From NCBI GenBank assembly GCA_022710935.1, contig JAKLFY010000032.1:1-64000 (forward strand): a stretch of DNA of 64,000 bases, in the 5' to 3' direction. The stretch is from Verrucomicrobiota bacterium. GTDB lineage: Bacteria > Verrucomicrobiota > Verrucomicrobiia > Limisphaerales > J093. Below, one piece after another: positions 1 through 64,000 of the stretch; the first letter of the stretch is position 1; each line of letters starts with the position of its first letter. A program made the translations under genes and the position numbers. Below the pieces are notes generated by a model, which had not been told where the DNA came from, did not search any database, and was given only the letters and a program-made list of their open reading frames with translations.

Positions 1-125
1 AACACGGCTCTTGTGCCTATGGTTAGTCTCGCCGAGAAACCACTGACCGGAGAGCCGGATGCGGGAAATCCGCCCGTCCGGTTCGGAGGGAGGGGTGACG
101 TTCCAACCGCCATCCCTACCCCTAT
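1..125 (+). ncRNA. 3' end of a group II intron (domains V and VI)
   Basis: Bases 52-84 can fold into a group II domain V hairpin: a lower stem GAGCCGGA/UCCGGUUC with the AGC catalytic triad at 53-55, a two-base bulge on the 3' side, an upper GCGG/CCGC stem and a GAAA-type loop. The purine-rich run after it and the pyrimidine-rich run at about 113-125 pair as domain VI, and the intron should end near 125 in the usual A-pyrimidine. The body and any reverse-transcriptase gene lie upstream of the window. The exon that follows (from 126) is itself a dispersed repeat seen again, inverted, at about 31953-32067. The fold was read by eye and not computed. Confidence 0.82.
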
Positions 126-521
126 CAAACGCTCCGCGTCTTCGAGCGCGGGCGGCGTGGTCGCGAAGCGTCTGGAGTGCGGCGGTTTACCGCCGCTCTG
201 ATTCATTCTCCCTGATCAGTTCCGCAAGGAACAGGCGGCTTCCGATGACCCGCCCGGTGAGAGCAACGGGCCTGCATGGTGTAGGCCGGGTCCTCTGACC
301 CGGCGTCTTCACCGAAGTCTGCCTCGCGCCGCGTGAGGGCACGCCGCCTACAACGTCGGTGTCTGTCGCCTTGTCGGCTGGGTCTCCCGACCCGGCGAAA
401 GCCCCCGGAGCCACCGGCACAAGCCGGTACGAGCGCGCTGCGAGGGAATGGGGGGTTCCCGCGCCGGAGAAACGGCGCGGGAACCCTCGAGTTGGCAGGC
501 CTCGATGGCCTGTGAAGTGCG
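126..521. repeat. Gene-free spacer made of dispersed repeats
   Basis: No gene is supported here. Bases 126-205 are a repeat beginning CAAACGCTCCGCG and containing the GGCGGTTTACCGCC palindrome; a diverged inverted copy sits at 31953-32067. Bases 281-304 and 326-351 are REP-like palindromes facing each other, each starting with GTAG when read 5' to 3' on its own strand. Further degenerate palindromes fill 365-510. The end nearest 521 could act as a terminator for the minus-strand LamG gene, but there is no clear U-tract. Confidence 0.7.
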
Positions 522-2144
522 TTACGGCTTGAACAGCCGGTAGAAGGTCTTCTCGGCGGCGGGCGGGAAGTAGAAGCGATACGTGCCTTCCGTGGCGAAA
601 GGCGTGCCCCCGACGTTGGTCCAACTGTTGGGATCGGCGATGTTGGTTGTGGACTGCAGGACATAGCCGGCCGGCAGGGTGGGCCAGGCCACCTCGACCA
701 CGGTGCCGATGCTGAGTTCAGGCGCACCCGGATCCACACCGGGGATGACGCGGTAATCCAAATCTGCAGCCGCCACGACGCCGCGACTCACGATCAAGCG
801 ATCGAGTTTGCCCACGTACGGCAGGTTGCCGGTGCCTTCGCAGCCGATGGTGAACTGGGGGTCGGTGCGCGTGTAGATCACGCCACTCGTGTACGCTCTG
901 GTGTCTTTGAGAATGCCATCCACGTAGAACCGGAACTCGACGCCATTCTCATGGACAACGGCGATGTGATGCCATCCGCCATCATCCGGGATCGGGGCGT
1001 CCGAATCGCGGTCGAGGATGCCGAGGGTGGTAACGAACACTTCGCGATCCAACACGGAGAAGGAGACTGCGCCGCCGGGGCAGTTGTTCATCCAGAGCAC
1101 TGCGCGCGCCGCTTGGCTGCCGAACTTGACCCAGGCCTGGATTGTGAAGTCGCTGGCGATGTCCGGGTTCTCGTCTCCGAACTGGATCGCCGTCGTGGGA
1201 TCGGGCACCACGATGCGCTGGCCCGCGACAGAGAACTCGATCGAGTAATCGCCCGCGCCACCGGTTGGCGAGTCTGTCGAGAAGGACGGGGTCGTGAGGG
1301 TCATGTTGTACTGTTCGGACGTGATCGTCGGCCGGGCCGGGGCCTTGGCGTTCTGGAACGGCATCTCGGTCTCGTTGAAGTCATAGGCGACGAGCGTGCT
1401 GGCGAGGACGCCCTTGGGCTCGGCGGCAACGCTGTCGATTTCCGTCTCGGTAAGCAGCGCCTTGTGCACACGGACGCGATCGAGCGCGGCGAGGATCGGG
1501 TTGCCCAGGTTCTCGGCTCCGATGGTGAGCCAGGCGTGTTGGAAGGCCCGCATCGCCCGTGTCTCAGCGACGAATTGCCCGACACCATCGAGATAGATGG
1601 TGACGCCGACGCCGGGCTCGTAGGCCGCGGCGACATGATGCCAGAGGCTGTCCATCGGCAGATACCAGTCGCTGTTGACATCGACGATGCCGAACAGGGT
1701 CCAGCGGATCTGACCGCTGGTGGTCAGGCCCAGTTTGTAGGAGGCGCCATAGGCGAGAATCCCGTTGTTTGCGTCCGGGTCGGTGCCGTCCCATTTCACC
1801 CACGCCTCGACGGTGAGCGGTTCGGTGGCCACATTCAGGATGGGACCGTTGCTGTCGTCGGCAAGCAGGTAGCCCACGCCCCTTAACTCCACCGCGCGAT
1901 CATTGGCGGCCCCGGAGGGCGTGTCGGTGATGATCACGGGGATGTTGTCCGGATTCGAGGGCAAGCCCAGTGTTCCGACGAGACTGTTGACGGTGCTCGC
2001 CGTGGTTCCACCCGAGCCCTCGTTGAACTGGAAATCGGCCAGTTTGACGGGCTGAGCGCAGACTGCGGCCATCCCGACACAGCCTGCGGCCAGGAGTGTC
2101 AGGGAGAACCGCCATCCGCGGGAATTCTGAGGTTTCATGTTCAT
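522..2144 (-). CDS. Secreted protein with two LamG (concanavalin-like) domains
   Basis: A 540-residue exported protein with no visible catalytic motif, probably carbohydrate-binding or structural at the cell surface. The start chosen (MNMKPQ, complement of 2142-2144) leads into a Sec signal peptide ending near AVCAQP; the open frame continues upstream through repeat DNA but makes no sensible leader. LamG domains cover about residues 30-200 and 215-430. Both show the family pattern EAWVKW or QAWVKF, then WHHVA or WHHIA, then LDRVRV or LDRLIV. The last 75 residues are a separate module with a conserved Trp, a YVLQ strand and a closing TFYRL, shared with other proteins in this window. It is monocistronic as far as can be seen. 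Function beyond binding is unknown. Confidence 0.85.
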   Translation of the reverse strand: MNMKPQNSRGWRFSLTLLAAGCVGMAAVCAQPVKLADFQFNEGSGGTTASTVNSLVGTLGLPSNPDNIPVIITDTPSGAANDRAVELRGVGYLLADDSNGPILNVATEPLTVEAWVKWDGTDPDANNGILAYGASYKLGLTTSGQIRWTLFGIVDVNSDWYLPMDSLWHHVAAAYEPGVGVTIYLDGVGQFVAETRAMRAFQHAWLTIGAENLGNPILAALDRVRVHKALLTETEIDSVAAEPKGVLASTLVAYDFNETEMPFQNAKAPARPTITSEQYNMTLTTPSFSTDSPTGGAGDYSIEFSVAGQRIVVPDPTTAIQFGDENPDIASDFTIQAWVKFGSQAARAVLWMNNCPGGAVSFSVLDREVFVTTLGILDRDSDAPIPDDGGWHHIAVVHENGVEFRFYVDGILKDTRAYTSGVIYTRTDPQFTIGCEGTGNLPYVGKLDRLIVSRGVVAAADLDYRVIPGVDPGAPELSIGTVVEVAWPTLPAGYVLQSTTNIADPNSWTNVGGTPFATEGTYRFYFPPAAEKTFYRLFKP

Positions 2145-2729
2145 AGTCGTTAGGTCCCGGTTGCTCTTTCTCTCTTCTCGTTTTGCCGCCTGCAAGGCGG
2201 AGAGCTCAGGGCGCTCTCCGCCAGCCATTGTTATCGCGAATGCCGTCCGCGCAGGCGGCGCGGGCCAGACTTCACGGCCCGGTTTCTGGACGGGCCGACC
2301 CACGTGGCGAATCGTGTCGGCCCAACGCTTTCCCATCACCGAGCAGGTCGAGTCTGCAACCGATTGTCCACACAAGGCAATGCCGAATGGGTGAAATCGA
2401 TGCATCTGGTTGTTGTCGGTGTTCCATCGCCCGGTGAGGGCACCGGGCCTACAGAATGGGCATCCTCAGCTTGTAGGCCGGGTCCCTGACCCGGCGCCCG
2501 CAAACTCGATTCCCATCCACAACCTCCAGATTCACTGGGCCGAATGCGCAAGACTCAGCGCGGCTCAGGCCGCAACCAAAGTCTTCGGATGTCCGATGCT
2601 CCGGGAGCCACGTATGCGAGGGGCGGCTCGACGGACGCCGCGCTGTCTGGGGCGACTGGCGTCGCCCAGATACCCAGATAGTCAGCGGCACGCCCTGTTA
2701 CGTACTGACCGAAAGCGGACGCAAAATCA
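2145..2729. repeat. Gene-free spacer with a REP-like pair and a hairpin
   Basis: No coding region is supported in these 585 bases. REP-like palindromes lie at 2428-2452 (minus) and 2473-2496 (plus), joined by about 20 bases that resemble the linker of the pairs near 25.7 and 31.6 kb. A second hairpin at about 2645-2672 (TCTGGGGCGAC / GTCGCCCAGA) lies just past the stop of the minus-strand gene that ends at 2730 and could help stop its transcription. The promoter of the LamG gene must lie in the left part, but I could not pick a convincing one. Confidence 0.65.
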
Positions 2730-4451
2730 TCACCGCGCGGCTCGGACCTCGAGGCGTTTGGCCTCGCCGGCATCGAGTGACACCTTGAATCCACGCATCA
2801 ACTCGACGCCCAGGGGGCGCAACGACTGTTCGGTCCCAGCCACGCGCACTTCGTAACGGTTTGCCTTCTCGACCGCAAACCATTCGGGGAACTGGTTGAT
2901 GCGCGGATAATCAAGCGGCAGCTTCAGGAACTCGCGGTGGCGCGGGCGGTCGAAGCGAATGAGGCCGGTCCACGGTTGGTCGGAGGCGAGATGGATGAAG
3001 AGGGTGTCCCCTGAACGGACGGCGCCGACGCGCACGTCGGGACGCCACGGATCGAGGTGCAGCCCCTGGCTTTTCCAAAGAACGTACATGATGGTTGTGC
3101 GGGCGTAGTTGCCGTCGCCGTGCCAGCGTTCGATGGTGCCGTCCGGCTGCTGGCACGCCCAGAGCAGACGCATCTGGTGATCGATCCAGGCGGACGCGGC
3201 CGGGATCGGCTCGCGGTTGTAGAGATTCAGGGCGCCTTCGACGGCGTCGGCGATGCCGTCCTGGCTCTTGTCCGCCCAAGGGCGTCCGTAGTATTTCGGG
3301 CCGAGGTTGGCCAGGACGTGGCGGACGGCGTCGCGATAGGCGTTGACGCCATCGACGAGGAAGACGGTATAGACACCGTCGTAATTGTAGCCCCAGGTAT
3401 CGCAGAGTTGGCCGCGGTTGGCGCCGGTTTTCGGGTTGAACACATGCCAGAGCAACCCGTCCTCGTTTCGCCCCACTTCGAGCAAACGGTCGTAGAGTTC
3501 CCGAACCGGCGCTTCGTAGGCGCGCTTCTTGTCCGGGTGCGCGTGGGCGACCGCGAAGTAGAGTTCGGAGAGGCCGTTGACGATCTCGCAGCCGTGGTCG
3601 TTGAGGCGCAGTTCATCGGAATCGCGGGTTGGGTGGCGGTCGCCCAGCAGGTAGTAATCGCCCAGCCGCAGGCCCCAATCGAGGAACTTGCGCTGGCCGG
3701 TGAACCAGAAGAGACGGGCGCATGCCTGGAGCAGGTCGCCGTTGACCTCGACATTGAGCGTGGGGATTTTCCCAAACGGCGTGTCGACCGGCGCGTTCTT
3801 CCAAAGGTCTTCGATCAGGGCAATGGCGCGTTCGGACCATGGGCTTGGACCGAGCCATTCGGTGAGCGGGATTAAGCCGTCCTTGACGTATTCGGCGTTG
3901 TCGAAAGCCAGCCGGTCGAAGTCGAGCGTCTCGTGAGCGAACCCTTGTTTGGTGAACGAATACTGGTCGCCCAGACGGTCGAGTCGCCGAGTGACCCGTT
4001 CCTCAGTGCGCAGGATGTCGAGCATCCGGCCCTCGAACAGACCACGATCCGTCAGGGCACACGTCAACACCATGAACGGATAATTGTCCGCCGCGGAGTC
4101 GCGTCCGTTCCAAAGATCGCGGTTCTGGCCGAGGTTGCGGGGGATCAGGCCGGTCGTTGGGTCGGCATGGGCCAGCCAGCCGTCGACATAGCGGCGGCAT
4201 CGGTAAAGACCCTCGGCGAACAGAAACGCGTTGCGTTCGGCCTCATGATGAAATGCCCCCTTCGGCGAAGACCCTTCCGGCGCGGCCGGCGCGCGGTCCC
4301 AGAGCGCCCGCATGTCGGGGAATGCCTCGATCGCCACGGGAGGGGCGGCGGGCGCGGCGGGGTCGGCCGCGGACGCCGCGGGCAGAGCAACAAGGAGGAG
4401 GACACCAAGGACGGAATTGACCAGAGTGGCCGGAAGGTTGGAGAGATGCAT
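2730..4451 (-). CDS. Secreted protein, probable (alpha/alpha) toroid glycosidase-like fold
   Basis: A 573-residue protein with a clear Sec signal peptide (hydrophobic VLGVLLLVALPAASA, cleavage near ASAAD). The mature part is rich in regularly spaced helices with aromatic and acidic residues (RDSAADNYPFMV, NDHGCEIVNGL, DTWGYNYDGVY), as in six- or seven-hairpin toroid enzymes such as glycoside hydrolases, lyases and epimerases. The last 100 residues look beta-rich and may form a small accessory domain. I do not recognise a numbered family, so the enzyme role is inference. It is divergent from the surA-like gene across a 246-base spacer. Confidence 0.75.
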   Translation of the reverse strand: MHLSNLPATLVNSVLGVLLLVALPAASAADPAAPAAPPVAIEAFPDMRALWDRAPAAPEGSSPKGAFHHEAERNAFLFAEGLYRCRRYVDGWLAHADPTTGLIPRNLGQNRDLWNGRDSAADNYPFMVLTCALTDRGLFEGRMLDILRTEERVTRRLDRLGDQYSFTKQGFAHETLDFDRLAFDNAEYVKDGLIPLTEWLGPSPWSERAIALIEDLWKNAPVDTPFGKIPTLNVEVNGDLLQACARLFWFTGQRKFLDWGLRLGDYYLLGDRHPTRDSDELRLNDHGCEIVNGLSELYFAVAHAHPDKKRAYEAPVRELYDRLLEVGRNEDGLLWHVFNPKTGANRGQLCDTWGYNYDGVYTVFLVDGVNAYRDAVRHVLANLGPKYYGRPWADKSQDGIADAVEGALNLYNREPIPAASAWIDHQMRLLWACQQPDGTIERWHGDGNYARTTIMYVLWKSQGLHLDPWRPDVRVGAVRSGDTLFIHLASDQPWTGLIRFDRPRHREFLKLPLDYPRINQFPEWFAVEKANRYEVRVAGTEQSLRPLGVELMRGFKVSLDAGEAKRLEVRAAR

Positions 4452-4697
4452 AATCGGTGTGCCCGGGATCCGCGCGAAAAGCTCGAAGCAGCGTGGTCGG
4501 TTGGCCGGCGGGGTTCAAGCCGAAACTCCGTCGAGCCTCGAGACCCAGTGCGTCTGGAGGTTGTCAGTGGGAATCGAGTTTGCGCCGCGGGGGGGGGGGC
4601 ACGCGGCCTACGGCATGAGCGCCGCGTGGGGGCACGCGGCCAGAGGATTCTGAAAGGACTTGCTGGGCGGCGCTTTGGGTGGGCAAGATCAGGGATC
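4452..4697. repeat. Divergent spacer with two REP-like palindromes
   Basis: The spacer between two divergent genes carries REP-like units at 4582-4611 and 4619-4641, both reading as GTAGGCC-type palindromes on the minus strand; the second lacks the terminal CTAC. The first has an 11-base run of G at its centre (about 4589-4599), which is unusual for this family and could be an assembly slip. Promoters for both flanking genes should be here, but none stands out. Confidence 0.55.
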
Positions 4698-5678
4698 ATG
4701 AACCGCGCCCTGTATGTCGGGTGGCTGTGGATTGTCTTGGGATTGTTCCCGAGCTCAGCGTCAGCAGCCAGCCAGTCCGCCGCAAATGCGATCGTTGCCA
4801 TTGTAGACGACGAGGTCATCACCTGGAGCGACGTGCAACAGGAGGTGGAGCCGGTGCTCGAGTTGAAGATCGGGCTGCTCGCCAACCGGCGCGCCGAACT
4901 CGAACGCGAGATCCAGAAGGCCCAGCAGGAGGCGGTCCAGATTCTTGTCGAGCGCAAGCTGATTCTACAGGAGTTCAAGAGAGCCGGATACGCTCTGCCC
5001 GAGAGTCTGGTGGACGATCGCATCCGGGACCGCCTCCGCGAGCGCTGGGGTGGCGATCGCGCGGCGATGATGCGCGAGTTGCAGGCTGCCGGCATGACCA
5101 AGGAGCGGTTCCGTCAGAGAGAGCGGGAGCGTCTGATTGTCGCCATCATGCGCATGCGCAATGTTCCCCAGGACCTGATGGTGTCTCCCTTCAAGATCGA
5201 GAAGTACTACGCGGACAACATCGACAAGTACAAGGTGGGGGACCAGGTCAAGCTGCGCACCATCATGATCAACAAGCCGAAACAGGGGCCTGCCGACACG
5301 GCGAAGAAACGCGCCGAGGAGATTCTGGTGAAGTTGAGCGACGGGGTCAGTTTTGGCGAGATGGCGAGCGTCTACTCGGAGGACACATTTCGCGCGCAAG
5401 GCGGAAGCCGGGGCTGGGTGGAACTCGAGCGCGAGCACTATGTCCAGCAGCTCGACGAGGCCATTCGCGCGCTCAAACCGGGCGAACAGAGGGGCCCCAT
5501 CGAAACCGAGTCTGCCTTCTGGATTGTCCTGGTCGAGGACACCAAGCTGAATCACACGAAACCCCTGCCCGAGGTGCGGGACGAGATCGAGCAGACGCTT
5601 CTGAGCCAGGAGCGCGTCCGGATGGAGAAGCAATGGATCGACAAGCTCAAGGCCAAATCTTTCATTCGGTATTATTAG
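4698..5678 (+). CDS. SurA-like periplasmic peptidyl-prolyl isomerase/chaperone
   Basis: A 326-residue envelope protein of the SurA/PrsA type: a signal peptide (residues 1-26, ending SSASA), a SurA N-terminal helical region (about 30-165, beginning NAIVAIVDDEVITWSDV) and one parvulin domain (about 180-280). The parvulin marks are FGEMASVYSED, GGSRGWVE and a final AFWIVLVED strand. Such proteins help outer-membrane proteins fold. E. coli SurA has two parvulin domains; this one has one. The open frame extends upstream, but the ATG at 4698 is the only one followed by a signal peptide. pdxA follows 91 bases later, matching the surA-pdxA order of enterobacteria. Confidence 0.87.
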   Translation: MNRALYVGWLWIVLGLFPSSASAASQSAANAIVAIVDDEVITWSDVQQEVEPVLELKIGLLANRRAELEREIQKAQQEAVQILVERKLILQEFKRAGYALPESLVDDRIRDRLRERWGGDRAAMMRELQAAGMTKERFRQRERERLIVAIMRMRNVPQDLMVSPFKIEKYYADNIDKYKVGDQVKLRTIMINKPKQGPADTAKKRAEEILVKLSDGVSFGEMASVYSEDTFRAQGGSRGWVELEREHYVQQLDEAIRALKPGEQRGPIETESAFWIVLVEDTKLNHTKPLPEVRDEIEQTLLSQERVRMEKQWIDKLKAKSFIRYY

Positions 5679-5769
5679 CGTGAGCGAGGCTCCGCCTCAG
5701 GCCGCAAACCTGCGTCCTCGTCCCGGCATGAGACTTCCGGGCTAGGAATCGCCTCCACTCTCCGACCTC

Positions 5770-6789
5770 ATGTCAATCACGATCGGCGTTACACTGGGCG
5801 ATGTCACGGGCATCGGACCGGAAGTCACGGTCAAGGCCCTGGCCCAGGCCGCGGCTGAAGCCCCCGACACCGCGTTCGTTGTGCTCGGCGACAGCGCCTG
5901 GCTGAACCGCAACAACGGGCAGCGGCTTGGCCCTCTCCCCGTGTGGGATCCAGGAAAGCCGCGCCCTGGCGTCGCGGTCCTCAACCCGCGCGGCACGGAG
6001 CTGGCGGCGGATCTGCGGCCCGGCTCGGTCCCGGCCGCAAGGGCGGCTCTTGACTGGCTGCGGGAAGGAGCACACCGCTGTCTTCGAGGCGAGTTCGCGG
6101 CACTCGTGACGGGGCCGGTGTGCAAGGAAGCGATCATGGCCACCGGCGAGACGTTTGTGGGGCAAACGGAATTCCTCTCGGCCCTGGCGGGCACCGACCG
6201 CACCATCATGATGCTCCTGGGGACGGATGAGCGGGGGCGCTGGCTGCGGGTCGCGCTGGCCACAACCCATCTGCCGCTCTCGGGCGTGGCGGCGGCTCTC
6301 TCCCAGGCCCGGGTCGAGCTGGCAATCGAGCGCGCCGCCGAAGCCTGCCGCGACCTCGGCCTGCCCCGGGCTCGGGTGGCCGTCTGCGGTTTGAATCCGC
6401 ACGCGGGCGAAGGCGGTCGATTCGGCACCGAGGAGATCACGGTGATTCGTCCCGCCGTGGCGGCCGCGCAGGGGCGCGGCGCGGATGTCTCGGGTCCGTG
6501 GCCCGCGGACACGCTGTTTCATCAGGCGTATCAGGGCGAGTGCGACGCGGTGGTGGCCATGTACCACGACCAGGGCCTTGCGCCGCTGAAAATGGTCGCT
6601 TTCGACAGCGGTGTGAACTGGACGCTGGGCCTGCCATTCATCCGCACTTCGCCCGATCATGGAACCGCGTACGAGATCGCGGGAAAGGACCGGGCCAATC
6701 CTTCGAGCATGCTGGCGGCGATCCGGCTGGCGCTGATCCTTGGGCGGCGCCGCAGGCCGGACGTCGGATCACGCGCGGCCTTGAAATGA
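5770..6789 (+). CDS. pdxA: 4-hydroxythreonine-4-phosphate dehydrogenase
   Basis: A 339-residue protein matching PdxA over its whole length. It oxidises 4-phosphohydroxy-L-threonine with NAD(P) in the DXP-dependent route to pyridoxal phosphate. Visible family motifs are an N-terminal GDVTGIGPE (usually GDPxGIGPE, so Pro is Val here), CGLNPHAGEGG, the metal-binding MYHDQGLAPLK and TSPDHGTAYEIAG. The start at 5770 (MSITIGVTLGDV) fits the family N-terminus exactly, though no strong Shine-Dalgarno precedes it. It is probably co-transcribed with the surA-like gene upstream. A 17-base inverted repeat starts 27 bases after the stop. Confidence 0.93.
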   Translation: MSITIGVTLGDVTGIGPEVTVKALAQAAAEAPDTAFVVLGDSAWLNRNNGQRLGPLPVWDPGKPRPGVAVLNPRGTELAADLRPGSVPAARAALDWLREGAHRCLRGEFAALVTGPVCKEAIMATGETFVGQTEFLSALAGTDRTIMMLLGTDERGRWLRVALATTHLPLSGVAAALSQARVELAIERAAEACRDLGLPRARVAVCGLNPHAGEGGRFGTEEITVIRPAVAAAQGRGADVSGPWPADTLFHQAYQGECDAVVAMYHDQGLAPLKMVAFDSGVNWTLGLPFIRTSPDHGTAYEIAGKDRANPSSMLAAIRLALILGRRRRPDVGSRAALK

Positions 6790-6815
6790 TCGGCTCAGGG
6801 TCTTTGCAGACCCTA

Positions 6816-6881
6816 ACCCGGAAATCTCACCCGTGGGGCGGTCGCGGCATTCCTGACGGTCCGTGGGTGAGATTTCCGGGT
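6816..6881. terminator. Long perfect inverted repeat after pdxA
   Basis: Arms of 17 bases (ACCCGGAAATCTCACCC at 6816-6832 and its complement at 6865-6881) enclose 32 bases. It lies between the convergent pdxA and aldo/keto reductase genes and could stop transcription from both sides. There is no clean T-run, so it may equally be a mobile palindrome. Confidence 0.45.
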
Positions 6882-6892
6882 CTATTCTGATG

Positions 6893-6963
6893 AGCCCGCA
6901 TTTCAGGTGAAATGTCACGGTGACCGGTCAGATGACATCACAAGTTGGTGAGAAATGCGGGCT
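6893..6963. repeat. TARCCCGCAT palindromic element, copy 1
   Basis: Terminal arms AGCCCGCATTTC (6893-6904) and GAAATGCGGGCT (6952-6963) enclose a core that is nearly identical to that of the copy at 25811-25882 (shared CGGTGACCGGTCAGATGACATCA, given in parts: CGGTGACCGG then TCAGATGACATCA). The TAG stop codon of the minus-strand aldo/keto reductase (complement of 6962-6964) lies at the edge of this element. Confidence 0.75.
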
Positions 6964-7921
6964 AACCGGCTTGAGGATAGCGGAAGAGCGGGGCGCCCTT
7001 CAGAGCCTGCTCTTTGAGGGCGGCGGCCTCCGCCTCCGTCAAAGGGACAAGGTCCCGGGCCAGATCGAGGGCCAGTCGGAAGAGGGTCTCATCGCCTGGA
7101 GGCACGGCGGCGGTGATGGGGTGCGAGAGGGCAAAGCGGAGGCCGAGCTTGGCTAACGACGGTTCGCTCAGCGGCTCGTACCAGCACTTGGGGTGGGTGC
7201 GTTCGGCTCCTGTGGGCCAGGGCCCTTTGGCCATGGCCTTGAGCGCGAGAATACCCAAGCCCTTGGCGCTGGCCTTGGCGAGGACCTGCGGCCCGAAATT
7301 GCCCGCATGCCAGGTGCAAGAACTGAACGGGAAGAGGATCGTGTCGAAGCGGAACCGATCCATCAGCGCGGAGGCCGCTTCGACCGAATGGGCGGAGAAC
7401 CCGAGGAAGCGCACCTTGCCGGCCTGTTTGGCGGCGGCGAAGGCCTCGATGGCGCCGCCCGGGCCGAAGATGGTTTCGACGTCATCGAGTGCGGTGACGG
7501 CGTGGAGCTGGTACAAGTCGAAGTGATCGGTTTGGAGACGTCGCAGCGATCGTTCGAGTTCGGCGGTGGCCTCGGCTGACCGCCGCTGGGCGGTCTTGCA
7601 GGCAAGGAAGACCTCTTTGCGATAGGGCGCCAAGGCGGGACCGAGTTTCTCCTCGGCGTCCCCGTAGGTCGGTGCCACGTCGAAGTAGTTGACCCCCGCT
7701 TCGATGGCTTCGCGGACGCGTCGGCTGGCCTGGTCGGGCGCAGCGTCTTTGACGACGATCCCACCGAAACCGATGATCGAGAGCATCTGGCCGGTGCGCC
7801 CCAAGGCGCGTCGTTCGAGGCGTCCGGGGGTCTGGTCGCGGGCGATTCCCGCGAGGCCGGCTGGAAAACAACTGAGCATGGCCGCGGCGGCGGATTGTCG
7901 GATGAAGGCGCGTCGTTTCAT
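6962..7921 (-). CDS. Exported aldo/keto reductase
   Basis: A 319-residue NAD(P)H-dependent oxidoreductase of the aldo/keto reductase superfamily. The N-terminus MKRRAFIRQSAAAAM has a twin-arginine-like signal, so export in folded form is likely. The catalytic tetrad is visible as D81 and Y86 (FDVAPTYG), K109 (ACKTAQR) and H140 (YQLHAV). The C-terminal half carries the usual GFSAHS and LALKAM strands. The substrate cannot be told; related verrucomicrobial and planctomycete proteins are usually called predicted oxidoreductases. Its TAG stop codon falls within the end of a palindromic repeat, so the last residues may have been changed by that insertion. Confidence 0.88.
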   Translation of the reverse strand: MKRRAFIRQSAAAAMLSCFPAGLAGIARDQTPGRLERRALGRTGQMLSIIGFGGIVVKDAAPDQASRRVREAIEAGVNYFDVAPTYGDAEEKLGPALAPYRKEVFLACKTAQRRSAEATAELERSLRRLQTDHFDLYQLHAVTALDDVETIFGPGGAIEAFAAAKQAGKVRFLGFSAHSVEAASALMDRFRFDTILFPFSSCTWHAGNFGPQVLAKASAKGLGILALKAMAKGPWPTGAERTHPKCWYEPLSEPSLAKLGLRFALSHPITAAVPPGDETLFRLALDLARDLVPLTEAEAAALKEQALKGAPLFRYPQAG

Positions 7922-8032
7922 GGCACAGTGGCTTCAGTCAACGGTATCGAATCGTTCGCTTTCTTTGGAACTGCTGTGAATCTGGCGCGATCGGTGCGCC
8001 CCTGCAAGCCCGCATCTGCCCGAAGCCGGGCG

Positions 8033-9595
8033 TCACTTGCGCAGGAGCGCGTATTCCATGCTGTCGACCAGGGCCTGGAGGGACGCGGTGATGATGTTTT
8101 CGCTGACGCCGACGGTCCCCCATTCGCGTGAACCATCGCTGCTCTGGATCAGCACGCGGGTCTTGGCGGCGGTGCCGGTGCCCGTGTCGATGATCCGGAC
8201 CTTGTAATCAGTCAGCCGCACCTTGCGGACGCGCGGGAAGAACTTGGCCAGGCCCTGGCGCAAGGCCCCATCGAGCGCGTTCACCGGCCCGTCGCCATCG
8301 GCCACCGTGTGGGCATGGCGGTCGCCCACGCGGACCTTGACGGCGGCTTCGCAGACCGAATTGGCGCCGTCGCGGCGAATCGAGGCGTGGTAGCCCTCGA
8401 CGGTGAAGAGCAGCTCGGGATTATGTTCGAGGATGCCCCGGATCAGGAGCGCCAGCGAGGCCTCGGCCGCCTCGAACTCGTATCCCTGGCTCTCGAGTTC
8501 CTTCACCCGCCCGAGAATGGCCCGCACCTCGGGCGCATCGGGCGCGAGATGAAAACCGAGCTCGCGCGCCTTGGCCAGGAGGTTGCTCCGGCCCGACATA
8601 TCGCTGACCAACACGCGCCGCGTGTTGCCAACCGCCTCGGGTTGGATGTGTTCGTAGCTGCGCACCAACCGCTCGACGGCGTGCACGTGCATGCCGCCCT
8701 TGTGCGCGAAGGCGGCGGCTCCCACCCACGGCTGGCGTCCGTCCGGCTTCACGTTGGCAATCTCGTCGACGAACACCGACAAGTCGCGCAGCTTCGGCAG
8801 CGAGGCTGTCGGGACGGTGCGGTGCCCGAGCTTGAAATGCAGGATCGGGATCGCGCTGGTCAGATTGCAGTTGCCCGTGCGTTCGCCATACCCGTTGATG
8901 GTTCCCTGGACCTGCGTGGCTCCGGCCTCGACCGCCGCAATGGCGTTGGCGACCCCCAACCCGCAGTCATCGTGCGTGTGGATACCGATCGGAACCGTGA
9001 GCTTGCGGCAGGCCAACGCGGTCACTTCCGCAATTTCGCGCGGCAGGCGCCCGCCATTGGTGTCGCACAGCGCCACGCGATCCGCTCCCGCCCGCTCCGC
9101 GGCCTGCCAGGTGGCCAGGGCATACTCGGGCTCGTCGGCAAAGCCATCGAACGAATGCTCGGCATCGTAGATCACGGTTCGTCCATGCGCCTTGAAGAAC
9201 GCGATCGTGTCGCTGATCATGGCGAGGTTATCATCCGGCTTGGCGCGCAACACCTCGCGCACGTGGAGCAGCCATGTCTTGCCCACGATGGTGATGACGG
9301 GCGTCTCGGCTTCGAGCAGTTGCTGCAAGGACGGATCACGCTCGACCGCGATCCCCTTGCGCCGGGTCATGCTGAACGCGGCGAGCCGGGCGCGTCGGAA
9401 CCTGCGCCGCCTGGCCAAGGCGAAGAACTCGAGGTCTTTGGGATTGCTGCCGGGCCAGCCGCCCTCGATGTAGTGGACGCCGAATTGATCGAGCCGTTCC
9501 GCGATGCGGAGCTTGTCCGCGACGGAGAAGTTGATCCCCTCGCCCTGACTGCCGTCGCGCAAGGTCGTGTCGTAGATCTCGATGGCCGGTTTCAT
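8033..9595 (-). CDS. cimA: (R)-citramalate synthase
   Basis: A 520-residue acyltransferase of the HMGL/DRE-TIM family. It condenses acetyl-CoA with pyruvate to citramalate, which opens the threonine-independent route to 2-oxobutyrate and isoleucine. Motifs are YDTTLRDGSQGEGINFS at the N-terminus, CDTNGG, HTHDDCGLGVANAI and NGYGERTGNCNL, with a C-terminal LeuA-type dimer domain (about 400-515) that normally gives feedback control. The overall length and the GWPGSNPKD segment fit CimA better than LeuA. The start is set at MKPAIEIYDTT (complement of 9593-9595); an upstream in-frame start would add a leader the family lacks. It follows the ROK kinase gene by 71 bases. Confidence 0.9.
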   Translation of the reverse strand: MKPAIEIYDTTLRDGSQGEGINFSVADKLRIAERLDQFGVHYIEGGWPGSNPKDLEFFALARRRRFRRARLAAFSMTRRKGIAVERDPSLQQLLEAETPVITIVGKTWLLHVREVLRAKPDDNLAMISDTIAFFKAHGRTVIYDAEHSFDGFADEPEYALATWQAAERAGADRVALCDTNGGRLPREIAEVTALACRKLTVPIGIHTHDDCGLGVANAIAAVEAGATQVQGTINGYGERTGNCNLTSAIPILHFKLGHRTVPTASLPKLRDLSVFVDEIANVKPDGRQPWVGAAAFAHKGGMHVHAVERLVRSYEHIQPEAVGNTRRVLVSDMSGRSNLLAKARELGFHLAPDAPEVRAILGRVKELESQGYEFEAAEASLALLIRGILEHNPELLFTVEGYHASIRRDGANSVCEAAVKVRVGDRHAHTVADGDGPVNALDGALRQGLAKFFPRVRKVRLTDYKVRIIDTGTGTAAKTRVLIQSSDGSREWGTVGVSENIITASLQALVDSMEYALLRK

Positions 9596-9666
9596 AGGCG
9601 TCCGACGGGGCGGACCCGTGGTTTTTAGGCCAAAGCGACCGGGCATGCAAACGGATTGGCAGCGAG

Positions 9667-10644
9667 CTACTTCGTGCCGCGCTTGGCGAGCACGGCGCCC
9701 CCGGTGATGCCGGCATCGTCGCCGAGTTTGGAGGCGACGATCGTGATGCCCTTGTCGGTGCCCTGCATCGCGTAATCGTGGGCAGTTTCGACGATGATGG
9801 CCAGCATCTCGTCTTCGAGGGCGTCGATGACCCCGCCCCCGAGGACAACCACTTCGGGGTTGATGAGATTGATGATGTTGGCCACGGCGATGCCTGTGTA
9901 CTCCGCCGCCTCTTCGATGACCTTCTCGATGAACTTGTCGCCGCGGCGAAGGGCCTTGCGGAGATCGCCGCTGCGCATGTCTTCGAGATCGCCGCCCAGC
10001 ATCTCCGTCAGCACGGTCTTCTGGCCGTCCTTGACGCCCGCCTGGATGCGGCGGAAAATGGCGGTCCGGCTGGCGAGGGCTTCGAAGCAACCGCGGTTGC
10101 CGCAGCCGCACTTGGGACCGCCCACTTCGAGCACCATGTGGCCGATCTCTCCCGCCGTGCGATTGAAACCGGAAAACAGCTTCCCGTCGAAAATCAGCCC
10201 GGCGCCGATGCCCGTGCCCAGGAAGATGCCGACCATGTGGCGGGGCTTGCCCTTGAGTTCGCGTTCGTACACGCCGAGGGCCTGCGCGTTGCAGTCATTT
10301 TCGACGAACACCGGGATCTGAATCAGCTTCTCGAGGTTCTTCTTCAGCGGAACGTCTTCCCAGACGAGGTTGGGCGCGAAGATGACGCGCCCCGTCTCGG
10401 GATCGGAGGCGCCGGGCGCGCCGATGCCCACGCCACGGACCTGTTTGGGCAGGAGATCGCACTCGTCGATGGCGTCCTGAATGCACCGGGCGACGCGGTC
10501 GATGACCGCCTCGGGCCCGCGCTGGGACTTGGTGCTCATCTTGGCCCGGCCGAGACAATTCAACTTGTCATCGAACACGCCGGCGAGGATTTTCGTGCCG
10601 CCCAGGTCAACGCCCACGAGAAAGTCCTTTGAGGTTTCGGCCAT
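9667..10644 (-). CDS. ROK-family sugar kinase, glucokinase-like
   Basis: A 325-residue ROK kinase that probably phosphorylates glucose or a related hexose with ATP in the cytoplasm. It shows the phosphate-binding GVDLGGTK, the catalytic VENDCNAQALG, the FLGTGIGAGLI strand, TAGEIGH and the ROK zinc motif CGCGNRGCFE. There is no N-terminal helix-turn-helix, so it is an enzyme and not a NagC-type repressor. It lies 6 bases downstream of a thymidylate-kinase-like gene, so the three are likely co-transcribed. The specific sugar is inferred only from family habit. Confidence 0.9.
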   Translation of the reverse strand: MAETSKDFLVGVDLGGTKILAGVFDDKLNCLGRAKMSTKSQRGPEAVIDRVARCIQDAIDECDLLPKQVRGVGIGAPGASDPETGRVIFAPNLVWEDVPLKKNLEKLIQIPVFVENDCNAQALGVYERELKGKPRHMVGIFLGTGIGAGLIFDGKLFSGFNRTAGEIGHMVLEVGGPKCGCGNRGCFEALASRTAIFRRIQAGVKDGQKTVLTEMLGGDLEDMRSGDLRKALRRGDKFIEKVIEEAAEYTGIAVANIINLINPEVVVLGGGVIDALEDEMLAIIVETAHDYAMQGTDKGITIVASKLGDDAGITGGAVLAKRGTK

Positions 10645-10650
10645 AGTTGT

Positions 10651-11433
10651 CTATCCCTTTCCAATCAGCACGGATTCCACCTTCTCCTGCAGTTCGCTGC
10701 TCAGGACATCGACCGCGCGGTTGCCGTCGACGATCGTGAACCCATAAGTCTTCTGGAGGTACTGGAACTTCTCGACCATCAGTTTCTGGTACTGCACGAA
10801 GCTGTCGAACATGTCGCGCGAGAGCCCCAGATCCATGCCGCTTTCCCAATAATCGAGGGCATGATTCTTGGAGAAGTTGCGCTGCACCAGTTCCTCCGGA
10901 GAAACCTGGAGGTAAAAGACCGCGTCGGGGACCAGGGCGATGCTGTAGAGGTTCTGCAGCCACTGTTCGTTCATCCCCCGCACCAGATCGCGGACCATCA
11001 ACGTGTAAATATACCGGTCGGCCAGAACCATGAATCCGGACTTCAAAGCCGGGATGATGACGTTTTCGAGCTGGTCGGCGAAATCCGTGGCGTAGAACAG
11101 GCTGAGCGTGGTGCGGCTCAAAACGTTGCCCTCCTGGGCCCTGCTCAACTCCTCGCTGACAAGGGTGGATCGTTTCAATCCCACCTGCACGGTGGCGTGC
11201 CCCCGCCCTTCGAGCCAGCCCACGAGCCGGGCAATCTGGGTCGAGCGCCCGGAACCATCGGCCCCCTCCATCACAATGAGCTTGCCGCTCAAACGGCTGG
11301 TGTCGACCCCCAGGATGCCCTGGCCATAGAACCGCTTGGGCGTGGGTTGGGGAACGACCACCAGGGGGCCCGGCGCAGGGCGGCGCGCTTTGCGATGGGC
11401 TTTGGATGATTCGGGAGTGGGGCGGCGCGCCAT
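10651..11433 (-). CDS. Thymidylate-kinase-like protein with altered Walker A
   Basis: A 260-residue paralogue of the gene just upstream. It keeps the thymidylate kinase frame: P-loop region, ATDFADQ, LADRYIYTLMVRD (the DR[YH] motif) and a C-terminal helix. It has an extra basic, proline-rich leader of about 45 residues. The P-loop reads GADGSGRST at about residues 57-65, with Arg63 in place of the invariant Lys of GxxGxGK[ST]. The start at 11433 lies 7 bases after the upstream stop, and this gene ends 6 bases before the ROK gene. It may be a weak kinase, a kinase with another substrate, or a regulatory partner of its neighbour; the sequence does not decide. Confidence 0.8.
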   Translation of the reverse strand: MARRPTPESSKAHRKARRPAPGPLVVVPQPTPKRFYGQGILGVDTSRLSGKLIVMEGADGSGRSTQIARLVGWLEGRGHATVQVGLKRSTLVSEELSRAQEGNVLSRTTLSLFYATDFADQLENVIIPALKSGFMVLADRYIYTLMVRDLVRGMNEQWLQNLYSIALVPDAVFYLQVSPEELVQRNFSKNHALDYWESGMDLGLSRDMFDSFVQYQKLMVEKFQYLQKTYGFTIVDGNRAVDVLSSELQEKVESVLIGKG

Positions 11434-11440
11434 GGTGTAC

Positions 11441-12124
11441 TCAGTGGTTGGGAGAGCCGTAGTCCGAGAGGGGGATGCGGTCGGCGACAAGCCGCCGGAC
11501 AATCGACTGTTGCGCCTCGACGGTCTGGTTTGCGTCGATGAGGTGGAATTGGAACTCGGTGCTCATCGCCAGGTACTGTTCGAGCAGACGGCCCTGGAAG
11601 ATGCGGAAACTCTCGTACGGGTCGGACGAGAGGCGCAGATCCATGCCCGCCTCGAAGTACTTCAATTGCGGGCGTCCATCGAGGATGCGCTGCAACGAGA
11701 CCTCGAGTTGGGCCTTGAACAGGAACGTCAGGTCCGGCAACGCGGCAAAGGCATAGATGCCCCGCACCCATTCGGGCGTGCAGCCGCGCACGACGTCGCG
11801 GGCGAAGGCGGTGAACACATAGCGATCGCAAAGAACCAGGTAGCCGGCCCGCAGCAGCGGAACGAGCTGCCGCTCGTAGCGGTCGGCGAAGTCGGTGGCA
11901 TGGATGAGGCTGAAGGTGGTGGGTGTGAGCAGGTTGGTCTTCTTGCCTTTGCTCGTGGCGCTCTTGACGAGATCCGACGAGTTCCATTCACTGAAAAAGA
12001 CCTTCAACTCCTGCTGTTCCAGCCACCGTTTCAGAAGGTAGATCTGCGTCGATTTCCCGGAGCCGTCGATGCCCTCGACCGCAATGAGCCGCCCCGGGAA
12101 ACCCAACTCCGCGAACGTTTTCAT
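11441..12124 (-). CDS. tmk: Thymidylate kinase (dTMP kinase)
   Basis: A 227-residue nucleoside monophosphate kinase that makes dTDP from dTMP. It has a canonical P-loop GIDGSGKST (about residues 18-26), a HATDFADRYE helix, the CDRYVFTAFARD motif and a lid region with basic residues. The ATG at 12124 is taken as start; a TTG one codon upstream is possible. It is the first gene of a probable minus-strand operon with its paralogue and the ROK kinase, and is divergent from the symporter gene across 145 bases. It is somewhat divergent from the textbook family, so strict dTMP specificity is inferred. The gene symbol rests on the intact motifs. Confidence 0.82.
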   Translation of the reverse strand: MKTFAELGFPGRLIAVEGIDGSGKSTQIYLLKRWLEQQELKVFFSEWNSSDLVKSATSKGKKTNLLTPTTFSLIHATDFADRYERQLVPLLRAGYLVLCDRYVFTAFARDVVRGCTPEWVRGIYAFAALPDLTFLFKAQLEVSLQRILDGRPQLKYFEAGMDLRLSSDPYESFRIFQGRLLEQYLAMSTEFQFHLIDANQTVEAQQSIVRRLVADRIPLSDYGSPNH

Positions 12125-12205
12125 CAATCGCCCGTCAACCTAAGGGGGTCACGCCGCCGATGACAACCCTTTTTAGCCCCGCATCGGCAAATCGGATCAA
12201 CAGTC

Positions 12206-12235
12206 TTGTCACAAGGGCGCGGGGTTTCGTAGAGT
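12206..12235 (+). promoter_or_regulatory. Possible sigma-70-type promoter for the symporter operon
   Basis: TTGTCA (12206-12211) and TAGAGT (12230-12235) are separated by 18 bases and lie 34 bases before the symporter start, in the spacer between divergent genes. This is a by-eye match in GC-rich DNA and could be chance. Confidence 0.3.
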
Positions 12236-12269
12236 GGCGTCCACATTCGGGGTCTGAAGGATTCGAACA

Positions 12270-13808
12270 ATGTCCACGATCCGGCTCAGCGCTGTCGATA
12301 TTGCCCTGGTGGTCGGCTACCTGGCGGGGATCACGATTCTGGGCGTGTGGTTGGGTCGAGGGATTCGAGGAGGCCGGGATTTCTTTTTGGCGGGCAAGTC
12401 CTTGCCCTGGTGGGCTGCAGGCATGTCGCTCGTCGTCTCGGACATCGGGGCCAAGGACATGATCGGCCTGGCCGGGGACGGTTACCGGTACGGGATCGTG
12501 ATGATGAACTTCGATTTCATCGGCTGCATTTTCCCGGTGTTGATCGCGGCCTTTCTGTTCATGCCCTACTTCTGGCTGGCGGGGGTTTACACGGTGCCCG
12601 AGTACCTGGGACAGCGCTACAACCTGGGCGTGCGGACCTTCTTCGCCGTCATCTGGGTGCTTTTCATGATGGCCACCCTCGGCACGATTTTTGTGAGCGC
12701 CGCGGCGATGTTCGAAGGGCTGCTGGGCTGGAGCTTCTGGTTCTCCGTGATGCTCACGGCGGTTGTCGTGGGGTTGTGCACGGCCCTGGGCGGTTTGCGC
12801 GCGGTCGTTTTTACGGAGTCGATCTCGTGCATCGTGCTGACCGCCGGCGCGGCTTTGATCTGCGGCTTGGGCCTGGCCAAGGTCGGCGGGTGGGCCCACC
12901 TCCAGGAGACGATCGGGCAGATGACCTGGACCCAGCATCACCTGACGCTCCTGCCGCCGGCCGATCACCCCGTCTATCCGTGGCCGGCGGTGTTGTTGGG
13001 CCTGGGGTTTGTGCTGGGCCCGGCGTACTGGATTGGCAACCAGGCCATCGTGCAACGCACGCTCGGCACGCGCACCCAGAATGAGGCGCGGGCCTCGTAT
13101 GTCTTCTGCGCGGCGATCAAGTTGGTGTTTCCGATTCTCCTGGTGGTGCCGGGCCTGGTTGGGGTGGCGCTGCTGGGCCCCGAGCTGGGCCAGCCGGGCG
13201 AGGACTGGGACGGGAACCGCGTCTTGCCGATGTTGGTGGTGCGTCTTCTGCCCCCAGGCGTGTTGGGCGTGGTGATGGGCGCCTTCTTCGCCGGGGTCAT
13301 CTCGAATCTCGATTCCTATGTCAGCTCGGCAAGCACGATGGTGGTCACGGACCTGTACCGCACATTCATCCGCCGACAGGCGACGGATCGCGAATGCCTT
13401 CTCGTGGGCCGGTGGCTGGTCGTCGCCTTCCTGGTGGGGGGCGTGGCCATCAGCTACCCGATCAAGAAAGGCTTCGGATCCGTCTTCGAGGCCTTCCAGA
13501 CGTTTCTCTCGTTCTTTCAAGGGCCGCTCCTGGCTCTCTTGTTGCTGGGCATGTTGACCCGGCGCGCCACACCGTGGGGCGGTGTGGCTGGCATGATCAT
13601 CGGCGTGTCCACCTCGGCCGTGTTGAACTCGGCCGAGTTCCTGCTGGGAGTGCCGGGCGGGATCCCCTTTCTGTGGACGGCGTGGTGGTCGTTTGTGGCG
13701 GCGCTGGCCGGGGTCGTCGTCGTGAGCACGTTCACCGCCGGTCATGACGAGGCGCGCCTGCGCGGTTTGGTGTGCTGGCTGCCGTCCGGGGAAGGAAACA
13801 AGCCATGA
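12270..13808 (+). CDS. Sodium:solute symporter family transporter
   Basis: A 512-residue inner-membrane transporter with about 13 hydrophobic spans. Family marks are RDFFLAGKSLPWW near the N-terminus, the sodium-site region LVVSDIGAKDMIG, TVPEYLGQRY, LGGLRAVVFTE and the late motif YWIGNQAIVQR. It should couple sodium entry to uptake of a sugar, carboxylate or similar solute; many verrucomicrobial members move sugars. Its stop overlaps the ATG of a small membrane protein (ATGA), so the two are made together. The start at 12270 places the first span at the usual distance. Confidence 0.9.
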   Translation: MSTIRLSAVDIALVVGYLAGITILGVWLGRGIRGGRDFFLAGKSLPWWAAGMSLVVSDIGAKDMIGLAGDGYRYGIVMMNFDFIGCIFPVLIAAFLFMPYFWLAGVYTVPEYLGQRYNLGVRTFFAVIWVLFMMATLGTIFVSAAAMFEGLLGWSFWFSVMLTAVVVGLCTALGGLRAVVFTESISCIVLTAGAALICGLGLAKVGGWAHLQETIGQMTWTQHHLTLLPPADHPVYPWPAVLLGLGFVLGPAYWIGNQAIVQRTLGTRTQNEARASYVFCAAIKLVFPILLVVPGLVGVALLGPELGQPGEDWDGNRVLPMLVVRLLPPGVLGVVMGAFFAGVISNLDSYVSSASTMVVTDLYRTFIRRQATDRECLLVGRWLVVAFLVGGVAISYPIKKGFGSVFEAFQTFLSFFQGPLLALLLLGMLTRRATPWGGVAGMIIGVSTSAVLNSAEFLLGVPGGIPFLWTAWWSFVAALAGVVVVSTFTAGHDEARLRGLVCWLPSGEGNKP

Positions 13809-14044
13809 GTTTCCTGTCGGAGTCTCTCGGCGCGCTCTGGCTGCTTGCGGCGGCAAGCGGGGCGGGTTGGATGGGCAAGGCGGCGTTCATTGGCGTGTTT
13901 GTTGCCCTGATCGTCCTGCTCGCCAGCCTGCCGGCCAGGATGCTCGGGGAAACCCAACGGCGTCCCGCGCCCTGGCGGAATGTCCGCGCCTGGGCCATCC
14001 TCGTCGCCGTCGCGCAGATCCTCATTTATACTCTCTGGGGCTAG
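13805..14044 (+). CDS. Small two-span membrane protein coupled to the symporter
   Basis: A 79-residue protein with two hydrophobic segments (about 9-40 and 62-77) joined by a basic loop. Its ATG overlaps the symporter stop in the four bases ATGA, which implies translational coupling. No family is recognised. By analogy with other small partner proteins of transporters it may be an accessory subunit, but that is inference from position and topology only. Its TAG stop is formed by the start of a TAGCCCGCAT palindrome, so the C-terminus may have been trimmed by that element. Confidence 0.7.
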   Translation: MSFLSESLGALWLLAAASGAGWMGKAAFIGVFVALIVLLASLPARMLGETQRRPAPWRNVRAWAILVAVAQILIYTLWG

Positions 14045-14113
14045 CCCGCATAGCAGTCCTCCTGGGAGGTCTGACCTCTCTGCGCAAAGACGGGGTATCA
14101 AATATGCGGGCCA
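14042..14113. repeat. TARCCCGCAT palindromic element, copy 2
   Basis: Arms TAGCCCGCATA (14042-14052) and its near-complement (14103-14113) enclose about 50 bases with a smaller inner hairpin (GTCCTCCTGGGAGG). The first three bases are the stop codon of the small membrane protein gene. The following histidine kinase gene starts 57 bases later. Confidence 0.7.
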
Positions 14114-14170
14114 GTTGGCGATTGCGCTGGCGATTCGCAGGAGGCGCGCTAGGATGTCGGTCGATTCCAA

Positions 14171-16264
14171 ATGAAGACGACCAAGACCCCGGGGCCTGGA
14201 TCCAAACGCGATGGGAACGTCCGCCGCGCGCCGACCCGTCGGACACCCGAATCTTCGATGGAACTGACTCGGCGCAAGGGCAGGGAGGACTGTGTGAATC
14301 GAGGGCACGACCAATTGGAGCATCAGGTCCGGGAGCGGACGCGCGAGCTCGAGGCGGCGATCGAGCGATTGCGTTTGCGCGAGAACGAAGCGCGCACGCT
14401 TGTCGAGAACTCGCAGGATCTGATCTTTCGCTTCGATCTCGAGGGCCGGCACATCTACGCGAATCTGGCTGCGGCGAACTTCTACGGCAAGACGCTCGAT
14501 GACCTGCGCGGGAGGCGGATGCGGGATTTGGGCATGGGGCGGGAGACATGGGAATCGGCGCGGGCGATCTTCGACCGGGTGGTGGCAAGCGGGGCGGAAG
14601 CGGGCGGCCAGATCGCGCATGGGACTGGCGAGAGGAGGCGCTATTACGACACCCGGTTTGTGCCGGAGTTCGGGGCGGACGGCGTGCTGGCGTCGATCCT
14701 GGTCGTGGCTCGGGACGTCACGGAGCGCGTGCGCACGGAAGAGCAGGTGCACGCGAACGAGCGGCTCCTGCGGGCCGTGTTCAACAGTTCGTTCCAATAT
14801 ATGGGTCTGCTCAGCGCGAAGGGCCATGTCATCATGATCAACGAGACCGCGCTGCGATTCGCCGGGCTCAAGATGGAGGACCTGCGCGGGATGCCCTTCT
14901 GGATGACCCCCTGGTGGACGCTCTCGCCGGAGACGCAGGACAAGGTGCAACGGGCCATCGAACGCGCCGCTCGAGGCGAAACAGTGCGGTACGAGGCGGT
15001 GGTGCGGGGGGCGGAGAACCAGCTCAAGACGATTGACTTCTTCCTGAGGCCTCTGGACAGCGTCGCCGGGACCAGCCCCCTGTTGATTGCGGAGGCGCAC
15101 GATATCACCGAGCTGAAGCGGACGACCGACGCGCTGCGGGATGCGGAAACGCTCGCGCGCGTCCAGGCGGAGACGGTCCTCGAAGGCATCCTCACCCATG
15201 ACCGCGGCATCATCCAGGAGGCAAACAACGTCGTGGGGAACATGTTCGGATGGTCTCCAGCGGAACTCCTCGGGAAGTCGCTGATCGATCTCATCGAGCC
15301 CGAATCGCAGGCCCTCGTGCGCCAGAGTCTGCTCACCAGCGCCGGGCAGCGTTACGAGTGCCTTGCCCTGGCGCGGGACGGCCAGCGGTTCCCGATCGCG
15401 ATCCAGTCGCGCCGATTCCCATACCAGGGCCGCCATGTCGGCATGGTGGTGATTCACGACCTGACGGATCAGCAGCGGGACCGGGAGCGCATCCGCGGGC
15501 TCGAGCAGGAGGAGGCGTTGAAGCGGGAGAAGGCGGAGCGCGAGTCGTTCGCCCGCCGGTTGATCGAGACCCAGGAAAGAGAGCGCCGGCGCATCGCGAC
15601 GGATCTGCACGACGGACTGGGGCAGAATATCCTGGCCATCAAACACCATGCCGAGCGCTGTCTGGCCAGCGGCCCCGGCTCCGGGCGGGCCGCCGAAAGC
15701 TTCCAGGAAATCACGTCGCTCGCCGGCCAGGCCGTCCGCGAAATCCGCGCCATCGTCCAGGATCTCCACCCTTACCTCGTCGAGCGACTGGGCCTGACCC
15801 GCGCCCTCCAGGCCATGGTCGAGTCAATCGCCAAACTCTCGTCCGTCCACATCGTTTCCGAAATCCAGAACATCGACAACGTTCTCAAGCCCGAGGCCGA
15901 AATCGGTCTTTACCGCATCCTCCAGGAATGTCTCACCAACGTGGTGAGGCACTCCCAGGCCACCGAGGCGCGCCTGTGCGTCGCCCCGCAACAGGGCTGG
16001 GTCTGCGCGTCTGTCGAGGATACGGGCCAGGGCTTCGATCTCACCCGCACCGAACACGGTGACTCGGCTCCGTCAGGTCTGGGCCTGCGGGGGATTGTCG
16101 AACGCAGCGCGTTGCTGGGCGGGTCGGCCTGGATCGCCAGCCATCCGGGCGGAGGGACGCGGGTCGAACTCCAACTCCCGATGGGGACCGCGCGTGCGGA
16201 CAACCGCGCCGGAGCCCCTTTGCGGCTTGTCTCCGAGCCGGGTTCGGATAGGATGTCCTCATAG
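14171..16264 (+). CDS. PAS-domain sensor histidine kinase, NarX/DegS type
   Basis: A 697-residue soluble-looking kinase with no membrane span, so it probably senses a cytoplasmic signal. After a basic leader and a short coiled coil (about 45-70) come three PAS domains (about 70-185, 190-310 and 325-440), then a second coiled coil. The HisKA_3 dimer domain follows, with the phosphorylated His at about residue 480 in DLHDGLGQNI. An HATPase_c domain follows (ECLTNVVRHS, VEDTGQGFD, GLGLRGI). Three bases separate its stop from the start of the response regulator, its obvious partner. The ATG at 14171 has no clear Shine-Dalgarno, and an internal start is possible. Confidence 0.88.
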   Translation: MKTTKTPGPGSKRDGNVRRAPTRRTPESSMELTRRKGREDCVNRGHDQLEHQVRERTRELEAAIERLRLRENEARTLVENSQDLIFRFDLEGRHIYANLAAANFYGKTLDDLRGRRMRDLGMGRETWESARAIFDRVVASGAEAGGQIAHGTGERRRYYDTRFVPEFGADGVLASILVVARDVTERVRTEEQVHANERLLRAVFNSSFQYMGLLSAKGHVIMINETALRFAGLKMEDLRGMPFWMTPWWTLSPETQDKVQRAIERAARGETVRYEAVVRGAENQLKTIDFFLRPLDSVAGTSPLLIAEAHDITELKRTTDALRDAETLARVQAETVLEGILTHDRGIIQEANNVVGNMFGWSPAELLGKSLIDLIEPESQALVRQSLLTSAGQRYECLALARDGQRFPIAIQSRRFPYQGRHVGMVVIHDLTDQQRDRERIRGLEQEEALKREKAERESFARRLIETQERERRRIATDLHDGLGQNILAIKHHAERCLASGPGSGRAAESFQEITSLAGQAVREIRAIVQDLHPYLVERLGLTRALQAMVESIAKLSSVHIVSEIQNIDNVLKPEAEIGLYRILQECLTNVVRHSQATEARLCVAPQQGWVCASVEDTGQGFDLTRTEHGDSAPSGLGLRGIVERSALLGGSAWIASHPGGGTRVELQLPMGTARADNRAGAPLRLVSEPGSDRMSS

Positions 16265-16267
16265 CGT

Positions 16268-16918
16268 ATGGCCACGGTCAGAGTTCTCATCGCTGATGAC
16301 CACCCGATCATCCGGAGCGGACTGCGCGAGGCCATTCAGGGAGAGCGGGGCAAATGGTTGGTCTTCGAGGCCTCCGACGGCGAGCAGGCCGTCGAGTGCT
16401 GCCAGACGAATCCGATCGATGTCGCCATATTCGACATCAGCATGCCCAAACTCGACGGACTGGCCGCCGTGCGCATGGCCCGACGGCAGAAGCCGGCCCT
16501 GAAGGTCATTCTGCTGACGATGTACGACGACCCGGCCCTGCTCGATGAGGGGCTGACCCTCGGAGCGCAGGGCTACGTCCTCAAAGACGAGCCCATCGCC
16601 GTCGTCATCGAGGCACTTCGCGCCGTGCTGAAGGGCGAACGCTACCTCAGTCCGGCCTTGCAGAATCGCGACAAGAAACCCGACAGCGTCTCGAAACCGT
16701 TGTCTGACTCCAACCCTGACCTCGACTCGCTGACCGTCACGGAGCGGAAGATCCTGCGTCTGATCGGCGAGGATCTCACCAGCAAGGAGATCGCGGACAG
16801 ACTCCAGTGCAGTGTGCACACCGTCAATGCGCACCGCCAGAATCTGAGCATCAAACTCCGGCTCAGCGGATCCCACAGCCTCCTCAAGTTCGCCTTCGAT
16901 AATCGCGACCGTCTGTAA
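16268..16918 (+). CDS. LuxR/NarL-family response regulator
   Basis: A 216-residue two-component regulator. The receiver domain (about 5-125) has the acidic pair in IADDHP, the phosphoacceptor Asp at about residue 56 (AIFDISMP) and the switch Lys in YVLKDEP. The C-terminal LuxR-type helix-turn-helix (about 150-212) reads LTVTERKILRLIGEDL, then SKEIADRLQCSVHTVNAHR. It should bind DNA when phosphorylated by the kinase encoded immediately upstream. The targets cannot be told from here. Confidence 0.92.
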   Translation: MATVRVLIADDHPIIRSGLREAIQGERGKWLVFEASDGEQAVECCQTNPIDVAIFDISMPKLDGLAAVRMARRQKPALKVILLTMYDDPALLDEGLTLGAQGYVLKDEPIAVVIEALRAVLKGERYLSPALQNRDKKPDSVSKPLSDSNPDLDSLTVTERKILRLIGEDLTSKEIADRLQCSVHTVNAHRQNLSIKLRLSGSHSLLKFAFDNRDRL

Positions 16919-17106
16919 CACAAGCCGCTCCCGGCGCCAGGCGGACAAAAAATCTGGCGCGGGCCGCGCGCGGTGCGCTATGTTAAATCGCGCGTGTCGC
17001 CCCGCAAGTTGATCCTTGCGCGGCCCGCTGAACGAAGCTCGCGCCTCGAGGGCAAGCCTTGGACAGGCGAAGTCCTGGAGGCGGGACTGGCTCTGACGAA
17101 GGGATC

Positions 17107-20100
17107 ATGCAATCAAAAACACATGAATGCCAACCTCTTATGAAAGCAAAGAACCGTTCGAATCCAATCCAATTCGTTGCGTCGCGATTCGCGCAGGCGG
17201 CCTGCTGCCTGGCGGCGGCCCTGGCGCTGACCGGCTCGACCACTCTCGAAGCGGCCATTACCGGCCAGTGGGACTTCAAGTCGGGCGACCTCTCCGCCAC
17301 CATGGGTTTGCCCCTCGAGTATTTCGACTATCCCGGTGGTGATACCGACCAGCAGACTGTTTTCGGGACCACGACCGCCCTGGGTCTGCCCGACATCGGC
17401 GGCGCTCCGGCGCATGTCATGGGCTTTCCGAAGTCACTGCCTCACATGGGCTACGTGATCTACCCGAACATGCACTCGAACGGCGGCGGTTCGTTCGTGA
17501 ACCAATACACCCTGATCTTCGATCTGCTCTACCCGACCGCATCCGCCGCGGCCTGGCGCGCCCTGATCCAAATTAACGACCCCTACAACACCGACGACGC
17601 GGATCTCTTCATCAATCCGACCGGAGGGATCGGGATCTCGGCGCAGTATCACGGCGTCGTCCAGGCCAATACGTGGCATCGCATCGCCTTCGCGTTCGAT
17701 CTGGCCGCGCCCGGCGGACCCACATTGAGCAAGTACATCGATGGTGTGCTGGTGAACCAGCAGATTCTCGGCGCCGGAGTGGACGGGCGCTGGGCGCTCA
17801 ATCCCGTCGATGGCATATTTGCCCCGATGGCGCTGTTGTTCACGGACAACAACGCGGATGGCGCCGACAACCAGGCGGGCTATGTCAGCAGCATCCAGGT
17901 CCATGACGAGACACTCTCATCGGCCTATATCCAGACGCTGGGCGCGCCTACGACCGATGGCATCCCCACAACAGTGGTCGTGCCGGGCTCGATCGTTTCC
18001 CGCAAGCCGCTGGAAGGCGCCATGAACGTCGTTCCCGCCTCCGGAATCGAGGTGGTTTTGGCCGACGGCTCGACGCCCCTGAATACCAGCTCGATTGTCC
18101 TCAAGGTCAACAACCAGACACTGGCGCGAAACGTCAGCTCCGCCGAGGGCAAACACACGGTCACCGCCGCTCTGCCGACGCTCAGCCCGCGATCGACGAA
18201 CACCGTCAGCGTCGGGTTCACCGATCCTTCGGCCGGTCCGGTCACCCTCGAGTGGGGTTTCCGCATGGCGGCCTACCTCCTCGACGCGGAACTCGAGCAG
18301 GTGTTCACCAACCGGCTGGCGGCCTACTGGCCGATGGACGAGGGCCTGACCAACGCCGCCGCGACGTTGCTGGTCGACGTGGCGGGCGAGAACCACTCGA
18401 CCATCACGACGGGCGGCATGACAGACTATTGGCTCGATGCATCCGGATCGAGATTCGGCGGAGCCCTGCATGTGGATGGCGAGAACGTGTATGTCATGGT
18501 TCTCCCCAGCCCGAGCCTCGATATCGGGGCCAATGCGATGTCCATGGCCCTCTGGGTCAAGCTCGAACAACTCCCCAGCCAGTTGCCCGGCAGTTACGGA
18601 TCGATCTACGACTCGGCCACTGACGAGTACGTCATCTACACCGACAAGGGCAACGGTGAGCTCCGGTTCAAAGTGACTCTGGCCAATGGAGAGGCCGCAC
18701 GGCCCGGCATTCCTGAGGCGCAACTCAAGGTGGGCGAGTGGATGCACATCGCCGCCGTCTATGACGGCAAAGCCAACTCGACCAACGGCGAAGCGCGCAT
18801 CTATCTCAACGGCGAGCTGATGGACAAACATGTGGGCCACGACGGCGCCCCGGGCACCGGCCTGACCGGCAACGTCCGCGGCGGGCAAACGGCTGCGATC
18901 GGGCGGCCGGGCACCGCGACGGGAAACAACTACGTGGGGGCGATCGATGACCTCGCGATCTGGAGCCAGGCCCTGAGCATCGACGCGATCGGCTACCTGT
19001 CCTCGGGTCACTCGATCCCGGCTGCCGCCCAGGATCCCGACCCGCTGACCATCGTCCAGCATCCGGAGGACAAGAGCGGCGTCGTCGGAAGCCGCGTGAT
19101 GTTCGAAGTCGTCCGCTCGGGCGGCACTCCGCCCGTGCTCTATCAGTGGAAACACAACGGCGTCGATATCCCGGGCGCAACCAGTGCCAAGCTCTTCGTG
19201 GTTGTGGAACCGGACGCCGCAGGCGCCTACACCGTCACCGTGCAGGATGCCGTGCGCTCGCTTGTGAGCAATCCGGCCACCCTGACGGTGGTGACACTGC
19301 CCGGCGATCCGGCCGAGTCACTGCGTGTGGGGCTCACAGCCCATTGGCGGCTGGACGATGGACTGGGCGATCCGAACACCCAGGTCCTGGCCGACGCCCG
19401 GGGCGGCAGCCCTGGCAACCTCTTCGGCGGTAGCGCGGCAGCCTGGCTCGCCGAGCCCGAGGCCCGGTTCGGCGGAGCGCTTCTCGTGGACGGCCAGACT
19501 GTCTACGCGACGATTCCCAACAACAGCATCCTGGACATCAACGAGAACCAGGTGAGCGTGTCGCTCTGGGCGCGCCTCGAACAACTGCCCACCGATCTCC
19601 CCGGCGGCTTCGGCGGCATCTTCGATTCGCCCAATGACAGCTACGTCGTGTATCTCGACAAAGGCAACCAGGAACTGCGATTCAAGGTGACAACGGCCGA
19701 AGGCCAGGCTGTCCGGCCCGGCATCCCTCAGTCCGAACTGGTCCTCAACGAGTGGATCCATGTGCTCGCGGTCTACGACGGCAACGCTTCGCCCGATGGC
19801 GGCGAGGCCCGCATCTACCTCAATGGCGTCGTGATGGACACCGAGGGCTCCGCCAGCCTGACCGGATTGGTCCGACCCGGCCAGGTCACCGGTCTGGGAC
19901 GCGACGGCGAGACCGCAGGCTACTTCTATAACGGTGCCATCGACGACATCGGCGTCTGGAGCCGCGCGCTGACCGCGGACGAGATCGCTTACCTTTCCTC
20001 AGGCCATGCGATTCCGGCCGGGCCGGAACCTCTCGAGATCTCCGGGGCGCGCATCGAGAGCGGCCAGATCGTCATCCAATGGACTGGCGGTGAAGGCCCG

Positions 20101-20232
20101 TACCAGTTGCAGCGTCGGACCTCTCTGACCACTGGGAATTGGGAGAACGTGGGGCAACCGACCGCCGGCACGAGCGCATTAGACGCGACCGATGCCCCGG
20201 TTAGATTCTACCGCGTGATCAAGGCCCAGTAA
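17107..20232 (+). CDS. Large secreted protein with three LamG-type domains
   Basis: A 1041-residue exported protein. The start at 17107 is chosen because GAAGGGAT precedes it at a good distance; an ATG at 17140 is the alternative. A signal peptide (CCLAAALALTGSTTLEA) follows. The LamG-like regions lie at about residues 60-290, 420-640 and 755-960. The last two are clear duplicates (ALWVKLEQLPSQLPG and SLWARLEQLPTDLPG, each ending in a YLSSGHxIPA tail). An Ig-like domain sits between them (QHPEDKSGVVGSRVMF to YTVTVQD). The last 60 residues are the shared C-terminal module ending VRFYRVIKAQ. No catalytic residues are visible; a role in surface carbohydrate binding is inferred. Confidence 0.85.
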   Translation: MQSKTHECQPLMKAKNRSNPIQFVASRFAQAACCLAAALALTGSTTLEAAITGQWDFKSGDLSATMGLPLEYFDYPGGDTDQQTVFGTTTALGLPDIGGAPAHVMGFPKSLPHMGYVIYPNMHSNGGGSFVNQYTLIFDLLYPTASAAAWRALIQINDPYNTDDADLFINPTGGIGISAQYHGVVQANTWHRIAFAFDLAAPGGPTLSKYIDGVLVNQQILGAGVDGRWALNPVDGIFAPMALLFTDNNADGADNQAGYVSSIQVHDETLSSAYIQTLGAPTTDGIPTTVVVPGSIVSRKPLEGAMNVVPASGIEVVLADGSTPLNTSSIVLKVNNQTLARNVSSAEGKHTVTAALPTLSPRSTNTVSVGFTDPSAGPVTLEWGFRMAAYLLDAELEQVFTNRLAAYWPMDEGLTNAAATLLVDVAGENHSTITTGGMTDYWLDASGSRFGGALHVDGENVYVMVLPSPSLDIGANAMSMALWVKLEQLPSQLPGSYGSIYDSATDEYVIYTDKGNGELRFKVTLANGEAARPGIPEAQLKVGEWMHIAAVYDGKANSTNGEARIYLNGELMDKHVGHDGAPGTGLTGNVRGGQTAAIGRPGTATGNNYVGAIDDLAIWSQALSIDAIGYLSSGHSIPAAAQDPDPLTIVQHPEDKSGVVGSRVMFEVVRSGGTPPVLYQWKHNGVDIPGATSAKLFVVVEPDAAGAYTVTVQDAVRSLVSNPATLTVVTLPGDPAESLRVGLTAHWRLDDGLGDPNTQVLADARGGSPGNLFGGSAAAWLAEPEARFGGALLVDGQTVYATIPNNSILDINENQVSVSLWARLEQLPTDLPGGFGGIFDSPNDSYVVYLDKGNQELRFKVTTAEGQAVRPGIPQSELVLNEWIHVLAVYDGNASPDGGEARIYLNGVVMDTEGSASLTGLVRPGQVTGLGRDGETAGYFYNGAIDDIGVWSRALTADEIAYLSSGHAIPAGPEPLEISGARIESGQIVIQWTGGEGPYQLQRRTSLTTGNWENVGQPTAGTSALDATDAPVRFYRVIKAQ

Positions 20233-20264
20233 CACCGCGGCCCCCGGAGCCGCTCGAATCGTTC

Positions 20265-20327
20265 AGCGGCGCATGGCGCTGTCGAGTCCGCTCTTCAGGA
20301 GCGCTGAATCGGCTGCCATGCGCCGCT
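20265..20327. terminator. Perfect 13-bp inverted repeat between convergent genes
   Basis: AGCGGCGCATGGC (20265-20277) pairs perfectly with 20315-20327, with an inner GAGTCCGCTC-type hairpin, followed by TTGCTTTCG on the plus strand. Its place between convergent genes suggests a transcription stop, mainly for the LamG gene on the plus strand. The T-run is poor. Confidence 0.5.
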
Positions 20328-20347
20328 TGCTTTCGCGCGCGGTTTTG

Positions 20348-20419
20348 CTAACCCGCATTTTTCGCCTCGTCAGTGGACAGGGCCATCAGATTTCGCATGA
20401 TGTCTGCCATGCGGGTTAG
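20348..20419. repeat. TARCCCGCAT palindromic element, copy 3
   Basis: Arms CTAACCCGCAT (20348-20358) and ATGCGGGTTAG (20409-20419) are perfect complements. The inner sequence resembles the copy at 28462-28530. The TAA stop of the minus-strand GH43 gene is the complement of 20416-20418, inside the right arm. Confidence 0.75.
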
Positions 20420-23145
20420 AAAGGCCATTGAAGCCGGTAGAACCGGGTCGGGCCCCCGATAGGCCTCCAAAGGGTCAAATGCCCCTCCTCGACCGTCGGC
20501 CCTTCAGGCACAAGAAACCATGAGGTTGCCGATGCGAATTCGGACAGCTCCGCCTGGGTCGACAGTCTGAATGCGGTCGTCCACGCGGGCCAGCGGAGCC
20601 GCACCACGTCGTTGACCCGTGACACCTCGAGTTGCGGCGGTTGCATCTGCTCCGGCCAAAGGGCGGCGGAACCTAGAATCACCGCGTCCATTTGACCGCG
20701 GAAGAACGGATCGGCGGGCGACAGGCTCCGGCCCAGCCAGCAATCGGTCGCGCCCAGGTCAGCCGGCAGGAGATTGACGGAGTTGTTGACACCAACGGGT
20801 CTGCCGTCCAGGTAGAGGATCCCCTGCCGCCCGTCCAGGACCACCGCGACATGGGTCCAGACGCCTGTCGGGAAGAGCGTGTCCGACTCGATTGTGTGCA
20901 CGTAGCTGAACTGATCAGGGGTGATCGCGCATTGGATCTGGCCGGCGGCATTTCTCGGCGTCAAGTAACAGGATGCACGGGCGCTCCGTCCGAAATCGAA
21001 TATCCGTTGCCGGGACGAGCCGCCGTCCCATTTCACCAGCGCGGCGATGGTCTGCATCGCGCCCACAGCGGCGGGCAACGAGAAATGGGCCCGATTGTCT
21101 GAGAGGCTCAACACGCCTCCGTGGAGCGGATCGGTCTGAATCGTCGCCCCGCCCTCCAACACGCCGTCAAACCGGTTGCTGGCGTCGGCGCCACCATTCG
21201 AGAACGGATAGAATGCGCGCCAGGACGGCCCTGGGAAGAGCGTTGCCGTCGCGATCGCCTGGCGCCGATCCAAGTCGGTGGCGGTCAGACTCACTCTGAT
21301 CTTCCCCTGCGCAGCCCCAAGCGGCGCAATGAACGATCCCCCCGCAATTCCCATGGCCGGTCCGAACACGAGGTTTGTTTCACTTGCCGCGATGTGCTCG
21401 ACACGCCAGGTCAGATGGCTCGCGCCGAGCGGCACCCGCATGAAATCCCTGGCTGCGCCGGCAAACTGCACCAGCCCGCCCGGCTCGTAGCGGGCGCCGT
21501 CGTTTGGTTGCACGAGTCGAATGAACGGCGCGCGAATCTCATCGGCGGTTCGGACGCGCCCGTGAGCCTCGAACGACGCGAGTTGGCCGTTGAAGGGCGT
21601 GCCTGCCGCCAGTCGCCCGAGGCCCAAGAAGTTGGTTTGCGGCCGCACATCGACCGGCGACACGGCCATGGTGTTGTTCGTGGCCACGGCCGAACCGTTC
21701 ACGTACAGAATGCCCCTCGATCCATCAAGCGTCACGGCCACGTGCGTCCATCGGTTGGTCGGCAACGGACGCGTCCACTCGAGGCTTCGCGCGCCGTTGC
21801 CATCGTCGATCTCCCAGCGCAGGGTGTTGGCTTCCGAGGCCGGTGTCAGCATAAACCCCCGGGACGCCCCCGCGCCAAAATCGAGAATCCGCTGGCCGGG
21901 CGCGCCGCCGCGCCATTTGAGCACCGCGGCGAATGTGCGGGCGTACCCGACGCCCGGCGGCAGGGAAACGGACTGTCCCGTGCCATCGAGATCGAGCACG
22001 GAACCACGCTGGCGATCGAAGGCGAATGCGGCGCCGTTCTCGAGCAGGCCATGGTATTGCCGGTTTTCGTCCCGCGCATCGCACTCGAACGTGTAAAACG
22101 CAGACCAGTCGTTTGTGCGGACAGGCCAGCCGTCCGCGCTCCACGCAAGCGTCGACAGCGCGAGCTTGGCCGGGCCATAGGCGCCATAATGGGCCGCCCA
22201 TGCATTGGCGTCGTAGTAGTGATAGCTGAACCAATCCTGACCCGCCTCGGAGAGAATCCCGACATGACCGGGCCCGGCGTGTTTGCCCGTTCCCTCGAGG
22301 AACAGGGTTCCGCCCCGGTTCGCCATGTCCACTCCGCCGCGATCGAGAAACGGCCCGGTGACGGTCCGGCTGCGTCCGACGCGGATGTGGTAGGTGCTGT
22401 TGACGCCGCTGCAACACGATCCCCAGTTCACGAACAAATAGTAATACCCGGCCCGGTAATGGAGGCAGGCTGCTTCGATCGACCCGTTCGAGGCCAGCCT
22501 GTGAACCGGGGAATCGGGCGCGCGGCGCAATCCGGTGGCTGGGTCGAGTTCCAGCAGATGAATCCCATCCCAGTAGGATCCGAAGGCCATCCAGAGCCGT
22601 CCGTCAGGCCCGCGCAGAACGCTCGGATCGATCGCGTTGTAAGGCGCGCGGACTCTCGATTGGAGAACCGGCCCGCGGTCGGTCCAGCCGTAAGCCGGGT
22701 CGGCCGGATCAAGCGTCGGATTGGTCGCCAGACCGATCGCCGACACCTGGCTGCCCCAGATCGAAACCGAGTAATACAGATGATACTTCCCGTCGAGCAG
22801 GATCACGTCCGGTGCCCAAAAAGTGCCGTCGAATTCCGGCACCGCCACACTCGTCCAGGCCGGCGGCGCGGCGAACACCGGCGGACCGCTCTCCCAATAC
22901 ACGAGGTTTCGAGATGACTTGGATTGAATCCCCCGACCGGTCGAAAACAGATAAAAACGGTCCTTGCACTTCACGATGGTCGAAGGGTCGTGCGCCGCGA
23001 GATGACCGCGGATGGCGGGCGTTTCCGGGGTCAACCGATCGTCGTATGCTTCGAGTGGCCCGCACTGAAATACGAGGGTCGCGACAAGCCAGACAGCGAG
23101 CCCGGGTCGTGTTGGGCAAGGCGCCGCGCGCGATGGACCCCCCAC
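20416..23145 (-). CDS. Secreted GH43-type arabinanase-like enzyme with two LamG domains
   Basis: A protein of about 909 residues. The N-terminal five-bladed propeller (about 45-330) carries the GH43 acid triad: Asp in AAHDPSTIV, Asp in NAIDPSVL and Glu in GSIEAACL, plus FWAPDVILLDGKYHLYYS. This fits endo-arabinanase or arabinofuranosidase activity on plant or algal polymer. LamG domains follow at about 360-500 and 645-790, then the shared C-terminal module ending TRFYRLQWPF. The frame stays open to 23286. Its 5' part (about 23153-23205) matches a dispersed repeat at about 62990-63040, so I prefer the GTG at 23145, which gives a tidy signal peptide. ATG at 23205 is the alternative. The stop lies in a palindrome arm. 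Confidence 0.83.
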   Translation of the reverse strand: MGGPSRAAPCPTRPGLAVWLVATLVFQCGPLEAYDDRLTPETPAIRGHLAAHDPSTIVKCKDRFYLFSTGRGIQSKSSRNLVYWESGPPVFAAPPAWTSVAVPEFDGTFWAPDVILLDGKYHLYYSVSIWGSQVSAIGLATNPTLDPADPAYGWTDRGPVLQSRVRAPYNAIDPSVLRGPDGRLWMAFGSYWDGIHLLELDPATGLRRAPDSPVHRLASNGSIEAACLHYRAGYYYLFVNWGSCCSGVNSTYHIRVGRSRTVTGPFLDRGGVDMANRGGTLFLEGTGKHAGPGHVGILSEAGQDWFSYHYYDANAWAAHYGAYGPAKLALSTLAWSADGWPVRTNDWSAFYTFECDARDENRQYHGLLENGAAFAFDRQRGSVLDLDGTGQSVSLPPGVGYARTFAAVLKWRGGAPGQRILDFGAGASRGFMLTPASEANTLRWEIDDGNGARSLEWTRPLPTNRWTHVAVTLDGSRGILYVNGSAVATNNTMAVSPVDVRPQTNFLGLGRLAAGTPFNGQLASFEAHGRVRTADEIRAPFIRLVQPNDGARYEPGGLVQFAGAARDFMRVPLGASHLTWRVEHIAASETNLVFGPAMGIAGGSFIAPLGAAQGKIRVSLTATDLDRRQAIATATLFPGPSWRAFYPFSNGGADASNRFDGVLEGGATIQTDPLHGGVLSLSDNRAHFSLPAAVGAMQTIAALVKWDGGSSRQRIFDFGRSARASCYLTPRNAAGQIQCAITPDQFSYVHTIESDTLFPTGVWTHVAVVLDGRQGILYLDGRPVGVNNSVNLLPADLGATDCWLGRSLSPADPFFRGQMDAVILGSAALWPEQMQPPQLEVSRVNDVVRLRWPAWTTAFRLSTQAELSEFASATSWFLVPEGPTVEEGHLTLWRPIGGPTRFYRLQWPF

Positions 23146-23523
23146 CCGTGTCGATCTGTACTGCAATCGTTGAGGTTGCTCGCAGGCGGCGAGCCAAATT
23201 CTCATGCGGCGTCTTCGACCGGTCTTCGATCTTCGATCTCCCATCTTCGGCTGCGGCTTTGCCGCGCTGTGTTTCTCGGTGCCCATCTGTGTCTATCCGT
23301 GCCTCTTCCTCTGAACGATGCACAAGACCTGCGCGCCGTGCGCCGACATCGGCTTTCGAAAACGCCTACTACAACGCGCTTGTAGGCCGGGTCCCCTGAC
23401 CCGGCGTCTGCACCGATGTTTATCCTTGCGCCGCGTGAGGGCACGCGGCCTACAGGCTTGGCCAGGTCCCCTGCCTGCCTGCCGGCAGGCCTGACCCGGC
23501 GCTGCATCATTCATGTCGCTCTG
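23146..23523. repeat. Repeat-filled spacer upstream of the GH43 gene
   Basis: Bases 23153-23205 contain a repeat (CTGTACTGCAATCGTT then GTTGCTCGC) whose inverted copy is at about 62990-63040. Bases 23240-23300 contain the GCGGCTTTGCCGCGCTG sequence that also recurs, inverted, near 62855-62875. REP-like units lie at 23382-23406 (plus) and 23428-23453 (minus), and a disrupted third copy at about 23454-23502 contains GCCTGCCTGCCGGCAGGC. No gene is supported. Confidence 0.65.
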
Positions 23524-25617
23524 TTAATCGAGCACGATGCGGACCGACTCGATCCTGCCGCGGAATTGGTTGTCGTTCGAGTATGGTCCGACCAGGCCGG
23601 CCTGGTCGCTGCCCACCTCGAGACCGTCCACGGGCATCGTTGCGACGAGGCTCGGGGCCTGGCCGCTGGCTGCCGGCTTGCCATCGAGCGCGAGGCTCAG
23701 GCCGCCACCCCGATCGAGACGAGCGACAGCCGTGTGCGCGCCTTTCACCAGTTGCGGCGCGGAAACCTGGGTGACTCCGCCAGCCGTCCGGACCAGGAAC
23801 ACGAGTTTTCCATTCTCGACAAACAGGGCGTAGCCGCGCGCCGTGCCGCCTTGGGCAACAATCACCCCTTGCGGGTCGTCCGAGTCGAAGGCGGCGGTGA
23901 TCGTGAACGGGCGCCCGGCAATGGCCGGCGCGTGGGCGCGGTCGAGACGATCGCCCATCTTCAACGCGAACTGCGCTTCCTTGCTTAGGTCGGGAGCACG
24001 ATTGCCGCGGGTGTTCCTCGCCGAGCTCCGCCAACCGCCCAACGGCAGGACATTGGCTCGGGCCGCATATTCGTCCCACTTCGCCGCCAGGGCCTTGACC
24101 CGGTCCGGCTCGGACGCCGCCAGATCGTTCTCTTCGGTCCGGTCCTTGACTGTGTCGTACAGGCGCCAGGCCTGGCCTGCCAGCGCCACCAGTTTCCATT
24201 TGCCGTCGAGAACAGCCCGGTTGCCTTCGTGCTCCCAGAAGAGCGGTCGAGCGCGCCCGAGCGGCCTGCCCTCGAATCCCGGACGCAGGCTGACACCTTC
24301 GAGCGGCGTGACGGACCGGCCCTTGAATGCGTCGGGGTAGGAGGTCCCAGCCACATCCAGGCAGGTCGGCATGATGTCGATCACATGGCCGGGTTGTGAC
24401 TCGAGTGCCCCGTTGCGCGACGCTGAAATGCCACGCGGCCAGTGGGCGATCAAAGGGGTCGCGATGCCGCCCTCGTCGGTGAAATGCTTGTAGCGGACGA
24501 ACGGCGTGTTGTTCAACGCCGCCCAGCATTCCCCGACAAACACGGTCGACAGAGCGTCGCCCGGCTGGCTGCCTTCGAGTCGACCCCGGACGCCGCTCTC
24601 GGCGTTCCCGCCGTTGTCGCTCATGAACAGGATCAGCGTGTTGTCCAATTCACCCCGGTCGCGCAACCCGCTCACCAGTGTCCCGATCGACCGGTCCATC
24701 CGTTCCACCACCGCCGCGTAGATGGCCATGATGTGGTCGTAGCGATCCTGATCCTCGGCGCTGAGGCTGGTCCAGGCCGGCACGGCGTCGGGCCTGGGCG
24801 AGAGCGGCCAGGCCTTGTCGATCAGCCCCATCTCGAGTTGGCGCGCGTAGCGCTCCCGGCGCAGAACGTCCCAGCCGGCCTTGAACTTGCCGCGCCACCG
24901 GGCGATGTCCTCGGCCGGCGCCTGCAGCGGGAAATGGGGCGCGTTGTGCGCCACGTACAGGAAGAAGGGCTGTTGAGCCGCCCGGGCCTCATCGATGAAC
25001 TTCAGCCCGTACTCGATCCACAGGTCGGTCGAATACCATTCCCGCGGCAAAGGCGCGCCTCGCGACCCCAGGTCCTTGCCGTTGAGAAACAGCGCGGCGC
25101 GCGGCGAATCCGGAAAGTAGAAGCCCCCGGCCGCCGCGGTGAGCGTCCGGTCAAAGCCCCGATCCCACGGCGTCACCCCGTGGTTCTGGCCCACGTGCCA
25201 CTTGCCTGTCATGGCGGTGAAGTAGCCCGCCGCCTTCAAGGCCTCCGCAATCGTCACACATCGGTTGTTGAGCCGACCGCTGTACCCCGCCAGCGGCTGT
25301 CCGCTCGAATCCCGCTGTTCCTCGGTCATATGCCCCACACCTGCCTGGTGCGGATAGAGCCCCGTGAGCAGCGCGGCGCGAGTCGGACAGCACCGGGCCG
25401 TGTTGTGGAACTGGGTGAACCGCACCCCGTCTCGGGCAAGCCGGTCGAGGTTGGGAGTCCGGATCTCACCTCCATAGCAGCCAATGTCGGAATACCCCAT
25501 GTCATCGACGAGGATGACAACGATGTTCGGTCGCGGATCGCTCGCCCCGGTCGCGCCGGCCGCCAGGAGACAGCTCGCAACAATCGTCGCAAGCCGTGTT
25601 GATGCACTCGTTTTCAT
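23524..25617 (-). CDS. Exported Cys-type arylsulfatase with C-terminal LamG-like domain
   Basis: A 697-residue alkaline-phosphatase-superfamily sulfatase. The signal peptide ends near GATGASD. Metal ligands are in ILVDDMGYSD, and the sulfatase signature at residues 76-86 is CCPTRAALLTG. Cys76 fits C-x-P-x-R and would have to be converted to formylglycine. Further marks are GKWHVG, NAPHFPL and SDNGG. Residues from about 555 form a beta-sandwich add-on (GRIESVRIVL end) that probably binds carbohydrate. It should remove sulfate esters from polysaccharide outside the cytoplasm, in line with the GH43 and GH29 enzymes nearby. The start (complement of 25615-25617) is set by the signal peptide. Confidence 0.92.
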   Translation of the reverse strand: MKTSASTRLATIVASCLLAAGATGASDPRPNIVVILVDDMGYSDIGCYGGEIRTPNLDRLARDGVRFTQFHNTARCCPTRAALLTGLYPHQAGVGHMTEEQRDSSGQPLAGYSGRLNNRCVTIAEALKAAGYFTAMTGKWHVGQNHGVTPWDRGFDRTLTAAAGGFYFPDSPRAALFLNGKDLGSRGAPLPREWYSTDLWIEYGLKFIDEARAAQQPFFLYVAHNAPHFPLQAPAEDIARWRGKFKAGWDVLRRERYARQLEMGLIDKAWPLSPRPDAVPAWTSLSAEDQDRYDHIMAIYAAVVERMDRSIGTLVSGLRDRGELDNTLILFMSDNGGNAESGVRGRLEGSQPGDALSTVFVGECWAALNNTPFVRYKHFTDEGGIATPLIAHWPRGISASRNGALESQPGHVIDIMPTCLDVAGTSYPDAFKGRSVTPLEGVSLRPGFEGRPLGRARPLFWEHEGNRAVLDGKWKLVALAGQAWRLYDTVKDRTEENDLAASEPDRVKALAAKWDEYAARANVLPLGGWRSSARNTRGNRAPDLSKEAQFALKMGDRLDRAHAPAIAGRPFTITAAFDSDDPQGVIVAQGGTARGYALFVENGKLVFLVRTAGGVTQVSAPQLVKGAHTAVARLDRGGGLSLALDGKPAASGQAPSLVATMPVDGLEVGSDQAGLVGPYSNDNQFRGRIESVRIVLD

Positions 25618-25906
25618 GCGGATTTGCAGCAGGGTAGGCCATCGAGGGGCGAACGCGCAATGATCGAGACGCACCGTTCAGAGGACAAACATCGGTGCAG
25701 ACGCCGGGTCAGGCGACCCGGCCTACAAACTGATGATGCCCATTCTGTAGGCCGCGTGCCCTCACGCGGCGCAAACTCGATTCCCGCCGGCAATCTCCAG
25801 ATGCGCTGATTAGCCCGCGTTTCAGGTGAAATGTGACGGTGACCGGTCAGATGACATCAAAAGCTGGTGAGAAATGCGGGCTGGGGATGTGAGCAGCGCT
25901 TGTTGA
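25618..25906. repeat. Spacer with a BIME-like REP pair and palindromic element copy 4
   Basis: REP-like units at 25702-25726 (minus) and 25747-25772 (plus) are joined by 20 bases identical but for one or two positions to the linker at 31669-31688. Bases 25811-25882 are a TAGCCCGC element (arms TAGCCCGCGTTTC and GAAATGCGGGCT), nearly the same inside as the copy at 6893-6963. No gene is supported. Confidence 0.75.
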
Positions 25907-28471
25907 TCAATTCGTACGAGCGGGGGGCAGACGTCCGTCCCGGTCAACGCAGGGAAACCACCGAAGTTTGTCCGCGGCGGCTCCCAAGGCGGTACGCCGA
26001 TTCCGATTCACCAGGGCCTTGTAGAAGAGGTCCGCGACGCTCGGATCCAGGGTCGCGATCCACCTGCCTCCCAGACAGAGGATGCCCGCGGTGTCGTCCG
26101 AGTTGTTTGGGAGCGAGCGCGCGGCCTCCCATGCGAGCGCTGAGGCGGTGTAGCCCTTGTTCCAAAGCAAGGCCAGCGGATCTCCCGAAGGCGGAGCCGG
26201 CTCGTTGGGCGCCGAATCGTCGTCAGCGCCCGGAACCCAGCTCACGTTGTGATCGACGGTGAAACGCGCGGCGCGCATGAGCACTTCAGCGCGTTGGGCG
26301 GCTGTGGTGTTCGGGTCACGCGACTCGCACAGGAGCCTGGCTGCGTCTTGCGCCAGGACCGCCGCCGTGTGGCGGTAATGCCAGCGGCGTTCGGGAGTGG
26401 CGCGGTGCGCCTCAGCCCTTGCGATTTCTTCGCGGCTGGCGCCGAGCACGTTGGTGGTCAGGGTGCTGCGAGTCGCAAGCCTGACGCCCCATTCGAAGTC
26501 GCCTGCATGGATGCGCCAGTCCGGTTCGACCTCGGTGCCCAGCAGTTCGAGTCCATAGCGCCGGGTCATCCGGGCGGCTTCGAGCAGCCCCCAAGCCCTC
26601 TGCTCCGTGGACCGGTCGCTCCGGTCGGCTTCGAGGCGTCCGGCAAGGAACCGGTCAAAGAGCGGCAGCCAGTCCGGCGGGAAGTAACGCCGGGCATCGG
26701 CGCAGCGGTTAGCCCGGATCAGACGCCGGGCCAGGAGATAGCGAATGCGCTCGGCGGGCAGGTACTTGGGGGTGGCCTCGCGGGCCGCCTCAAACGCCGG
26801 GAGTTCGTCGGCATCGGACGCAGGGGCGAGGTCCGGGGGCAATGGGGTGGATGGCGGGCAATGGCGATCGACGTACTCGACCAACTCGGGAAGCGTCAGA
26901 ACCCGTTCCGCCACGTAGGCGACGTCCATCCAATAGACCGGGGAGGAGTGGAGCAGGGCGTCGAGGGCCTCGACGAACTGGCGCCGGGCCAGATGCGCCA
27001 AGCTGATCTCGGCCATCACCTGCTGCTTCATTGGCACAGCATCGAAGCTGCCGGCCGGTGTATTCAAACTGTCGGCCAGGCGTTTGCCGCCCAACGGTTC
27101 GGAAGTGACCGGGTCCACAGGGAACTGGCGGCAGATGGCGGCGAGCAGGGCAGCGGCGTCCGGCATGTTGCCCTGGCGCAAGAGCAGCTTGGCCCGCAAC
27201 CACTGGGTGACCGGTGTCGACCGCGCGCGCTGCAGCCAGCGTTCGGCGGCCTCGATGTCCCCGCCCTGGTAAGCCGCCAACGCGAGTTGCTCGGCAGATT
27301 CGACGTCCCGCACGTCTGCCCTCTCGACCGCATCGAGCCAGAGGAGGACTGGTTCCCGATAGGTGTGCCACGACCTCTTGGGAGCGGGGACGGCAGCGAT
27401 TCTGGTCGCGATGATCTCCCAGCCCTTCAGGATGCCCTCCTTGATCGGCGAATCGATGTCGATGGCGGGCGCGGTATGCCCGCCGGCGATCACGTAAGCC
27501 GTCACCACCCGTTGCGCGCGCGGGCGGCGCGCCAGGGGTTGGAGTGCGCCAAAGCCCGCGCGCAAGGCATCCGAAGCCACGAAGCGCAGCGACTCCGCGG
27601 CGGACGGGTCACCCGCCGCATACTGTTCGAGATACAGCTCGATCGCATCGCCCAATCGCTTGGCCCGGCGGCAGAGGCGGGCTTCCCAACCCAGGCTGGC
27701 CACGGTCAGCCCGAGGGAGTCGGCAAACCCCGCGTCCGCCAGCACGCGCACCTTTCGGAAATAGGCGATCGCCCGATCCGGATTCTCCTCCTCCCAGCTC
27801 TTGCCCAGCATGTAGCTTGCCCAGGTGGACTTGAAATGGCGCTCCGCAGCGGGCCGTTCGAGCAAATGCAGCCAGGGCCCTCGCGCCCCCGCAATGTCCC
27901 CCAGGTGCCAGGCCACGCTCCCCCGGAAGTAATCCGCGAACTCGCCCGGCAAACCGGCCGCCATTCGAGGCATGGCGTCCGGCGCGATTCGGATGTCGTT
28001 CGTCGTGGCAGGGCGCAACTCGAAGGCCCCGGTCGTGCCGCTCGATTCGCCCTCCGCCGCATCCCGCGGAGTGAACAGCGTGATCTTCTCGCGCTCGAGA
28101 CGGTGGTTGGCGACGATTCGGTCCCGGTCTTCGGATGAAACGCCCGCTCGATCGAGGGCCTGGCGGAGATCCTCGATTTCGGCGGCCAGGGTGTCCCGCG
28201 CATAGTCGTTGCTCGGGCGCGCGCGCCGGTTGGTCTCGATCAACCGCATCCGCTTGAGTTCGAGTTCAAAGACCGCGTTTGGAGCGGCAAAGGCCGCGAG
28301 GTCCGGATCCGCCAGCAAGGAGTTCGGAAAGAAGGGGCCGCATGCATGGGCCGGCGGAGCCCAGGCGGCGAGAAGCACGAAGACCGCCGTCAGCGCCGCG
28401 ACGGAGGCCGCGCCGCGCGAAGGTCTCCGGCCAGCGCCTCTCGGTCGAGTGGATGCCTTTCTAGCCCGCAT
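25907..28471 (-). CDS. Exported helical-repeat (TPR-like) protein
   Basis: An 854-residue protein. The start is the ATG at 28471 (MRARKASTRP), followed by a signal peptide (VAALTAVFVLLAAWAPPAHA) and a mature CGPFFPN. The cleavage-site Cys might be a lipoprotein anchor, but the lipobox is poor. The rest is alpha-helical with TPR-like stretches, for example STWASYMLGKSWEEE then AIAYFRKV around residues 220-250 and AERWLQRARSTP later. There is no enzyme motif. The DUF3142 gene lies 128 bases upstream on the same strand and may be co-transcribed. The start codon lies inside a TAGCCCGCAT element, so the true start could be further in. Function unknown; a scaffold or sensor role is only a guess. 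Confidence 0.72.
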   Translation of the reverse strand: MRARKASTRPRGAGRRPSRGAASVAALTAVFVLLAAWAPPAHACGPFFPNSLLADPDLAAFAAPNAVFELELKRMRLIETNRRARPSNDYARDTLAAEIEDLRQALDRAGVSSEDRDRIVANHRLEREKITLFTPRDAAEGESSGTTGAFELRPATTNDIRIAPDAMPRMAAGLPGEFADYFRGSVAWHLGDIAGARGPWLHLLERPAAERHFKSTWASYMLGKSWEEENPDRAIAYFRKVRVLADAGFADSLGLTVASLGWEARLCRRAKRLGDAIELYLEQYAAGDPSAAESLRFVASDALRAGFGALQPLARRPRAQRVVTAYVIAGGHTAPAIDIDSPIKEGILKGWEIIATRIAAVPAPKRSWHTYREPVLLWLDAVERADVRDVESAEQLALAAYQGGDIEAAERWLQRARSTPVTQWLRAKLLLRQGNMPDAAALLAAICRQFPVDPVTSEPLGGKRLADSLNTPAGSFDAVPMKQQVMAEISLAHLARRQFVEALDALLHSSPVYWMDVAYVAERVLTLPELVEYVDRHCPPSTPLPPDLAPASDADELPAFEAAREATPKYLPAERIRYLLARRLIRANRCADARRYFPPDWLPLFDRFLAGRLEADRSDRSTEQRAWGLLEAARMTRRYGLELLGTEVEPDWRIHAGDFEWGVRLATRSTLTTNVLGASREEIARAEAHRATPERRWHYRHTAAVLAQDAARLLCESRDPNTTAAQRAEVLMRAARFTVDHNVSWVPGADDDSAPNEPAPPSGDPLALLWNKGYTASALAWEAARSLPNNSDDTAGILCLGGRWIATLDPSVADLFYKALVNRNRRTALGAAADKLRWFPCVDRDGRLPPARTN

Positions 28472-28530
28472 GTTTACACCGCAGGTGAACAGGGCGGTCG
28501 GACCTCGCACGAGGACTGCCATGTGGGCTG
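28462..28530. repeat. TARCCCGCAT palindromic element, copy 5
   Basis: Left arm TAGCCCGCATGT (28462-28473) and a diverged right arm ATGTGGGCT (28521-28529). The core is like that of the 20348-20419 copy. The ATG of the minus-strand helical-repeat gene (complement of 28469-28471) lies in the left arm. Confidence 0.65.
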
Positions 28531-28599
28531 GCCGCGGCAGTCGGCCTTTTGGAGGTTTTTGCTCCGCGGCAGTTACGACTCCACGAGACACTCGGGCAT

Positions 28600-29871
28600 T
28601 CATCGGAGTTGGGCCTCCACCTCGGTTTCCCGGTCAAACCGCAGCCAGCAAACAGTCCGCGCCGCGCCGGGCGGCAGACGGTCGATTCCGGAATCGCTCC
28701 AGCATTCGAGTGTGGTGCTCGAGTTCTCCCGGAAATCGAATCCCTTGAACGCGTCTCCCGCCACCCGTCGGGCGCCTTCCCAGCGCACCGCGATCCGCAC
28801 CGGAGCGTTGTGATCCGCCGTGCCCAGGTTGCACAAATCCAATTCCACGAGCCGTGGGTCGGCCCGGCGCAGGCGGATGCGCAGGTCGGCCTCTGGCGCG
28901 TGGCCGGCCATGACGGCCGCCAGGGTGGGGGGCGCCCAGTTCAAACGATCCCCTCGAACCGGCATCCTGTACCAGATGACACCTTGCATGCATTCCGGAC
29001 GATCGTTCGTCCATTGCCGGATCAGCCCGGACAACGCGGCGGGATCCGCGCGCACCTCCCGGGTTCGAGTCCCCTCCGGCCACTGCCGCGCGGGGCCTTC
29101 GGCGCTCAGGCCAACGAACTTGCCGCCGGGATCGAACGCGGTGACGTAGCCGTAGGTGGGCAGAGCGACACGGAATGGCCGGCCCAGCCGCGCCGCCCGC
29201 TCGACCGCCCTGCGCGCGAGCAGAGGATCGCAGAGCCGCGGATCATCCTCGATCCGATGCGGGCGTTCGAGCGAATGGACCTGGAGCACAAAACCATCCG
29301 CCGCGCGGACCAGTGGGCCCAGGGCTGAACGCTGCAGCCAGGACGGCAAGGCCGTGATCACGACCGGACGGGGAGCCACGGCTCGTCGAATCGCATCCAG
29401 CCAGAGGGCGTATCCGACCAGCTTCGACTCGGCGCAGTCAAAGTCGATTTGCAGTTCGTCGATTTCGAGCTGATGGGCGCGGGCTTCCCCGACCAGCGAG
29501 GCGGCAAGCCTGGCCAACCACCGGGCCCGGGCGTCGTCGGACGCAAACGGCCCTGGAAACGTCCCGATCCGCATGGCCAGGCCGATTGGGCGGCGGCTTT
29601 GCCGCAACGCGTCATGGTCCAGGGAAACGCGAACGACTCTGGGTTCGCCCTTCTCCCAGTGGACCTCGGCCCCCAGCGCCACGATGCGGGAGAATGGGGT
29701 GGTTTCCTGCGTCACCGCGGCAGCGACGGGCTCGGTCCACGCGCGCTGCCAGACGTAGACCTCGTGGGGCATCGGTCCCTGGACGCGATGGGCCGGGCGC
29801 GGCCACCCGAGCCAGGCGATCCATGCAGCCGCGGCGCAACCCAAGCTGACGATGGCGAGTTTGCGGGACAT
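28600..29871 (-). CDS. DUF3142-like membrane-anchored or exported protein
   Basis: A 423-residue protein with an uncleaved-looking N-terminal span (LAIVSLGCAAAAWIAWLGW). The body looks like a TIM-barrel of the DUF3142 type: MPHEVYVWQRAWT near the start, ELQIDFDCAE, ITALPSWL, VLQVHSLE and ALPTYGYVTAF. The Asp/Glu residues at strand ends resemble glycoside-hydrolase-like barrels, but no activity is established to my knowledge. The C-terminal 110 residues are beta-rich. It lies just upstream of the helical-repeat gene on the same strand. Confidence 0.72.
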   Translation of the reverse strand: MSRKLAIVSLGCAAAAWIAWLGWPRPAHRVQGPMPHEVYVWQRAWTEPVAAAVTQETTPFSRIVALGAEVHWEKGEPRVVRVSLDHDALRQSRRPIGLAMRIGTFPGPFASDDARARWLARLAASLVGEARAHQLEIDELQIDFDCAESKLVGYALWLDAIRRAVAPRPVVITALPSWLQRSALGPLVRAADGFVLQVHSLERPHRIEDDPRLCDPLLARRAVERAARLGRPFRVALPTYGYVTAFDPGGKFVGLSAEGPARQWPEGTRTREVRADPAALSGLIRQWTNDRPECMQGVIWYRMPVRGDRLNWAPPTLAAVMAGHAPEADLRIRLRRADPRLVELDLCNLGTADHNAPVRIAVRWEGARRVAGDAFKGFDFRENSSTTLECWSDSGIDRLPPGAARTVCWLRFDRETEVEAQLR

Positions 29872-29969
29872 GCGGGCGAAACCGTCGGGTGGCGACAGGG
29901 CGATTCACCGGCTTCGGAACACAGCCAGTTCCGACAAACCGATGTTGGGCGATCCGGGTTTCACCTCAT

Positions 29970-31412
29970 TTATGGCAAAGATGAGCCAGCGCACGCGTTT
30001 CTCATGGAACTGACTTTCACGGTGGCCAGGGGCGCGATGTTGTCCGGGCTGTTCAGCGCGCTGGGCGGCGGAACGGGATCGCTGGGCGCCAGCAGCCGCA
30101 CTTCCTGCAGGCACATCCCATAACGGCTGCCGGGCGGGCGCGACTTGAAGGTGATGCCTCCCCAGCCCGAGCTGAAATTCGCCGCGTAGCAGAGCCAGAG
30201 CGTGCGGCCGTCGCCGCCGATGAACTTGGAAGGGATGTTTACGAAGTAGGCTTGCTCGCCGAAGTTCTCGAGGTAGGCGGCCAGTTTCCACGGGCCGGTG
30301 ATGCGGTCGGATTCGAGAAGATACGTGTGATAGCGCGAGACGGTGTTGCCGCCGTCCGTCACGCAAAGGAGGTACTTCTTCAGGGGCGCGTTGTAGGTCA
30401 TCGTCACGCAGCCCATGTGGTCGCGCCATTCGGCAATCGGCGCGATCCGATCGAATGCGCGCGTCCAGCGGGCGTCCCCGTCTTCGGTGCGGCCGGCGAA
30501 GAACTCGTATTTCGAGGCGTCGTTCATGGTCTCGATGCTCGGCGCGACACGGATCAAGTAGACCTGGTCGGCGGTGATCCAACTGTTGTAGGCGAACCGG
30601 CGGTTCTGGCCGTCGCTGGCCCCCTGGGCGACGAGGTAGGCCTTGCCGTCCGGCGAATGTTCCATCGCCCGGCCAAAATCGACGAAATGCGGCGCGCCAA
30701 TCCTGACCGGCTCCCCTTCGAGCGCCCGCTCGCCAAACAGGGGCGCAGCCGGCGTGCACGGCGTCTGCGTCCACGTGCGTCCAAAGTCCGTCGACCACCG
30801 AAAGCCGACAAAGGGCCCCATCCAGGGCCAATTGTAGGGGATCCCGTCCCGATCCACGCGCCCGCTCGGATGCAGGCAGTAGGTGCCGTAGTACCAGACA
30901 CCCTCATGCACCAGGCTCCCGCACGGGTAACGGCCCTCGTAGGGGCGCGGGCTGGACTTGAAAACCCCGTGGTTCGTAACGACCAGGCTCAGCGGATCCT
31001 CGCCGAGAATCGTGGCGTGACCGGTGGCTGCCCCCTCGCCGGCGGACGAAGAGCCCAACCCGTGCACGTTGCCGTCCGTCCAGGGCGAGTAGAGGTTCCC
31101 ATCCGCCGCCCAGGACGGATACCAGGTGTCGGCACCCGTGTACTCGGCATGACGCCCGGTGAAGGCCAGGCCCACGAAGCTCTCCGATTTGGGAAAGGGG
31201 CAATCCGCGGGCGGCTGGCCAGGCCATGGCTTGAACGCGTTGGCCGGCGGCGGCGGCGGGGCGTCTACCCAATTGAAGCGGACCTCGGGATTGTCCGCCC
31301 CAAGCAAGCCAAAGGCGAGCAGGCCGTTCAGGAGCACAAGCCGTACGAGCGCCAGTGGAAATTCGAGGGTGAAGAAGAGCGCGTGCCGGGGCTGAAGTGT
31401 TTTGCTGTTCAT
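29970..31412 (-). CDS. Exported beta-propeller protein, C-terminus frameshifted
   Basis: A 480-residue secreted protein (MNSKTLQPRH then a hydrophobic leader). Repeated strands such as YTGADTWYPSWAADG, PYEGRYPCGSLVHEGVWYYG, VGFRWSTDFGRTW and YLLESDRITGPWKLA point to a five-bladed propeller of the DUF4185/GH43-like kind. Near the end, NIAPLATVKVSS looks like the start of a discoidin (F5/8 type C) domain. The reading frame is then lost. The overlapping frame down to 29905 supplies RWLIFAINEVKP then GLSELAVFRSR, a plausible discoidin end. A frameshift near 30010-30020, perhaps with an internal deletion, is inferred. The ancestral gene would have ended at 29905. Confidence 0.7.
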   Translation of the reverse strand: MNSKTLQPRHALFFTLEFPLALVRLVLLNGLLAFGLLGADNPEVRFNWVDAPPPPPANAFKPWPGQPPADCPFPKSESFVGLAFTGRHAEYTGADTWYPSWAADGNLYSPWTDGNVHGLGSSSAGEGAATGHATILGEDPLSLVVTNHGVFKSSPRPYEGRYPCGSLVHEGVWYYGTYCLHPSGRVDRDGIPYNWPWMGPFVGFRWSTDFGRTWTQTPCTPAAPLFGERALEGEPVRIGAPHFVDFGRAMEHSPDGKAYLVAQGASDGQNRRFAYNSWITADQVYLIRVAPSIETMNDASKYEFFAGRTEDGDARWTRAFDRIAPIAEWRDHMGCVTMTYNAPLKKYLLCVTDGGNTVSRYHTYLLESDRITGPWKLAAYLENFGEQAYFVNIPSKFIGGDGRTLWLCYAANFSSGWGGITFKSRPPGSRYGMCLQEVRLLAPSDPVPPPSALNSPDNIAPLATVKVSSMRNACAGSSLP

Positions 31413-31551
31413 GCGGTTGTTTCCCAGAACGGGATGGATGGTTCATCGGTCAATTGGTTTCCGTCCAAGTGCTCCTTTCCTCGCAACATCTCAAGCAAAA
31501 CTTGCGAAGCTGGGCAATCGACAGTGCATCGGGTTGTTGTCGGCGTTCTGT

Positions 31552-31714
31552 CGCCCGGTGAGGGCACCGGGCCTACACCGCATCGAGACTCCTCCTGTAG
31601 GCCGCGTGCCCCCACGCGGCGCAAGGACAGACATCGGTGCAGACGCCGGGTCCGGGGACCCGGCCTACAGACTGATGATGCCCATTCTGTAGGCCGTGTG
31701 CCCCCACGCGGCGG
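31552..31714. repeat. Four REP-like palindromes in alternating orientation
   Basis: Units at 31552-31576 (minus), 31597-31622 (plus), 31644-31668 (minus) and 31689-31714 (plus) start every 45-47 bases. Each begins GTAGG on its own strand, followed by an inverted repeat with a short loop. Orientation strictly alternates and the linkers recur at 2.4, 23.4 and 25.7 kb, as in enterobacterial BIMEs. The surrounding spacer 31413-31842 holds no supported gene. Confidence 0.8.
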
Positions 31715-31842
31715 CAAGGCCATGCACCCGGAAAGAGAACCGGTCACGGAATGCCCTTGACCCTGACGTTGAATTGTTAGGAAGTTCGAAGACATGGACC
31801 TGAGACCGGTGAAATGCGCACGAGGAGCATGCACCAGAAACG

Positions 31843-31905
31843 CTCAACGTTCAACGTCCAACGTTCAACGTTCAACTCTCAACTCCAAACTCTCAACCCT
31901 CAACT
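31843..31905 (+). repeat. Heptamer array, nine units of CTCAACG type
   Basis: Nine contiguous 7-base units, all variants of [CT][TC]CAAC[GT], end 9 bases before the start of the transglutaminase/hydrolase fusion gene. A matching array in the opposite orientation follows that gene at 34725-34773. Confidence 0.85.
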
Positions 31906-31914
31906 CGCCGGTTT

Positions 31915-34713
31915 ATGGAAAACAGTCTCTTCGAACATGAACTGCCCGGAGAACAGGGACCTCAAGCGGCGGTCAACCGCCGCCCTCTCCCGCAATGCGG
32001 GACTTCGCGACCTTGCCGCCCGCATTCGAAGACGCGGAGCGTTTGGAGTGCGCCGCTCTCCCCGTCGAGGTTCATCGCGGGATGCCTGTGTTGGCCGATG
32101 CTGCTGGCGCTGTTGGGAGTCGCCGGGCCCCGACAGGCCGCGAACTCGGATCCGCAGCCAGTCAAGGCCTCTCAGCAAGCAACAGCACCCCAGGTTGTGC
32201 CAGGCTCTGAAGCGCGAGCCACCGTTGTTCTTACCGCGCGCATCATCAACGGCGATCCGGTCGCGATCCGGTCGCCCCGCATCCGCCTGCACGCCCCGGT
32301 TGCGTTGCCGCATCAGGACATTGGCGAACTGGACGTGGAGGGAGATCCGGGACGGATTGCGGACGGCTGGGGGGCGCCCGTGCTGGTGTACGAGCGGGAC
32401 GAACTCGCCCCTGGCGCCATCCTGACCGGACGCTGGACCGCGTGGGCCGCGATCCGCCGGTTCAAATGGGACTTGCATCAAGACGTCCGCGCCACCGGCG
32501 CGGCGCTGTCGGCGGAGGAACAGGCTCTCTCCCTGCGCGACGGCAGGGAGCTTGCCCTGAACAGTCCGGTGATTGCTGCGGCCGCCGAAGAGGCTGCGCG
32601 GGGCAAGACGGACGCCGTCGGGGTATTGGACGGCGCCTTTGGCCTGGTAATGGATCGTCTGACCTATGAGCGGGATGGCAAGTGGCTGCCGGCGCCCGAG
32701 GTGCTTTCGAGCGGGAAAGGAAGCTGCAGCGAATACACCTACTGCTTCATCGCGCTGTGCCGGAAGAACGGCATCCCCGCCCGCTACGTGGGCGGGATCG
32801 TCGGACGGTTGGGTGTGCCGTACTACCTGGACAGGGTGTTTCATCGCTTCCCGCAGGCTCATGTCCCCGGGTTCGGGTGGGTGGACTTTGACCCGACACG
32901 GACGGAACGGGCGGAGAACAAGCGGCTGTATTTCGGCCAGACACCCGGACCCATGCTTCTGACAAGCGTCGGAGACGGCGGTGAGGGGTCTCTGACAGGC
33001 GCGGACTATCTCGAGTCGCATTCCTGGGCCGACAGGGACGCGCGGCGCCGTGTTTCGTCGCTGCGCCAGGCCTGGTGGTTTGCCCCGCCGTCCCCCGCGG
33101 TCCGCGCGCGCGTCGAGCAGTTCCGTCGTCGGCTGGTTTCTGTCGAGGGGGCTCAGCGGGCCGCGCTCGTGGCCGATGCGATCGAGATCGGGGATCCCTT
33201 TGTGCTGCCGTGGCTGGACGATCTTCTCTACGAACCCGTCACGCGCGTGGCGGCGGCTGGCGCCTGCCTTGACATCGGCGGCGAAGGCGCGTTGGCCGCG
33301 GTTGCGAACAGCCTCGAACGGCTGAATGACACCGAGGGCGATCGGCAGATTGGCCAGCGGCTGGACCGATTCACGGGCGAGCAGATCGGCGGCAACCGGG
33401 CCAAATGGAACGAGTGGCTCAAGACACGAACGCCCCGCACGCCGCTGCCAGGCGACCAGGCGTTCGATTTCGACGAGGCCGCGCGCAGTGTTCCCAAACC
33501 CCGCGAGCTCTGGCCAATCGTCCGCAAGCATTGTGTCCCGCTCGATCTGAAGATCCTGTCCGATGAAGTTGTGACGAGCGACACGGATCCGGGCAAGCGC
33601 CTTCGCAAGGTGACGGCGCACTTCTGGTCTCAGGAACTGGCGGGAAAAAAATGGGGGCATCCGTGCACGCTGCTTCTGCCGGCGGACACTGCGCTCCATC
33701 AGACGCCCGACCGCAAGGGCAAGGCCGTCCTGATCGGCTGCCCCGGTCGCGAGGCCTATCCCATCCATGTGGCCAAGTATGGGGAACCGATCGCAGCGCG
33801 GACGGGCTATCCGACCCTGGTGCTCTGCAACCCCGGTGTTTATCCGGACGGGACCGACATCGAACCGGACATTGGCGTCCTGGGCCGACTGGCCCGGGAG
33901 ACCGGTCAGAACTACTACAACATGAACTGTCAGCTCGCCGTCGTGTACATCCAGGCCATGAACGCGCTCGAAGAGCTTCTGAACGTTGAAACCGCGCGGG
34001 TGGTGGTCGGCGGGCACTCGAAGCGGGGTCGGAGCGCGACGGTGGCCGCGGCGATGGACTCGAGGGTTGCGTCGGTGATCGTGATGGGCAATGAGGGCGT
34101 GTACCGCACTGACACCATCCAGCCGCATCTCTCCTTCCACCATGGTTTCTTTCAGGATCAGGTCGAGGTCCCGGTGTTCTACCTGGGCGCCACCAACGAG
34201 GACGGTTACCGCATGTTCAACGTCAACGTGCTCCAGGAACGATTGCGGCGCCCGATGACCATCGAGCTGATTCCCAATTACAGCCACTCGAATTACAGCG
34301 AAATCCAGTTCATGGACTTCCTGATGTGGGTCGCCCACGTCTTCGACGGCCGTCCCATCACACGCATCAGCGACGTCGCGCACCGGCGCCAGAGGAACGG
34401 CACGGTCTTTCGCGCGAGACTGAGCGGCGAGGCCAAGGTGCAGGTGGTCAAGGCCTGGTACGCGTTCACGGACGACCCGGCCTGGCGCGACGTGATGTGG
34501 TATCACGTCCTGATGCGCCCGTCGGGGGATTTCCACGAGGGCTTCCTCCCCGGCAGGATCCCGGACGCCTTTCTGGTTGAAGTGGGCGACATCGCTCTGG
34601 GTATCCCGGGGTATGTGTCGAGCGTGCCGCACAAACTCACCGACGCCCCTGTGATCGAGCGTGTCTCGCGCGGCCCTTACCCGAAGCTGTGGTCGCCCGA
34701 GACACAACCATGA
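31915..34713 (+). CDS. Transglutaminase-like domain fused to a PqaA-like alpha/beta hydrolase
   Basis: A 932-residue exported protein. A transglutaminase-core domain (about 200-345) has catalytic Cys at about residue 271 (GKGSCSEYTYCF), GIPARYVGG and a His/Asp region (FHRFPQAHVPGFGWVDFDPT). A HEAT-like stretch follows (390-470). A C-terminal alpha/beta hydrolase has Ser at about residue 702 in VVVGGHSKRGRSA, closest in style to PhoPQ-activated pathogenicity-related (PqaA) proteins. An N-terminal propeptide lies before the transglutaminase. The first 60 residues are encoded by a dispersed repeat (31953-32067), so the true start may be the ATG at 32098, which gives a better signal peptide. The substrate is unknown; peptide or ester bond cleavage or transfer outside the cytoplasm is inferred. 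Confidence 0.8.
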   Translation: MENSLFEHELPGEQGPQAAVNRRPLPQCGTSRPCRPHSKTRSVWSAPLSPSRFIAGCLCWPMLLALLGVAGPRQAANSDPQPVKASQQATAPQVVPGSEARATVVLTARIINGDPVAIRSPRIRLHAPVALPHQDIGELDVEGDPGRIADGWGAPVLVYERDELAPGAILTGRWTAWAAIRRFKWDLHQDVRATGAALSAEEQALSLRDGRELALNSPVIAAAAEEAARGKTDAVGVLDGAFGLVMDRLTYERDGKWLPAPEVLSSGKGSCSEYTYCFIALCRKNGIPARYVGGIVGRLGVPYYLDRVFHRFPQAHVPGFGWVDFDPTRTERAENKRLYFGQTPGPMLLTSVGDGGEGSLTGADYLESHSWADRDARRRVSSLRQAWWFAPPSPAVRARVEQFRRRLVSVEGAQRAALVADAIEIGDPFVLPWLDDLLYEPVTRVAAAGACLDIGGEGALAAVANSLERLNDTEGDRQIGQRLDRFTGEQIGGNRAKWNEWLKTRTPRTPLPGDQAFDFDEAARSVPKPRELWPIVRKHCVPLDLKILSDEVVTSDTDPGKRLRKVTAHFWSQELAGKKWGHPCTLLLPADTALHQTPDRKGKAVLIGCPGREAYPIHVAKYGEPIAARTGYPTLVLCNPGVYPDGTDIEPDIGVLGRLARETGQNYYNMNCQLAVVYIQAMNALEELLNVETARVVVGGHSKRGRSATVAAAMDSRVASVIVMGNEGVYRTDTIQPHLSFHHGFFQDQVEVPVFYLGATNEDGYRMFNVNVLQERLRRPMTIELIPNYSHSNYSEIQFMDFLMWVAHVFDGRPITRISDVAHRRQRNGTVFRARLSGEAKVQVVKAWYAFTDDPAWRDVMWYHVLMRPSGDFHEGFLPGRIPDAFLVEVGDIALGIPGYVSSVPHKLTDAPVIERVSRGPYPKLWSPETQP

Positions 34714-34724
34714 TCCCGTTCGAT

Positions 34725-34773
34725 GTTGAGTGTTGAGTGTTGAGCGTTGAGCGTTGAGCGTTGAGCGTTCAGC
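34725..34773 (-). repeat. Heptamer array, seven units of GTTGAGC type
   Basis: Seven contiguous 7-base units, GTTGAGT or GTTGAGC and one GTTCAGC. They are the reverse complement of the array at 31843-31905, so the two arrays are inverted repeats around one gene. Confidence 0.85.
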
Positions 34774-34844
34774 GTCCCTTTTGAAGGTCCTATTTGATCA
34801 CCATCGGTCTTGCGCAGACGGCTCGTCGAGAACACAGGCGGATT

Positions 34845-37163
34845 ATGCAACGCTCATACTATCTCTGGCTGATTGGCCTCTTGGGTGTCGCGAGCGCGAC
34901 GCTTGCGGCGGATGTCCTTGATGCCATCACGCGCCAGCAACCGGGCGCGACCAAGCGGTTCTCGAGCGGCCTGTTCGATCCCGAATCGAATCACGATGCC
35001 TATCACCTGGCGCCCGGCCAGCGCCTCACCGCCGCGGAACTCGAGGGCTCGGGCGAGATCCAGCACATCTGGTTCACCGTGGCCGGCGCCGATCGCCGTT
35101 GGCCGCGCGCGCTGGTCCTGCGCATCTTCTGGGACGGCTCCGACGTGCCATCGGTCGAAACGCCCATCGGCGATTTCTTCGCCGCGGGGCACGGCATGCG
35201 GGCCAATGTCACGTCGACTCCGATCGAGGTGACGTCCTACGGACGGGCCCTGAACAGTTACTGGAAGATGCCATTTCGCTCGAACGCCCGCATCGAGCTC
35301 TGGAACCAGTCCGCCGCCCGCATGACTGTCTACTGCCAGGTCGATTGGCTGCAGCGGCCCGCACTGCCCCCGGACACGCTCTATTTCCACGCCCGCTATC
35401 GGCAGGAGTTTCCCGTCAAGCCGTTCTCGCCTTACACGGTTTTCGAGGGCAACGGCGAAGGGCAGTACGTGGGAACCGTGCTTTCGTCTCAAAACAGTTT
35501 CGGCGTCTGGTTCGGCGAGTCGGACGACCGATTTTATATCGACGGCGAGGCCGTGCCTTCCCTGGTTGGGACCGGGACGGAGGACTATTTTACCGACGCC
35601 TGGAACCTGCGCTTGTTCGCCAATCCCAACGCCGGCGTCACGATCTGCGAGCCGCAGAGCGTCGATTGCCGCATCACCGCCTACCGCTGGCACCTCCGTC
35701 CGCCTGTCCTCTTCCGCAAGTCGCTCAAGGTCGACATCGAACGCCGCAGCTTCATCGATGATCGAGACCCGCAAACCGGCGCGCGCCGGCTCCACGACTT
35801 CAAGCACCGGCCGGATTTCTTCTCGTCGGTGGCGTTTTGGTATCAGAAAGACATCGCCCGCCCCTTCTGCGCCTTGCCGCCCCTCGCCGAACGGCTGAAT
35901 CCCGAACTTTGGATCGAGGTGAAGGACCTTGCGGACCGGCTGCCGTGTTCCCCGGGACTCAAACCCGTCGTCCGGTCCAATCGCACCTGCCAGAACAAGA
36001 CAATGCTCTTTGTCGAGAATGACGCCGTCGGCGCGTGGCTCGATGTTCCGTTCGAGATCGATGTCGAGGCGCAGTACTCGCTTTCGGTCTTTCAGGTGCT
36101 CTTTCGGGAATATGGCCGCTGGAAAGTCACCTTGCGCGGCGGCAGTCAGACCAATCTGATCGAGCCTGTCCTCGACTTCTACGATCCCTATGTGGCGCTC
36201 AAGGAGAACTGGCCGGAGAGCCAGGTCTACAGCACGGTGCGCGAGACGAAACTGGGTGTGATGCGCCTTAAGCCGGGGCCATACACACTGCGATTCGAGT
36301 CTGTGGGCCACAACCCGCTTTCACTTGTCCGGAAGACCGGCAAGCCCGGTTTTAGCCTGGCGATGGATGCCATTTCGCTGCGGCGCTTGCCCTGGGATCA
36401 CATGGATCGATGGCTCGAGGACCATCTGACCGCCGAAGCGCGGCTCGACGCCGAGCGCGTGCGCGCGGCACGGGAGACGGTCCGGCAACTCGAAAAGGCA
36501 ATCGCCGACCTGGCAGGCGCCCGCGGCGCCCTGCCCCGAGCACTGGACGAGCTGAGAGCATCTCGACCGGATGCGCTCCTCCGGCTGGATCCCTGGGGCC
36601 AACCCTATCAGTACGCCGCCCCGGGCCTGTTCAATGTCGAGGCCTTTGACGTCTTTTCGTTCCGGGGCAACAGCCGCGCGCCTCTCGATTGGATTGGGAA
36701 CTGGCAGGTTCCCTTTCGATTGGAAAAGGCCATTGAAGGCGAAACTCTCGAGGCGATGGGCGCGCGCAACGGGAAAGCCGCCGTCCAAGCCATTGCGCAC
36801 CGCGGTGTGCCGCCGCTGTCGAACGGCGCGCACCTGTTCCTGCGCTTCAACGGCCCGGGAGATTTCATCACTCTGGCGTTGCCCGACTCGATCCGCCCGG
36901 GCCTCTACGCCGTTGTCCTGAGCACAGTCACCTCGTGGGATTACGCGATTGTTCAGTGGTCGCTGGACGGGGTGGATCTCGGTCCGCCGCTCAACGGCCA
37001 CTCCCCTGACACCTGGCGGCGCGTCTCGATCGCCCGGCAGGTTCGCCTCGATGATCGTCCGCACGCGCTCAAGGCGACGGTCGTCGGGCGCGATCGGCAG
37101 TCGACCGGCTTTGCAGCCAGCCTGGATGCAATCCTCCTGGCGCCGGTTGAAGACGCGCGATGA
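34845..37163 (+). CDS. GH172 (DUF2961) family protein carrying a GspG-like motif
   Basis: A 772-residue exported protein. The ATG at 34845 is preceded by AGGCGG and followed by a signal peptide (LWLIGLLGVASATLA). The N-terminal half is a DUF2961/GH172 domain: FDPESNHDAYHLAPG, IQHIWFT and the signature GTGTEDYFTDAWN. Characterised members act on difructose dianhydride, fructofuranosides or arabinofuranosides. A beta domain follows (about 390-520). A helix then leads into LPRALDEL and LDPWGQPYQYAAPG (Asp582 to about 595), then FDVFSFRGN, which is the calcium-binding end of type II secretion major pseudopilins (GspG). A last beta domain (about 620-770) has a WDYAIVQW strand. The mixture is unusual and reads as one continuous frame. 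Confidence 0.83.
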   Translation: MQRSYYLWLIGLLGVASATLAADVLDAITRQQPGATKRFSSGLFDPESNHDAYHLAPGQRLTAAELEGSGEIQHIWFTVAGADRRWPRALVLRIFWDGSDVPSVETPIGDFFAAGHGMRANVTSTPIEVTSYGRALNSYWKMPFRSNARIELWNQSAARMTVYCQVDWLQRPALPPDTLYFHARYRQEFPVKPFSPYTVFEGNGEGQYVGTVLSSQNSFGVWFGESDDRFYIDGEAVPSLVGTGTEDYFTDAWNLRLFANPNAGVTICEPQSVDCRITAYRWHLRPPVLFRKSLKVDIERRSFIDDRDPQTGARRLHDFKHRPDFFSSVAFWYQKDIARPFCALPPLAERLNPELWIEVKDLADRLPCSPGLKPVVRSNRTCQNKTMLFVENDAVGAWLDVPFEIDVEAQYSLSVFQVLFREYGRWKVTLRGGSQTNLIEPVLDFYDPYVALKENWPESQVYSTVRETKLGVMRLKPGPYTLRFESVGHNPLSLVRKTGKPGFSLAMDAISLRRLPWDHMDRWLEDHLTAEARLDAERVRAARETVRQLEKAIADLAGARGALPRALDELRASRPDALLRLDPWGQPYQYAAPGLFNVEAFDVFSFRGNSRAPLDWIGNWQVPFRLEKAIEGETLEAMGARNGKAAVQAIAHRGVPPLSNGAHLFLRFNGPGDFITLALPDSIRPGLYAVVLSTVTSWDYAIVQWSLDGVDLGPPLNGHSPDTWRRVSIARQVRLDDRPHALKATVVGRDRQSTGFAASLDAILLAPVEDAR

Positions 37164-37256
37164 AGCCTCGAGCCGCTCGCGGGAGGGGCGACGTCCTCGT
37201 CCCCGCTCCCATCATACGCCTCGCGCCGCTGCCGCCGACCGTCACCGAATGCCACT

Positions 37257-39797
37257 TCAGTGCCCTCCGCTCGACGGCCACAGCGATCGCCAATACGCCT
37301 GGTCCGCCGCGAACACATCGAGCGGGTCTCTCGCCGGATCAAAGGCCGCCGGCAGAACTCCGAAGCGCGCCAGCTCACGGATGTACTGTCGGTTGGGCCT
37401 AAATGTCGGCGTGCCGAAGCACTGGTGCGCCTCGATGCCCTCGCGCGCCAGGCGGATGGCGCCCAGCAATCGCCGGTAGTCGGGGTCCTGTGTGTCCCGG
37501 AAGACCTCGCCGCAACTGCCGAACCCTCCGGCCGTCTTGGCCAGCGGCCCCAACAACAACGGTGAGTGCTCGGGACGCGTGAAGTTGAGCAGGATGTGCG
37601 GACTCAACCGCGCGGCCGGATCGTTCTCCTGCACGAGGCGCTCGTACACCGCGGTGGGCCGCGAGGCCTTCGCCCGGTTCATCCGCTCGGCGCTCGGGTA
37701 GAACGGAAGCTCCATCGGATCTTCCCGGCCCGACGGCGGTTTGTGACACGTGTAACAGCGTTGCCGCGCGACTTCGAGACGTTCCGCAAACACGCGCCCG
37801 GGCGCGCCCGAGGCCGCGGCTTGCTGCGCCTCGTTGCGCAACGCCGCATACGTTCCCGCGTAGGGCGCACCCGTCTCGATCCATAGCCAGAGCGTGCGCC
37901 ACTCCCGCGGCGACACCTTGGCGTCGTAATGGCCCCCCTCCGCCAATCGCAGCAGGCGACTGGCCGAACTGCCGATGCTGCGCGGGGGTTGGTTGCCGAG
38001 GCCGTTCCGCCCGTCGGCCACCAAGAGGCGCGCGAACAGGGTGAAGTAGCTATGCGACCATTCCGGACCCAGATCGCCCGTCAGAATCACCCCGCCCTCC
38101 CGCCGCTCGTACCCGTGGCACGACACGCAGTGACGATCGAGAATCGGCTGGATGTCGCGAGTGAAGTCCAACACGTCCGGGAACCCCTCGAACGGCTCGA
38201 TCCGGCTGGGCGCCCGTGCCATCGCCTCGAGCCCGGACGTTTTGCGGTTCGCCGGGGCGCGCGTTCGGGGCTCGTGGCAGCCGACACAGCCGACCACCTC
38301 GCCCGGACGCACATTGCACCAGCTTTGCATGCGCTTGACCGCCAAATCCCGTTCGTCCAGCGCCACGAAAAACAACTGGCGGTCAGACGGCGCCTCGAAA
38401 TAGGCCGAGCCGTCGGACTCGACCGGCACGGTGCCCAGCGCGCGTTCGAGGGTGAACGTGCCCAGCCACGACACGAGATCCGGACCGCCGCTGAAGTTCA
38501 CCGGCTTGGGCAACGACTCGAGAATCAGCAGCTTCTTGATCTCACCCCGGGCGACGCCAGGCAGGTTTCTCCCGAGATAGACGTCCGCAAGAATCATCCG
38601 GCCAACCGCCGGCCCGGGATGAGTGCGGGGCTGGATAAGACGTTCGCGCGGACGCGCCACAACAGGCCGCGGCTCGTGAACCCCTCCCTCGACCGCGTGT
38701 CGATAAAGCACCTCGACCGCGCCCGAACCATCCAGCAAAACGATCTCGTTGTCCCGCGCCGCAAGAAAGCAGCGCTCGGACAACGCGTACGGATCCCTGG
38801 TCCACCGGCCCTGGTGCAGCGGCTTCGCGAACGCAGGTTCGTCCGGACCGGCCTTCGGCGAGACGACGGTTGCGATCCCCGCATGCTCGTTCGCCCCGTG
38901 CCCCGGCGAGAAGCACGCGACGACCTTGTCGCTGCCCGGGATCGGCTTGGCGCCGAGCATGACGGTGTGCGGATGCATGTTGCCGAAATACGTCGCGGGG
39001 GAAGTCCCGTCGGGGTTCATGGTCCACAGCCCGTGAAACTCGACCTGGCTGCGATCCACGTACTCCCAGCGCATGAAGAGCAGCCGACCGTCCGGCAGCG
39101 GCCAGGGCGTGTTGTCATGCTCGGTGTTGGCCGAGATGGACCGGATATCGCCGCCGTCGGACCCGCAGCGATGGAGCACCCCGACCTGCGTCTTCCAGCA
39201 GTTCACCCACCGCTTGCAGCGCGTCGAGACGAACGCAATGCCGCCGTCCGCCAAATAGGTCGGCTCGTAATCGTCAAACGCCCCGTCCGTGAGCTGGCGC
39301 AGACCGGCCCCGTCCACGCCGATCTCGTAAAGATGAAAGAAGTCCGTGCCCGCCTTCCGGTACGAAAACAGGATCTTGCCGGCGTCGTAATGGACCTGCG
39401 GGTCCCGCACGCAGCCGCCCCGCGGATCGAGCAGCACCGCCAGCTCCCCCGTCCGCAGGTTCCATTTGTAGAGCTTGCTGACGTCCGGTTGGCCATTGCC
39501 CGGGTACGCCTTCTGTTGCTCGTCATCGCAGTAGTACCCGATGTTCGCGTACCAGTGCGGATCGTCGTACTGGGACCGCGTGCAGAAGATGATGTGCTCG
39601 ACGTCGCGCATCGGCCCGTCGAGCGCTTCACGGAGCAGGGGCGGGGCATTGGTGCCGGTGTTCTCAGGCGCGGACGCAGCTCGGGCGTCCGGACCCGCCG
39701 CCTGGCACAACGCCAGCGTCAAAAGCAAGCCCCTAACGGGCACAGTGCAAAGACGACTCGCGAGGCCAGGCATCCGCTTCATGGAGAGCGTTGACAT
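37257..39797 (-). CDS. Exported c-type cytochrome with propeller, hydrazine-synthase-alpha-like
   Basis: An 846-residue exported protein. The signal peptide is in the first 40 residues (LLLTLALCQAAGPDARA). The next 350 residues are a TolB/PD40-type propeller (DPQVHYDAGKILFSYRK, EPTYLADGGIAFVSTR). Three CxxCH haem sites follow: CVGCH (near 38276-38290), CVSCH (near 38115-38129) and CYTCH (near 37742-37756). The layout resembles the hydrazine-synthase alpha-like proteins common in planctomycetes and verrucomicrobia, most of which have nothing to do with anammox. It should be a periplasmic or surface electron carrier or redox enzyme. ATG at 39782 is an alternative start. Confidence 0.83.
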   Translation of the reverse strand: MSTLSMKRMPGLASRLCTVPVRGLLLTLALCQAAGPDARAASAPENTGTNAPPLLREALDGPMRDVEHIIFCTRSQYDDPHWYANIGYYCDDEQQKAYPGNGQPDVSKLYKWNLRTGELAVLLDPRGGCVRDPQVHYDAGKILFSYRKAGTDFFHLYEIGVDGAGLRQLTDGAFDDYEPTYLADGGIAFVSTRCKRWVNCWKTQVGVLHRCGSDGGDIRSISANTEHDNTPWPLPDGRLLFMRWEYVDRSQVEFHGLWTMNPDGTSPATYFGNMHPHTVMLGAKPIPGSDKVVACFSPGHGANEHAGIATVVSPKAGPDEPAFAKPLHQGRWTRDPYALSERCFLAARDNEIVLLDGSGAVEVLYRHAVEGGVHEPRPVVARPRERLIQPRTHPGPAVGRMILADVYLGRNLPGVARGEIKKLLILESLPKPVNFSGGPDLVSWLGTFTLERALGTVPVESDGSAYFEAPSDRQLFFVALDERDLAVKRMQSWCNVRPGEVVGCVGCHEPRTRAPANRKTSGLEAMARAPSRIEPFEGFPDVLDFTRDIQPILDRHCVSCHGYERREGGVILTGDLGPEWSHSYFTLFARLLVADGRNGLGNQPPRSIGSSASRLLRLAEGGHYDAKVSPREWRTLWLWIETGAPYAGTYAALRNEAQQAAASGAPGRVFAERLEVARQRCYTCHKPPSGREDPMELPFYPSAERMNRAKASRPTAVYERLVQENDPAARLSPHILLNFTRPEHSPLLLGPLAKTAGGFGSCGEVFRDTQDPDYRRLLGAIRLAREGIEAHQCFGTPTFRPNRQYIRELARFGVLPAAFDPARDPLDVFAADQAYWRSLWPSSGGH

Positions 39798-39835
39798 TCA
39801 ACAGTTGAATGCGCACGAGGACCATGAACCGGCTT

Positions 39836-39920
39836 GTAGCCGCCGACGTGAGTCGGCGCTGGTTCCTGCCTCTGGCGGAGCGAGATGGCGCCGTCTGATC
39901 CCGCACTGCGGGACGGCTAC
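39836..39920. repeat. Inverted pair of GTAG-headed palindromes
   Basis: GTAGCCGCCGACGTGAGTCG (39836 onward, to about 39862) and, on the minus strand from 39920, GTAGCCGTCCCGCAGTGCGG form two hairpins facing each other. They are a sequence-diverged relative of the GTAGGCC REP-like family and sit between msrA and the cytochrome gene. Confidence 0.6.
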
Positions 39921-39946
39921 GCAACCACGGTTCATGGGAAGCCCCT

Positions 39947-40564
39947 TCACAACCCCTTCTTGAGCTTGTCGAGTTTGGGTCGGATGATCATCCGACAGTA
40001 AGGCTGGTTGGGATTGTTGCGATAGTAATCCTGATGATAACCCTCGGCGCGATAGAATCGCGGCAGGGCCTGGATCTCCGTCACGATCGGACGCGCGAAC
40101 TGTTTGCCGGCCCCGGCCTTGGATTTCTCGGCCGCCACACGCTGAGACTCGTCGTGATAGAAAATCACCGAGCGATACTGCGTCCCCACGTCGGGTCCCT
40201 GCCGGTTCAGCGTGGTCGGATCGTGCGCCTGCCAGAACAGGTCGAGCACTTGCTCGTACGTGATGGTTCGCGGATCGAACTGGATCTGTACAACCTCCGC
40301 ATGCCCGGTGTCCCCAGCGCACACGGCCTTGTAGGTCGGTTTCTCCGTGTGGCCCCCGGCATAGCCGCTCACGACGGACTTCACGCCGGGCACACGCTCG
40401 AACACGGCTTCGATGCACCAGAAACACCCGCCCCCCAGCGTGGCGTACTCGGATGCGGATGCGATTGGCGAAGTCGGCTGTGCGTTCATGGCGGGTTGGG
40501 GCGGATCGGCTTGAATCGCCCACGCGGCGAAGCAGGCCAACAAGGTTCGGAACGGCGCGTTCAT
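39947..40564 (-). CDS. msrA: Exported peptide-methionine (S)-S-oxide reductase
   Basis: A 205-residue MsrA that repairs oxidised methionine. It has the active-site motif GGGCFWC (catalytic Cys47), the GYAGG segment, GHAEVVQIQFDP and the substrate-binding YHQDYY. The N-terminus (MNAPFRTLLACFAAWAIQADP) looks like a signal peptide, so this copy probably protects envelope proteins. The C-terminus lacks obvious further resolving Cys beyond that in PYCRM. It reads away from a fragment of a LamG gene across 59 bases. Confidence 0.93.
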   Translation of the reverse strand: MNAPFRTLLACFAAWAIQADPPQPAMNAQPTSPIASASEYATLGGGCFWCIEAVFERVPGVKSVVSGYAGGHTEKPTYKAVCAGDTGHAEVVQIQFDPRTITYEQVLDLFWQAHDPTTLNRQGPDVGTQYRSVIFYHDESQRVAAEKSKAGAGKQFARPIVTEIQALPRFYRAEGYHQDYYRNNPNQPYCRMIIRPKLDKLKKGL

Positions 40565-40623
40565 CGTATTCCCAATTCGAGATGCGCCGCATTGTAGACG
40601 AAGACCCCCTGTTCGACAAATGA

Positions 40624-41046
40624 CTATATATCGATGGCATCAAACAGGACGACTGGACCGCCAACCAGGGCCTCGACAACCCCCGACGCTCGATGTTGCC
40701 CACGGCGGTCCTGTTCGGTGACGGCGACCAGGACGAGCGCCGCATGCTGTGGGTCAACTCCATCCAAATCCGCGCCGGCAAACTCAGCGACGCCGAACTC
40801 GAGGCTTTGGGCAGCCCCACGGCAGCCGGCATCCCCATCGCCCTGGGCATCGAGCAACCGGTCCTCAACGTGACACGCAACGCCAACGGTTCGATCACCA
40901 TTGCGTGGCAGGCCGAATCCGCCTTCACGCTTGAAACCAAGCCCAGCCTCACGGCCGAGACCTGGACGCCCGTGCCCGACGTGGTCAATGACTCCGTCAC
41001 CCTGACCCCGAGCCAGCCCGCCGCCTTCTACCGGCTCCGCCGCTGA
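40624..41046 (+). pseudogene. 3' fragment of a LamG/FYR-module surface protein
   Basis: From a stop codon at 40621-40623 the frame is open and begins in the middle of a LamG fold (YIDGIKQDDWTANQGLDNP), then VLFGDGDQDERRMLWVNSIQ and LSDAELEALGS. It ends in the shared C-terminal module closing AAFYRLRR. No start or signal peptide is present. It is therefore the 3' remnant of a larger secreted protein whose front half has been lost. A strong terminator follows. Confidence 0.72.
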
Positions 41047-41082
41047 CCGGACGGCCCGGTCTTCACCCCTCGGGCTCTCAAC

Positions 41083-41124
41083 ACAACGCGCGAACGACAC
41101 CCGTCGTTCGCGCGTTGTCCTTTT
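41083..41124. terminator. Strong intrinsic terminator
   Basis: A perfect 16-bp stem (ACAACGCGCGAACGAC at 41083-41098 with 41103-41118) with a 4-base ACCC loop is followed on the plus strand by CCTTTTCC. It lies after the LamG fragment and near the end of the minus-strand flavoprotein gene, so it may serve both directions. Confidence 0.8.
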
Positions 41125-41180
41125 CCGGACCGGACCGTTTGCGCCATGACTCCGTCGAATCCGTGAATCGCAGAACTCTT

Positions 41181-42452
41181 TCAGAACCGACTCGAGGCTC
41201 CTGGTTCCCTTGCTGGGCGCGGTCTTGCCATGGCCCGGCCCGCCAGCCAACCGGTCGTCCAGGCGGCCTGGAGGTTAAAGCCGCCAGTGATGCCGTCGAT
41301 GTCGAGCATTTCCCCGGCAAAATGCAGGCCGGGCGCGTGTCGGCTCTCCATCGTCTCGAAATCCACCTCGCTCAGGCGCACCCCGCCACACGTGACGAAC
41401 TCATCTCTGTTCAGGCTCTTGCCGCTGACGGCCACTTCGCTCCGGATCAGCCGCTGTGCGAGCCGATGGAGGGCGGCACGCGAAAGCTCGGCCCACCGCG
41501 TCTCCCGCGAAACGCCGGCAATGAGCGCCAGCGTCTCCCACAAACGTCCCGGCAGCGGCGGGATCGGGCTGTTCACCACCCGACGCGCCGGTTGGGTCTG
41601 CCGCCGGGCCCGAAGTTGCGCCACGATCATCTCGAAGCTCAGCGATGGCAGCCAGTTCACGCGCAGGGTAAACCGGTAATCCAGTCCGTGAAGAACACGC
41701 GCGCCCCAGGCCGACAGCCGGAGGATGACCGGCCCGCTCAATCCCCAGTGCGTGAAAAGCATCGTGCCGCGTTCGCGGAGGCCATGACCCGCGACCGAGG
41801 CCTCCACTGTCTCAATGACCACTCCGGCCAGGTCGCGGATCCAGGGCGCCTCGGCGCTGAAAGCGAACAGGGACGGCACGGGCGGCTCGAGCGTGTGCCC
41901 AAGCGCGACCGCCAATTGCCCGAGTGCCGGCACGCGGCAGCCGCCAACGGCCAGGAGGAGACGATCGCAGCCGAGTGTCTCGCCGCCCGACAGTCTCAAG
42001 ACAAAACCTCCATCAGGACGGCGGGCCGCCCCCTCGACCGGGCAGTGAGCCCGCAGCACAACCCCGGCATTCCGTGCCGCGGTCAGCAGGCAATCGATGA
42101 TCGTCTGCGAAGAATCGGTCGTCGGGAACAGGCATCCGTCCGCCTGGGTCTTGAGTCTCACACCGCGACCTTCGAACCAGGCGATCGTGTCGAGGGGCTG
42201 AAAGCCGTGAAACGCCCCGCGCAGCGCCCGTTCGCCGCGCGGATAGCGGGTTGCCAGTTCGTGCGGATCGAAGCAGGCGTGCGTCACGTTGCAGCGCCCG
42301 CCGCCCGAGATGCGGACCTTGGCCAGAAAGCACGGGCCCTTCTCGAGCACCATCACCCCGGTTCCCGGGCATGCCTCGGCGCAGGTGATGGCGGCAAAAA
42401 AGCCGGCCGCACCACCGCCAACGATGACGATCCGTCTTTCGCTCATCGCCAT
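41181..42452 (-). CDS. BaiN/HI0933-type FAD-dependent oxidoreductase
   Basis: A 423-residue flavoprotein. The FAD-binding Rossmann motif IVIVGGGAAGFFAA is at residues 8-21. The family-specific KVRISGGGRCNVTH, LFPTTDSSQTI, LLLAVGGCRVPALG and LFTHWGLSGPVIL follow, and the last FAD contact is GEMLDIDGITGGFNLQ. The family includes aminoacetone oxidase-like and BaiN-like proteins; the true substrate is mostly unknown. The first Met (42452) or the second at position 3 could be the start. It is a single gene between a terminator and a repeat-rich spacer. Confidence 0.9.
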   Translation of the reverse strand: MAMSERRIVIVGGGAAGFFAAITCAEACPGTGVMVLEKGPCFLAKVRISGGGRCNVTHACFDPHELATRYPRGERALRGAFHGFQPLDTIAWFEGRGVRLKTQADGCLFPTTDSSQTIIDCLLTAARNAGVVLRAHCPVEGAARRPDGGFVLRLSGGETLGCDRLLLAVGGCRVPALGQLAVALGHTLEPPVPSLFAFSAEAPWIRDLAGVVIETVEASVAGHGLRERGTMLFTHWGLSGPVILRLSAWGARVLHGLDYRFTLRVNWLPSLSFEMIVAQLRARRQTQPARRVVNSPIPPLPGRLWETLALIAGVSRETRWAELSRAALHRLAQRLIRSEVAVSGKSLNRDEFVTCGGVRLSEVDFETMESRHAPGLHFAGEMLDIDGITGGFNLQAAWTTGWLAGRAMARPRPAREPGASSRF

Positions 42453-42611
42453 GAGATTAGCTGGCCTTCGCAGACCGACGAGGCACGGCAGCGATCCGTA
42501 TGCGGCAGCCTCCTTCCCCGGTTGGAAGAACTCGACGCCTCGCTAAACCACACCGCGGCGCGGCACAAACACGCGACTCACTTGATGAGGATCCCATCAG
42601 GCGAATGACTC

Positions 42612-42658
42612 TAGCCCGGATTTCTCACCACCTGGAAGATGAATCCGAAATCCGGGCT
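42612..42658. repeat. TARCCCGCAT-related short palindrome, copy 6
   Basis: Arms TAGCCCGGATTTC (42612-42624) and GAAATCCGGGCT (42647-42658) with a 22-base middle. It is shorter than the other copies and has CCGG instead of CCGC. It directly precedes the fucosidase fragment. Confidence 0.6.
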
Positions 42659-42728
42659 GTGCCGGTGCAAGATCGACAACATGTTGTCGTTCCCGATCGA
42701 GCCCCGCGCAGCGCCGCAGGGCCGCAAC

Positions 42729-42845
42729 CAGACGGCGGACGGCATCGAACTGGCAGTCGCACCGGCCGACCGCCAGGACATCGACACGATCATGGCGCTC
42801 GAACTGGACCGGCCCGCCTTCGATTCGCTCCAACGCTCGCCGTAG
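42729..42845 (+). pseudogene. Fragment: last 38 codons of a GH29 fucosidase gene
   Basis: The frame ending at 42845 reads QTADGIELAVAPADR, then DIDTIMALELDRPAF and DSLQRSP. It matches the end of the intact fucosidase at 43919-45253 residue for residue except for a few changes, and the DNA is also nearly the same. Nothing upstream resembles the rest of the gene. It is a duplicated tail or the last trace of a second fucosidase gene. Confidence 0.8.
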
Positions 42846-43303
42846 CCTCCGAGCCCGGTTGTTTCACACGCTTCGCGAGGAACCGTGACCGGGCTCGAGA
42901 ATTGATTCCGATTCTGCTGGACGGGATTTGGCTCGCTGGCGAGGCGCGACGAAGGCGCATAGCCTTGACCTCTGTGACTTCATGAGAGCCCACTGTTCCT
43001 TTCCAACCGCTCCGAGGTCCCAAACCTCGAAGATCCCACCATGACGTTCACGAAGACCACGAAGGCAGTGCAGACCTCCGTTTCCGTGCTCTTGGCAATG
43101 TCCGGGCTCCCGACACACGCCTCTGACCGGGGAGGTCATCGCTTGAGCCGAGGGTTTTGATGCGGACCAATGTGCACTGCCCGTTGAACTGCCCAGGAAA
43201 GGAGGCAGGACCACGAATGACACGAATCACACGAATCCTGTTTCCCCTCCGATTCGTGTCATTGGTGTGATTCGTGGTTGGCGCCTGACGGGACGGGCCA
43301 AAC
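42846..43303. other. Gene-free spacer with a large CACGAAT palindrome
   Basis: No gene is supported. Bases 43202-43276 form a long inverted repeat made of CACGAAT-type units (arms about 27 bases, ACCACGAATGACACGAATCA and its mirror image). It is related in style to the CCACGGAT palindromes at 45.8, 60.6 and 61.3 kb. The rest is non-repetitive and may be decayed coding DNA. Confidence 0.6.
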
Positions 43304-43830
43304 GTGAGCGAATCCCCGGTCTGGAGCCAGCCGCTGAAGGGGACGATCATCCTCGCCACCGGAGGACGCGACCAGGAGGATGGCCCGGCCTTGTTCGAGC
43401 TGGGCCATTCGTCCGCCGTGCGCGGTCTCACGGTCTTCTACCCCGACCAGCAGCCGACGAACATCCACCCAACACCTTCGTCTATCCGGTCAACATCGGC
43501 TACCGCTTCATCCGCACCCAGGCTGGCGCGGCCAACGGCCAGTTCTCGGGCATTGGCGCCGACGAAGCCCAGGTCTGCATGCAGGTCGAGCAGATCCAGC
43601 CGATGGGCCTGTTGATCTCGAACGGCCAGTTCGTCTGCATGCACGGCGACACGCGCGTGCCGCTCCTGATCGAGAGCACCTGTCAGGGCTCGGTCCGCCT
43701 GGTGGACTGTGCGTTCTGGGGACCCAACCGCCAGTGCGTTGCGTCGCACAGCGGGAGCTTTGTCTCCCTCTCCGACTGCTACCTGAGCAGCACCGGATCC
43801 TCCTCCCGATCGAGTCGCCACCTGAATGAG
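43304..43830 (+). pseudogene. Remnant of a pectate-lyase-3-like beta-helix protein
   Basis: One frame from 43304 gives GTIILATGGRDQEDGPALFE, then SSAVRGLTVFYPDQQP. After a shift near 43460 a second frame gives TFVYPVNIGYRFIRTQ, then beta-helix rungs (LLIESTCQGSVRLVDCAFWG, SFVSLSDCYLSST) before losing sense near 43830. The pattern is that of right-handed beta-helix proteins of the pectate lyase 3/GH28-related type. The gene lacks both ends and its frame is broken, so it is not functional. Confidence 0.65.
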
Positions 43831-43918
43831 TCACGTTTTGGCACCGCGTGGTGGCGCCTAAAGCTCGTCCCGCTTTTTCAGGATTGGCTTTCGGCGGCGA
43901 CTGGTCCTCAATGGACGC

Positions 43919-45253
43919 ATGAACACCCCTCGCATACGCCACCTGGCCGGACCTTGTGCACTCGTGCTCGCCCTGTTGCTGCCGTGCGCGGCGCTGCGAT
44001 CGGGTGCGGCGGCGGAGACCGAGCCGCGCCTCGATTGGTGGCGTGAGGCGCGCTTCGGCCTGTTCATTCATTGGGGACCGGTCAGCTTGAAGGGGACTGA
44101 AATCGGCTGGTCCCGGGGCGCGCAGGTGCCCGCCGAGACCTACGACCGGCTCTACCGGGAGTTCAATCCAACCCGATTCGACGCCGACGCCTGGGTGCGC
44201 CTCGCCAAGACCGCGGGCATGAAGTACATCGTCTTCACCAGCAAACACCATGACGGCTTCTGCATGTGGGACACTCGGTTCACCGACTACAACATCATGA
44301 AGTCCCCGTTCCGCCGCGACGTGCTCCGGGAGTTGGCCGATGCCTGCAAACGCCACGGGATCGTGTTCTGCCTCTATCACTCGATCTGCGACTGGTATCA
44401 CCCCGATTACCCACTCGGCAGCCCCGGCGGAAAGACCGCCAAGCCCAATCCGAACATGGACCGCTACAACCAGTTCCTCAAAAATCAGCTTGCCGAGCTG
44501 ATCCGGAACTACGGGCCGCTGGGCATTCTCTGGTTCGATGGCGAATGGGAGAAGCCCTGGAATCGCGAGCGCGGCGCCGATCTGTACCGCCACGTCCGCG
44601 GACTCCAACCCAACATCATCATCAACAACCGGGTGGGTGTCGGGCGCGAAGGCATGGCGGGCACCACCGCCCAGTCCGAGGTGAATGCGGGCGACTACGA
44701 TACACCCGAACAACAGGTCGGACGCTTCAACACGACCCGCCCCTGGGAATCGTGCATCACCATCTGCCAGCAATGGGCCTGGAAACCCGAGGACACCATG
44801 AAATCGCTCGCCGAATGCCTCCACACCCTGATCACCTGCGCCGGCGGCGACGGCAATCTGCTCCTCAACGTCGGGCCGATGCCGACGGGGGAGATCGAGG
44901 CGCGCCAAGCCGAACGATTGAAGGAGATGGGCGCTTGGCTCGCGAAGAACGGCCCCAGCATCTATGGCACGCGCGGCGGCCCCTTCCCGCCCGCCGATTG
45001 GGGCGTGAGCACCTGCCGCGGCAACACGGCGTTTGTGCATGTCCTCAAATGGCCGGATGGCCCCGTGCGGCTGCCCCCCACAGACGGCAAGGTCCAACAC
45101 TGCACCCTCCTCGGCGGCGGCTCCCCGCAGTTCAAACAGACCGCGGACGGCATCGAACTGACGGTCGCCCCGGCCGACCGCAAGGAAATCGACACAATCA
45201 TCGCGCTCGAACTGGACCGGCCCGCCTTCGATTCGCTCCGACGCGCACACTAG
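43919..45253 (+). CDS. Secreted GH29 alpha-L-fucosidase
   Basis: A 444-residue exported glycosidase with a signal peptide (CALVLALLLPCAALRSGAAA). The GH29 barrel starts WWREARFGLFIHWGP. Further motifs are YIVFTSKHHDGFCMWDT, HSICDWYHPDYP and the nucleophile Asp at about residue 207 in GILWFDGEWE. LLLNVGPMPTGEI and a short beta tail close the protein. It should release alpha-L-fucose from glycans such as algal fucoidan or plant xyloglucan side chains. The DUF488 gene starts 2 bases after its stop. A duplicate of its 3' end lies 2.4 kb upstream. Confidence 0.94.
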   Translation: MNTPRIRHLAGPCALVLALLLPCAALRSGAAAETEPRLDWWREARFGLFIHWGPVSLKGTEIGWSRGAQVPAETYDRLYREFNPTRFDADAWVRLAKTAGMKYIVFTSKHHDGFCMWDTRFTDYNIMKSPFRRDVLRELADACKRHGIVFCLYHSICDWYHPDYPLGSPGGKTAKPNPNMDRYNQFLKNQLAELIRNYGPLGILWFDGEWEKPWNRERGADLYRHVRGLQPNIIINNRVGVGREGMAGTTAQSEVNAGDYDTPEQQVGRFNTTRPWESCITICQQWAWKPEDTMKSLAECLHTLITCAGGDGNLLLNVGPMPTGEIEARQAERLKEMGAWLAKNGPSIYGTRGGPFPPADWGVSTCRGNTAFVHVLKWPDGPVRLPPTDGKVQHCTLLGGGSPQFKQTADGIELTVAPADRKEIDTIIALELDRPAFDSLRRAH

Positions 45254-45255
45254 CT

Positions 45256-45651
45256 ATGCTCAAGACGAAATCTGTTTTCTCCCCGATCGAGCCCAAGCAG
45301 GACGGGCTGCGAATCCTGGCGACGCGCTTCCGCAGTCGCGGCATGCCAGCCTCGCGTTACGACGTGTGGATGGCCAATCTCGGCCCCAGCGAGCGCCTCC
45401 TGCGGGCGGGCCAGGCTGGACGGATCACCTGGGCCCAGTTCGCTCGACGGTACCGGATCGAGCTGTTCGAGCAACAGGCGCTTGACCGAGGCAATCCCTC
45501 CATCAAAAACCACGGACAAAAGTTCACGCTGCGTCTCATCAAGCAGCTTGCCCGCGAGCAGCATGTCACCCTCATGTGCCACTGCGCCGAAGACCAATCC
45601 CAGTGTCACCGTCACGTCCTCAAGAAGCTGATCCTGAGCAACGCGGTCTGA
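45256..45651 (+). CDS. DUF488 family protein
   Basis: A 131-residue cytoplasmic protein with the DUF488 pattern: an N-terminal YDVWMANLGPSERLL segment, WAQFARRY and a C-terminal LMCHCAEDQSQCHRHVLKK, where Cys and His residues cluster. The biochemical role of the family is not established. It begins two bases after the fucosidase stop, so it is probably co-transcribed, though the functions seem unrelated. It is short and complete in itself. Confidence 0.85.
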   Translation: MLKTKSVFSPIEPKQDGLRILATRFRSRGMPASRYDVWMANLGPSERLLRAGQAGRITWAQFARRYRIELFEQQALDRGNPSIKNHGQKFTLRLIKQLAREQHVTLMCHCAEDQSQCHRHVLKKLILSNAV

Positions 45652-45657
45652 CGCGCC

Positions 45658-45870
45658 TCTCACGATCGACGACCCCGACCGCGGGGAGCACTGCGACGTG
45701 GTCCTCACCAATTCGCCCTTCGACACGAAACGCGCCAATCCGTCCTCGCCGCCGCCTGCTCCGGCGGCCTCACCGAGGATCGGAGGGAGGGAAGAGCCAC
45801 AGATGACACGGATGACACGGATAAAGAAGCACCCGTGAAATCCGTGAAATCCGTGGTCAGGACCGGGTGA
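45658..45870 (+). pseudogene. Joined remnants of hsdM and hsdS
   Basis: Bases 45658-45730 encode DDPDRGEHCDVVLTNSPFDT, close to motif IV of N6-adenine methylases (NPPF, with one Pro now Ser) of type I HsdM. From 45733 a different frame gives RQSVLAAACSGGLTEDRR, the conserved linker of type I HsdS that also occurs at 61230-61285. A CCACGGAT palindrome follows directly and the frame stops at 45870. The two genes have been fused by a deletion, and neither part can be functional. Confidence 0.7.
45797..45857 (+). repeat. CCACGGAT palindrome, copy A
   Basis: CCACAGATGACACGGAT then a short centre then CCGTGAAATCCGTGGT. It lies right after the HsdS linker in the remnant, the same place as copy C (61292-61344) in the nearly complete hsdS. 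Confidence 0.8.
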
Positions 45871-45993
45871 CTGTACACCCTGGGTTGCCTTTGTAGTCAC
45901 ACTCTTCGCGCCACGCCGACGCGCCCGAGCGTTCGCCCGCGCCAGTTCAGTCAAACGGAGTCTTCGTGTCCTCCGGGCCGCTCTGCCTGACGG

Positions 45994-46878
45994 TCACGTC
46001 CCGTCGCGCCGCCATTGAGCAGGCCAATTGACCGGCACATCCGGCAGAATCGGGACGGCTTGGTGATTGTCAAAGCCGTTCCAGAGCCGGTTGTTTCGGG
46101 TTGCTGCGGCCGGGTCGAGGGAATCGACGTGGCCGTCGAGGAACGCGATGTTCGCGCGGCCACGGTGGCGCGCGGCAACGAAGGAGGCGAATTCGTAGTA
46201 GGCCCATCGCTCTTCCTGGTCGGCGCTGTAGGTCGGGATGAAGGGCGGATCGATGATGTAGCCGTGATTGCCGATGCGCTGCACGTTTTCCTCGGGCGGC
46301 AGCGCGCTGTTGATGGCGTGGGGGAGCATGACCTCGTGCGGTTCCTTGGTGCCTGTCCCGTTCGAGCAGCCGAACGCGATCGTGGCGGATGCCACCGGCA
46401 AGGCGCTCAACGGAACCGGGAAACACTCGTATTCGCCCGAGTACAACTTGCGCGCGCTGCCCAGGAACTTGTAGTTGTAGCCGTAGGGTGCATTGCGTCC
46501 TGCCTGCCAATGAGGCACCGCCGGATCGCGCATCACTTCATAGCCGAACGTGATCTCTCGGGCGAAGTGGTTGAACCACCGCAAACGTGAGCCATCGGCG
46601 AATTTCTCCTGGTGCGGAGGCAGAAAACCATAGGTATCGGTGTAGAGGTGAAGACCGAGGGCCAGTTGCCGCAAATTGCTGCCGCAGCGCGCGGCGCGCG
46701 CCCGCTCCTTCGCCCGGGGGAGGGCAGGCAGCAACAGGCCCGCCAGGATCGCGATAATCGCAATCACCACCAGCAGCTCGATCAGGGTGAAGGCCTCCGG
46801 ACGCCCTGATCCCTTCCCTTCGACGCCAATCCCAACCGCCAACCGAGTCCGGCGGCGAGTCACTTGCCTCATACCCAT
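45994..46878 (-). CDS. Type II pseudopilin-like protein with H-X9-DG motif
   Basis: A 294-residue protein with a prepilin-type leader, cleaved before [16 protein letters not shown] (the residue before Phe is Ala instead of Gly). A C-terminal H-X9-DG motif is present ([15 protein letters not shown]). Such DUF1559-like proteins are present in dozens of copies in planctomycetes and verrucomicrobia and are processed by prepilin peptidase; their role in secretion or surface structure is unsettled. The start at 46878 gives a basic leader [15 protein letters not shown] 13-bp inverted repeat lies just upstream. It stands alone. Confidence 0.88.
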
Positions 46879-46919
46879 GTTTTTCCGCCGGGGACTTCGC
46901 TTCCTGGTAAGGTTGATCG

Positions 46920-46992
46920 AGAATCCTTGAATCTCAAAATGTGTAGTATTCAGGTCAAGTTCTCCCCCGTCGCTCAAGGATTCAAGGATTCT
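46920..46992. repeat. Inverted repeat upstream of the pseudopilin-like gene
   Basis: AGAATCCTTGAAT (46920-46932) and its exact complement (46980-46992) flank 47 bases, beginning 42 bases before the gene start. It could be a regulatory site, an RNA structure in the leader, or a mobile palindrome. Confidence 0.5.
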
Positions 46993-47089
46993 ATGGAGCG
47001 AGGCGCGGGGGCGAGGGAAACGGAAGAGGCTGGGGCGGTTCATGTGGTTGAGGACTTGAGTTGGGTCTGAGGCGCGCCTCGCTAGGATG

Positions 47090-47626
47090 TCACTTCTGAT
47101 GCTCCTGGTCGGCCGAGGCGCGCAGCGATTCCGCCAAACGATCAAAGACACCGAGTGCCTGCTGCACACGGACCTCAGGGCCAACGCTATTCGACAACAC
47201 CATGCTCTCGAGTTGACCCGCCAACACCGTTGACTCGGGAAACCTTTTCTGACCCCAGTAGTTGACTTCGAGATCGTGGATCAAAGCGCCGATGCGGCCA
47301 AGGGTCGGGTCCGTGATCTTGTGCTTTTGCAGAATGAACTCGAAGCACGAGTGATTCGCATAACGGCGGTACTCGGCCTGAGGTACATCGAAGGGAATCC
47401 CGGGCGGCAGATCGCCTTCCCGGTCCGTGAACTCAAACTTTGCCTCGGGATCCAAATGCCGTTTGATCAGCCAAATCGAGGCGAGTTTATCAGGCTCGAG
47501 CGTGCTCCACGTGACATACGTTTGGCCTTTGGCAACGGAGGCGGGAGGCGACGCCGGACGCGAACAACCCGACACGACTGCCCCAAGCAAAAGCACAAGG
47601 GAGATCAAGCGGAGGGGGATGGCCAT
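47090..47626 (-). CDS. Lipoprotein with a ChrB-like domain
   Basis: A 178-residue protein. The start at 47626 is preceded by GAGG and followed by a lipoprotein signal ([15 protein letters not shown]), so the Cys after VVSG is probably lipidated. The mature part resembles the C-terminal domain of ChrB (chromate resistance): [43 protein letters not shown] and [11 protein letters not shown]. ChrB proteins are normally cytoplasmic, so a lipid-anchored version is unusual. It is the last gene of the RHS run, 13 bases after the TolB-like gene. A role in chromate resistance should not be assumed. Confidence 0.75.
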
Positions 47627-47639
47627 AGGACGCCTCACA

Positions 47640-48560
47640 TCACCTCCAATCCGCATCGCGGACCTCAACCTCCGGGCGGCCCGGGAACGGCTGATACGGT
47701 TTCATGGAACCGTCCGCGACATTCACTAGCGCCAGGCCGTGCCGCCCTTCCCTCATGATGGTCACCAACATCTGCTGGCCATCGGGCGACCATGCCGGTC
47801 GCGTGATGGGGCCGGGGCCCTGCGTCACCTGACGCAGACCCGAGCCGTCAGGTCGCACGACCCAGATTTGGAACTCCCCGCTCCGGTCAGCGGCAACGGC
47901 GATCTGCTCTCCATCGGGCGACCACGCGGGCTCGATGTAGGCCCGCCCCTCCAGCAGGACCTGTCGCGCCTCGGCCCGCGTGAAATCCACAACCCACAGT
48001 TGCTGGAAAACCTGAACCGCCCCAAGGCGCAACGACACCACCTGCGCCGAGATGTAGGCCATCCGCTGTCCGTCCGGCGATACGCTCGGATAGTCCTGGT
48101 TGCCGGTCTGTCGCACGAGGCAGTCCGCGGATGGACGGTCGGGACCTTTCCCCCAAAGATCCGAGTCCTCGCCGGCCGCCGACAGGGTAAATCGAACGTA
48201 GACCCAGTCCTCAAAACCTGCATGCCAAGCCGGACGCACGGCCGACTTGTGTGTCAACGCGTGTTTCCACTGGCCAGACGCTGCGTCTTTGCGGAAAACC
48301 CTCACCTCACTGGCCGGGGTTTCGAACGCAATCAAGTCGCCTTTTGCTGAAATGCGGGCTGAGGTTTGATCCTCGCCACCCGCTGGGTCGATGCGCACCG
48401 GCTCGCCTCCCAAGGTTGCTTGGTGATACGCCACCCAGTGGCCGTCCTCCAAGGCCGAAAAGACCAATCCAGCGCCGAAAACCTCAAACGAGAAAAGCGC
48501 AACGCCCACGCACCCGAAAGCGCGGTACCACATGGTCGGAATCAACCGAGGTTGCCTCAC
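47640..48560 (-). CDS. Exported TolB/PD40-like beta-propeller protein
   Basis: A 306-residue protein with an N-terminal hydrophobic leader and repeated PD40 strands: YPSVSPDGQRMAYIS, EPAWSPDGEQIAVAAD and RPAWSPDGQQMLVTI, each followed by a [LI]WVV strand. These form a propeller like that of TolB, usually used for protein contacts in the envelope. The GTG at 48560 overlaps the TGA of the FlgD-Ig gene (GTGA), which argues for that start; ATG at 48533 is the alternative. It belongs to the coupled RHS run. Confidence 0.8.
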   Translation of the reverse strand: MRQPRLIPTMWYRAFGCVGVALFSFEVFGAGLVFSALEDGHWVAYHQATLGGEPVRIDPAGGEDQTSARISAKGDLIAFETPASEVRVFRKDAASGQWKHALTHKSAVRPAWHAGFEDWVYVRFTLSAAGEDSDLWGKGPDRPSADCLVRQTGNQDYPSVSPDGQRMAYISAQVVSLRLGAVQVFQQLWVVDFTRAEARQVLLEGRAYIEPAWSPDGEQIAVAADRSGEFQIWVVRPDGSGLRQVTQGPGPITRPAWSPDGQQMLVTIMREGRHGLALVNVADGSMKPYQPFPGRPEVEVRDADWR

Positions 48561-49705
48561 GGCGTTTTCCTCTTCTCGACACGCACCTTCCGACTAGCCA
48601 CGCCGACTTGCCCCTTGAAGCTGGAAACGTTCACCGTCAGAATGTGGTCACCCTCTGGCAGTTCCTCCGTTTCCCACCGGAAGTTGTACGGCAGATAGCC
48701 CCGCTCGGCCTCGGCAAAGAACACGTTGTCCACGAAGAAGATCACCTCGAACTGGTCCTTGGCCAGGTACTCCTTATCGGTCGGATCCACGTCCACCCGG
48801 ACGCCGACGGTGCCGCGGATCGTGGGCACCCCCGTCGCGGCCTCCGGCAGGGCCGGGAACGTCATCAACACCTTGGGCGCCCGGGCCCAGGCTGGCGGCA
48901 CTAGACCGGTCGGCCGGACCTGATTCTGACCTGCCGCCAGGGGGCTGGCTGCCGTTGATTTCTGCGCTCGGTCCTTCCCCCGCCCCAGCTTATATTCCCG
49001 GTACGTCTCCGTGTCGTTTCCGTAGGCGATCACCGTCGCCTTCGGCAACGTGATATAGGTGATCATGGCATTGAAGTCCTTGTGCTCTCGTAACGCGAAC
49101 AGACCGTGTTCGTCACGCCCATCCCAGCTCTCTGTGATGCTTCCGCCGATCCGCGGTCTCCAATCGACCAGTGTCTTGTGCATAGGACCGTTCTTGATAC
49201 CCAGCCTTACAAGTACTCTAGCCGGAGTGGGCAACTCGTAAACCAACGTGCCGCTCTCCCGATCACACCTGGCTCTTGTGATGTCTCCTACAATTCCACC
49301 GTTAGACATGGCGGTGTCATTGATTTCACCCACGCTAGTTTCAATTTTGAATGAGTACGCTTCATCGGGGACCACTTTGTTGTCTTCGTCTCGTCCATCC
49401 CAGACTTCGGCGTTGGCGCCGGCTTTGCGCACCGCGCCCTCCGCAAGCTTTCGCACCACTCCCCCGTCGGCGTCCAATACAACCACCGTTACATTCACGT
49501 CGCTGCTTAACTTGTACGTAAGCCGCGCCACTTCGCCATCGGAGGGGTTGAATGCGGACTGCTCAACCCGCGTTGCGGTCACAAGCTCCGCACCCACTAA
49601 AAGTGACGGCGCAAGCAAAACAAGCAATGGTCTCAGAGTCGGCCATCTACAGGTGGTTAGCCATCTCATAGTCAAAGCGAGCATAACGATTAGAATCTGC
49701 AGCAT
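48557..49705 (-). CDS. Exported protein with FlgD-Ig-like domains
   Basis: A 382-residue protein with a long hydrophobic leader. Two FlgD-type Ig units are visible: LTYKLSSDVNVTVVVLDADG then EVWDGRDEDNKVVPDEAYSF, and LVYELPTPARVLVRLGI then ESWDGRDEHGLFA. A C-terminal beta domain ends DHILTVNVSSF. These units are the same kind as at the end of the large protein at 54632-58306, which suggests the two proteins work together. The ATG at 49705 shares a base with the upstream stop (TGATG). No enzyme motif is seen. Confidence 0.8.
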   Translation of the reverse strand: MLQILIVMLALTMRWLTTCRWPTLRPLLVLLAPSLLVGAELVTATRVEQSAFNPSDGEVARLTYKLSSDVNVTVVVLDADGGVVRKLAEGAVRKAGANAEVWDGRDEDNKVVPDEAYSFKIETSVGEINDTAMSNGGIVGDITRARCDRESGTLVYELPTPARVLVRLGIKNGPMHKTLVDWRPRIGGSITESWDGRDEHGLFALREHKDFNAMITYITLPKATVIAYGNDTETYREYKLGRGKDRAQKSTAASPLAAGQNQVRPTGLVPPAWARAPKVLMTFPALPEAATGVPTIRGTVGVRVDVDPTDKEYLAKDQFEVIFFVDNVFFAEAERGYLPYNFRWETEELPEGDHILTVNVSSFKGQVGVASRKVRVEKRKTP

Positions 49706-50400
49706 CACCCGATAGTTTTGGGTGGGACGCCCAAAATAATTTTATCAAACTGGCTCCGGAATGTCTGAGGACAGGGGATTTTCTCATGCAACTGATACCA
49801 CGTCTCAATACTTTTCACAGAGTCTGTAAGACTACATAAATAGTCCCTTCCGGGTTCTCTCTCGGCCAGAGCGTTCAACACCTCCAGGAAGGTGTCATCA
49901 TGTGCGGCACCCGACAGCCTACGAAGCAACGTCCACGTTAGGAGGCAGAAGTAGTCATCGTAGCCTACGTCAGCTTCGACCCAGACACAAAGCCACTCGA
50001 TAAACCCCAGATACAGTCTAGCCACCTTTGGCCCCTCAACCCGCTGCAACGATAGCTGAACAACCGCATAGTGATAATCGCTCTCAACCAACATCGCCCA
50101 ATCCTTCCGCTTGTTGCAGTACACATAGAGCGCCGCCAAGAACATCTGCATCCATACTGAGAAATCTGGCCATGATTCAAACCCGCTTTCATGGATTGCC
50201 CACTCATATTCATAGTGTCTATTCTGCGGGAACTCGTGGCTTGCTAACACTTGAGTCAATTCTTCCACGGATATATAGTCATTGGGACAAACAAACCCAG
50301 ACTCCGTGCGTAGTCGGTCGAATTCTCGCACATCAATCTTCCCTGCAAGACTTCTTAAAAACTCTGAGCCTTCGCTTTGCCGCACCTTGAACATGCTCAT
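49705..50400 (-). CDS. Candidate immunity protein of the RHS toxin
   Basis: A 231-residue soluble, acidic, mostly alpha-helical protein (MSMFKVRQSEGSEF at the start; many Trp, Tyr and Asp/Glu later). It has no signal peptide, unlike every neighbour in the run. The ATG overlaps the stop of the RHS gene in the four bases ATGA. A small cytoplasmic protein directly after an RHS gene is the usual place for an immunity protein, so that role is inferred from position. No family is recognised. Its base composition is poorer in GC than most of the window, like the RHS gene. Confidence 0.65.
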   Translation of the reverse strand: MSMFKVRQSEGSEFLRSLAGKIDVREFDRLRTESGFVCPNDYISVEELTQVLASHEFPQNRHYEYEWAIHESGFESWPDFSVWMQMFLAALYVYCNKRKDWAMLVESDYHYAVVQLSLQRVEGPKVARLYLGFIEWLCVWVEADVGYDDYFCLLTWTLLRRLSGAAHDDTFLEVLNALAEREPGRDYLCSLTDSVKSIETWYQLHEKIPCPQTFRSQFDKIILGVPPKTIG

Positions 50401-53400
50401 GGCAAAGGGCACCTGCACATGGTGACAGCTTTGGCTGCACAACGAGCGACCGCCTGCTGCTGTTGGGGAAGATGACCTGGATGGTCCCTGCCACCGGGAA
50501 GGTGGCGGTCGCAGCCCTGAGCAATGTACGAGATTCTCAAGGTGAGCGCTGCACTTAGCGCGGACGCTTGGGCGCCAGTAATCAGGCAACACACGGGCGA
50601 TGGGGTGCTGCAGGTCCTGCATCCCACAGCCTCCAAGGCGTGGTAGGCTCGGTTTATCGCAATACACCGGCAGCGGGGATCGCGAGCGCATCGGGCCAGC
50701 GCTTGCGAGAGCGCCCGCCCCGCAGCTGCTATGGCCGCGCGTATTGCGATATACACAGCGGGTGCCACTTCGCCCGTCGGATCATAGTTGCTCACCGGGT
50801 TGGCGTTTGCATACACGTACATGTTAAGGCCACCCTGCAACCCCATAGGATCCGCTTGCAGGTATCTTCCCAACGCCGGGTCATAGTCTCGGAAGTAGTT
50901 GTAGTGCAATCCAGACTCCTCGTCAAAGTACTGTCCAGGAAAGCGCAGATTGCAGGTCAAGAGGACGCCATCTTGATCGGCATCATTGTCAGGTATCCCA
51001 AGTCCAAAGGGGTCTGAATCCCAGCGCCACACTACTTTGTCTCCAGTATCCGTGATGACTCGTGGTGTGTCTATGTGATCTGCATACACGTAGTACAAGG
51101 TATCAACATCTGTAATTACCGCAACCGGGATGTTCCGGAAATACACAACTTCCATGATAACCGCGCCGGCTTCATTATAGACACCGACAATTCGCCCGAC
51201 CTCGTCGTAAACGTAAATCTCCTTCACAGCGTCTGAGGCAGGGGCAGACTTTGTTACCCGCTGGCCAAGCGCGTTGTATCGGTAGGCCGTGGCTAGACTA
51301 GACGAGGTTACTTGCGCCATGCGTCCGCGTGCATCGTAAACAAACGATCGAGTGCCGTCGGCCACGACATTTCCAGTGGCGTCGTAAGCGTAGCTCTCGC
51401 TCCCTTCTCGTGCGCGCGTCGTCAGGCGGCTGCTGTGCGTGTCATAAGTGTAGGTTGTTGTCTGAACACCGTCATTGTACAGCAGTCTGTTCCCGTTCGG
51501 ATCGTAGGTGTAGGATAGTTGTGTCATCGGTGTACGATAGCTTGTCAGCCTATCCAGCGCATCGTAGGCAAGTTCCGTCACAATACTACCGAGGATGTTT
51601 GTGATTCGGGTCGCTGCATCGTACATTACCGTTTGCGATGACAAACCTAGTGAAAAGCGTGTCAGATTGCCGTCTAGATCAAACTGTCGGTGGTTAGTTG
51701 TACCATTTCCCCAGGTCCACCCTTTTGGTGCTCCCAATGGTCGATAGACGACGTTGGTCAATAGCCTGTTGTTACCAATACTGACGCCGACGATCTCACC
51801 TCCCTCACCGTATGTGAAGCGCAAAAGCGCACCGGAGGGGTATGTGAGTGTAGCCAATCGGCCTTGTTGGTCGTACGAGTAAGCTAGACGATGTGTAACG
51901 CCTGCCACGCTTTGGGACATCGTAGATATCCGCCCCTGGCTGTCAAAAGCCCAATGAAGGTTCGCCTGAGGAGAAATGATGCTGGAAAGCCGACTCTGCC
52001 CCGAGGGACCAGCCGCATAGCTGCGAACCTCAGAGGTTGTGTCGCTGAAGACCTTGCGAGTGAGAAGATTGGCCGCGTTATACTCATATGTTGTAGTATG
52101 GCCTCGAGCATCAGTTTCGGCTACGACATTGCCGAATGCATCATGGCTGAAGGTCCTGCGGCCCGCCTCAGGACTATCCTCCCAGTCCACATCTCCGAAA
52201 CCGTTCCGTCCATAGCTTGTCGTGTTTCCGAGCGGGTCGGTAGCTGAGGCAAGGTTACCAAGCACGTCGTACAGATAGTAAATCTGACCTCCGGCTTGAT
52301 TTGTGACGTTTGTTACGCGGTTTAGTGCGTCATAACGATTCCTTACGACACGCCCAAGCGGGTCGGTTCGCATCACAAGATTGTTATTAGCGTCGTAGGA
52401 ATAGTCGGTAGCGTGGCCAGCAGCGTCAATCGACTTTGTCATTCGGCCGAGCGCGTCATACTGCACACTTCGCGTTTGAACTAATTGACCCGAGCTATCA
52501 AAGGTTTCCTCCTTTAAGACATTCCCATAAGCATCTACTGTGAAATGGAGTCTATTCGTGTCAGTATCCAGAATGTCTGTAACGCGACCGAAGGCATCAT
52601 AGCGGTACGTCGTGATTTGTCCGGTCGGCAAGGTTATCACTTCCGGGAGATTCATCATGTTGTAGGTTGTCGTCGTAATCTCCCCTGCAACATTTCTCAT
52701 AATCTCGTTGCCCGCGCCGTCGTAGGTATAGGTAGTAACGACGCCGTTCGGTTCTGCCGTCTCAATTACTTGACCGACCTCATTGTAGCGCATTTGGGTT
52801 ACCGCACCAAGGGGATCGGTGACAGTAGTAACATTTCCGAAATTGTCGTAAGCGAAAGTCGTCACATCGCTCGTATCCGTTCGAGGCCCATCAGATGCGA
52901 CAAGTTGACCATTGGTATCGTACGTGTAGCGCCATGTACGGCTACTGTTTGCGACTGATACGCTGTGCTCGATGAGATTACCACTGGCATCGTAGCTAAA
53001 GACATTTGTGCGGCCGGGCTCGATCGTCCTGGTCACTTGGTTGAAGACCGAGTCATACTCGTAGGTTGTGACGATTCCAAGCGGGTCTGTCTTCTGGATT
53101 ATGTTGCCTCTTGCATCATGGCTATAGACGGTAGCATTGCCGTTTTTGTCCACAACCCTCGCAAGGTTGTATTGCGCGTCAAAACCGAAGCGCTCCGTGT
53201 TGCCAAGGACATCAATTTTGTTCGTAATGTTTGCGTGCTCGTTGTAGAAGAGCGTTCTAGTTCCTCTGGCGCTGGTCTCGACGACCTTGCCGGCATTCGG
53301 AAAGTAAGTCATGTTATAAGTGACGCCTTCTTCAGTATAGCTCGACACACGGCCGTCACTATTGTAAGCGACTGAGGCAACAGTATCACCCGACGGAGAT

Positions 53401-54206
53401 TTGACGGTTACCAAGTTCCCCCGATCGTCATAGGTGTATCTTGTGATTGCTCCTATAGGATTTATCACGCTGATGAGGTAGCCATTCGCATCATACTCGT
53501 AGTCGGTTTGTCTGCCTGCTGGATCGATGATCGCGCTAATCTTGCCGTTGGCGCCCGTCGTGATTTGAAGTGAGCGACCGTAATCGTCGCTGACGCTGGT
53601 TAACGATCCGGCTGAGTTATAGGTGAGAGATACTTTGTGGAGCGTGCGGAAATCAATCTGTAAGAGATTCCCAGGCTGGTCAAAGGTTAGGACCGTGCCG
53701 CTCTTTTGGACCAGATGCCACGTGTCGGAACCTTTCACTAGCGTGTCAAATACGCCAGGAGCGTTGTTGTATGTGCCGTCGGCATTCTCGTAAAAGCGAT
53801 CTCGTTGCCCGTCCGGACGACGAATGATCACGAATCTGCTGGCCCCATCGGTTACTTCAATAAGTTTTGCACCATAGGTGAACATCCATCCGTGGCCGAG
53901 GAGGCCGCTGTGGCCATCGAGTGAGTGATAGGTACGCGTGATTTCGAGAGCAAGCGGGCCTGGGACGGAAATATCGGTATAGTGCGCTATGTAAGCACCG
54001 CTGGCCGGAATAAACGGGGAACTGCTGCTATTGCACTGGTTGCAGTCATCGCAAGGGAGGGGCGGCTCTTCCGGAATAAAAACGTCATGCCCTTGGTCCC
54101 ACGGGAAGTGGTAGGCGACGCTGGTAGCGGGTAGAAGCCACAGCACCAGAGCGAGGATGCACAAGACACTGAAAGGCCTCGCCCAAGTTGAGTCACTTAG
54201 CTTCAT
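50397..54206 (-). CDS. RHS/YD-repeat protein with a variable Cys-rich C-terminus
   Basis: A 1269-residue exported protein. The start at 54206 (MKLSDSTWARPF) gives a signal peptide (VLCILALVLWLLPATSVA). After a Cys-containing neck come dozens of YD repeats (YEYDANGYLISVINPIG, YTYDDRGNLVTV and so on). The RHS core ends with RYLQADPMGLQGGLNMYVYA and NYDPTGE, the typical junction. The last 123 residues (complement of 50397-50767) are a separate tip with 11 Cys and GCDRHLPGGRDHPGH, which I cannot assign. In polymorphic toxins this tip is the toxin. The gene is lower in GC than its surroundings. It overlaps the upstream gene by 14 bases and the next by 4. Confidence 0.9.
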   Translation of the reverse strand: MKLSDSTWARPFSVLCILALVLWLLPATSVAYHFPWDQGHDVFIPEEPPLPCDDCNQCNSSSSPFIPASGAYIAHYTDISVPGPLALEITRTYHSLDGHSGLLGHGWMFTYGAKLIEVTDGASRFVIIRRPDGQRDRFYENADGTYNNAPGVFDTLVKGSDTWHLVQKSGTVLTFDQPGNLLQIDFRTLHKVSLTYNSAGSLTSVSDDYGRSLQITTGANGKISAIIDPAGRQTDYEYDANGYLISVINPIGAITRYTYDDRGNLVTVKSPSGDTVASVAYNSDGRVSSYTEEGVTYNMTYFPNAGKVVETSARGTRTLFYNEHANITNKIDVLGNTERFGFDAQYNLARVVDKNGNATVYSHDARGNIIQKTDPLGIVTTYEYDSVFNQVTRTIEPGRTNVFSYDASGNLIEHSVSVANSSRTWRYTYDTNGQLVASDGPRTDTSDVTTFAYDNFGNVTTVTDPLGAVTQMRYNEVGQVIETAEPNGVVTTYTYDGAGNEIMRNVAGEITTTTYNMMNLPEVITLPTGQITTYRYDAFGRVTDILDTDTNRLHFTVDAYGNVLKEETFDSSGQLVQTRSVQYDALGRMTKSIDAAGHATDYSYDANNNLVMRTDPLGRVVRNRYDALNRVTNVTNQAGGQIYYLYDVLGNLASATDPLGNTTSYGRNGFGDVDWEDSPEAGRRTFSHDAFGNVVAETDARGHTTTYEYNAANLLTRKVFSDTTSEVRSYAAGPSGQSRLSSIISPQANLHWAFDSQGRISTMSQSVAGVTHRLAYSYDQQGRLATLTYPSGALLRFTYGEGGEIVGVSIGNNRLLTNVVYRPLGAPKGWTWGNGTTNHRQFDLDGNLTRFSLGLSSQTVMYDAATRITNILGSIVTELAYDALDRLTSYRTPMTQLSYTYDPNGNRLLYNDGVQTTTYTYDTHSSRLTTRAREGSESYAYDATGNVVADGTRSFVYDARGRMAQVTSSSLATAYRYNALGQRVTKSAPASDAVKEIYVYDEVGRIVGVYNEAGAVIMEVVYFRNIPVAVITDVDTLYYVYADHIDTPRVITDTGDKVVWRWDSDPFGLGIPDNDADQDGVLLTCNLRFPGQYFDEESGLHYNYFRDYDPALGRYLQADPMGLQGGLNMYVYANANPVSNYDPTGEVAPAVYIAIRAAIAAAGRALSQALARCARDPRCRCIAINRAYHALEAVGCRTCSTPSPVCCLITGAQASALSAALTLRISYIAQGCDRHLPGGRDHPGHLPQQQQAVARCAAKAVTMCRCPLP

Positions 54207-54618
54207 GGCTTTGCTCCTTCTGGGTTGATTGTTTCGTGGTGGTGGCCACTGCCCCCCCTGCGGGTGCCCGATCACGGCCGCGCCGTTGGACGTATTCGCG
54301 AATCTCGGTACTCATGGCGTCAACCTTGGCTTTCAGCTCGGGCTTTGCATCGAAGTACTGATCGATTTCCTTGGCGTGTTCGGAGCCAAAGGCCAGGAAG
54401 TCTTTCTCCGTGGTTTTGTACTTTTCCCAGACTGGTTTGAGCTGATCCGGTGTGGGGCCATCTCGCAACCAGTACCAGCAGCTTCGCGTCACTTCGAGGC
54501 GGTCGATGCTGAGCTGGCAGTATTGCTCCACAGTGAGCGGTTGGCGCTTGGGCAGCTCTGCGGCCCAAGCCGTTGCAGCCCAGCCAACAAATGCAGTCAG
54601 AACAAGAAGAAGCTTCAT
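54193..54618 (-). CDS. Small exported helical protein before the RHS gene
   Basis: A 141-residue protein with a signal peptide (MKLLLVLTAFVGWAATAWAAE) and a charged helical body (LTVEQYCQLSIDRLEVTRS, YKTTEKDFLAFGSEHAKE) ending in a low-complexity Gln/Thr/Lys tail. Its 3' end overlaps the RHS start by 14 bases, and its start is 13 bases after the stop of the large PKD/FlgD protein. It could be a periplasmic chaperone or adaptor for the RHS protein; that is inference from place and size only. A start at 54657 is possible but would overlap the previous gene. Confidence 0.72.
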   Translation of the reverse strand: MKLLLVLTAFVGWAATAWAAELPKRQPLTVEQYCQLSIDRLEVTRSCWYWLRDGPTPDQLKPVWEKYKTTEKDFLAFGSEHAKEIDQYFDAKPELKAKVDAMSTEIREYVQRRGRDRAPAGGAVATTTKQSTQKEQSHEAK

Positions 54619-54631
54619 ACGAGGAAATGGC

Positions 54632-57600
54632 TCAATAAAAGACGCGAACGAGAGCATATCGGGTTATGGACTGGCTGCCGGTGGAATCGGTGGCCACCAA
54701 GCCCAGGCGATAATCGCCTTTGTCCGCGAGAATCCCATTGTCAGCGCGTCCATCCCACTCGATCTGGCGGCCGGTGCCGGCGGCGACCGAGTTTTGTCGG
54801 ATGCGGCGGAGCACGCGCCCGTTGTCGAGGCGCGTGACGGTAAGTTCAACATTGGCCGCCTTGTCGAGGTCATACGTGACGACTGCTTTAGCTGCGCCAG
54901 AGGCGACGACCGCCGACGGATCGAAGAAGTTCGGGTCAACCTTCACGTTCAGGATGTTCGGGGCGGAAATGAGGAAAACCGTATTATCGGGCATGATGTA
55001 GCCCCAGATGCCGAAGAGGAAGGAATCGCCGGGCGGCGGCTTGGCGAAATTGCCATTGGCATCGAGGCCATCCCACTTGATCTGGTACGTACCCGCCCCA
55101 AACGGCTCGCGCTCGAGGAGGGTGACAAACCGGGTGTCGGTGTTGAACAGACCGACGAAAGCGGTGATCTCGGAAGCCCCCTGGTTGACGTTAAAGTTGA
55201 TGTAGAGATGTTGGTCCTCGTAGGGGCGGAACCTGCTCTGATCGTACAGCGTGTTGCGCGGTGGGTTGTAGCGGGTGCCGCCGGTCGAGGCGGTCAGGTC
55301 CAGGACGCGGATGATGGATCCGACGCGGTACTGGAGTAGAGCGTAGTAGGGTCCATGTGCCAGAGGCAACCCCTGGTTGTCGGTGCCGTCCCAAACATCA
55401 TCGTATGTCCCTGCGGCACGGAACTCGTTGGCCAAGTCGCGAATGATGTTGCCCCGCCGGTCCTTCAGGAACAAGCGGATGTTGGTCGGGGCACTGATCG
55501 TCGTGCGAATGGTGGCCTGCTGGCCGAGCGCTGGTGTGAACGTGTCGTTGGGCACGCTGAGAGTGGCCGCCATGTCCACGCTGAGGTCCACCGTGTCAAT
55601 GCTGCTGAGACCGCTGTCATCGGTGACACGGAGGGCGGGGACATAGTTGCGCGCTTCGGTGTAGGTGTGGGCGGTTGCCGGCGAGGTGGGGGAGGAGTAG
55701 TCGTACATGCCGTCCCCGTCGAAGTCCCACTCCCAGAAAACGATCGAGCCGTCGTCGGTCGCCGAGCCGTTGAAGTTCACGACCAAGGGAGCAAACCCGG
55801 TGGTGGGGTTGGCAACAGCGGTGACGCTGGGGCTTCCCGGCGGTCCAGCGCGAATCACCGTGGCGGTCGCCGAGGCGGTAGCTGTGAAACCTTCGTTATC
55901 CGTCACGCGCACAATGGCACTGTAAATGCCTTCCGCATCGTAAGTGTAGTCAACCAGGAAGTCGAAGCGCTCGTTGGCATCAAGGGCAGTGGTGACCGTG
56001 AAGGGGGAGTCACTATACGAACTGTTGCACAAGCCGCGCGTTCGGCAGTCCCATCCTGACAGGTCGTGCATGCAGATCTTCACCGTCTGGTCGCCATAGA
56101 CCAACTCGGCACGAATGTAGCTGACGTAGAGATAATAGTAGCCGAGCCAACTGACTTTGAGGGTATTGCCGCCGTGCTCGTCCCAGTCCGAGAGAGCCTC
56201 TGGATCCCTGATCTCATACATCGGCTCTTGCGAATTGCACTGACAGCCGACCACGGTGGCCGCCGTTGCCATCAGACCATCGTTCAGGTGGAAGGAGAAC
56301 TGCCCCTTACTGCCGTAATAGTACTCGTAGCAGTCGGCGTGCTGGATGTAGAAACGAATCGCATCCGGTTTCGGGCGAGTCTTCTGGTCTAAAAGCAGGT
56401 CGAAGGTGCCGTCCCCCTCGAAATCAAATTCCACCTTGGCGATGGCCCCGTATCGTTTGAGACCGTATCCCTGGAACTGGACCGCGAGGGGCACTGCTCC
56501 GTTGGAGGGAATCAACTGGACGTACACCTCAGGTGGATTGCCCGTCACACTGATCGCGGAACTATCGGTGGCCAGCTCACCCAGATTGTTTTGTACTTCC
56601 AGCACGGCGACGTAAGTGCCTGGTTGAGTGTAAGTATGCGTAAGGTCTCGGGCGACCGAGTCGGAGGTGTCGAAGACGCCGTCGTTCTCGAAGTCCCAGC
56701 GATACCGCACGATACTGCCGCCGGTGAACTCACCGCGCGTTCGGAACGTGACCGTCAGGGGCGCCTGCCCGCTCGTCGGCGCACAATCGGCAATCGCGCG
56801 AAACACGGCCACCGTGAAACGTGTGGTCACGTTCATCTGGTTCCCCGCCAAGTCCTTAATGGCGGCTTTGATCTGATTCTCGCCCGTCGGCAGCACTGAG
56901 GTTGGTTGGTAGGTCGCCCCCGCAGGACCCACGGTGCTCGCGGAAGTCACATCAGCGCCGTTAAGCTCTAGGACGAAGGAGTTCAGGTCCAAGCCTGAAC
57001 CCGCGTCGCTGTAGCTCACCTGGATCGCCGGTTGGCGCGTGTTCACAACCGCTCCATCGGCAGGAGCATCGACAGCCAGAAACGGCAAAGCCATGTCGCG
57101 TCTGACGCTGATGGCCGCGGAGCCTTTGTTCCCGGCTGCGTCCGTTCCATCAGCCAGGATTGAATTCAGGCCTTCCACCAGCGGGATCGAGGCTGACCAC
57201 GTCCCGTCACTTGACAGCGTCGCCGCGACGCCGTTGACGACCACATCCACCGTGTCCGGCGAACTCGTCCCACTGACGGACACCGTCGCCGTCGCGAACA
57301 GGCTGCCATCCGCGGGCGAGACAATCGCCACCTGGGGGGCTGTCGTATCCCGGGTCACCGTGATCGAGGCTGAGCCTTTGTTGCCGGCGGCGTCGGTTCC
57401 CTCAGCCAGGATTGAATTCAGGCCTTCCACCAGCGGGATCGAGGCTGACCACGTCCCGTCAGCCGCCAGGGTCGCCGCGACGCCGTTGACCAGCAGGGTC
57501 ACGGTGTCTGGCGAGGTCGTTCCGTTGACGGACACCGGGGCAGTGGCAAACAAGCTGCCGTCCGCGGGGGAGAGGATCTTGACCTCCGGCGGGGTGGTGT

Positions 57601-58306
57601 CGGGGGCGGTCCCCTGCAACAGAACAGTGCGGGTCAGGCGTTCGGTTCCCCCGGAGTTCCGAGTGAGAAAGGCGCGGAAGGTCACCCCTGCTCCCGCCGG
57701 TGGGGTGAGGTCCGCGGCCAGCTTACCTTTGAACTCGGCTGTCCACCCGCCTGCACTCCCCGCCGTGAACGTCAGCGGATAACGCAAAGTCTGAGGCTTG
57801 GTCGGTCGCAGATCGACAAAGAGGGCACCAGTGACTTCCACGGGGCTGTTCACCGTGACCGTGTATGACGCCCCCGGCGACAACGGGTCCGGGCTGATTT
57901 GCATGGTGACGCCCCCCGGGCTGCTCAAGCCAACCGACTTCGTAGCGCGCTGCTGCCCTCCCGAGGCGGAGACAGCGATCACCCGAAATGTGACTTGGGC
58001 GCCGGGCGCGGGGGCCAGCCCCGCCGGCAGTTTGCCCGTCACCTCCGCCACCCAATCGCCCCCGGACCCGGGAGTGAAAGTGAGCGGGAACCGAAGTACT
58101 TGGTCCGCCGTGGGCCGCAAGTCCAGGAACACGGCGCCCGAGAGTTCCTCGCTGGCTGCCACTTTCAGCGTGAACTCCTGTCCAGGGGCCAGCGGGTCGG
58201 GCGTGACGACGACCGACGAGATGGACTGACCCAGCACCCCGGGTGAGGACCACACGATGAGGGCCGCCGCCATTGCCGCCACCTGCCGTGACCGCGCCAA
58301 GCTCAT
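54632..58306 (-). CDS. Large secreted protein with Ig-like, PKD and FlgD-Ig domains
   Basis: A 1224-residue exported protein. GGAGG lies 9 bases before the ATG at 58306, and the signal peptide ends near GVLGQ. In order: two related beta units of about 100 residues each (both with DLRPT and PLTFT); two 84-residue Ig-like repeats (SPADGSLFATAPVSVNG and SPADGSLFATATVSVSG) that are nearly identical in DNA; an Ig-like unit; PKD domains (YRWDFENDGVFD and FWEWDFDGDGMYD); and a Cys-containing insert. FlgD-Ig units close the protein (IRLFLKDRRGNIIRDL, DVWDGTDNQG, VELTVTRLDNGRVLRRI, EWDGRADNG). It is the first large gene of the RHS run and looks like a long surface stalk or scaffold. Confidence 0.87.
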   Translation of the reverse strand: MSLARSRQVAAMAAALIVWSSPGVLGQSISSVVVTPDPLAPGQEFTLKVAASEELSGAVFLDLRPTADQVLRFPLTFTPGSGGDWVAEVTGKLPAGLAPAPGAQVTFRVIAVSASGGQQRATKSVGLSSPGGVTMQISPDPLSPGASYTVTVNSPVEVTGALFVDLRPTKPQTLRYPLTFTAGSAGGWTAEFKGKLAADLTPPAGAGVTFRAFLTRNSGGTERLTRTVLLQGTAPDTTPPEVKILSPADGSLFATAPVSVNGTTSPDTVTLLVNGVAATLAADGTWSASIPLVEGLNSILAEGTDAAGNKGSASITVTRDTTAPQVAIVSPADGSLFATATVSVSGTSSPDTVDVVVNGVAATLSSDGTWSASIPLVEGLNSILADGTDAAGNKGSAAISVRRDMALPFLAVDAPADGAVVNTRQPAIQVSYSDAGSGLDLNSFVLELNGADVTSASTVGPAGATYQPTSVLPTGENQIKAAIKDLAGNQMNVTTRFTVAVFRAIADCAPTSGQAPLTVTFRTRGEFTGGSIVRYRWDFENDGVFDTSDSVARDLTHTYTQPGTYVAVLEVQNNLGELATDSSAISVTGNPPEVYVQLIPSNGAVPLAVQFQGYGLKRYGAIAKVEFDFEGDGTFDLLLDQKTRPKPDAIRFYIQHADCYEYYYGSKGQFSFHLNDGLMATAATVVGCQCNSQEPMYEIRDPEALSDWDEHGGNTLKVSWLGYYYLYVSYIRAELVYGDQTVKICMHDLSGWDCRTRGLCNSSYSDSPFTVTTALDANERFDFLVDYTYDAEGIYSAIVRVTDNEGFTATASATATVIRAGPPGSPSVTAVANPTTGFAPLVVNFNGSATDDGSIVFWEWDFDGDGMYDYSSPTSPATAHTYTEARNYVPALRVTDDSGLSSIDTVDLSVDMAATLSVPNDTFTPALGQQATIRTTISAPTNIRLFLKDRRGNIIRDLANEFRAAGTYDDVWDGTDNQGLPLAHGPYYALLQYRVGSIIRVLDLTASTGGTRYNPPRNTLYDQSRFRPYEDQHLYINFNVNQGASEITAFVGLFNTDTRFVTLLEREPFGAGTYQIKWDGLDANGNFAKPPPGDSFLFGIWGYIMPDNTVFLISAPNILNVKVDPNFFDPSAVVASGAAKAVVTYDLDKAANVELTVTRLDNGRVLRRIRQNSVAAGTGRQIEWDGRADNGILADKGDYRLGLVATDSTGSQSITRYALVRVFY

Positions 58307-58372
58307 AGGAACCTCCAGCGAATAGGGTTGGCCGCCGCCGGCTCGAACCGCCGGCCAACGTCAGCCCAACTG

Positions 58373-58912
58373 TCAATTGGAACGAAAACCAATCCGCGAT
58401 CGGCGAACGAACAGCCAAAAGCCGCACACCACCCCGGTCAACGCCAGCGCACCCTGCGGTTCGGGAATCGGCCCCAAAGTGGTGCCCGCATCAGACTCGC
58501 CCGCTGCTCCGAAGGCCAGGTACTGCACCGACCCCGGCGGCAGGGCGCTCACAAAGGAGAAGCCGCCCAGGGTCGTCCCGATGCCCACGTCTGACGTGGG
58601 GGGGGTGAGGTTAATCGAGAAGAAGTCCTGGCCCACCGGCGGGATGGATTCGTCGCTGACCCAACCGGGAGGAACGACGACGTCACCTCCGCTGGCGACA
58701 TCGAGCGGGTTCCAGTCGCGCAGGGCAGCCGCGAAGCCGAAGGCGAGTGACCAACTGCTCACGTCGAACGTGCCGCCGGTGTTGTTAATCGTATAGGCGT
58801 AGGTGAATGTACCGTCGCCGTTGTCAATGGGGCTACACTCGACAACTGCGGCTCTTCCGCCAAAACAAGCCGCGAGAGCCAAGCAAGCGGCTCCGATAAT
58901 TGCGCGTTGCAT
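58373..58912 (-). CDS. PEP-CTERM sorted exported protein
   Basis: A 179-residue protein. The ATG at 58912 is preceded by GGAGGAG at the right distance, which favours it over an in-frame ATG at 58933. A signal peptide (ACLALAACFGGRAA) is followed by a beta-rich body (YAYTINNTGGTFDVSSW). The C-terminus is a PEP-CTERM sorting signal: PIPEPQGALAL, a hydrophobic stretch GVVCGFWLF and basic RRSR. Such proteins are handled by exosortase and usually end up in the extracellular matrix. It lies 66 bases upstream of the large PKD/FlgD gene and may lead the same transcript. The body gives no function. Confidence 0.87.
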   Translation of the reverse strand: MQRAIIGAACLALAACFGGRAAVVECSPIDNGDGTFTYAYTINNTGGTFDVSSWSLAFGFAAALRDWNPLDVASGGDVVVPPGWVSDESIPPVGQDFFSINLTPPTSDVGIGTTLGGFSFVSALPPGSVQYLAFGAAGESDAGTTLGPIPEPQGALALTGVVCGFWLFVRRSRIGFRSN

Positions 58913-59196
58913 TAGAAAGACTCCTCCTAACATAGACTTTCGCCGGATTGGTGATGTGCGACGATTCGTAAGCTATCTTGAAGCCATGTCAATCTTTTTT
59001 TCGGCCTCATTTTTGAAAAAGTGACAAAGATGTTGGAGCAAAGTGGTATGCAACGAGTTGGCGTGGGCTGCAGTGCGCCAGGTCTTCGTCGGCACGCTCG
59101 ATCTGGCCCGCAGCCCGCAGGCGGCAAGACGCTCACGGTGCGCCTCCATCGGCTCAACAGTGCAATTCAGTCCAGCCATGAACGCAGCGGAAATCA

Positions 59197-59592
59197 TCAA
59201 CGAACTACCAATACTTCACCTTTTCGGGAATGACAAAACGCACGCCGCCCCTCGGATCGAACATCGCCGGCGTACCGCGGGATGACATGAACGTGGGCGT
59301 GCGTGACCGTTTGCCCGGCGGCTTCGCCGATATTGACCCCGACGTTGTAGCCGTCAGGATGGAAGTCGGCGTCCAGCTTCAATCGGGCTTGCGACAAAAG
59401 GTCGAGGGCGGCGGCCTGTTCATCGGCGGTCAGCGACAGGAAGCTCGGCTCGTGCCTGAAAGGAATGATCAGCAGGTGTCCATTGGTGACGGGGTAGCGG
59501 TCGAAGCGGGCGTAGCAGAGGCGGTTGCGCAGCACCACGTCCTCCGCGGCGGGCAAACAGAATGGGCACGGCGGGTTCACGGATATCGTCAA
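59197..59592 (-). CDS. HIT-family hydrolase with frameshifted C-terminus
   Basis: A histidine-triad nucleotide hydrolase or transferase. Zinc-type Cys are near the start (CPFC), then FDRYPVTNGHLLIIP and the active-site triad THAHVHVIPRY (His98, 100 and 102). After RYAGDV the frame is wrong. The next frame reads FDPRGGVRFVIPEKVKYW and stops at 59205, which is how this family normally ends. A small indel near 59258-59264 therefore replaced about 18 C-terminal residues; assembly error is possible. The start at 59592 is TTG and overlaps an upstream TGA; GTG at 59580 is an alternative. Confidence 0.82.
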   Translation of the reverse strand: MTISVNPPCPFCLPAAEDVVLRNRLCYARFDRYPVTNGHLLIIPFRHEPSFLSLTADEQAAALDLLSQARLKLDADFHPDGYNVGVNIGEAAGQTVTHAHVHVIPRYAGDVRSEGRRAFCHSRKGEVLVVR

Positions 59593-59730
59593 TCCGGGCT
59601 GTCGAGCGTCTGGACGAACTCCGCAATCACTCGCAGGTCCGCCTCGTCCTCAGGGTAGTAAGGTCTTCTCCGGGTAACGCAGCGCAACGCTCGCAAGCGC
59701 GGGCTGATTCGTTGTGCTGTCGTCAGTCAT
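59589..59730 (-). other. Possible small broken reading frame upstream of the HIT gene
   Basis: An ATG at 59730 opens MTDDSTTNQPALASVALRYP. After a shift near 59660 a second frame reads YYPEDEADLRVIAEFVQTLD and stops at 59589, where the stop overlaps the TTG start of the HIT gene. The conserved-looking composition and coupling suggest a small gene broken by one indel, but no family is recognised and chance is possible. Confidence 0.3.
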
Positions 59731-59979
59731 CGCTGCGGCAAAGCTACGCCCAGCACACCGCCGATGCTGGGAGCGTCCGGACAGAATTCGCAGCGCGATG
59801 GTTTGAAGGTTTCATTCGCTCGCCGTTCATGTTTCGTTTTGAACGGCATCGAAACATGCTCTTGGCCCTCAAGGCTGTCGAGTCCCGAATCCCTCGCGCG
59901 CGCGTTCGCGCGTTCGCCGCCACTTGACGAACTGGTCCTGCGCGCCCTCGATCAGAGGCGGCAAGACGGCGAAGTGCCG

Positions 59980-60261
59980 CGCCCGCGCCGACTGGCGTTG
60001 ATGAACCTGTTCCTCCACGGTGTCGAGCCGCACATCCACCTCGGCAACACGATCCGCGAACCCGACCGCGACGATTTCACCGTCGACACCAGCAACAAGC
60101 TCGACATCACGTGGCTCAAGGACGAATCGCTCGAGGACAGGGATGAACTGCCCGAACCGCAGGACCTCGCCAGGGAGGCCATCACAGAACTCGAAGCCGT
60201 GGTGGGCGACTTGCGGGAGATCGTGGCGTTGGTCGAGAAGGACGAAGGAGTGGAAAAGTAG
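59980..60261 (+). pseudogene. hsdM remnant (internal deletion)
   Basis: Within a longer open frame, the residues from about 59985 read RLALMNLFLHGVEPHIHLGN, like the region just before motif IV of type I methylase subunits (RMNLxLHGxxxxIxxGDT). The remainder (SNKLDITWLKDESLEDRDEL, EAITELEAVVGDLREIV) resembles the extreme C-terminus of HsdM. The catalytic NPPF motif and everything between is missing. It is the M-subunit remnant of the same type I locus as the hsdS gene downstream. The plus-strand frame before 59980 shows no homology I can recognise. Confidence 0.62.
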
Positions 60262-60312
60262 AAGAATCCCGTGAGCATCACTGCGCTTTGTGGTAAGAAT
60301 GGGGTGGAACGT

Positions 60313-60564
60313 ATGCCAACACAGGAAGAACTGCTGAACCGCATCTCGATCGACGCGCGGGTTTGCTTCGGCAAGCCCTGCATCAAAGGGACGCGCATCT
60401 GGGTGTCGCTTGTCCTCGACTTTCTTGCCTCGGGGACGACCCCAGAGGAACTGCTCAAACAGTACCCCGGCCTGACGCCGCTGGATATCCAAGCCTGCAT
60501 CGCCTATGGCGCGGAGATGAGCCGCGAACGCCATGTGCCCATCCCCGTCGCGTCGCCGGCATGA
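60313..60564 (+). CDS. DUF433 family protein (antitoxin-like)
   Basis: An 83-residue protein with the whole DUF433 pattern: RISIDARVCFGKPCIKGTRI, then VSLVLDFLASGTTPEELLKQ and YPGLTPLDIQACIAYGAE. These proteins contain a small helix-turn-helix-like fold and often sit directly before a DUF5615 PIN-like gene, forming a probable toxin-antitoxin pair. Here the ATG of such a partner overlaps the stop (ATGA). The ATG at 60313 is preferred to the GTG at 60271. The gene itself is intact. Confidence 0.88.
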   Translation: MPTQEELLNRISIDARVCFGKPCIKGTRIWVSLVLDFLASGTTPEELLKQYPGLTPLDIQACIAYGAEMSRERHVPIPVASPA

Positions 60565-60635
60565 AGCTCAAGCTCGACGAGAACTTCGGCCAGCGTTGGC
60601 TTGAAACCCGGGCGGCTCACGGATTGCAGGGATGA
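60561..60635 (+). pseudogene. DUF5615 PIN-like gene cut to 24 codons
   Basis: MKLKLDENFGQRWLETRAAH is the standard start of DUF5615 proteins, which carry the first acidic PIN residue in LDEN. Normal members are about 110 residues. The frame stops at 60635, within a CCACGGAT palindrome that begins at about 60619, so insertion of or deletion at that repeat removed the rest. The DUF433 gene in front is thus left without its toxin. Confidence 0.75.
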
Positions 60636-60681
60636 CACGGATAAAGGAATCCTCATCCGTGAAATCCGTGACATCTGTGGT
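60619..60681 (+). repeat. CCACGGAT palindrome, copy B
   Basis: CACGGATTGCAGGGATGACA then an interior then GTGAAATCCGTGACATCTGT. It has the same orientation as copies A and C. It ends 16 bases before the hsdS start and truncates the DUF5615 gene. Confidence 0.8.
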
Positions 60682-60697
60682 GAATAACGAGCCCAGC

Positions 60698-62088
60698 ATG
60701 ACCGACGCACTGCCGCAAGGGTGGACGTCCATTTGCCTCGCAGAACTCGTATCGGCACGAAAGGGCAAGAAGCCCGGCGCGACAAAGCCAGGCCCGAGCA
60801 GGGGATTCGTTCCTTACTTGGACATTCGAGCCATCGAAAGGGACGAGATCTCCAGCTATGCGGAAGCGGCGAGCTCACGTCTCGGTAGCATTGATGATAT
60901 CTTTGTTGTATGGGACGGAGCACGCAGCGGTTGGGTCGGACTCGGGCGTGAAGGGGCGATTGGCTCCACCATCATGGCGCTCATGCCTGTCGCTGGCAAC
61001 CGCAGCTACATCTATCGTTGGCTGCAAAGCCAGTTCGAGCAGATCAACACGAACACTCGGGGCACGGGCATTCCCCACGTTGACCCGGATGTCTTCTGGA
61101 ACTTGGAAGTCCCGTTCGCCCCCCTCGCCGAGCAGCGGCGGATTGTGGCGAAGCTGGAGACGGTGTTGGGCAAGGTGGACGCCTGCCAGCAGCGGCTGGC
61201 GAAGATTCCTGTCCTGCTCAAACGCTTTCGCCAGGCCGTCCTCGCCGCCGCCTGCTCAGGCGAACTCACCGAGGATTGGAGGGGGGAGAGAACCACGGAT
61301 TCCACGGAAGACACGGATAACGAAGCATCCGTGCAATCCGTGGTCAGCGAATGGGCTTCCGAAGGTATGCCAGAGTTGCCCAAGACCTGGTCTTGGGGCG
61401 CGCTTGGCGAATACGGGCGCTGCTTTAGAGGAAGGTTTACGCCACGTCCAAGCAACGACCCACGGTACTTCGGTGGGAAACATCCGTTCATTCAGATTGG
61501 GGACCTTCCCCGTGAAGGTGGCTTGGTCACGTGCCACACCCAGACCTTGAACGACGAAGGGCTTGTTGTGAGTCGCAACTTCCCCAAGGGAACGGTGGTG
61601 ATCGCCATTGTGGGGGCGACCATCGGCAACACGGGCGTTCTGGCTTACGACATGTGCGTCACTGACAGCATAGTCGGCATCGACACGGGGACCCCGGAGG
61701 GAAACCGCTACGTCGAGTTCTGCCTTCGTCACAAGAAGCACGAGATTCGACAGGCGTCGTATGCGAGCGGCGGTCAACCCAACATCAATTTGGAATTCTT
61801 GAACCCGTATCCACTTCCTTTGCCCCCCTCGCCGAACAACAGGAAATCGTGCGGCGGGTGGAGGCGTTGTTTGCTTTGGCGGACCGAGTCGAGGCGCGGT
61901 TTCAGAAGGCCCAGGCGCAGGTGGATAAGCTCACGCCCTCGATCCTCGCCAAAGCCTTCCGCGGACAACTCGTGCCCCAAGACCCGAACGACGAGCCGGC
62001 GGAGGGACTATTGCAGCGCATTAGAGTTGGAATGCATGCACGCATGCTGGTATGTCCAATGCCGCGGACGACTACAAGTGGCTTTTGA
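60698..62088 (+). pseudogene. hsdS: Type I restriction specificity subunit gene, frameshifted
   Basis: Two target-recognition domains are recognisable. The first (60698-61120) starts at LPQGWTSICLAELV. It is followed by a conserved coiled linker (PLAEQRRIVAKLETVLGKVD, RFRQAVLAAACSGELTEDW). A 53-base palindrome then adds about 18 residues in frame before the second domain begins (LPKTWSWGALGEYG). At a run of six C (61823-61828) the frame shifts. The correct ending EQQEIVRRVEALFALADRVE and LTPSILAKAFRGQLV runs in the next frame to 62088. One more C restores the gene, so it is either dead, phase-variable or misassembled. The cognate hsdM next door is a remnant and no hsdR is in the window. Confidence 0.85.
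61292..61344 (+). repeat. CCACGGAT palindrome, copy C, inside hsdS
   Basis: ACCACGGATTCCACGGAAGA and, after a short centre, CATCCGTGCAATCCGTGGT. It is translated in frame (roughly TTDSTEDTDNEASVQSVV) between the conserved linker and the second recognition domain. Confidence 0.85.
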
Positions 62089-62199
62089 AGTGCGCCCGCC
62101 GCGGGATGAAGGTCAAAACGGTGGTTGATCATCGGCAGACTGCAAGACGGATGGCCCGAATCCGAGACACCCGCACGCTGTGAAAGCCGGTCGAACACC

Positions 62200-62622
62200 A
62201 TGCTGAAACAGACCATCACTGAATTCACGGTGGCCACGCGGGGACGCGGCCTCCACGAGGTGACGCACGACGTCGCCGCGTGGGTGTCGCGCAGCGGGGT
62301 CCGAACCGGGCTGATCACGCTCCATGTGCGCCACACCTCGGCGTCGCTGCTGATCCAGGAGAACGCCGATCCGGACGTGCGTGAGGATCTGGACCGCTTC
62401 TTTGCGCGTCTGGCGCCGGACGGCGATCCCATCTACCGGCACACGATCGAGGGCGAGGACGACATGCCGGCGCATGTGCGCGCGGCGCTGACGGCCGTGA
62501 ATCTGAGCATCCCGGTCATTGGCGGCGCGTTGGCGCTGGGCACGTGGCAGGGCATCTATCTCTGGGAACACCGCAATCATCGCCACACACGCCGGATCGC
62601 GGCCCATCTGATCGGCGAGTGA
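62200..62622 (+). CDS. YjbQ (UPF0047) family protein
   Basis: A 140-residue protein matching YjbQ over its length: a TEFTVATRGRGLHEVT strand, then LHVRHTSASLLIQENADPDV (the conserved His/Ser/Glu cluster), EGEDDMPAHVRAAL and GTWQGIYLWEHR. E. coli YjbQ has weak thiamine-phosphate-synthase-like activity; the true role is not settled. The ATG at 62200 fits the family start; the open frame upstream adds unrelated residues. It stands alone between the hsdS remnant and a repeat-rich spacer. Confidence 0.92.
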   Translation: MLKQTITEFTVATRGRGLHEVTHDVAAWVSRSGVRTGLITLHVRHTSASLLIQENADPDVREDLDRFFARLAPDGDPIYRHTIEGEDDMPAHVRAALTAVNLSIPVIGGALALGTWQGIYLWEHRNHRHTRRIAAHLIGE

Positions 62623-63143
62623 ACAGCCGTGGTTCCCTGGATGCCCCGCCCTCTGTGTGCTCTGAGCCGGCGACGAATCTCGGAGGGCCGAGTTCCACGA
62701 GGCCCTGATCGGTGACGGTCATTGTCTCGAGACGGGGACTCTCCCGCAGCCGCGGGATCGGCCCTCCGACCTTTGGTTGCAGCCCTGCCGCTCTGTGTCT
62801 CTTTGGTTCAATCCGGGACGCTGACTGTCGTCCGATGGGATTCACCACAGAGGCGCAGCGCGGCAAAGCCGCAACCAACGCAACGGGAACCTGACGCACC
62901 TCCGGCGGCGACGCACGCCCTGGTCGCCGCGCTGCGATGGCGCTGACGCGCAGAGAATGGTGTGAAACGAACGGAAAGCTCACCGCACAATTCGCTCGCA
63001 GCCCGCGAGCAACTTGAACGATTGCAGTACAGAGGGAACAGTGGTTCATGAACCGGGGCGGATCATGAAGGACGGATGACGATTTCCGTTTCCACAGACT
63101 CTCGCACCCCAGGCCCAGTCCCCGCTCCGCTGGACGGCTTGGC
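62623..63143. other. Gene-free spacer with dispersed repeats
   Basis: No gene is supported. The stretch at about 62855-62875 (GCGCGGCAAAGCCGCAACC) and that at about 62990-63040 (GCGAGCAACTTGAACGATTG, then CAGTACAGA) are inverted relatives of pieces at 23146-23300, in the same relative arrangement. This suggests one repeat unit of a few hundred bases that has decayed differently at each site. Confidence 0.55.
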
Positions 63144-64000
63144 TCACTGACCTGGGGCCAGCACGGCCCGGAAACCGAGGTCGAGGTAGCTGAACCCCGG
63201 GTCGAAGCCGTCACGGTGCGCTGATCGGCAGCGCCAGGCGTAGCCGTACCAGACGTCCCAGCCGCGGTAGTTGCGGCCGCCGCGGATCACACGGGACGAG
63301 CCCTCGGTCGGCCCCTGGGGGTCAACGACAGACCCGCCGGGATACTCGCCCAACAAGTCTTGGCACCACTCACCCACGTTCCCGTGCGTGTCATATAACC
63401 CCCACGGATTCGGCAACTTCTGACCCACCCGGCCAGGCCCTCGGTTCCCGCACCACCACATGTACGAATCGAACAGGGGGCAATACTCACACCCATCATC
63501 GCAGCCCAGCGCGTCCCCAAAGGAAAACCGCGTCGTCGTCCCTGCCCGACACGCATACTCCCATTCCGCCTCCGTCGGCAGCCGATAAACCGCATCGGTC
63601 CCGATCCGCCCCGCAGCCCGCTCTTGCTCCGTCAGCTTCTGGCAGTACGCCACCGCCTCATCCCAGCTTACAAACACAACCGGTTGGTCCAGCTCGCCCA
63701 GGTTCTCTGGGTCGTACCAATAGTAAGCAGGGGGGTAATCCCCCATCAGCGCCAGGTACTCGCCGACCGTCACCTCGTACTTCCCCAGCCAGAACCCCTT
63801 CGTCAACGTTACCTGCGTCCGCGGACCTTCCCGGTCGTCTCGCCCTCGCTCGGTCTCCGGGCTCCCCATCACGAACGTCCCTGGCGCAATCCACACCATG
63901 TTCGGAATGGTCTGGACCACCGGCTTCGTCACCTTCACTGCCCGGTAGACCTTTCGCGGCGAGTCCGTCGGCACCGGGTCCATCCAGATCGCTGTTGGCG
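63144..64000 (-). CDS. SUMF1/FGE-fold domain protein, 5' end outside the window
   Basis: The C-terminal 280 residues of a protein. The SUMF1 fold is clear: MVWIAPGTFVMGSPETE, GFWLGKYEVTVGEYLALMG, VSWDEAVAYCQKL, YRLPTEAEWEYACRAGT, GLYDTHGNVGEWCQD and RVIRGGRNYRGW. Both Cys that bind copper in true formylglycine-generating enzymes are absent from the RVIRGG segment, so sulfatase activation is unlikely. The frame stays open to the window edge, and the residues just before the fold (RKVYRAVKV) look like the end of the FYR-type module seen on other surface proteins. It is therefore probably a longer exported protein; a Met at 63983 exists but is not compelling. Confidence 0.83.
   Translation of the reverse strand, partial: PTAIWMDPVPTDSPRKVYRAVKVTKPVVQTIPNMVWIAPGTFVMGSPETERGRDDREGPRTQVTLTKGFWLGKYEVTVGEYLALMGDYPPAYYWYDPENLGELDQPVVFVSWDEAVAYCQKLTEQERAAGRIGTDAVYRLPTEAEWEYACRAGTTTRFSFGDALGCDDGCEYCPLFDSYMWWCGNRGPGRVGQKLPNPWGLYDTHGNVGEWCQDLLGEYPGGSVVDPQGPTEGSSRVIRGGRNYRGWDVWYGYAWRCRSAHRDGFDPGFSYLDLGFRAVLAPGQ

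What the first reader, a model, noticed from the sequence alone, without database searches (positions are those of the whole stretch)
34845..37163. GspG-type pseudopilin motif built into a GH172 enzyme
LDPWGQPYQYAAPG followed by FDVFSFRGN is the hallmark of the calcium-binding end of type II secretion major pseudopilins. Here it lies in the middle of an exported glycosidase-like protein with a helix and LPRALDEL before it, as in GspG. It may let the enzyme dock on a secretion pseudopilus or bind calcium.
Basis: partly seen in the sequence, partly recalled or inferred. Interest (0 to 1): 0.62.

Follow-up and report, generated by a model that had tools for sequence, protein, structure and literature searches.

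The report
Secretion-pilus head domain inside exported glycosidase
An exported sugar-cleaving enzyme of a Verrucomicrobiota bacterium carries the folded head of the secretion-machine protein GspG as an internal part; the same build occurs in Planctomycetota and one Armatimonadota bacterium, but the part has lost the membrane stem and the calcium site that GspG needs for its usual job.

Summary
Window 34845-37163 encodes a 772-aa exported GH172 (DUF2961) enzyme. Residues ~531-622 are homologous to the globular head of GspG: six aligned modules hit only GspG among confident PDB matches (best E 1.6e-11), a profile-profile match has 99.5% probability, and the model matches GspG structures at Z 10.9 (model made with GspG sequences in its alignment). 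The fusion is not a one-off. I found 12 genes in 11 genomes (Verrucomicrobiota, Planctomycetota, one Armatimonadota). They form one clade in the GH172 tree and the modules one clade in the GspG tree, which fits a single fusion. The prepilin signal and membrane helix are absent. Of the two calcium-binding aspartates, one is Trp in all 11 readable modules (Asp in 97 of 105 other GspG-type sequences), and the other is kept in only 3. Best reading: a domesticated, calcium-independent GspG head serving as a rigid spacer or interaction domain between the catalytic part and a C-terminal carbohydrate-binding-like domain. Docking on the pseudopilus is not excluded but unsupported. GspG heads also occur inside alpha-2-macroglobulins and a TPR protein.

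The parts
34845..34910 (+). Sec-type signal peptide of the fusion protein (residues 1-22, MQRSYYLWLIGLLGVASATLAA)
   Evidence: Sequence reading; hydropathy peak only at the N terminus in all fusions.
35106..35846 (+). GH172 / DUF2961 core (residues 88-334)
   Evidence: Pfam PF11175 E 3.8e-71; PDB GH172 enzymes 8ic8, 7v1v, 4kq7, 8ah3, E 3e-39 to 1.8e-48.
35517..35585 (+). GH172 active-site residues E225 (acid/base), E246 (nucleophile), D247
   Evidence: Aligned with E270/E291/D292 of alphaFFase1 7v1v (residue roles from PMC8605356); invariant in the fusions.
35847..36383 (+). Rest of the enzyme part, beta-rich region to residue 513; the plain sister protein L010 ends about here
   Evidence: G052/L010 aligns over residues 12-526 and stops; no Pfam match to residues 372-513.
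36390..36530 (+). Long polar helix (residues ~516-562) leading into and forming alpha-1C of the GspG-like module
   Evidence: AF2 helix at module residues 3-47 in both models; maximal hydropathy 0.45 before DPW in the window protein, no membrane segment.
36435..36710 (+). GspG/T2SSG-like globular module (residues ~531-622), including DPWG 582-585, N609 (GspG D117 position) and W616 (GspG D125 position)
36732..37160 (+). C-terminal beta-sandwich, carbohydrate-binding-like (residues 630-772)
   Evidence: Match to MiXBM 7ehg, E 9.5e-7 with the two-row profile; no Pfam family.
31915..34713 (+). Conserved partner gene upstream: transglutaminase-like domain plus PhoPQ-related alpha/beta-hydrolase (932 aa)
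   Evidence: Pfam; adjacent to the fusion also in L068, L072, L177, L180; in 9 of 10 other fusion genomes and only 3 of 58 relatives.

Best explanation
The gene encodes an exported retaining GH172 alpha-furanosidase-type enzyme whose C terminus gained, once, the globular head of a GspG-type pseudopilin together with (or followed by) a carbohydrate-binding-like beta-sandwich. The head was cut off from its membrane helix, lost the calcium site (an invariant Trp fills the position of the last calcium aspartate and the loop is shorter) and was kept as a folded module. SHOWN: the homology, domain order, single-clade origin, spread over three phyla, loss of the prepilin signal, loss of the calcium ligands, intact GH172 catalytic residues, conserved partner gene. 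INFERRED: it acts outside the cytoplasm as a stiff helix-plus-head spacer or interaction surface that sets the carbohydrate-binding domain relative to the catalytic oligomer, on a furanose-containing polymer that the neighbouring transglutaminase-like/alpha-beta hydrolase protein also processes.
For: Homology: Pfam T2SSG in all fusions scanned, PDB profile search hits GspG only, hhalign 99.5%, model vs GspG Z 10.9, rmsd 1.7 over 87 residues. Conserved fusion. One origin: GH172 tree 100/98 for the fusion clade, plain L010 as sister; module tree 99 SH-aLRT. Under constraint: dN/dS about 0.34 for the module versus 0.12 for the enzyme core, window vs L068. No prepilin motif or membrane helix. Calcium ligands lost. 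Catalytic Glu kept. Partner gene linkage.
Against: The spacer/interaction role is inferred from position only; no binding partner is known. The AF2 model that folds as GspG used GspG sequences in its alignment; with the six modules alone only the helix was confident. L072 stops just after the module, so the C-terminal domain is not always present and a pure spacer role would then be meaningless there. The loop before DPWG is lost in several members.
Confidence: 0.6

Rival explanations
1. The module is a docking or sorting handle: it mimics a GspG head and binds the T2SS (pseudopilus, tip complex or secretin) so that the enzyme is selected for secretion or stays on the pseudopilus at the cell surface.
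For: The fusion genomes looked at for it also hold true GspG genes, the window's genome has a secretin about 8.5 kb from its GspG gene on the same contig, and in G608 a GspG gene lies about 12 kb from a fusion gene.
Against: No membrane helix or prepilin signal, so no normal polymerisation; GspG-specific calcium loop rebuilt; GspG is common in the group, so co-occurrence says little; known pilus-contact positions vary even among GspG, so that test is uninformative.
Confidence: 0.2
2. The module binds calcium at the GspG site and stabilises the enzyme or senses calcium.
For: General resemblance of the region; 3 of 11 modules keep Asp at the D117 position.
Against: D125 is Trp in 11 of 11; the loop is shorter; D117 is N, Q, H or C in 8 of 11.
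Confidence: 0.05
3. The module is an evolutionary leftover or neutral linker with no specific role.
For: It is the least constrained part apart from the signal peptide (dN/dS 0.34), and one loop is lost in some members.
Against: Core motif (DPWGQPY, FDV, WIGNW) kept across three phyla and 11 readable modules; purifying selection remains.
Confidence: 0.12

Closest known systems
GspG / PulG / EpsG major pseudopilin (Pfam T2SSG PF08334; PDB 3fu1, 3g20, 1t92, 2kep)
   Same: Same head: alpha-1C helix, xYP...LxxL, DPWGxPYxY, PG, FD(V/I)(Y/F)S, IGNW; structural Z up to 10.9.
   Different: No prepilin signal or membrane helix, internal position in an enzyme, calcium aspartate D125 replaced by Trp, shorter C-terminal loop.
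GH172 enzymes (alphaFFase1 7v1v, exo-alpha-D-arabinofuranosidase 8ic8, 4kq7)
   Same: DUF2961 core with the catalytic Glu pair and Asp conserved.
   Different: The solved GH172 chains are 374-460 aa; here 772 aa with extra C-terminal domains.
Omnitrophota pseudopilin in L073
   Same: The only one of 105 other GspG-type sequences with Trp at the D125 position: GSDKSNPDVWIANW.
   Different: A true pseudopilin with GFTLIE signal and membrane helix; GSD keeps the first Asp; not shown to be the donor.
MiXBM (7ehg), a beta-sandwich whose name suggests a xylan-binding module
   Same: Weak but significant match to residues 658-769 (E 9.5e-7).
   Different: Ligand of the domain here unknown.

Membership tests
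GspG major pseudopilin | Sequence-profile similarity over the globular head | tested here: met
   T2SSG 26.5 bits on the piece, 37-54 bits in relatives; PDB hits GspG only, 1.6e-11; hhalign 99.5%.
GspG major pseudopilin | GspG-type fold | tested here: met
   AF2 model pLDDT 84; Foldseek top 11 all GspG or pseudopilus, E 0.03-0.5; VIA Z 10.9, rmsd 1.7, 87 residues. GspG rows were in the alignment, so not fully independent.
GspG major pseudopilin | Type III prepilin signal (GFTLxE) and hydrophobic alpha-1N helix | tested here: not met
   No such motif in any of 11 fusions; hydropathy before the module at most 1.26 versus 3.04 in a true pseudopilin.
GspG major pseudopilin | Calcium site with D117 and D125 | tested here: not met
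   D125 column Trp in 11/11; D117 column Asp in 3/11.
GspG major pseudopilin | Encoded in a T2SS operon | tested here: not met
   Window neighbours are enzymes and unrelated genes; the best GspG match in the genome is on another contig, C112.
GH172 (DUF2961) | DUF2961 double jelly roll | tested here: met
   E 3.8e-71.
GH172 (DUF2961) | Catalytic Glu/Glu/Asp | tested here: met
   E225, E246, D247 align with E270, E291, D292.
GH172 (DUF2961) | Activity on alpha-furanosides | not testable with these tools
   Needs an enzyme assay.
Carbohydrate-binding module (MiXBM-like) | Sequence similarity and ligand binding | tested here: inconclusive
   E 9.5e-7 to 7ehg, no Pfam family; binding not tested.

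The most novel reading that the evidence does not exclude
GspG heads have been freed from the pseudopilus several times in Planctomycetota, Verrucomicrobiota and Armatimonadota and serve as portable domains in exported proteins (GH172, alpha-2-macroglobulin, a TPR protein, a possible anti-sigma factor), either as handles that address cargo to the type II secretion machine or as general extracytoplasmic interaction domains.
Probability: 0.25. Interest if true: 0.8.

Novelty: new variant of a known kind. Interest (0 to 1): 0.5.

Why it matters
The major pseudopilin head is known to me only as a filament subunit; in my searches of the open paper library I found no report of it as a detached domain. 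A conserved, apparently single-origin fusion with an exported glycosidase gives a natural experiment on what the head does without the filament, and a soluble natural probe for the open question of how type II secretion recognises cargo. It also warns that DPWG/T2SSG matches alone should not be used to annotate secretion genes.

Tried and rejected
AF2 with the six modules only gave a confident helix but no head (pLDDT 62); the good model needed pseudopilin rows. The pilus salt-bridge positions (E44, D48, R87) were compared, but they vary among GspG themselves, so they prove nothing. Long open frames around several pseudopilin hits (L051, L064, L107, L121, L129, L156, L157, L159) looked like fusions but are out-of-register upstream sequence in high-GC genomes followed by ordinary pseudopilins with a pilin signal. 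PHROGs found nothing. Paper searches for T2SSG domain fusions, pseudopilin-like domains and pseudopilin plus glycoside hydrolase gave no report of this; the library holds only open-licence papers, and InterPro architecture lists could not be consulted. Chance or assembly artefact rejected: 12 genes in 11 genomes.

Full report
WHAT IS THERE. The ORF at 34845-37163 (+) reads through 772 residues with an N-terminal signal peptide. Pfam places DUF2961/GH172 at residues 88-334 (E 3.8e-71) and a T2SSG match at 579-606; on the isolated piece (window 36384-36750) the T2SSG match widens to most of the profile and reaches 26.5 bits, above the cut-off of 21. phmmer finds four GH172 structures, then MiXBM at the C terminus and several GspG chains in the middle.

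IS THE GspG MATCH REAL. A profile of six modules from different organisms was searched against all PDB sequences: the eight matches below E 0.01 are all GspG, from 1.6e-11 (2kep) to 4.6e-4 (5wda); everything else is above 0.2. Pfam T2SSG passes its cut-off in four relatives, 37 to 54 bits. hhalign of the module profile against a pseudopilin profile gives probability 99.5%. An AF2 model from the modules alone resolved only the helix. With 18 pseudopilin-type rows added it reached pLDDT 84, and its matches were GspG structures: Foldseek weak by E (0.03-0.1) but almost only pseudopilins, VIA Z 10.9 with rmsd 1.7 over 87 residues. The structural evidence is therefore supporting, and the sequence evidence is decisive.

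HOW WIDESPREAD. A scan of genome contigs with the C-terminal part found the same architecture in a Verrucomicrobiota MAG (L068; same sequence as G004), three Pirellulales MAGs (L069, L070, L072) and one Armatimonadota MAG (L071). The order-wide search of 320 genomes added G550 and G554. A Planctomycetota sample of 392 added G924 and G845, plus G900, where a run of N interrupts the module. G608 has a second copy. Total: 12 genes in 11 genomes. L072 stops just after the module. The window's own organism is taken as Verrucomicrobiota because G004, same family, is the L068 record (inference).

ORIGIN. In a tree of the GH172 part (34 rows) all 12 fusions form one side of a branch with support 100/98; the closest plain protein, L010 from G052, ends at the point where the module begins elsewhere. 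In a tree of 116 GspG-type sequences the 11 readable modules form one group with SH-aLRT 99. The simplest reading is one fusion, then vertical and probably lateral spread; lateral spread between phyla is inferred, and MAG binning errors are possible. Between window and L068 the dN/dS is about 0.12 for the enzyme core, 0.34 for the module and 0.26 for the C-terminal part, so the module is under purifying selection, though relaxed.

WHAT IT IS NOT. A working pseudopilin needs a prepilin signal and a hydrophobic helix; no fusion has either, and the helix before the module is polar. The GspG calcium ion is held by side chains including D117 and D125 (3G20; PMC3396595). In an alignment of 11 modules and 105 other GspG-type sequences, D117 is Asp in 3 of 11 versus 91 of 105, and D125 is Trp in 11 of 11 versus Asp in 97 of 105. 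One Omnitrophota pseudopilin (L073) shares the Trp.

THE ENZYME PART. Alignment to alphaFFase1 puts E225, E246 and D247 at the positions of acid/base E270, nucleophile E291 and D292 (PMC8605356). These are kept in the fusions aligned. GH172 active sites lie between protomers in alphaFFase1 (PMC8605356), so the module probably projects from an oligomer (inference).

CONTEXT. The gene just upstream (31915-34713) has a transglutaminase-like and a PhoPQ-related hydrolase part. It lies next to the fusion in window, L068, L072, L177 and L180 and occurs somewhere in 9 of 10 other fusion genomes. Its hydrolase part is found in only 3 of 58 relatives: the two with the fusion and G052, which has the plain sister GH172. 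So the partner goes with this GH172 subfamily, not with the module. By hand this is 3 of 3 versus 0 of 55; the chance is about 3e-5, ignoring relatedness. True GspG genes exist in the fusion genomes examined for them, and the window's genome has a GspG gene and a secretin on one contig, so a type II secretion system is probably present.

MECHANISM. Most likely the module is a domesticated head that serves as a stiff spacer or interaction domain between catalytic part and carbohydrate-binding-like domain; this role is inferred. Docking on the secretion machine remains possible and is the more exciting alternative, but nothing found here favours it over the simpler one.

WIDER PICTURE. T2SSG matches in non-pilin proteins occur elsewhere: an alpha-2-macroglobulin of the same genome (L004, 15.9 bits, below cut-off) and of the Armatimonadota genome (L147, 24.8 bits, above cut-off), both between bait region and A2M domain; a TPR protein of a Planctomycetota genome (L172, 86.5 bits); and a protein with a weak zf-HC2 match (L167, 37.3 bits). 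These suggest repeated reuse of the head, but were not followed far.

Noticed in passing
L004 1-3117 (-) and L147 1-3258 (+): Alpha-2-macroglobulins with a GspG-like segment between bait region and A2M domain, in the window's genome and in the Armatimonadota genome; flanking A2M sequence is very similar. The L147 match is above the Pfam cut-off, the L004 match below it. Conserved in the same-genus genome G001 (89%).
   Followed up: partly
L172 888-2939 (-): Planctomycetota exported TPR protein with a strong internal T2SSG domain (E 1.6e-24) and no prepilin signal found.
   Followed up: partly
L167 958-1596 (-): Protein with a weak zf-HC2 match, one membrane helix and a T2SSG-like domain (37.3 bits): possibly an anti-sigma factor with a pseudopilin-like outer domain.
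   Followed up: no
L005 224-1825 (-), L006 1378-3138 (-), L150 1-1779 (+): A family of ~530-590 aa proteins with a helical body and a weak GspG-like C terminus (LPxxLDxL ... PxDPxxGxPLRYR ... YSVGxNGxDDGG); below the Pfam cut-off.
   Followed up: no
L073 3698-4120 (+): Omnitrophota pseudopilin with WIANW instead of DIGNW, the only pseudopilin seen with Trp at the calcium-aspartate position.
   Followed up: partly
window 31915-34713: Transglutaminase-like plus PhoPQ-related hydrolase in one ORF here but split into two frames in G004, G550, G554 and G610; co-occurs tightly with this GH172 subfamily.
   Followed up: partly
window 34723-34778: Short tandem heptamer-like repeat (gttgagtgttgagcgttgagcg) just upstream of the fusion gene.
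   Followed up: no
G608 contig C97 7331-20366: A GspG gene and a GH172-GspG fusion gene about 12 kb apart on one contig, the only such case seen.
   Followed up: no
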